Assembly: GCA_903862855.1 (NCBI GenBank)
Contig: CAIOZW010000272.1
Span: 1-32,069 of the forward strand
From: an uncultured Acidobacteriota bacterium
Lineage (GTDB): Bacteria > Acidobacteriota > Blastocatellia > RBC074
Length of the DNA stretch: 32,069 bases
Reading direction: 5' to 3'
Notes under the pieces: model-generated
What the model saw: only the letters and a program-made list of their open reading frames with translations
The model's database searches: none
What the model was told of the DNA's origin: nothing
Shown here: one piece after another, positions 1 through 32,069 of the stretch
Numbering within the stretch: position 1 is the stretch's first letter
Layout of the letters: the number at the start of each line of letters is the position of its first letter
Program-made: the position numbers and the translations under genes

Positions 1-1
1 C

Positions 2-2103
<2,102 letters not shown>

Positions 2104-2160
2104 ATCTTCAATGGTTGCGCTGATGGTGACCGATTGAGAGAGTGGCGGCGGAGGTGAGTG

Positions 2161-3567
2161 ATGGAGTCTGAGGAGACGGTCAAAGAGGTCGATTCGAAGT
2201 TGTCACGCATGAAGGACGATTGGAATGATCGGGCGCGGGTCAATGCCAAATGGTATATCACGACGATCAGACTTGATCTGACCGATGAGGATTTTGATGC
2301 CAGCGGCCGACCGGAGGTCGAGAAGTTCATTCTTGGCGATCCACTTCTGACCGGGCCTCGTGAGGGGCGTGATCTGAAGTCGCAGCGGATGCTCGAGATC
2401 GGCTGCGGACTGGGTCGGATGTCGCGCCATCTGGCCGGGTATTTCGGTGAGGTTCACGGAACTGATGTCTCTGGTGAGATGATCCGTCAGGCGGGTGAGA
2501 GGTTGGCGGCCATCAACAATCTCTCATTCTTTGAGACGAGCGGAGCAGATTTTGCAGCTCTTCCAGCTGACCATTATGATCTCATCTTCTCAGTCTATGT
2601 CTTTCAGCACGTACCGTGGCGAGAGGTGGTCGAGTCGAATATCAGGGATGCCTGCCGGGTTCTGCGACCTGGCGGGTTGTTCAAATTCCAGGTCAACAAT
2701 GTCAGCCATCCCGATTATGTCGGGAGAGAGAAGAATACCTGGGAAGGGACGACCCTCACCGAGAATGATCTGCGGCGGGCAGCGCGTAACAATGGGGTGC
2801 GGCTGGTGAGTCTGAGTGGCTTGGGGACCCAGTACTGCTGGGCGATCTTCAACAAACCACCCGTGGCGCTCGCAAATCTCTCCGCGCAGACTGGGCAGCC
2901 GCTGGTCGAGTTCTTCAGTCAGTCTGACTCTCCGTTGCGACGTGAGGTACCGGTCAGTGGCCATCTGGCCTGGCTGACCCTGATCGTTTCTGGGCTCGAT
3001 CACCGGATTGTCGACGCCAATTCGATAGTTGTTGAACTTGGCGACCACGATCTGCGTCCCTGTTATGTTGGCTGGCTTGGAGAAGAGTTTGCGGCAGAGA
3101 TGGGCCGCCAGGGCTGGAACGATACCGAATCTCTGACGCAGATCAATGTTGGCATACCAGAAGGCCTCGGACCGGGCCAGTATGATGTTCGCGTCCGCTA
3201 CCTTGATCAGCCGGCGTCGGTGACGGTCAGCGTGAGCTTGCAGGAGGCGCCTCCTGATGCACCGGAGATCACTCACGTCGCCAACGATGCCGACGGTTCA
3301 CTCGACCTGCGCGTGAGTGGCGAGCGGGCCGGGTTCCGTATCTTTACGATTGGTCTCGATGAGACCGCCACTCCTGACAACGTGACCATCCTGCTGGATG
3401 ATCTGACACTCCGTCCAGCTGAAGTGACCTACCTTCCATCCGGAGCAATCTACAAGGTAACCTCACGTTTCCCCGAATCCCTGCCTCCTGGTCCGCACAG
3501 CATACGGGTCGATTTCAAGGGGCTTGTCTCAGAGCTCTGCCAGATCGAGGTTCATCCCATCTCATAA
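2161..3567 (+). CDS. Class I SAM-dependent methyltransferase with C-terminal beta-sandwich-like domains
   Basis: SAM motif I MLEIGCGLGRMSRHLAGYFGEVHGTDVSGEMI and later YDLIFSVYVFQHV..RVLRPGGLFKFQVN. The C-terminal half contains TQINVGIPEGLGPGQYDVRVRY, resembling TIGR03437/IPT-type repeats. A GTG at 2158 is an alternative start. Confidence 0.85.
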   Translation: MESEETVKEVDSKLSRMKDDWNDRARVNAKWYITTIRLDLTDEDFDASGRPEVEKFILGDPLLTGPREGRDLKSQRMLEIGCGLGRMSRHLAGYFGEVHGTDVSGEMIRQAGERLAAINNLSFFETSGADFAALPADHYDLIFSVYVFQHVPWREVVESNIRDACRVLRPGGLFKFQVNNVSHPDYVGREKNTWEGTTLTENDLRRAARNNGVRLVSLSGLGTQYCWAIFNKPPVALANLSAQTGQPLVEFFSQSDSPLRREVPVSGHLAWLTLIVSGLDHRIVDANSIVVELGDHDLRPCYVGWLGEEFAAEMGRQGWNDTESLTQINVGIPEGLGPGQYDVRVRYLDQPASVTVSVSLQEAPPDAPEITHVANDADGSLDLRVSGERAGFRIFTIGLDETATPDNVTILLDDLTLRPAEVTYLPSGAIYKVTSRFPESLPPGPHSIRVDFKGLVSELCQIEVHPIS

Positions 3568-3572
3568 AAGAA

Positions 3573-3598
3573 GAGGGCACGTCCCTGGACGTGCCCTC
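3573..3598. terminator. Intrinsic-type hairpin between convergent genes
   Basis: Perfect 12-bp inverted repeat GAGGGCACGTCC-CT-GGACGTGCCCTC between converging stops (3567 + and 3625 -). On the minus strand it is followed by T-rich TTCTTTTATG. Confidence 0.75.
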
Positions 3599-3624
3599 GG
3601 CATTGTGCATTAGTTCCGACAAGA

Positions 3625-6030
3625 CTAACGGCTGGTGACTCGCGTCACCTTGAGGTTCCGATCAGCCTTGATGGCCGCCTCTTCGAAGAGGATTGGTCGC
3701 CAGCTCTTGGACGAGAAGAGCATGGTCTGGTCATAGAAGTGTGGTGATTCGGGATCACCCGATTGCGAGTAGGTCAGAAAGGCCTGAGCATTGGGGCCTT
3801 TGTCGGTATACTCGAGGGCCATGATGAAGCTGGTCCCATAGTTGACCGGATAACCATCCTTGGTCAAAAAGCGGCTCCCGGCGACTCTCTCGTGAATCGG
3901 GGCCGGTTCGAGGGTGGTCCGGTTCGGACCGTAGTTGACGAAGTTGGCGATTCCATCGTAGGCGCCATCGCCACCGTGAATCGGGATTCGCTGACCGTTT
4001 CGGGCGCTGAACTGGAGCTTGCCGAGTGGAGTATCGATGGCGATGCCTGCTTTCGTGAGGGTGCGGATTGCCCGGGCCAGTTTGAGCAGGGACTGTGGCT
4101 CCGGTCCATTGTCCGGGGCGAGGGTGTGCGGTGTTCTGACCGGGTCCTGCGGGTCAAAAGGCTGAGCAAAGAATGCTCCCTTTCGCTGCAGGTCATTCTG
4201 ATCGTACTGGGTAATGAACTCACGCCAGAGGACCGGACCGACACTCTCGTTATCGTAACGTCCGTTCCAGGCCGCGAGGATAGCACAGCCTCTTGACAGG
4301 TCGACTGTCTCATTCTCAATCTTTACTGACGGACTGGCCTGACACCGTCGCACCAGCTCGCTCCGCGTCAGATCGGCCGAGAGGCTCTGGTTGCTAAGAA
4401 CGGTGGCTGCCAGTTCGGTCAGACTGAACCGACCGTCACTCCCCGCAGCCTGTCGATCCTCGAGATGGAGTACGTTCATCCGCGTCCGCAGTGACCGGGG
4501 AGTTCCCTCGGTTCCCTGAAGGGGAGAGAAGCCGGTCAGTAACTGGCGTGGATTGGCGAGCCAGAAGCTGTCGTTCGAGTTGAAGACATAGTCGCGCCGT
4601 TCAATCTGCGGAATTCTGGCGAAGGGGATCACTCCCGGACGGGTTGAGGGATCACTGATCCATTCATTGAGCGAGTCGCTGCCATTGAGCAGGACCAGCC
4701 CACGTTCCCAGGCGGATCTGGTCATAAAATCGCTCTCGCGCTTTTTGTTCCAGGCAGCAAGGGCTTCCGGTTTCAGATATGGCGTCGCGGCGCTGTCCGT
4801 ATACCAGGCCCGGCCATCGGCACTGGTGGCGATCGTGTTGACCCACGGCATGGCATTGAATTTGGCGTGGGCCTCTTTGAACTCCTCGAGGCTGCGGGCG
4901 TGGTTCATTGCAAACCACTGGGCCTGTACACTGGTATTGTTCTCATTGGCATCACGAACCGTGATCGCCCGCTTGGCCGTCCACCCGAAACCCGGGAAGT
5001 TGAGGATCGGGCCATAGTGGCTGAACCAGATCCGGCGAACCACATTCTCGGTCACTCCGTTCGGTTTGCGAACTGCTACCGTCACCTCGCGGCTGGTCAT
5101 GGCGCGTTCCTGACCATCATAAAGGTAGACGGTCGGCTTACCCGGGACAAGATCCAGCGTGTAGGCGGTGAAACGCTTTCCGGCGGAGACGGTATGGGTC
5201 CAGGCGACTGCGCGATTGAAACCGATCGAGACCCCGGGCGATCCGAGCAGGCCGACGCCATAAACGTCCAGCTCACCGGGAATGGTCAGATGCTTCTCCC
5301 AGAAGCGATTGGAGCCAACCCAAGGGTAGTGTGGATTGGCGATGAGCATGCCGCGGCCGCTTTCAGTCCGCTCACTCCCGAGCGCCCAACCATTACTTGC
5401 CCAGTCCGATTCCGGAAACTCCGGCGGCGCGACCTGCGCCGTCCCACTCTGCGGGGGGGCGGCAGTTCCGATCATGTCGGCAAAGTTGGTCGTTGTGATG
5501 ACCACACTCTGATTGTAGGCCAGCAGATCGATCGCCGAGATTGGCAGCAGCCACTCCTGGCCACGGCACCAGCCTTTCACTCCTCCAAAGCCGACTTCAC
5601 TCAGGTATCGATTGATGCCGGCAACGTACCCATCGATCACACTACGCTGCGCCGTCGGCATGTTTCGGTACATTTCGCGCGCTTGTCCGTGTAGGTTGAG
5701 CGCCCGCATCGTCAGGTCGGAGTTGAGGTGTCGATCACCTTCGCCGGCACCGAAGTAACGTGCCCGATCACCCCGTGCCCGAATGACCTGATCGGCGAGT
5801 GAGCAGAGATGGTCCTGGGCAAAGGCATATCCTTCACCGAAGGCCAGACTGCCGGCATCCTTTGCCGTGATGTGCGGAATGCCATAAGCGGTGCGGCGGA
5901 TCTCCGCCGCATACCGGGAGCCTGTCTGTGGGAAGACTTGATTGAAGAGTGCTGCACCAACCAGAACGATCAGCACCAGCCGACCAGTCGATAAGCCAGC
6001 TCGGAATCCGGGTGTCGGTCGCGAAGCCAT
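3625..6030 (-). CDS. Penicillin acylase family Ntn hydrolase (aculeacin/AHL-acylase-like), exported
   Basis: N-terminal hydrophobic segment [19 protein letters not shown], then [27 protein letters not shown] and predicted processing site [34 protein letters not shown] upstream favours ATG at 6030 over 6036. Confidence 0.92.
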
Positions 6031-6093
6031 ATTCATTACCTCCGGGAAAAATGGTGTCCAGGATACCGGACTGCCTGTAAATATACTTTACGT

Positions 6094-8172
6094 TCAGGAG
6101 CGCTGCAATAATTGTCCGACGGATGGTCGGGGGTCGATCATCCGCAGCCCCTTGTTCTCAAGTGCCCGGTAACAGTCGGGAAGGTCAAACCTCGTCAGAA
6201 TCCCGGGGATGATGCACGAGAGTGGACAGTTGTAATCTTCAGTGGTCGCAATATCGGTGAACGAGGTCAGCGGTTCCTTGAGGGTGACCTTGATGACGCT
6301 CCCGCTGAGTACTGCCGCAAAGGTCGCCGGCAGAGTGCCACGCCCCCGTGCAATGAGGTGGATCTGCCGATGGCCGTAATCTTCAAGCCAGTTGATGACG
6401 CGCAGAAGGTCATAGGTGCGCCGTCCGAGGAGTGGTTCATCGAGCATCAGGGAGAATCCTGCATAGAGATACTCACTGCCATAAGAGAGATCGAAGCGGT
6501 CTTCACCGGCCGTATTCGGAATCGATTCACCGCTGCCCCGCAGGTCGCAGGCATAGACGGATGATTGAGGTTGTGCGTCAATCACTTCGCGAAGAAGTGA
6601 GTCCGTGCGGAGCTCTTCGTCACTGGAGAGATGGGACACATAGAGCAGTGTCGGCGTGGTTGACTTCTCCGGTCGCGAATAGTGGCTCGTCTCGCTGAGC
6701 CGGTAGACGATCGCCTGGATACCAGGCTCGGTCTCGACGGCATAGGTCGTGAAGGTCTTTCGCGGATAGCGGCGCGGCTTGATCTCCCGCAGGATTCGCG
6801 CATCGGGCTTCGACTGACGTGATGGAAGGCGGAGCAGGCTGCTGATCGCTGCCGGCAGCTCTGATACCGGCAAGCGACGTCGCGCGCCGGCCAGACTCTG
6901 CGCAGCCTCTGAAGTAAAGGAGAAGACACTGCGCGAGCCGAGCGCGGCAACCTGACCGGCTGGCGTGACCTGCAGTGTCTCATCCTTCTCCAGAATGATC
7001 TCCGGCTCGGCGTTGACCGGTTCTTTTCGTCCATTGTGGAGATGGAACCAGCGGTACATCGCCTCACGGTTCTCCTTCGAATAGCCGTGCGGAGTCGGAC
7101 CGATATGCAGGGCAATATTCTCTGGCGCTCCGAGCAGCGTGTAGAGCCGCTTCAATCGACCATAGGCCTCTTCGGCTCCGCGCACATCGAAGTAGTCCTT
7201 CTCCTTGGCGAGGATAATGACCGGTTTGGGCGCCATGGCGGCAATGAAGTCGTCAAGGTCGAGTCCGTTGGCGAGCGCTCGCAGCGGATACTGCTCGCTG
7301 TCCTGTGGCAGCTCGTTCTCGATGTTTCGGCGCAGCGTGGTGATGAAGCACCCTGGCGCAGCCATGGCCCAGCGATCATCAAGTCCGCAGAGCCAGGTCG
7401 TTACCGTCCCTCCGCCAGAATTGCCCGTGATGCCGATACGTCGCGGATCGACCTCCGGACGTGTCTCGAGATAGTCGAGCGCACGGATCGCATCCCACGC
7501 GCGCCAGAAGGGGAAGTTCTCCCCTGTCAGCAGCATCTGGTTGCCTAGATGAAGATGCTCCTGAACGCCACTGCCGATCCTCGATCCACCTTTGCCGTCC
7601 AGGTACTGCAGACGCTCGCCCTGGCCGATCGGATCGATGATGAAGACGACGTAGCCCAGCTTGGCCAGTCCTTGCGTAAATGACTGATAGGTCTCGATCG
7701 CCTTTCCGTTGTCCGAATGGCCACAGGTTGCAATTACTCCCGGCCGACGCCCGGTCGCCCCTTTTGGAAGATAGAGGTTTCCAGTCACGAGCAGCCCTGG
7801 ACGGCTCTCGAAGAGAATCTTCTCGATCCGGTAGCTCTCACGATCGACCGTTCCGGTGATCTGTACTCTGAGTGGCGTCTTCTCGGGAAAAGGGCCGAAG
7901 CAGTCCCGAACCCGCTGCCGGATATCGCGACGATAGGCGAGCGCGTCGGCACGCGTGCGCAGCGCCGATCTTCGGGCCAGACCGGCTCGCTCGATCTCAC
8001 GGACGCGTGTAACGTAGTATTCCTGCAGCATACGTGGAAATCGGTTGAGAGGTCTCAGCTCCGGACTCTCTCCTCTTGCCTGACCATTTATCAACAGGCC
8101 TGCCCCACCAGCTCCTGCCAGGCCCAGCCACTCACGACGTGATATGACTTCTGCCAGTCTGCTCTTCGCCAT
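6094..8172 (-). CDS. Alpha/beta hydrolase (acetylxylan-esterase/abhydrolase-7-like), Tat-type signal
   Basis: N-terminus SRREWLGLAGAGGAGLL (twin-Arg-like), nucleophile elbow GITGNSGGGTVTTW, and GVIATCGHSDNGK..YVVFIIDPIGQGERLQYL. Only 57 nt upstream of the acylase gene on the same strand. Confidence 0.82.
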   Translation of the reverse strand: MAKSRLAEVISRREWLGLAGAGGAGLLINGQARGESPELRPLNRFPRMLQEYYVTRVREIERAGLARRSALRTRADALAYRRDIRQRVRDCFGPFPEKTPLRVQITGTVDRESYRIEKILFESRPGLLVTGNLYLPKGATGRRPGVIATCGHSDNGKAIETYQSFTQGLAKLGYVVFIIDPIGQGERLQYLDGKGGSRIGSGVQEHLHLGNQMLLTGENFPFWRAWDAIRALDYLETRPEVDPRRIGITGNSGGGTVTTWLCGLDDRWAMAAPGCFITTLRRNIENELPQDSEQYPLRALANGLDLDDFIAAMAPKPVIILAKEKDYFDVRGAEEAYGRLKRLYTLLGAPENIALHIGPTPHGYSKENREAMYRWFHLHNGRKEPVNAEPEIILEKDETLQVTPAGQVAALGSRSVFSFTSEAAQSLAGARRRLPVSELPAAISSLLRLPSRQSKPDARILREIKPRRYPRKTFTTYAVETEPGIQAIVYRLSETSHYSRPEKSTTPTLLYVSHLSSDEELRTDSLLREVIDAQPQSSVYACDLRGSGESIPNTAGEDRFDLSYGSEYLYAGFSLMLDEPLLGRRTYDLLRVINWLEDYGHRQIHLIARGRGTLPATFAAVLSGSVIKVTLKEPLTSFTDIATTEDYNCPLSCIIPGILTRFDLPDCYRALENKGLRMIDPRPSVGQLLQRS

Positions 8173-8313
8173 TCTCTTACCACTCCTTTGCGATGATTAC
8201 GGTCTGCTGATCGTGGAATGTATCGCAACAACCCGTAAAACAGAAGTCTGACATCGATTGACAAGTGCCGATTCGATCTTTAATCATCTGAGTCGGCCGA
8301 TGATCCGCACAAA

Positions 8314-9057
8314 ATGACCAGGGAGCTGCAGACAAAATTGATACAACCGATGCTGACAGTCGTGCTGGGACCAATCCTGTTTCTGCAGGGGAGATACGTG
8401 CGGCTCCGCACCCCGCGATTGCCTGAACCGCGGGGTGAGCGGACTGGTGCCACCGGTACCGGGACGAGAATCAGACTGCTGATTCTTGGCGACTCGGCCG
8501 CTGCCGGAGTGGGTGCCGACTCACAGCAGCAAGCCCTCGCCGGTCAGCTGGTCGAATGCCTGCGCGACTCTTACCAAGTCGAATGGCGACTCGAGGCGCG
8601 AACTGGTTCGACGACCCGTCAGTCGCTCTCCCGACTCCGTCGGATCGGCCAATCAGGCCCGCCGTTCGATGTTCTGCTCACCTCGCTTGGAATCAACGAT
8701 CTCACCCGCAATGTTGGGGAATCGGACTGGCTTGCCGCTCAACGTGAACTGCGTGAAACGGCGCATCAGCTCCTCGGTGTAAGACTTCTTCTGGTGACGA
8801 GCATTCCTCCGATCGGCCGGTTTCCAGTCCTTCCACAACCCCTCCGCTGGTATCTCGGTCAGCGCGCCAACCGCTTCAATCAGCTCCTGCAGCAGGATCT
8901 TCAGGATGAGCCGGCCACCTCGCTGATCGATCTTGGATCCTCGCTCGATCCGCAGCTCATGGCCCGGGATGGCTTCCATCCCGGACCCGCAATCTATGCT
9001 GAATGGGCTCGCCGTGCGGCCAATCAGATTCGTGAAAAGTTCGGGCAGGGAATCTGA
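8314..9057 (+). CDS. SGNH/GDSL hydrolase family protein
   Basis: Block I LLILGDSAAAGVGADS, block III-like LLTSLGINDLTRN, and C-terminal DGFHPGPAIYAEWA (D..H). ATG 8350 is an alternative start. Confidence 0.85.
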   Translation: MTRELQTKLIQPMLTVVLGPILFLQGRYVRLRTPRLPEPRGERTGATGTGTRIRLLILGDSAAAGVGADSQQQALAGQLVECLRDSYQVEWRLEARTGSTTRQSLSRLRRIGQSGPPFDVLLTSLGINDLTRNVGESDWLAAQRELRETAHQLLGVRLLLVTSIPPIGRFPVLPQPLRWYLGQRANRFNQLLQQDLQDEPATSLIDLGSSLDPQLMARDGFHPGPAIYAEWARRAANQIREKFGQGI

Positions 9058-9100
9058 TCGATTATCACCGCTCGCTCTGTCCAGATTGCCTGTCCGGGAA

Positions 9101-9106
9101 TATAAT
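9101..9106 (+). promoter_or_regulatory. Possible -10 box (TATAAT)
   Basis: Perfect TATAAT 64 nt before the ATG at 9170. The -35 match (TGTCCA near 9078) is poor. Confidence 0.3.
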
Positions 9107-9169
9107 CGCGTGCGTCAACGGACAGTTACTTATGTCTATCCCAAATAACACCGAAAGGATTTGAACCTT

Positions 9170-10396
9170 ATGAAGCGAGTGCTCCTCCTTGCACTACTAA
9201 CGCTGGTCGTCTCCACCCCAATCTTTGCGCAGGCACGCTATGATCTGCTGATCCGGGGAGGTCATGTCATCGATCCAAAGAACGGCATTGACGCAACATC
9301 CGACGTCGCGGTCAAGGATGGAAAGATTGCTGCCGTTGAGAAGTCTATCGATCCGGCTCTGGCGACCCAGGTGGTCGATGCGAAAGGTCTCTACGTCACT
9401 CCCGGTCTGGTCGACATCCACGTCCACCTCTACACGGGAACCGGGCTGAAGACGCTGACAGGTGATCAGAGCGTCTATCCCGACAATTTCAGCTTCCGTG
9501 CCTGTACCACGACCATGGCCGATGCCGGCTCTTCCGGCTGGCGTAACTTCGAGGATTTCAAGCAGCGAGTCATCGATCGCTTCAAGACCCGGGTCTACGC
9601 CTTTGTCAACATCGTTGGTGATGGCATGAACGGCAAGAACGAGCAGGATGTCAGCTCCATGGACTCGAAGGCCGCGGCGGCCATTGCCAAAAAGCATTCG
9701 CAGACAGTGGTTGGTTTCAAGACTGCCCACTACTCAGGACCTGACTGGAGCGCGGTCGACCGCGTCCTCGAGGCCGGTCGCATCGCCAATCTTCCAGTCA
9801 TGGTCGACTATGGCATTGTTGTTCCCGAACGGCCCCACGAAGAGTTCTACCTGAAGAAGATGCGCGCTGGCGATATCTATACCCATATGTGGCGTAAGTT
9901 TGATCCGACGATCGATGAGAAGGGCAAGGTTCGTCCCTACCTCTTTGAAGCGAAGAAGCGCGGGGTGATCTTCGATGTTGGCCATGGTGCAGGCAGTTTC
10001 ATCTGGCGCTACGCAGTGCCTTCGATGCAGCAGGGCTTCATCCCCGACTCGATCTCGACCGATCTCCACACCGGCAGCATGAACGCCGGCATGAAGGATA
10101 TCGTCAATGTCATGTCGAAGATGATCAATCTCAACATGCCGCTGCAGGAGGTCATCCTCAAGTCGACCTGGAATCCGGCAAAGTACATTCATCGTGAGCA
10201 GCATGGCCACCTGACGGTGGGTGCTGCCGCTGATCTCTCCGTCTTCCGGCTCGAGCAGGGCAAGTTCGGCTTTGTCGATTCCGACAAGTTTGTCCGTCAG
10301 GGAGATAAGCGACTGACCTGCGAGATGAGCGTCCTTGGCGGCAATGTGATGTGGGATCTCAACGGGTTGAGTAGTGATCCGTGGGACAAGAAGTGA
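9170..10396 (+). CDS. Exported amidohydrolase/deacetylase family metallohydrolase
   Basis: Signal peptide MKRVLLLALLTLVVSTPIFAQA; LLIRGGHVIDPKNGID..DVAVKDGKIAAV..GLYVTPGLVDIHVHLYTG typical of the amidohydrolase superfamily. AAAGGA precedes ATG 9170. Confidence 0.9.
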   Translation: MKRVLLLALLTLVVSTPIFAQARYDLLIRGGHVIDPKNGIDATSDVAVKDGKIAAVEKSIDPALATQVVDAKGLYVTPGLVDIHVHLYTGTGLKTLTGDQSVYPDNFSFRACTTTMADAGSSGWRNFEDFKQRVIDRFKTRVYAFVNIVGDGMNGKNEQDVSSMDSKAAAAIAKKHSQTVVGFKTAHYSGPDWSAVDRVLEAGRIANLPVMVDYGIVVPERPHEEFYLKKMRAGDIYTHMWRKFDPTIDEKGKVRPYLFEAKKRGVIFDVGHGAGSFIWRYAVPSMQQGFIPDSISTDLHTGSMNAGMKDIVNVMSKMINLNMPLQEVILKSTWNPAKYIHREQHGHLTVGAAADLSVFRLEQGKFGFVDSDKFVRQGDKRLTCEMSVLGGNVMWDLNGLSSDPWDKK

Positions 10397-10410
10397 TTGA
10401 GATTGCCGGG

Positions 10411-10446
10411 TGCCGGGTTGTGGAGGTTAATCTCCGCCACCCGGCA
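10411..10446. terminator. Strong hairpin between convergent genes
   Basis: TGCCGGGTTGTGGAG-GTTAAT-CTCCGCCACCCGGCA: 15-bp stem with one mismatch and one G-U pair. No clear U-tract. Confidence 0.55.
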
Positions 10447-10467
10447 CCGTTGCAAGCATCGGTTGGG

Positions 10468-11199
10468 TTAGTTGACCAGTTTGAGAGTCCCGAACGATTC
10501 GGGAACATGGTAGGTCGGGCTGTTGGTCGGTTGCCAGGCGATATGTTTACGCCGCGGTCCGCTGCCGCCTGATCCGCCCGGCCCCTGGATGCGATAGAAG
10601 TTGATCCGCATGCTGTTACCAACCGTGGCCTGGCGCTGGTCGATCTTTGCCATGGGTATGCTCATCTCGCCGTACCAAATCTTCCTTGACTGGTCGAGCC
10701 GAGCCTTTACCTTGTAACCTGAGTTCCAGCCGACGTTGTGGTTGGGAGGATCGGTTGAACGATCGATGTCGAGATCGACCCACTCACCCTGTGGTGAGAC
10801 CTGGAATTCGGTATAGTGCTTGATATTGCTGAAGTCGGTTCCGATAAAGGCCTCCGCGACATCCCACTCCCAGAGCTTGTCGGTCTCGGTGCTCGTCGAG
10901 GGTTTGGCGATCAGGTTAAGCTCTTCGTATGGACAGATGAAGAGCAGGTAGAGGTTGCGTCCCGTCCAGCGTGAGCGAATCTCGGTCCGGTGGCCAGGAA
11001 CCGGTTCACCCCGCTGGTCACGCTCGGTGAAGACGCCGCGAACATTGCGCCATTGCGGAGCCTCCGGATCGGCCGTCAGGGCGAAATCGCCTGCCGCACG
11101 CACGCTCTCGATCGTCCGCGACTCCTGGGCCAGCACGATCGGCGTCAAGAGCAGGGCATACAGAATCCCGACAAGCGCAGTCATCATCACTTTGTTCAT
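10468..11199 (-). CDS. Exported carbohydrate-binding family 9 (CBM9)-like protein
   Basis: Signal peptide MNKVMMTALVGILYALLLTPIVLAQ; APQWRNVRGVFTERD..TEIRSRWTGRNLYLLFICPYEEL..WEWDVAEAFIGTDFSNIKHYTEFQVSPQGEWVDLDID resembles CBM9-like domains. GGAG upstream of ATG 11199. Confidence 0.8.
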   Translation of the reverse strand: MNKVMMTALVGILYALLLTPIVLAQESRTIESVRAAGDFALTADPEAPQWRNVRGVFTERDQRGEPVPGHRTEIRSRWTGRNLYLLFICPYEELNLIAKPSTSTETDKLWEWDVAEAFIGTDFSNIKHYTEFQVSPQGEWVDLDIDRSTDPPNHNVGWNSGYKVKARLDQSRKIWYGEMSIPMAKIDQRQATVGNSMRINFYRIQGPGGSGGSGPRRKHIAWQPTNSPTYHVPESFGTLKLVN

Positions 11200-11255
11200 C
11201 GTCACTCCTCTCCAAAATGGCAGGTTCAAAAGGTTCAGATCAGAATTTTCGAGAA

Positions 11256-12263
11256 ATGTTCTCAAGGCGCACCATCATGCCTCTGCTGGCAGAATTTGTC
11301 ATCCTTCTGGCGGTCAGTTTGCCCGTTGCTGCGCAACCAGTCAGGCTCGAAGAGAGCCGCTATGCGATGGGAAGCCTCTATGAAATCGAGGCCTGGGGAG
11401 ATGATCGCGAGCAGTTGCAGAAGGGCATCACGGCGGCTCTCGATGAGGTCGATCGGCTCGATCGACTTTTGAGCCACTACAAACCGGAGAGCGAGCTCTC
11501 GCGGGTCAATCGCGAGGCTTGGCCGGGCCCCGTCAAGATCGATCCGGAACTCTTCGATCTTCTTGAAGAGTCGCTCGCCTTCAGCCGCGCCACCGCCGGC
11601 GCCTTCGATATTACGGTCGGTCCATTGATGCGCGCCTGGGGCTTCTTTCGTGGCGAAGGGAGATACCCGATCGATTCCGAGCGGCGCGAGGCTCTCGCCC
11701 GCATCGGTTATCAGAAGATCAGACTTGATCGGAAGGCCCTGACCGTCTCCTTTTCTCACCGCGGAGTCGAACTCGACCTTGGCGGAATCGGCAAGGGATA
11801 TGCGGTCGACCGGGCTGGGGCGATGCTCCGCCGCGCGGGTATCAAATCGGCCCTCGTCAGCGCCGGTGGCAGCTCGATCCTCGCCATTGGTCATCCCCCC
11901 GGTCTGGCTGCCTGGAGAATCTCTCTTCAGGATCCCGTCGACTCAGAGAAGTCGGCCATGTCCATTCACCTGCGTGACGAGACCCTCTCCGTCTCCGGCA
12001 GTGCCGAGAAGTTTTTCGTGCTGAATGGACGCCGCTACTGCCACATTATGGATCCACGAACCGGTCACCCGGTCGAATCGGTTCTCAGCGTCGCCGTGAT
12101 CAGCCGCACCGGCACCGCTGGCGACGCTCTCGACAACGCCTTCTTTGTCCTTGGCCCACGCCGGACGAGTACTCTCAAGACGCTCAAGAAAAGATATTCA
12201 GTCCGGGAGATGATCTTTTTCCTTCCCCACCCAACCAAAAGATGGCACAAGGTTCACCGTTAA
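11256..12263 (+). CDS. apbE: FAD:protein FMN transferase ApbE
   Basis: YAMGSLYEIEAWGDD, SHYKPESELSRVNR, GAFDITVGPLMRAWGF, GVELDLGGIGKGYAVDRA, GRRYCHIMDPRTGHPV: ApbE family motifs. Start uncertain (11217, 11256 or 11277). Confidence 0.93.
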   Translation: MFSRRTIMPLLAEFVILLAVSLPVAAQPVRLEESRYAMGSLYEIEAWGDDREQLQKGITAALDEVDRLDRLLSHYKPESELSRVNREAWPGPVKIDPELFDLLEESLAFSRATAGAFDITVGPLMRAWGFFRGEGRYPIDSERREALARIGYQKIRLDRKALTVSFSHRGVELDLGGIGKGYAVDRAGAMLRRAGIKSALVSAGGSSILAIGHPPGLAAWRISLQDPVDSEKSAMSIHLRDETLSVSGSAEKFFVLNGRRYCHIMDPRTGHPVESVLSVAVISRTGTAGDALDNAFFVLGPRRTSTLKTLKKRYSVREMIFFLPHPTKRWHKVHR

Positions 12264-12292
12264 TCTGCTCGTACTGCAAGGCAAGTCCGAAT

Positions 12293-12627
12293 TCACGCCA
12301 GGTTCAGACCTCTACTCCGGATATTGTCCGGGAATTTATCCGCTAAGTTTAGAAAGTAACGACCTTCTCTCTGGATGGGATAGATAGAGAATGAACCCTT
12401 GTTTCTCGGAGATACTAATTCACCTTGCTTGAAATCAATAAAGATCAGAGGATTCGAACTGTCAGCGATCATGTAAAACTGAGTAAATCTGAACACCGCC
12501 GGACTGTGCCAACCCCCTCGGGTTTCATCAACTTCACTTTCCAAGCCGAGACAGTTTATATCGCAGGTATCTCACGTACTCATCAGGTATCGATGTAGAC
12601 TTTACTTCCTCCAAAACAGGAACGAAA
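12293..12627 (-). pseudogene. Possible frameshifted small gene of unknown family
   Basis: Minus-strand frames ...SLHYFVPVLEEVKSTSIPDEYVRYLRYKLSRLGK* and ESEVDETRGGWHSPAVFRFTQFYMIADSSNPLIFIDFKQGELVSP... abut near 12534-12544. Removing one G would give a continuous ...YKLSRLESEVDETRGGW... frame. Confidence 0.3.
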
Positions 12628-12646
12628 TAATGAAGCGACCTGATTG

Positions 12647-12686
12647 GGGGTGAGCCCCGGACATCCGGGTCGTAACGCCTTCGGCG
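12647..12686. repeat. Cluster of short palindromes (REP-like)
   Basis: GGGG-TGAG-CCCC (12647-12658), CCCGGA-CA-TCCGGG (12656-12669) and CGCC-TTC-GGCG (12676-12686) within 40 bp. The first two overlap. Confidence 0.5.
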
Positions 12687-12941
12687 ATGATAATGGCCCT
12701 TCTCGGCGGTGTCCAAATTTATTCACTATTGCGTGATCACTGACATTGAGCTGCTGGGATTTTCGGAAGACATATACCATCGGATACTTCCGGCTATTTC
12801 AGATACGCAATTCAAAATGGGCGAAACGTAAGTTTTCGAATGCACAATGGCTACTATTGGCACTGATGTATTCCATCGCCAAGTTATGCAGCTTCTCTGT
12901 CGACATCCGTCAAAGTGGTGCAGCGAGGCAAATCTCATCCG

Positions 12942-12966
12942 GATTGCCAACGCGTTGGCAATCGAG
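12942..12966. repeat. Left copy of 25-bp direct repeat containing a 20-bp perfect palindrome
   Basis: GATTGCCAACGCGTTGGCAATCGAG. ATTGCCAACGCGTTGGCAAT (12943-12962) equals its own reverse complement. 23/25 identical to 14303-14327. Confidence 0.75.
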
Positions 12967-13078
12967 GTCTGAGAGACTGACAGCGCTGCGAACGGCTTCC
13001 ATTCCACTTTCCGGGTTCAATCACCAATCACCTCTTGCTAAAAATTGATAGTTGATATTTTAATAAGCAATTGAATAA

Positions 13079-13093
13079 CTAAACAAAGTTTAG
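13079..13093. promoter_or_regulatory. Inverted repeat just upstream of fic (possible operator)
   Basis: CTAAAC-AAA-GTTTAG in an AT-rich leader, 13 nt before the likely start codon. Confidence 0.35.
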
Positions 13094-13106
13094 CATGGAG
13101 GGGGTA

Positions 13107-14276
13107 ATGATGCCTGACCACCGTTCAGGAACGTACGTCAGCAGCTCGGTCGCGGGTGAAGAGTGTCGGGCATTTATCCCGCCTCCTTTGCCGCCGGTAC
13201 CCCCTCTCAGCCTGACGGCGGAAGACTATGATCTGATGGAGAAGGCCAATCGCGCGTTGGGGAGATTGGACGGAGTCGCGACTCTGTTACCGGATACATC
13301 GCTGTTCATCTACTTCTTTGTCCGCAAGGAGGCCGTGCTCTCCTCGCAGATCGAGGGGACTCAATCGTCGATCACCGATCTGCTGTTGTATGAAAACGCG
13401 GAGGCACCAGGCACGCCGCTGGAAGTCGTAGAGGAGGTCTCAAGCTATGTGGCCGCGTTGCGCTTTGGGTTGCAGCGACTGAATGATGGACTCCCTCTCT
13501 CGCTGCGGCTGCTGCGGGAAGTGCATCAGGTGCTGCTCTCAACGGGACGCGGTAGCTCGAAACTGCCAGGAGAGTTCCGACGATCACAAAACTGGATTGG
13601 TGGTACGCGACCTGGCAACGCTCGTTTTGTTCCTCCCCCACCCGAGAAGCTGATGGAGTGTCTGGGGGATCTCGAAAAGTTTCTGCATGATAACCCGGTA
13701 CGCACTCCGGTGCTGCTTAAAGCCGCACTCTCTCACGTGCAATTTGAGACGATCCATCCGTTTCTGGACGGCAATGGGCGATTGGGCCGTTTGCTGATCA
13801 CACTGCTGCTTTACAGCGAGGGCGCCCTGAGCGAGCCGATTCTCTATCTCAGCCTCTTCTTCAAGCAAAACCGTGACACCTATTACGACCTGCTGCAGCG
13901 CGTTCGCCTGGAGGGTGATTGGGAGTCCTGGGTACGATTCTTCCTGACGGGAGTCCTTGAGACAGCGGAACAGTCGGTGCAGACGGCTAAAGGTATCCGG
14001 CAGCTTTTTGCGGACGATCGGCGCCGAATCCAGACGCTCAATCGACAGGCGGCAACGGCGCTTCTTGTGCACGAATATTTGCAGACTAAACCGGTGACCT
14101 CCATTCAAGCGGCGGCAACGGCGCTGGGTCTGACGCTGCCGACGATCACCTCAGGGCTGACCAATCTCGCCAGCCTTGGCATTGCGCAGGAGCTGACCGG
14201 CAAGCAGCGAAATCGTCTCTTCAGCTATGTCGAATATTTGAAGATACTGGAGAAAGGGACAACGCCACTGAGATAA
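13107..14276 (+). CDS. Fic family protein (predicted AMPylase) with C-terminal winged-helix-like region
   Basis: Fic motif HPFLDGNGRLGR; N-terminal inhibitory-type motif SSQIEGT; C-terminus TSIQAAATALGLTLPTITSGLTNLASLGIAQEL resembles a wHTH. GGAGGGGG precedes ATG 13107/13110; ORF track starts at 13095. Confidence 0.92.
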   Translation: MMPDHRSGTYVSSSVAGEECRAFIPPPLPPVPPLSLTAEDYDLMEKANRALGRLDGVATLLPDTSLFIYFFVRKEAVLSSQIEGTQSSITDLLLYENAEAPGTPLEVVEEVSSYVAALRFGLQRLNDGLPLSLRLLREVHQVLLSTGRGSSKLPGEFRRSQNWIGGTRPGNARFVPPPPEKLMECLGDLEKFLHDNPVRTPVLLKAALSHVQFETIHPFLDGNGRLGRLLITLLLYSEGALSEPILYLSLFFKQNRDTYYDLLQRVRLEGDWESWVRFFLTGVLETAEQSVQTAKGIRQLFADDRRRIQTLNRQAATALLVHEYLQTKPVTSIQAAATALGLTLPTITSGLTNLASLGIAQELTGKQRNRLFSYVEYLKILEKGTTPLR

Positions 14277-14302
14277 CTCCTCGCAGTGATCACCCATCGT
14301 GA

Positions 14303-14327
14303 GATTGCCAAAGCGTTGGCAATTGAG
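14303..14327. repeat. Right copy of 25-bp direct repeat (near-palindrome)
   Basis: GATTGCCAAAGCGTTGGCAATTGAG, 23/25 identical to 12942-12966, 27 nt after the fic stop. Confidence 0.75.
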
Positions 14328-14445
14328 TCAACGGTGAAGTATTCTGCGTTCCCAATGTGATCGGCGAATCAGAGACACTTCAGCAGCAACTGAATTGCCG
14401 GGGTTATTTTGTTCAAAATCGTGGCAGTTCGCCGGACATTCGAAC

Positions 14446-14827
14446 TTTTGTGTGGGTAAGTTAAGGCCTCATCGAGATAAAGGGGCTGCTTTACTGGGGG
14501 CACGGGGCTTCAGGCCCGCACCTGGACTTTGGACAAAAGTTTAAATTGTTGAGGTCGCAAGCATCAATTTTTCAGTAATTTTTGCCTGACTCGGGAGTAA
14601 TTCAGGGTAAACGACCACTTCGTCTCGTAAAATACGAATCAAATCCAGACACGAAGCGTGAGTTTTGTCCCTGGTTGAACTTTCAACATTCCTTGTGTCC
14701 CAACGGGGCGCTGAAGGAAATCTGCATTTATGGCACGGAATGTCCAAAGTCCAGCTGCGGGCCGGAGGCCCGCACCCACAGTAGAGTTGCCCCTGTATTT
14801 CTAACGATTCAGCCCCTCCACACAAAA
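14446..14827. mobile_element. MITE/REPIN-like element: two inverted copies of an about 90-bp repeat around about 205 bp
   Basis: Arm 1 14446-14535 and arm 2 14741-14827 are imperfect reverse complements: TTTTGTGTGG outer ends, GGGGC..CTACT-type middle, perfect 14-bp CTGGACTTTGGACA (14522-14535) versus TGTCCAAAGTCCAG (14741-14754). Arm 2 contains hairpin TGCGGGCC-GGA-GGCCCGCA. Confidence 0.6.
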
Positions 14828-14898
14828 ACCGGAACCCCCAAAGATCATTGTGCCTGAAAGGACTACTGGCTGAGATGAGTCGACCTGACTCCACCGCA

Positions 14899-16011
14899 TC
14901 AGCCGGCAGGGTAGTATTCTGCCAGATTTTCGGCACTGAGGAAGACGTGCTGGATATGGACCATAGGCGGGACGGCTTCACCGGCAAGGATTTTCAGCAC
15001 CAGCGGAATGATCTGTTCTCCATATTTTTCAGGGAAAAAACCAACTGAGCCAATCAGGCAAGTATGTGGGTTAAGCATCTCCGCACGCGAGGCGGGCGTG
15101 GCGGCCTGTCCGGCGATGGCCGTGTTCTGGCTGGTACGGTTCAGTTCGCGACAGATCTGTGCGACGCCGACGGCCGATGGGTCGGTCACGCTGGAGATCA
15201 GAACCGACGAATTGCGGGGAATCCCCGCCAGGACAGTCCGGGCGATGCGCAGACCCTCTTCGATGGTTCCGGTTGAAGAATGGTAGCTGACTCTACTCTC
15301 CGGCAGATCGGGAACCACCTCCTGAATGCCGTGTAGAGCACCAGTCAGTCGGGCTCGCGGCAGTGGACCAGCTTGCGAAAGTTCGAGCAGCAGAACCTGA
15401 TCGATTTTGCCTCCCCAGTGATCCCGTGCGTGTCGGCCCAGAGCGCGACCAGCCAGCAGGCCGGCCCGATAGTTGTCCGCGCCAAAGAAGACCGCTCCCG
15501 GTTGCGGGATATCGATCGCCAGGCAGGGGATGTGCGCTTCAGCAAACTTATGGCCAATCACGGGCGCAACCCGTTCATTCACCTGAAACTCGATGACAAA
15601 ATCTACCCCTTGCCGCACGAAAAGTTCCGCATTATCAAGCGCTGCTACTTCGTCGTTCTCATTATCGGCGACGATCAGTTGTACACCGTGACGTTTGGCT
15701 GCCTCTTCGAGGCCCTGCAAGACATCACGGGAAAATTCCAGACGACCCCACTGCATCGCGAATCCAACCCGGTAGCGTTGGGTCCGGTTGATGCGATGAT
15801 ACTTTTTGGTTCCCGGCTGCCTTCGCACCCACCCTTTATGTTCCAGCGTTTGCAACAAGCGATACGCATAGCTTGGTGAAAGATTCGCGCGCGTGGCAAT
15901 CTCCGTCAGACTCAGCTCATCTTCCTGTCGCTGAAAAGTATCCAGTACATCCAGCGCTTTCATCACTACATTGATGTAAGGCGAGTTCTCGCCATTTATC
16001 CCACTCATCAT
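14899..16011 (-). CDS. IclR-type HTH fused to a type-I periplasmic-binding-protein (sugar-binding-like) domain; transcriptional regulator
   Basis: N-terminus VVMKALDVLDTFQRQEDELSLTEIATRANLSPSYAYRLLQTLEHKGWVRR is IclR-like. C-terminus LEEAAKRHGVQLIVADNENDEVAALDNAELFVRQGVDFVIEF..FFGADNYRAGLLAGRALG is RbsB/LacI-sensor-like. Confidence 0.85.
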   Translation of the reverse strand: MMSGINGENSPYINVVMKALDVLDTFQRQEDELSLTEIATRANLSPSYAYRLLQTLEHKGWVRRQPGTKKYHRINRTQRYRVGFAMQWGRLEFSRDVLQGLEEAAKRHGVQLIVADNENDEVAALDNAELFVRQGVDFVIEFQVNERVAPVIGHKFAEAHIPCLAIDIPQPGAVFFGADNYRAGLLAGRALGRHARDHWGGKIDQVLLLELSQAGPLPRARLTGALHGIQEVVPDLPESRVSYHSSTGTIEEGLRIARTVLAGIPRNSSVLISSVTDPSAVGVAQICRELNRTSQNTAIAGQAATPASRAEMLNPHTCLIGSVGFFPEKYGEQIIPLVLKILAGEAVPPMVHIQHVFLSAENLAEYYPAG

Positions 16012-16069
16012 GATCCTCAGTATGACATCAAACCCTCACAAAGTCATTTTTACTATTTTAGAAACTTTA

Positions 16070-16086
16070 TTTATCTAATTGATAAA
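16070..16086. promoter_or_regulatory. Candidate operator (inverted repeat) in divergent regulator/TBDR promoter region
   Basis: TTTATC-TAATT-GATAAA, perfect 6-bp arms in an AT-rich block 59 nt from the regulator start. Confidence 0.35.
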
Positions 16087-16355
16087 ATTCTCTTGACCAT
16101 CCGTTGGAAGTATGGTTTTTTGAGCAGGCTTTGATAGAAAAGTTGGAGCAAATAGACCGCTTGTCCGGCCACAGGAGCGGTATTCATTACCAAACATCAA
16201 TTTGTAAGTGGCGGAAAAGGGAGTCTCCTGACCGGACTGGGCCGGTGGTGGCAGCGTCGTGCCGGGAGCAGAGATTCGCTCGCTCAGTACCAGTCGGCAA
16301 TGACGACCGGACAGATCGAGGTTCAAGCAGCATAAGCTCAATGGGGGTAATAACT

Positions 16356-19300
16356 ATGCAACGTATGAAAGTTATCAGGATGTGGCCGCTCGGCGGATTG
16401 TTGCTCTGCGCCAGTGTCATTGTGCAGGCACAGACAGTGACGGGTTCGATCAGTGGAACGGTGAGGGATGTCAGTGGAGCATTGATCTCGAATGCCAGCA
16501 TTAGATTGACGCAGAGTGCGACGGGAGTAATTCGTGAAGGAGTGACCAATGAGAAGGGAGACTTCGTTTTTGCCGGTGTTATGAAAGGGGAGTACACGCT
16601 GATCGTGGCGGCACAGGGATTCAAGAACTCTGAGCGGCAAGGGATTGTGTTGAGTGCGGCAGAGTATCTCTCAGTGGGTGAGATCACTCTGGAGGTTGGT
16701 GGGGTAGGCGAAACGGTGACCGTAACGGCACAGACAGAAATGGTGCAGACAGCGAGTGCCGAGCGTTCCGGGACGATCACCAGCGACCAGGTCGATAACC
16801 TTTTGCTGCTCGGACGAAATGTGAAATCTCTCGCCGCTCTCTTGCCTGGGGTCGTTGAAACGACGGAAGAGGAGGGGCTGACACGCAATTTCAATCTGAA
16901 CGTCCAGGGGAATCGCAACAGTACAAACAGCGTCTCGGTCGACGGGATCACACTCAACGCGCTTGGCAATAACAATAATGCCGTGGTCACCGTCAGTCAG
17001 GATGCGGTCGCCGAAGTCAAAGTGCAATTGTCGAACTACCAGGCAGAGTATGGGCGGATGTCAGGTGCGAATATCACGATCATCACCAAATCAGGAACCC
17101 GTCAATTTCACGGTGGTGGTTCGTACTTCAAGCGTCACGAGCAGTTCAACAGTAACAACTTCTTCAGTAACCGCTCAAATCTGAAACGGCCACGGTATCG
17201 TTATAACGTATGGAACTACAATATTGGTGGACCAGTCGTCATCCCAGGCACCAATTTCAACAAGAACCGTGATCAGCTCTTTTTCTTCTTCAATCAGGAG
17301 TGGTGGCCACTCGAAGTGCCTCAGGCGGCACGCCAGATTACCGTTCCCACGGCGCTCGAGCGGGTCGGCGATTTTTCGCAGACGACCGATGTGAATGGCG
17401 CCAAGGTCTACGTTCGCGATCCACTCAAAACCGGGTTGTGTAACGCGACCAGTCAGATGGCCTGTTTCGAAAACAACGTTATTCCGGCCAACCGTCTCGA
17501 CGCCAACGGCCTGTCCCTGCTGAGGGTGATGCCCCTCCCGAACTTCACCGATCTGGCGATTACGGGACGCCGCTATAATTATATCAACGAGACGACCAAC
17601 AATACCTTGCAGCGGGTCGAAACGGTGAAGGTCGACTTTCATCCCAATGCGCAGAACCATATCGCCTTTACTCATTCTGGCAATCTTGATAAGCAGGCCG
17701 GGTACTACAATATTCCGGCGGGTGGGACAACAAATTTTCCGTTCCTGCGCCAGACTTTTATCACTGATGGCAAGGTCTGGTCAGGGAGGTATCAGCGGAT
17801 CTTCTCTCCAACATTGGTAAATGAGTTCACGCTTGGATTTTCCAATCGAGCCGAGATATCAAAATACCCGGCCGATGAGTTCAACAGCCGGGTCAGCCGA
17901 ACCGGGATCGGCTATCGGCTGGGGCAGCTCAATCCCGCGGCGAATCCACTGGGCGTGCTCCCAAACGCGACATTTGGCGGAGTATCACAAGCCGCTACGA
18001 TCAATCTCGAGGGACGATTCCCGTTTTTTGGTTCGCACAAGATCCTGACGATCGCGGACAACGTTACTCTTACGCGTGGTGCTCATACGATAAAGGCTGG
18101 TGTCTATATCGATCGTATCTGGCGCAATGCCAGCAATATCGTGACGTTTAACGGCAGCTTCGATTTTGGGCAGAATGCCAACAATCCATTCAATACGCAA
18201 CACGCCTTTGCCAATGCGGCGGCAGGCTATTTCAACTCCTACAGTGAAGCGACGTCGCGGCCATTCTATCGTTTCCGCGTTAGCAATATTGAGTGGTTTG
18301 CGCAGGACAATTGGAAGGTCAATCGGCGGCTGGTCTTTGATTACGGGATGCGATTTGCGTTGATTGCACCGCTGAATGAAAGAGATGATCGAGTTTCGGC
18401 GTTTCTTCTCAGTAGTTTCAATGCCGCCCAGACGGCGCAGTTGATTACCCCGACCCGGGTCAACAACGTGCGCATTGGTATTGATCCGGTGACCAACGTC
18501 ACTTATCCGGCGGCTTTTATCGGGGCATTGACACCGGGCAGCAATCCGGGCAACGGGATGGTCATGCCGAACACCAGTAACAACCTCCCGCGTCTGTTCA
18601 TTCCCAGTCGCGGGGTGCACCTGGGACCACGTGTCGGGTTTGCCTATGACCTGACCGGACAGGGAAAGACGTCGGTGCGTGGCGGGTTTGGAATGTTTTA
18701 CAACCGGCAGAGCGAGGGCTCGGTGGGCAGCCCCTTTACGGCCTTACCTCCACTGGTCAGGACACCCACCGTGCAATTCGGGACGATGCCGACGCTGCTG
18801 TCGACGACCGGTCTCAACCAGCCACAGGGAGTCAGCGGTCTGGATGGAGTCGGGAAAGTACCAACAGTGATGAACTTCTCCCTCTCGGTACAGCGCAATA
18901 TCGGATTCAAGACGATTGTCGATGTGGGGTACGTCGGCTCGCTTGGGCGCCATCTGTTGTGGTTGCGTGATATCAATGCCGTCCCACTGGGTGCCAATTT
19001 CAATCCGGCCAATCGGGATACTTCACAAGCGGGCACCGTACCACTGCCCGCCAATTTTCTCCGTCCGCTCAGAGGATTTGCGGCGATCAACATTCGTGAG
19101 TTTGCCGGGACATCGAACTACCATTCAATGCAGGTGAAAGTTGATCGGCGGATGAGCAAGAGCCTGCAGTTTGGCGGCGCCTGGACGTGGTCGAAAGCGC
19201 TCAATTACAACAGTGATGATGGGAACAGTGTCACGACACTGGCGCCGATTCGTGTCTATAATTATGGTCTGGCGCCATTCGATCGCACCCACGTCGTGAA

Positions 19301-19841
19301 GATCAACTACCTCTGGACCCTGCCTCAGACGCGCTGGAAAAATCCATTTGCGGTGTATGTTCTCCATGGCTGGCAGATGTCGGGTATTACCAGTTTTGTC
19401 AGTGGGGTCCCGACAGCTGTTTCGTTCACACTCGTCTCGGGCATAGATATTACCGGTTCGGCTTCGATCGCGGCACGTCCGGATGTCATTGCCGATCCGG
19501 TTCTACCCAAAGGCGACCGTACCTTCAGTCGCAACTTCAATACGGTGGCGTTTCGTGCTCCGGCACAGGGAACCCTGGGCACGGCAGCTCCAACCCAGTT
19601 GCGAGGGCCGGGTATCAACAATCACGATATTGCATTCTTCAAGAACTTTCAGTTCCTGGAGAAGCTGAATCTGCAGTTTCGTGGGGAGTTGTATAATGCG
19701 TTCAATCATACGCAATTTTCAGCGTATGATACGGCGGCCCGCTTTGATGCATCTGGTGCACAGATCAATACACGGCTTGGTGAATTCACCTCAGCCCGGC
19801 GGGCACGTGTGATGCAATTTGCCCTGAAGCTACAGTTCTGA
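16356..19841 (+). CDS. TonB-dependent receptor with carboxypeptidase-like regulatory N-domain (Oar-like)
   Basis: Signal peptide MQRMKVIRMWPLGGLLLCASVIVQAQ, then VTGSISGTVRDVSGALISNASIRLTQSATGV, plug-like VSVDGITLNALGNNNNAVVTVSQDAVAEVKVQLSNYQAEYGRMSGANITIITKSGT, and C-terminal FRGELYNAFNHTQFSAYDTAARFD. The ORF-track extension to 16104 is probably untranslated. Confidence 0.93.
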   Translation: MQRMKVIRMWPLGGLLLCASVIVQAQTVTGSISGTVRDVSGALISNASIRLTQSATGVIREGVTNEKGDFVFAGVMKGEYTLIVAAQGFKNSERQGIVLSAAEYLSVGEITLEVGGVGETVTVTAQTEMVQTASAERSGTITSDQVDNLLLLGRNVKSLAALLPGVVETTEEEGLTRNFNLNVQGNRNSTNSVSVDGITLNALGNNNNAVVTVSQDAVAEVKVQLSNYQAEYGRMSGANITIITKSGTRQFHGGGSYFKRHEQFNSNNFFSNRSNLKRPRYRYNVWNYNIGGPVVIPGTNFNKNRDQLFFFFNQEWWPLEVPQAARQITVPTALERVGDFSQTTDVNGAKVYVRDPLKTGLCNATSQMACFENNVIPANRLDANGLSLLRVMPLPNFTDLAITGRRYNYINETTNNTLQRVETVKVDFHPNAQNHIAFTHSGNLDKQAGYYNIPAGGTTNFPFLRQTFITDGKVWSGRYQRIFSPTLVNEFTLGFSNRAEISKYPADEFNSRVSRTGIGYRLGQLNPAANPLGVLPNATFGGVSQAATINLEGRFPFFGSHKILTIADNVTLTRGAHTIKAGVYIDRIWRNASNIVTFNGSFDFGQNANNPFNTQHAFANAAAGYFNSYSEATSRPFYRFRVSNIEWFAQDNWKVNRRLVFDYGMRFALIAPLNERDDRVSAFLLSSFNAAQTAQLITPTRVNNVRIGIDPVTNVTYPAAFIGALTPGSNPGNGMVMPNTSNNLPRLFIPSRGVHLGPRVGFAYDLTGQGKTSVRGGFGMFYNRQSEGSVGSPFTALPPLVRTPTVQFGTMPTLLSTTGLNQPQGVSGLDGVGKVPTVMNFSLSVQRNIGFKTIVDVGYVGSLGRHLLWLRDINAVPLGANFNPANRDTSQAGTVPLPANFLRPLRGFAAINIREFAGTSNYHSMQVKVDRRMSKSLQFGGAWTWSKALNYNSDDGNSVTTLAPIRVYNYGLAPFDRTHVVKINYLWTLPQTRWKNPFAVYVLHGWQMSGITSFVSGVPTAVSFTLVSGIDITGSASIAARPDVIADPVLPKGDRTFSRNFNTVAFRAPAQGTLGTAAPTQLRGPGINNHDIAFFKNFQFLEKLNLQFRGELYNAFNHTQFSAYDTAARFDASGAQINTRLGEFTSARRARVMQFALKLQF

Positions 19842-19871
19842 GAACTGTTCCGGATAGCGCCTGTCTCGTTT

Positions 19872-19920
19872 GACCGTGAGGGCCGACTGGCTGGATTGCT
19901 GCCGGCAAGTCCTCACGGTC
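19872..19920. other. Hairpin between TBDR and FAD oxidoreductase genes
   Basis: GACCGTGAGG (19872-19881) perfectly complementary to CCTCACGGTC (19911-19920); inner GCCG/CGGC can extend it. No U-tract, so terminator versus processing/attenuation hairpin is unresolved. Confidence 0.5.
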
Positions 19921-19972
19921 GAACTTTCTGGGCGGTCTCCGGTCGTCCTGGCTGGATGAGGGGGCTTTTGAA

Positions 19973-21634
19973 ATGCAAAACATGAAACGGGTCTGCACGG
20001 TATTGATCTCTCTGCAGTTGATCGTTAGTCTCTGCGCGGCCAACCTGGTGGCCCAGTCGGTAAGGTTAAAACCGGAGCAGGCTGTCTACGATCTGGTCAT
20101 CTATGGCGACTCGTCGGGTGCGGTTGTTGCCGCTATCGCGGCAAAACGCGAAGGATTCTCAGTTATCCTGGTCAATCCCACCGGCTTCCTTGGTGGAATG
20201 AGTGCCAGCGGACTGGGGGCGACCGATTTTCTCGGCAAACGGGCTACCTTTGGTGGGCTGGCCTCGGAATTCTACGATAGGATCGCGGCCGCGTACGGTG
20301 CGAAATACATCCGCAGTTTCGAGCCTCACATCGGCCGAGAGGTGTTCGAGAAGATGATTGGCAGTGCGGGAGTGCCAGTCGTTTTCAATGAGAAATTGAA
20401 TCGATCTCTCGGCAAAGGCGTGAAGATGCGAGGGCGCCGTATCGAGTCGATCACTATGCTAAGTGGCAGAACCTATCGTGGCCGGATGTTCATCGATGCA
20501 ACCTATGTCGGAGATCTGATGGCCGCTGCCGGTGTCAGTTACACTGTCGGTCGTGAACCTGAGAGCCGGTACGGTGAAAACCTCGCTGGTGTACGCCGCG
20601 GTGACACAAAACCACGGGTCCATTACACTCAGGGCGACAAGGATCATTTCGTTCGTGATGTCGATCCATATATCAAGTCTGGCGATCCACGCAGCGGCCG
20701 ACTGCCCTATGTATTTCAGATCAACAATCTGACCAACGGATTGGGTGACCGGAAAATTCAGGCCTACAACTATCGTGTCTGCCTGACCTCGGATCCGCGG
20801 CTGCGCATCCCGCTCGAAAAGCCGAAGGGCTATCGGGCGATTGATCATGAACTGCTGCTGCGCAACTTTGAGGCGGGTGATGAGCGACTGCCAGCTCTCA
20901 TTGAACCGCTGGCTGGCACGGGTTCGAAGGTGGACTGGAACAACATGCACGCCATAGGCACCGACCTGCCCGGAGCAAATTGGGAATATCCGGAGGCCGG
21001 TTACGCGAAGCGTCGCCTCATCGAAAAAGAGCATGAAATATATATCCGTGGACTGTTGTGGACCCTCGGCAATAGTCCACGGGTGCCGACGGCGATTCGG
21101 CAGAAGGTTGCGGCTTATGGATTAGCCCGCGATGAGTTCACTGATAACGGTGGATGGCCCTGGATGATCTATATACGTGAAGCCCGTCGGATGATAACCG
21201 ATTATGTGATGACGCAGCAGGATTGTGAAGGCAGACGTGTCGCGCCGGATCCGGTAGGCCTCGGATCATTTGGCATGGATTCCCACGTCGTGCAGCATTT
21301 TGTCACGGAGAGGGGGTATGTCCTGAGTGATGGGGTCATCTGGCGAGTGCCCCCCCGGCCCTACGGTATCTCTTACCGTTCGATCATTCCGCGCCAGGGG
21401 GAATGCGAAAATCTCCTCTCGCCTATCTGTATCTCGGCCTCGCACGTTGCTCACGGTTCAATACGGATGGAACCGGTGTTTATGACCCTTTCACAGAGCG
21501 CGGCGATTGCGGCCGGTCTGGCAATTGAAAAGAATACCAGCGTCCAGCAGGTCGACTATGTGCTCCTGCGTGAGCGCCTGCTGGCGGCACAACAGATTCT
21601 GGCTCCACCAGCGGGCACAACCTCTGGAAGATGA
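19973..21634 (+). CDS. Exported FAD-dependent oxidoreductase (FAD_oxidored / PF12831-like)
   Basis: Signal-like MQNMKRVCTVLISLQLIVSLCAANLVAQ; dinucleotide-binding YDLVIYGDSSGAVVAAIAAKREGFSVILVNPTGFLGGMSASGLGATDF; GRMFIDATYVGDLMAAAGVSYTVGRE. Confidence 0.88.
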   Translation: MQNMKRVCTVLISLQLIVSLCAANLVAQSVRLKPEQAVYDLVIYGDSSGAVVAAIAAKREGFSVILVNPTGFLGGMSASGLGATDFLGKRATFGGLASEFYDRIAAAYGAKYIRSFEPHIGREVFEKMIGSAGVPVVFNEKLNRSLGKGVKMRGRRIESITMLSGRTYRGRMFIDATYVGDLMAAAGVSYTVGREPESRYGENLAGVRRGDTKPRVHYTQGDKDHFVRDVDPYIKSGDPRSGRLPYVFQINNLTNGLGDRKIQAYNYRVCLTSDPRLRIPLEKPKGYRAIDHELLLRNFEAGDERLPALIEPLAGTGSKVDWNNMHAIGTDLPGANWEYPEAGYAKRRLIEKEHEIYIRGLLWTLGNSPRVPTAIRQKVAAYGLARDEFTDNGGWPWMIYIREARRMITDYVMTQQDCEGRRVAPDPVGLGSFGMDSHVVQHFVTERGYVLSDGVIWRVPPRPYGISYRSIIPRQGECENLLSPICISASHVAHGSIRMEPVFMTLSQSAAIAAGLAIEKNTSVQQVDYVLLRERLLAAQQILAPPAGTTSGR

Positions 21635-21911
21635 TAACCTGACAGCATTGTTCTAAATCCTGATCGATCGGGTCTCCATCGGTTCCTGGTTCCACCAGTC
21701 CGCCTTTCCAGCTACAGGTAACTTTTGAAAGATCTATCCTGCTGAATCAATTCTGACTTGGCCAGAGGCAGGCACCACGACGGCGGAGGCCCGTCCAAGT
21801 GGAGGACAGGTCTGCGTGAAGCTATCTGATCAGTCGAGACAAGTTTCTGGCAAACGGGTCGGCAAGATTCAAGGTGCTCTTGGATTGAAAGTCGAGAGTT
21901 GAAGCCGTTCT

Positions 21912-23453
21912 CTACTGCTTTCTCACGCGGCCTTCGATGGTTGGCGTGAAGGTATTGAACTTTCTCAAGTAGTTGGTCATGGCCTGGACTATCTCCAGCC
22001 CGGTTCGTTTGTAGAAGAGGGTCTTTTTGAAGGTCAGAAATCCGTCACCTCCGTCGGCAAGGAAGTTGCTGGTCAGTACTCGATAGGTCCTCTGGTCATC
22101 GAGTGGCAGGCCCTTGATGTGGCATTTGACGATTCTCTGGCCGATCGGCCTGCTTTCATCATAGACCACTTCAACGCCCCTCGAGACCTGCAGGATCCCG
22201 TTGGTCAATCCTGCCCCATGCTCAAAAATCTGACGCAGATCGCGGCCAGTCATTTCAAGCTGGGTGATCGTGTTCGGGAAGGGAAAGGCAGCGATCAGTT
22301 CACCGACGGTAACAGGGCCCATATCGATATCCTGCCGCAGGCCACCGCTGTTGGTAACGGCAAAATCGAAGGTGGGGAATGCATCAAGAATCGCATCCGC
22401 GACCATATTGCCCATGAGGGACTCGACGCTGTATGAGCGTGTCAACGGTGCTGTGGTATTGCTCACGACTCGATCCGTAATGTCCATCAGTTTATCGTTC
22501 CACTTTTTGATGACCGCGAGCATTTGCGGATCGTCTTCGACTTCGTCATCAAACAGATAGTTCAACCGATTTTTGTAGCTCGTGATCCTATCCAGCCTTT
22601 TGTCGTAGCTTATCTCAAGTTTTCCCAGTTCAATCGTGTAAGCATCGGTGGAGACAATGATCGTGCCATTGGCGACGACAGGTTCTGAAATGCCGCTGTG
22701 AGGATGTCCGGTAATCATCAGGTCGACCCCGGGGACGGCATTGGCGAGGTCAATATCGTGCTGATGGTTGCGGACAACATCCTTCTCCCCACCGGTTGAC
22801 TGCGTGCCGGGAATACCAAGGTGGATGAGCAGAATGATCAGGTCGGTCTTCGGTTTCAATTCGCGAATGTATTTACGCAGGTATACTTTTTCGTCCCTGA
22901 CCTCTACACCTCTTATCATTTCGTCAGACACCGTATCGTAAAAGGCAAACTTTTCGTGCAACCCGATGATTCCGATCCGCACCCCATTGATGTTCCTGAT
23001 GAGATAGGGATTGTTCCAGTGAAGTTGATCTGTTCCTTTCAGAAAAATGTTGCCATTGAGAAGCGGAAATTTTGCCTTTTTGAACTGATCGATCGCATTT
23101 TGCCATCCATAATCGAACTCATGATTTCCGACGCAGCCTGCATCCAGACCGAGTGAATTCATTGCGTCGATGATGGCTTCTCCTTTGGTCAGAGAACTGA
23201 CTGGAGGTCCGGCAAAAGAGTCGCCGGCATCAAGATAGAGAGTATGTGGGTTGGCAGCCTTTTCTGCCTTGACTCGCGCGGCAATATTCGCAAAACCACC
23301 AACCTGACGGGTTTTGCTTACCCATGGGACGATATGAGGTTCAAGATGGGAATGCAGATCGTTTGTGTAAAGAATGTTTATCTTCTTCTCCTGGGCCAGG
23401 GCGGTCAGTGAGAAGAGCGCGACGAGAAGAGCTGAAATGATCGATCTTTTCAT
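21912..23453 (-). CDS. Exported 5'-nucleotidase/UshA-type metallophosphatase
   Basis: Signal peptide MKRSIISALLVALFSLTALAQ; metal-binding motifs ILYTNDLHSHLEPH, DAGDSFAGPP, VGNHEFDYGW, ITGHPHSG; 5'-nucleotidase C-terminal domain. Start set at 23453, not the ORF-track 23939. Confidence 0.92.
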   Translation of the reverse strand: MKRSIISALLVALFSLTALAQEKKINILYTNDLHSHLEPHIVPWVSKTRQVGGFANIAARVKAEKAANPHTLYLDAGDSFAGPPVSSLTKGEAIIDAMNSLGLDAGCVGNHEFDYGWQNAIDQFKKAKFPLLNGNIFLKGTDQLHWNNPYLIRNINGVRIGIIGLHEKFAFYDTVSDEMIRGVEVRDEKVYLRKYIRELKPKTDLIILLIHLGIPGTQSTGGEKDVVRNHQHDIDLANAVPGVDLMITGHPHSGISEPVVANGTIIVSTDAYTIELGKLEISYDKRLDRITSYKNRLNYLFDDEVEDDPQMLAVIKKWNDKLMDITDRVVSNTTAPLTRSYSVESLMGNMVADAILDAFPTFDFAVTNSGGLRQDIDMGPVTVGELIAAFPFPNTITQLEMTGRDLRQIFEHGAGLTNGILQVSRGVEVVYDESRPIGQRIVKCHIKGLPLDDQRTYRVLTSNFLADGGDGFLTFKKTLFYKRTGLEIVQAMTNYLRKFNTFTPTIEGRVRKQ

Positions 23454-23727
23454 AAAAGTGAATCCGTGACGGTCCATGGGCAGTTTGGACTGGCCGTCAC
23501 GAGCGAAGGGGATGATGAACAACTGGTGATTGACCAATGGCTCCGGCCCGGATCCGTAATGGAACACTCGCAATGGTTCAACAAGCGTGGCAGCGTGGCA
23601 GATTGGTGGCGAAAGGGTGCCGTGAAAAAGCCCGCTGTCAGGAGCCAGGCAGACTTGCTGCCGGGTCACTTGCCAGCGCGTGAAGGCTCCAGACGGGCTG
23701 CATCTAAAGGGCGCCGCGTGCCGGCCC

Positions 23728-24750
23728 TCAGCGGAGGTCGACCACCGCATAGTTTCCCATCTTCGGAATAGTTGCCTCGAAGATCCCCTTTTCGATGAGT
23801 TGGTCTTCGAGAGACTGTCCCTCCAATCCAGGGGCGGTGAGGGTTCCAGAACGATAGTTGCCACGGATGCGAACACGCAGTCCCTCTGCCTGGCGTCCGC
23901 TGTAGTTGAGCAGGTGGACACGCCCCCGAGATCCGTCACCCGTCAGCCGGGCGATGATTATCTCCGACCCGTAGACACGCAGGCTGCGGTTCTCATCCCC
24001 GATCTTCAGGCGGATCGACTGGGCGAAGGCGCTTGGGTCGGCTGCGTCAGCCTCCGGATAGTCTTTCGACCCGAGCCGGATATTGATCGGATAACTGGCG
24101 ATGGGGGCGGGAACGATCCGGTAGAGGAGGTTCCGCCTTGTCAGAAGATTGAGCACCTCGTCGATCTGCGGAGAGTTATTGTCGACGACGGTGAAGTCGG
24201 CAACGACCGGCAGGCTCTCGACTGGCAAGCGGCGCAGCTCACTGATGGTTCGGGCGGCAGCAGTGAGATCATCACGACCGATCTTCAGCAGGGCATCCAC
24301 ACCATAGGCATAGGCCTCAGCTGCGGCGAGCCCCGCCTTGCCGACGGGAAGCTCATCGTAGATGAATTTCCCGGTCGGGTATTTGGTGAAGACCCAGCCA
24401 TTGGCGTCGATCCACGGGCGCCGGGTCGCCGACGCGACATTGCCACGGCCAGCCAATCTGGGAACCGCCACCCTCTGCAGCTTCGCCAGATCGGTTTCGG
24501 CAATCCCCCGGGCCTTGAAGCCGGCCTTTTGCCACTGGGCTGCCTCTGTCGCCGGGACGGCCAGTTCGACCACCCCAGCCTTCCGGACATCTTCAACCAT
24601 CGAAATACCAGCCGTCCAGTAGATGAGCGGACCGGTGCTGGACGAGACGCTGGCGACCTCAGGTTCACTCGCGGCGGCCTTGACGGAGGGCTGGATGGCC
24701 TGCCCTCCTGACAGCCCGCAGAGAAGCAGCAGCGCTATGGCCAACTTCAT
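23728..24750 (-). CDS. Exported protein of unknown function
   Basis: N-terminal signal MKLAIALLLLCGLSGGQA. Its ATG (24748-24750) overlaps the DUF362 gene stop. No confidently recognised domain; C-terminal part looks beta-rich. Confidence 0.75.
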   Translation of the reverse strand: MKLAIALLLLCGLSGGQAIQPSVKAAASEPEVASVSSSTGPLIYWTAGISMVEDVRKAGVVELAVPATEAAQWQKAGFKARGIAETDLAKLQRVAVPRLAGRGNVASATRRPWIDANGWVFTKYPTGKFIYDELPVGKAGLAAAEAYAYGVDALLKIGRDDLTAAARTISELRRLPVESLPVVADFTVVDNNSPQIDEVLNLLTRRNLLYRIVPAPIASYPINIRLGSKDYPEADAADPSAFAQSIRLKIGDENRSLRVYGSEIIIARLTGDGSRGRVHLLNYSGRQAEGLRVRIRGNYRSGTLTAPGLEGQSLEDQLIEKGIFEATIPKMGNYAVVDLR

Positions 24751-25898
24751 ATCTCGATCTCCTGCAGCTTGATCTTGCTGATGTCTGACACCCCGAGTCC
24801 GAGTCTGGCCGCAAAATCGACGTGACCCGGTTCACGGATGATGATGTTCACATTGGGATCTTCGTCCCGCCGCTTTCCGTTGTTGAAGTCGAGGGTCTTC
24901 TCATTCCGATCCCAGATCGAGATGGCCCCCTGTCTTTTCCGTTCCTCTTCGATGATATCGATCAGCAATCGGTCGATGGCCACCGGATCGGTTCCGAACA
25001 TGATTGTTCGCGGGAAGAAGACGTACTTGAGCGTGGCGGCAAACGGACCGGCATGCCAGACTCCGCGCAGGCCATCCATGATCTGCAGAACTGTCCGCGA
25101 ACGGATCGGTTCGACGGCGGCCAGGGTGCCAACAAATGAGAGCGTGTGCGAAGTGCCACGGTAGTGGGTGCGGGCGACATTCGAGAATCCGCCGTAGGCG
25201 ATATTCTTCAGACAGCCGGTCACTCCGGTCGCTCCATGATCCTTCATGTTTGGGATATTGATGATCTTGGTCAGCTTGCGTGAGATGAGTGAGATGATGT
25301 TCGATCGCGTGTCGTCCTCGCCAAAGAAGTCGGCTTCGACGTAGACATTGGGGTCGTAGTTGGCATTGCTATAGCGCTGGTTGGCCCGCTCCGCCGAGAA
25401 GATATTGACCCCGGCCGGAAGATACTGGGCGTAGTTGATATCGTCCATCTGGTCTTCGAACCGTTCGAAGATGTAGATCTGGTTCGGACGGATTCCGACC
25501 GCCATGAGATTTCGAACACACTCGACGACGATCTCCGGGGTCGAGACGACCCACGGTCGGCCACCGGCATTGACCTTGATCCCGACAATATCATCAGACC
25601 TGAAGAACTGTCTCCAGGCATCGAGAGTCCGCGTCTCCCCGGTCAGCGTTCGCATGCCGCGCTCCATCATTTCACGAACCACTTCGCCGTGAATTTTCAG
25701 TCCATCCGGACTGAGGCAACGCGCTGACTTGACCGAGATGACCGTTCCCGGATAGGGCCCGGGCATTCCCGGAACCGCTGCCGGAGCATAACTTGTGACG
25801 GTCCGGTAGCGCGGGATGTCTGCCGCCTCGACGCCGGCAGCAAGTGCCGGCGCGAGTGGCGTCGTTGAGAGCAGTTTGACAAATGTTCGACGTTCCAT
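24747..25898 (-). CDS. DUF362 domain-containing protein, Tat-type signal
   Basis: MERRTFVKLLSTTPLAPALAAG twin-Arg signal; DIVGIKVNAGGRPWVVSTPEIVVECVRNLMAVG and KIINIPNMKDHGATGVTGCLKNIAYG typical of DUF362. GGAGG before ATG 25898. Confidence 0.88.
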   Translation of the reverse strand: MERRTFVKLLSTTPLAPALAAGVEAADIPRYRTVTSYAPAAVPGMPGPYPGTVISVKSARCLSPDGLKIHGEVVREMMERGMRTLTGETRTLDAWRQFFRSDDIVGIKVNAGGRPWVVSTPEIVVECVRNLMAVGIRPNQIYIFERFEDQMDDINYAQYLPAGVNIFSAERANQRYSNANYDPNVYVEADFFGEDDTRSNIISLISRKLTKIINIPNMKDHGATGVTGCLKNIAYGGFSNVARTHYRGTSHTLSFVGTLAAVEPIRSRTVLQIMDGLRGVWHAGPFAATLKYVFFPRTIMFGTDPVAIDRLLIDIIEEERKRQGAISIWDRNEKTLDFNNGKRRDEDPNVNIIIREPGHVDFAARLGLGVSDISKIKLQEIEI

Positions 25899-25950
25899 TA
25901 TTTGAACCTCCGGATCACCTCGATCAGCCGGATTATGTCTATCAGGTTGA

Positions 25951-26430
25951 TCAGATGTAGGCGATGACGTCGATCTCGACCAGTGAGTTACCAGGGACCC
26001 AGGCGGCGGCAATCGTTGTCCGCACCGGCGGCTCCTCGCCAAAACGCCCACGGAAGACCTCGTTCATTGCCTGATAGTCTTTTCCATCGGCGAGATAGAC
26101 ATTGGCCTTCAGCACCTTGTCCATCGATGAGCCGGCATTGACCAACTCCTTCTCGATTTCGTCGAGAACATGCTTGGTGTGAGCCTTGATGTCACCCTCG
26201 AAGTGGGCACCCTTGCCGGCGATGAAGAGAAGATTGCCATAGGAGACGGCACCCGAGAAGAGCGGTGGCAGCTCACCCGGCTTGCGCTCGGGCTTCTTCC
26301 CGCCGCGATAATGAACCTTCTTGCCTGTCAGCTTCTTTCCCTGACTGAAACCGGTGGTCTCCGTTGCCAGCGGTGCCGCAACCGCCGTTGCTGCCGCGGC
26401 TGTCAGCATCTTTCTCCGTCCCTTGTTCAT
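25951..26430 (-). CDS. RidA/YjgF family protein with N-terminal Tat-like signal
   Basis: MNKGRRKMLTAAAATAVAAPLATE signal-like; LFIAGKGAHFEGDIKAHTKHVLDEIEKELVNAGSSMDKVLKANVYLAD..PVRTTIAAAWVPGNSLVEIDVIAY matches the RidA fold signature. Confidence 0.9.
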   Translation of the reverse strand: MNKGRRKMLTAAAATAVAAPLATETTGFSQGKKLTGKKVHYRGGKKPERKPGELPPLFSGAVSYGNLLFIAGKGAHFEGDIKAHTKHVLDEIEKELVNAGSSMDKVLKANVYLADGKDYQAMNEVFRGRFGEEPPVRTTIAAAWVPGNSLVEIDVIAYI

Positions 26431-26821
26431 TGGATACTCTCCCTTCAGCTTGACTCTCAGCCTCTGTCGATGGCCATTGATAAATGGAGCTGCCTCTGTC
26501 CAGCCTCTCCCTATGAAATTACAGATTGAATGGCGTGATTATATGCCATTCGCGCTGCAATCTGTTAACCGCTCCACCTCTTTTTCGATTCGGGCCGGAG
26601 GAATCCGCGCAATTTTTATATACTTGACGACGAGCTTGCCGGAACGGTATTGTCATCAATCGACCATCTCTGCCGCCCCCGGGCTCACGCTGATCAGGCG
26701 TTATGAACCGGGTCACAGTGGACTGGTTGAGTTGAAAGAGTCTGCTGGTCTGCCGTGGAAGGGCAGTTGTAAAGTACCTGGTCAAGGCCCGTCACGCGAT
26801 CCATTTATTCCCCGTGTCATT

Positions 26822-27136
26822 ATGCCAACTTCTGACCCCAAGTTTGATGAACAGGTTGAAACCAGAGAGAGAACGGTGGTCCGAAAACCGTCGCTCTTCA
26901 AGGTTCTCCTTCATAATGACAACTATACGACGATGGAGTTTGTGATCTTCATTCTGACCGGGATCTTTCATCATTCCGAACTCAATGCAATTCGGATAAT
27001 GTTGCAAGTACATCAGGAGGGGGTTGGAGTTGCCGGTCTCTTCACCTATGAGATTGCCGAGACCAAGGTCTCGCGAGTAATGGCACTGGCGCGAGAGTAT
27101 GAGTATCCATTGTTATGTACAATGGAGGAGGAGTAG
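26822..27136 (+). CDS. clpS: ATP-dependent Clp protease adaptor ClpS
   Basis: VLLHNDNYTTMEFVIFILTGIF..NAIRIMLQVHQEGVGVAGLFTYEIAETKVSRVMALAREYEYPLLCTMEEE; immediately upstream of clpA. The ORF-track start at 26354 is too early. Confidence 0.95.
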   Translation: MPTSDPKFDEQVETRERTVVRKPSLFKVLLHNDNYTTMEFVIFILTGIFHHSELNAIRIMLQVHQEGVGVAGLFTYEIAETKVSRVMALAREYEYPLLCTMEEE

Positions 27137-27168
27137 CCGCAACCCCGGAGCAGGGAACAGAGAGCGAT

Positions 27169-29451
27169 ATGATTACGAAAGAATTACAGGAGACCCTCAA
27201 TCTTGCCGCAACTGAGGCCTTTGTCAGGCGCCACGAGCTTTTGACGCTTGAACATCTGCTCTTTGCCTTGCTGCAGGATGCGACGGGAAGTGATGTCATC
27301 ATCAAGTGTGGTGGGGAGATCGATCAGTTACGGCGTGATCTTGAGCAGTTTTTCAAAGAGCAGATGGTCTCGGCAGGCGGGACTGGTGAGCACTTTCCTG
27401 ATCAGACGGACGCCTTTGCTCGGGTTGTGGAGCGGGCGATCATGCAGGCCCGGGCATCAGCCCAGGACGATGTCGATGCCGGAAACATTCTTGCCTCGCT
27501 CTTCGATGAGCCGCATTCACATGCCCGCTATCTGCTCGAGAAGCAGGGGATTACCAGGCTGGATGTACTCAACTATATTTCGCACGGTGTTTCGAAGATC
27601 GACAACGATCTTGATTCACTGCTGCTTGAGACACCAGAGGTTGACGACGAAGAGGAGAGCGAGAATCGGCGGGTGCGTGATCCGCTCCGGTCCTTTACGG
27701 CTGATCTGAATGCACGGGCGGCAGAGGGAAAGATCGATCCACTGATCGGGCGGCAGTCTGAGTTGGAGAGGACGATCCAGGTTCTCTGTCGGCGTCGCAA
27801 GAACAATCCGCTGCTGATTGGCGATCCCGGAGTGGGAAAGACCGCGATCGCCGAGGGGCTGGCGTGGAAGATTCAGCGTGGAGAGGTGCCGGAGGTTCTG
27901 AAGGACACGGAGGTCTACGCCCTCGACCTTGGAGCGTTACTGGCGGGGACTCGCTATCGTGGTGAGTTCGAACAGCGGCTGAAGGCAGTAATTGCCGCGC
28001 TGCAGCGCAAGAAGAGCGTCATTCTCTTTATCGATGAGATCCACACGGTCGTCGGCGCCGGATCGGTGAGCGGTGGCACGATGGATGCGTCGAACCTGCT
28101 CAAACCGGTCCTCGCGTCGGGAGAGCTGCGCTGCATCGGTTCGACTACTCATACCGAGTATAAGGCATCTTTTGAACGCGACCGGGCACTCGCGCGGCGG
28201 TTCCAGACGATCGATATCACCCAGCCGAGCATCGAGGATACCTACCAGATCCTGCAGGGATTGAAGAGCTACTATGAGGAGCATCACCAGGTAAGTTACA
28301 GTGACGAGGCGCTGCGTGCCGCGGCTGAGCTCTCCGCCAAGCATATCAATGATCGCTTCCTGCCGGACAAGGCGATCGATGTGATCGACGAGGTGGGCGC
28401 GGCGACGAAGCTGCTGCCGGCGGCCGAGCGACCGGAGGTGATTACCGAGCACGAGGTCGAGGCGGTCGTGGCGCGTATGGCACGTATTCCGACGCGGTCT
28501 GTCTCGAAGTCGGACAAGCAGCGATTGCTCAGTCTGGAGGGCGATCTGCGCTCGGTCATCTACGGCCAGGATCACGCCGTGAAGCAGATTGTCGATGCGA
28601 TCAAGCTCTCGCGGGCCGGGCTTGGCCAGCCGGAGAAGCCGATCGGTTCTTTCCTCTTCTCCGGGCCGACCGGAGTCGGAAAGACCGAGCTGGCGAGGCA
28701 GCTTGCACGCAACCTGGGCATCGAGTTTCTGCGATTCGATATGAGTGAATACATGGAGAAGCATACCGTATCGCGGCTGATCGGTGCGCCTCCGGGCTAT
28801 GTTGGCTTCGATCAGGGAGGATTGCTGACCGATGCGATTCGCAAGACCCCCTATGCAGTGCTGGTTCTTGACGAGATCGAGAAGGCTCATCCGGATATCT
28901 TCAACATTCTTCTGCAGGTCATGGATCACGCGACGCTGACCGACAACAATGGCAATAAGGCCGACTTTCGTAACGTCATCCTGATCATGACGACCAATGC
29001 CGGGGCTCGTGATCTGACGGGAGCACGGCTTGGTTTCAATGTTGCTGAGAGTGGTGGACTGGGAGGAACAGGCAGCAAGGCGCGTGGAGCGATCGAGCGA
29101 ACCTTCAGCCCGGAGTTCCGCAACCGTCTTGATGGCTGGATCGCCTTCGAGCAGCTTCCCTTTGAGATCATCGAGAAGGTGGTCGACAAGTTCGTCGGCG
29201 AGCTGGCGGGCCAGTTGAAGGAGAAGGGGGTGACGATCGAGCTGACGGATGCAGCCCGGGCCTGGCTGGCGCGGAAAGGCTACGATCAGCAGTTCGGTGC
29301 CCGGCCGATGGCCCGGCTTATCCAGTCGCGAATTCGTGAACCGCTTGCAGGTGAGATACTCTTTGGCCGCCTTGAAAATGGAGGTCGAGCAGTCATCGAT
29401 GCTCTGGAGAATGATCTGGCGCTGACATTCCACAGTGGTGCGTCGGAATAG
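27169..29451 (+). CDS. clpA: ATP-dependent Clp protease ATP-binding subunit ClpA
   Basis: Two AAA+ modules (Walker A GDPGVGKT and GPTGVGKT; Walker B VILFIDEIH, VLVLDEIEKAH), Clp N-domain, and adjacency to clpS. Confidence 0.95.
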   Translation: MITKELQETLNLAATEAFVRRHELLTLEHLLFALLQDATGSDVIIKCGGEIDQLRRDLEQFFKEQMVSAGGTGEHFPDQTDAFARVVERAIMQARASAQDDVDAGNILASLFDEPHSHARYLLEKQGITRLDVLNYISHGVSKIDNDLDSLLLETPEVDDEEESENRRVRDPLRSFTADLNARAAEGKIDPLIGRQSELERTIQVLCRRRKNNPLLIGDPGVGKTAIAEGLAWKIQRGEVPEVLKDTEVYALDLGALLAGTRYRGEFEQRLKAVIAALQRKKSVILFIDEIHTVVGAGSVSGGTMDASNLLKPVLASGELRCIGSTTHTEYKASFERDRALARRFQTIDITQPSIEDTYQILQGLKSYYEEHHQVSYSDEALRAAAELSAKHINDRFLPDKAIDVIDEVGAATKLLPAAERPEVITEHEVEAVVARMARIPTRSVSKSDKQRLLSLEGDLRSVIYGQDHAVKQIVDAIKLSRAGLGQPEKPIGSFLFSGPTGVGKTELARQLARNLGIEFLRFDMSEYMEKHTVSRLIGAPPGYVGFDQGGLLTDAIRKTPYAVLVLDEIEKAHPDIFNILLQVMDHATLTDNNGNKADFRNVILIMTTNAGARDLTGARLGFNVAESGGLGGTGSKARGAIERTFSPEFRNRLDGWIAFEQLPFEIIEKVVDKFVGELAGQLKEKGVTIELTDAARAWLARKGYDQQFGARPMARLIQSRIREPLAGEILFGRLENGGRAVIDALENDLALTFHSGASE

Positions 29452-29489
29452 ACTCAATAACCGAATGATAGCCGAACAATGGAGAGGCA

Positions 29490-32069
29490 ATGATGAAGAC
29501 CCGCGTCAAATTTACAGATTCGATGAAAGATTGGCGAATCGGTGCAACCCTGTTGACCGTTCTGATCTTGTTGATCGGTATTGACTGGCATCACAGCCAT
29601 GCGCAGCAGGTAGTCGCTCCAAAGACGGAAGCCAACGATCCGCTGAAGGGGCTGCAGTACCGGCACATCGGACCATTCCGCGGTGGGCGTTCGGTGGCTG
29701 TCGCCGGAGTTCCCACGCAACCGCTGGTCTACTATTTCGGGGCGACTGGTGGTGGAGTCTGGAAGACGACCGATGGCGGGGTCAACTGGGAGTCGGTCTC
29801 CGATGGACAGCCATTTGGAACGGGATCGGTCGGCGCCGTTGAGGTCAGCCAGTCCGATCCGAACGTCGTTTATGTGGGAATGGGAGAGACGTCGATTCGG
29901 GGCAATGTCTCACACGGTGATGGTGTCTACAAGTCCCTCGATGCCGGCAAGACCTGGAGACGGCTTGGTCTCGAAGATACCCGCCACATCGGGAGGATCC
30001 GCATCCATCCCCGCAACCCGGAGGTCGCCTATGTGGCGGCGCTGGGCCACCTCTTCGGGTCGAATGATCAGCGTGGAGTCTACCGGACAAAGGATGGCGG
30101 AAAGACGTGGGAGCGCGTACTCTTCAAGAGCAACAAGGCGGGGGCGATCGATCTGGTCATCGACCCGACCAACCCAAACAATCTCTATGCGGCGATCTGG
30201 GAGGCGAAGCGCACCCCGTACAGCCTCGAGAGTGGTGGGCCGGATAGTGGCATCTGGAAGTCGACCGATGGTGGAGACACCTGGACCGACATTTCGCGGC
30301 GACCCGGTTTGCCGAAGGGGCTGCTCGGTCGAATTGGAATCACCGTCTCCGGAGCGAACGGGGACCGGCTCTGGGCGATCGTCGAGGCCGATGACGGGGG
30401 CGTCTTTCGCTCCGACAATGGTGGCGAAAACTGGATGCGCGTCAATGATGGGCGCAACCTGCGGCAGCGTGCCTGGTACTACAGCCACATCTATGCCGAT
30501 CCAAAGAGTGCCGATACGCTCTATGTTCTCAATGTCGGATTCTACAAATCGGTCGATGGCGGGCGAACTTATACCACCGTCAGCGTTCCGCACAGCGACA
30601 ATCACGATCTCTGGATCGATCCAGCCAATCCGTTGCGGATGATCAATGCCAATGATGGTGGCGCCAATGTGACGACCGATGGTGGTCGCAACTGGAGCGA
30701 ACAGGATCAGCCGACGGCCCAGTTCTACCGGGTCGCGCTTGATAATGATTTCCCATACCACATATATGGTGCGCAGCAGGACAATTCGACGGTCAGGATT
30801 GCGAGCCGGACGACCGGTTTCGGGATTACTATCCGCGACTGGGAAGAGACGGCAGGCAGCGAGTCAGGCTGGGTCCAGCCGCATCCGAAGGATTCGAATA
30901 TCGTCTTTGGTGGAAACTACGGTGGCTACCTGACGCGACTCGACCATCGAACCGGGCAGGAACGCGACATCAATGTCTGGCCCGACAATCCGATGGGCTG
31001 GGGAGCCGAGGGGATGAGATACCGCTTTCAGTGGAACTTCCCGATCCTCTTCTCGCCGCATGATGCGAATGTTCTCTACACGGCTGGCAATCGACTCTTC
31101 AAGACGACCAATGAGGGGCAGACGTGGGTGCCGATCAGCCTCGATCTGACGCGCAATGACAAGACGAAGCTTGGCCCCTCGGGTGGACCGATCACCAAGG
31201 ACAATACCAGCGTCGAGTACTACTGCACGATCTTCACCGTGGCCGAGTCACCGGTTCAGCAGGGAGTCATCTGGGCTGGCTCCGATGATGGCCTCGTCCA
31301 TGTCACCCGCGATGGCGGAGCCAAATGGGAGAAGGTCTCCGACAACATCAAGGGATTACCGGAGTGGATCCAGATCAACTCGATCGAGGCGTCGCCCTTA
31401 GACGCCGGCACCGCCTATGTCGCGGCGACCATGTACAAGTCCGACGATAACCGCCCCTATCTCTATAAGACGAACGACTTTGGCAAGTCGTGGAAGAAGA
31501 TCGTCAATGGCATTCCCGAGACGGCCTTTACGCGCGTCATTCGCGAGGATCCGCACCGGCGTGGGCTGCTCTATGCCGGGACGGAGACCGGGATGTACGT
31601 CTCCTTCAATGATGGTGAGAACTGGCAGTCACTCCAGCTCAACCTGCCGGTCGTACCGATCACCGATCTTGCAATTCACAAGCGCGAGAAGGATCTGGTG
31701 GTGGCGACGCAGGGGCGCAGCTTCTGGATTCTCGATGACCTGACAGTGCTCCACCAGTGGCAGGCGGGGCTGGCCCAGTCCCCACTCCACCTCTTCAAGC
31801 CGGAGGAGGCGATTCGGATGCCGGGTGGCGGATTCCGTTCGCGGGGCGGAGTGACCGTCGGCCAGAACCATCCTGCCGGGGCGGCGATCTGGTATCACCT
31901 CAAGGAGAAGCCGAAGGGTGAGTTGACAATGGAGATTCTCGATAGCAAAGGCCAGTCGGTTCGCAAATTCACGAGCCGTGCCGCGGCGGGTGATGCTGCC
32001 CCCGCTGGTGGCGGTGAAGAGGGTGGTGGACGCGCCGGTGGTGGTACACCGCGCCTTGCGGCCGAGAAG
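29490..32069 (+). CDS. VPS10/sortilin-like BNR-repeat exported protein (3' truncated by window)
   Basis: ATG 29490 (or 29493) after GGAGAGG; open frame of 860 codons to the window end. Signal-like segment [25 protein letters not shown]; repeated [52 protein letters not shown] (Asp-box/BNR motifs). Missing from the ORF track because no stop is in the window. Confidence 0.93.

What the first reader, a model, noticed from the sequence alone, without database searches (positions are those of the whole stretch)
14899..16011. Non-canonical regulator: IclR-type HTH fused to a periplasmic-binding-protein sensor
LacI-family regulators pair a LacI HTH with this sensor fold, and IclR regulators pair an IclR HTH with a GAF-like effector domain. 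This protein mixes the IclR-like HTH (LSLTEIATRANLSPSYAYRLLQTLEHKGWVRR) with a sugar-binding-protein-like sensor. It may represent a less-described hybrid regulator class for carbohydrate uptake loci.
Basis: partly seen in the sequence, partly recalled or inferred. Interest (0 to 1): 0.6.

Follow-up and report, generated by a model that had tools for sequence, protein, structure and literature searches.

The report
Sugar-sensing IclR–binding-protein hybrid regulator
This gene makes a DNA-binding switch whose sensor half was borrowed from a sugar-uptake binding protein. The same fusion is widespread in Acidobacteriota, usually beside genes for using plant sugars, so it is a real but modest new variant of a known regulator design (comparable to AraR).

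Summary
ORF 14899-16011(-), 370 aa, has an IclR winged HTH (aa 16-66, Pfam E=3e-17) and a sugar-binding-protein sensor (Peripla_BP_4, aa 83-345, E=1e-18), with no signal peptide and no IclR effector domain. It is not an artefact: all 74 full-length homologs tested carry both domains. The architecture occurs in 44 of 396 sampled Acidobacteriota genomes, but in only 4 of 162 genomes of the window's own class. The sensor's nearest secreted kin are ABC-transporter sugar-binding proteins of Chloroflexota and Rhizobium/Acidisoma. In a tree the IclR fusions form one group, with the window and its 57%-identical relative as the deepest branch. Homologs sit beside L-rhamnose/L-arabinose genes (RhaT, GH78, GH106, GH127, RhaEW-like aldolase) and TonB-dependent receptors. 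One clade has a conserved 17-bp operator, ATTCCG-N5-CGGAAT, next to the regulator gene. The window has a palindrome of the same shape (16070-16086) between the regulator and a divergent TonB-dependent receptor. Best reading: a sugar-responsive regulator of that receptor, probably a repressor. Ligand and direction of control are inferred. Novelty: new variant of a known kind (AraR is the precedent).

The parts
14899..16011 (-). IclR-HTH / Peripla_BP_4 hybrid transcription regulator, 370 aa
15814..15966 (-). HTH_IclR winged helix-turn-helix, aa 16-66
   Evidence: Pfam PF09339 E 3.3e-17; PDB 1mkm IclR aa 12-71
14977..15765 (-). Sugar-binding-protein (type I PBP) sensor, aa 83-345; R221 and D277 align with R141 and D215 of ribose-binding protein RbsB
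   Evidence: Pfam PF13407 E 1.4e-18; Foldseek top hits are sugar SBPs; alignment; R221 and D277 invariant in 74 homologs
16070..16086 (.). Candidate operator TTTATC-TAATT-GATAAA, a 6-N5-6 palindrome 58 bp upstream of the regulator ATG and 269 bp upstream of the TBDR ATG; overlaps a weak promoter-like match (16059-16088, +)
   Evidence: Not significant alone (about a third of shuffles give an equally good palindrome); same geometry as the conserved operator of relatives
16356..19841 (+). Divergent TonB-dependent-receptor-like outer-membrane protein (CarboxypepD_reg + OMP_b-brl_4), likely target. The listed TTG start at 16104 is probably too early; ATG 16356 follows a G-rich RBS and precedes a signal-like sequence
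   Evidence: sequence
19973..21634 (+). FAD-dependent oxidoreductase (PF12831), same strand, about 130 bp after the TBDR; possible operon partner

Best explanation
A cytoplasmic one-component regulator. An IclR-type winged HTH binds a palindromic operator in the 344-bp gap between its own gene and the divergent TonB-dependent receptor gene. The C-terminal sensor, related to ABC-transporter sugar-binding proteins, closes on a mono- or small oligosaccharide (L-rhamnose/L-arabinose-type in the family; the exact ligand here is unknown). Binding changes the DNA-bound form and so switches the receptor gene, and probably the regulator gene, on or off. Shown by computation: the two domains, the conserved fusion, the kinship of the sensor, the family's gene neighbours, and a conserved operator in one clade. 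Inferred: operator use at this locus, the target gene, the ligand, dimerisation, and the sign of control (repressor favoured because the palindrome overlaps a weak promoter-like match).
For: Domains and fold. Both domains in 74/74 homologs. No signal peptide; the HTH begins near residue 11. Ligand-contacting R and D of ribose-binding protein kept as R221 and D277. Sensor groups with secreted sugar-binding proteins; three clean groups, IclR fusions one side of a branch (support 98), window+L005 deepest. The closest alphaproteobacterial SBP lies in an L-rhamnonate dehydratase operon. Family neighbours: RhaT, GH78, GH106, GH127, RhaEW-like aldolase, TBDR. De novo palindrome ATTCC-N7-GGAAT upstream of 16 regulators against at most 3 in 30 shuffled sets. 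In 8 whole genomes 6 of 9 exact ATTCCG-N5-CGGAAT sites lie within 170 bp of an IclR-PBP gene, one directly before GH127. Divergent TBDR in both the window and L005.
Against: The window's palindrome is not significant alone and has no convincing second site in the genome. The nearest homologs of the window's TBDR (57%, 51%) have no IclR-PBP within the 1.5 kb flanks examined, and L005's TBDR is of a different type, so the pairing is not an inherited unit. TBDRs are abundant in these genomes (about 100 first-look candidates). No sugar-catabolic gene adjoins this copy.
Confidence: 0.68

Rival explanations
1. The protein regulates catabolic genes elsewhere on the chromosome, and the divergent TBDR is only an accidental neighbour.
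For: Close homologs of the TBDR stand without the regulator; no sugar genes adjoin; TBDRs are abundant.
Against: The palindrome in the shared intergenic region has no convincing second copy in the genome. TBDRs are immediate neighbours of many homologs (16 at +1, 8 at -1).
Confidence: 0.2
2. It is an activator, or a dual regulator, rather than a repressor; IclR-family members include both (established knowledge).
For: IclR-family HTH; the site lies 269 bp upstream of the TBDR ATG, and the true promoter is unmapped.
Against: The palindrome overlaps a promoter-like match, but 0.7 such matches are expected by chance.
Confidence: 0.3
3. It is an artefact: a chance frame-fusion or chimeric contig of an IclR gene and a sugar-binding-protein gene in a draft assembly.
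For: The window comes from a draft assembly of 517 contigs.
Against: Same fusion in 74 homologs, including isolate genomes of Edaphobacter modestus and Bryocella elongata.
Confidence: 0.01

Closest known systems
AraR of Bacillus subtilis (GntR HTH + GalR/LacI-type sugar sensor; PMC4218819)
   Same: One-component regulator joining a winged HTH of one family to a periplasmic-binding-protein-type sugar sensor
   Different: HTH is IclR, not GntR; sensor matches the transporter-type model (Peripla_BP_4) better than the LacI-type model
IclR family (IclR, KdgR, PcaU)
   Same: N-terminal IclR winged HTH
   Different: No IclR effector (GAF-like) domain; a sugar-binding-protein fold instead
LacI/GalR family
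   Same: Same type I PBP sensor fold in the cytoplasm
   Different: Winged IclR HTH instead of LacI HTH and hinge helix
DeoR + DeoRC + Peripla_BP_4 proteins of Chloroflexota (L079, L084, L082) beside sugar ABC transporters
   Same: Same sensor subfamily used in a regulator
   Different: DeoR HTH and DeoRC domain; separate group in the tree
Known L-rhamnose regulators RhaR/RhaS/RhmR (AraC, DeoR, LacI types; PMC3870299)
   Same: Many homologs sit by L-rhamnose genes
   Different: None of the types reported in the passages read is IclR; that survey does not mention Acidobacteria

Membership tests
IclR family | IclR-type winged HTH | tested here: met
   PF09339 E 3.3e-17; 74/74 homologs
IclR family | C-terminal IclR effector domain (PF01614) | tested here: not met
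   Not among the Pfam matches shown; C-terminus is Peripla_BP_4; no NCBIfam IclR model reaches its cut-off
LacI/GalR family | LacI-type HTH | tested here: not met
   No LacI HTH match shown
LacI/GalR family | Type I PBP sugar sensor | tested here: met
   Peripla_BP_4 1.4e-18; Peripla_BP_1 only 5.5e-4; fold
AraR-like (GntR + PBP) | GntR HTH | tested here: not met
   No GntR HTH match shown
ABC-transporter sugar-binding protein (CUT2) | Signal peptide/lipobox and adjacent ABC transporter genes | tested here: not met
   HTH at the N-terminus; no transporter genes among the window genes scanned; Chloroflexota relatives do have both
IclR-PBP group defined here | IclR HTH + this PBP subfamily, one group in the sensor tree | tested here: met
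IclR-PBP group defined here | 17-bp 6-N5-6 palindromic operator by the regulator gene | tested here: inconclusive
   Strong in the GH127-linked clade; at the window same geometry but not significant alone
IclR-PBP group defined here | Sugar-dependent DNA binding | not testable with these tools
   Needs bench work

The most novel reading that the evidence does not exclude
Acidobacteriota evolved their own counterpart of LacI: a transporter sugar-binding protein was captured once by an IclR HTH (and separately by a DeoR regulator in Chloroflexota). The result spread into a major regulator family for L-rhamnose/L-arabinose-rich plant polysaccharides and the TonB receptors that import them.
Probability: 0.5. 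Interest if true: 0.55.

Novelty: new variant of a known kind. Interest (0 to 1): 0.4.

Why it matters
It would give a regulator family, with a predicted operator, for how Acidobacteriota (abundant in soil) control use of plant polysaccharides. It would also be a clear case of a transport protein's sensor being reused in transcription factors with different DNA-binding domains, and could supply new sugar-responsive switches.

Tried and rejected
Artefact/chimera: rejected by 74 homologs. Direct similarity of the window and L005 intergenic regions: no better than shuffles (195 of 500 as good). Inherited TBDR-regulator pair: rejected, since close TBDR homologs lack the regulator in the flanks examined. 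Further operator copies in the genome: only one other match, with 1 mismatch, and the reversed control gives about as many. The window palindrome as stand-alone evidence: not significant. Rooting on E. coli RbsB/YtfQ/LacI: long branches made it unreliable, so the tree was rebuilt without them and without three other long-branch rows. Literature for the architecture: no relevant hits.

Full report
Observation. The minus-strand ORF 14899-16011 encodes 370 aa. Pfam finds HTH_IclR at aa 16-66 (3.3e-17) and Peripla_BP_4 at aa 83-345 (1.4e-18), both far above their cut-offs; no LacI or GntR HTH and no IclR effector domain are among the 25 families shown. NCBIfam matches IclR-type regulators mainly over the HTH, far below their cut-offs. 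By sequence the PDB gives IclR 1mkm for aa 12-71 and sugar-binding proteins for the rest. An AlphaFold2 model from 74 homologs has mean pLDDT 90.8 and pTM 0.75. Its Foldseek matches are transporter sugar-binding proteins first (3l49, 2ioy, GanP), with LacI-family structures lower down.

How common it is. The nearest relatives are one at 57-58% and many near 40% identity. A scan of one genome per species gave 80 kept loci (of 154), mostly Acidobacteriota (Bryobacteraceae, Acidobacteriaceae, Solibacteraceae, Vicinamibacteria, group 6), some from cultured strains. At E<=1e-30 a profile match occurs in 44 of 396 phylum genomes, but in only 4 of 162 genomes of the window's own class. All 74 aligned members carry both domains. 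The genome holding the window has a single copy.

Origin of the sensor. The closest non-IclR relatives are secreted sugar-binding proteins of Chloroflexota with CUT2-type permease and ATPase genes (L072, L078, L082) and of Rhizobium/Acidisoma plasmids; the Acidisoma one lies in an operon with L-rhamnonate dehydratase. In Chloroflexota the same sensor is also fused to a complete DeoR regulator (HTH_DeoR + DeoRC + Peripla_BP_4). A tree of the sensor domain separates IclR fusions, DeoR fusions and secreted proteins cleanly (2 changes, the least possible). Rooted on the secreted proteins, the window and L005 are the deepest IclR-fusion branch. R221 and D277 of the window align with R141 and D215 of E. 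coli RbsB (ligand contacts in ribose-binding protein, from established knowledge) and are invariant across the family.

Neighbourhood. In the window the regulator diverges from a CarboxypepD_reg/OMP_b-brl_4 outer-membrane receptor (ATG 16356), followed by an FAD oxidoreductase. L005 also has a divergent receptor of this superfamily. Across the family, TonB-type receptors occur in 36 of 80 loci, with 24 in the immediately adjacent position. RhaT is at -1 in 7 loci, GH127 at +1 in 12, and GH78, GH106 and RhaEW-like aldolase-dehydrogenase genes recur. These point to L-rhamnose and L-arabinose from plant polysaccharides for the family. The window's own neighbours do not name a sugar.

Operator. 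De novo counting of inverted arms upstream of 74 regulators finds ATTCC-N7-GGAAT in 16 loci; the most frequent arm pair in each of 30 shuffled sets reached 2-3. The centre varies while the arms stay constant, and a second copy often lies just after the regulator gene, before GH127. In eight whole genomes there are 9 exact ATTCCG-N5-CGGAAT sites, and 6 lie within 170 bp of an IclR-PBP gene. Some of these genomes overlap the discovery set; G406 (regulator 85% identical to its nearest in the set) is a fresh one. A rhamnose-linked clade shows GTTTTG-N5-CAAAAC in 5 loci, and 6-N5-6 palindromes are enriched in the remaining 51 loci (17 observed, 4.3 expected), although spacers of 1 and 3 are enriched too. 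The window's best upstream palindrome, TTTATC-TAATT-GATAAA at 16070-16086, has this geometry, overlaps a weak promoter-like match, and is the only exact match to the searched pattern in the genome. By itself it is not significant.

Mechanism. The favoured reading is a cytoplasmic sugar-responsive regulator acting on the shared intergenic region. Domain content, family conservation and the operator of relatives are shown. Target, ligand and sign at this locus are inferred.

Known or new. It fails the IclR definition on the sensor and the LacI definition on the HTH. AraR (GntR HTH + PBP sensor; PMC4218819) is the conceptual precedent. The 2013 rhamnose-regulon survey describes AraC, DeoR and LacI types and does not mention Acidobacteria (PMC3870299). 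No held paper contains both domain names. The literature search covers open-licence papers only.

Noticed in passing
L079:7188-8882, L084:4817-6502, L082:383-2152: Chloroflexota DeoR-HTH + DeoRC + Peripla_BP_4 three-domain regulators beside an ABC transporter whose secreted binding protein is a relative of the fused sensor
   Followed up: partly
L125 (G406:C1:420000-435000): Predicted ATTCCG-N5-CGGAAT regulon: sites before the IclR-PBP gene and before GH127, in a cluster with a sugar-acid kinase, MFS transporter and GH42
   Followed up: partly
L157 (G000:C356:1037-4549): A second copy of the window's TonB-type receptor (44% identical) in the same genome, without an IclR-PBP beside it
   Followed up: no
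window 13095-14276: Fic/DOC family protein next to the regulator on the other side
   Followed up: no
window 29490-32069: Open-ended ORF with repeated 'DGGxxW'-like motifs typical of VPS10/sortilin-like beta-propeller proteins
   Followed up: no
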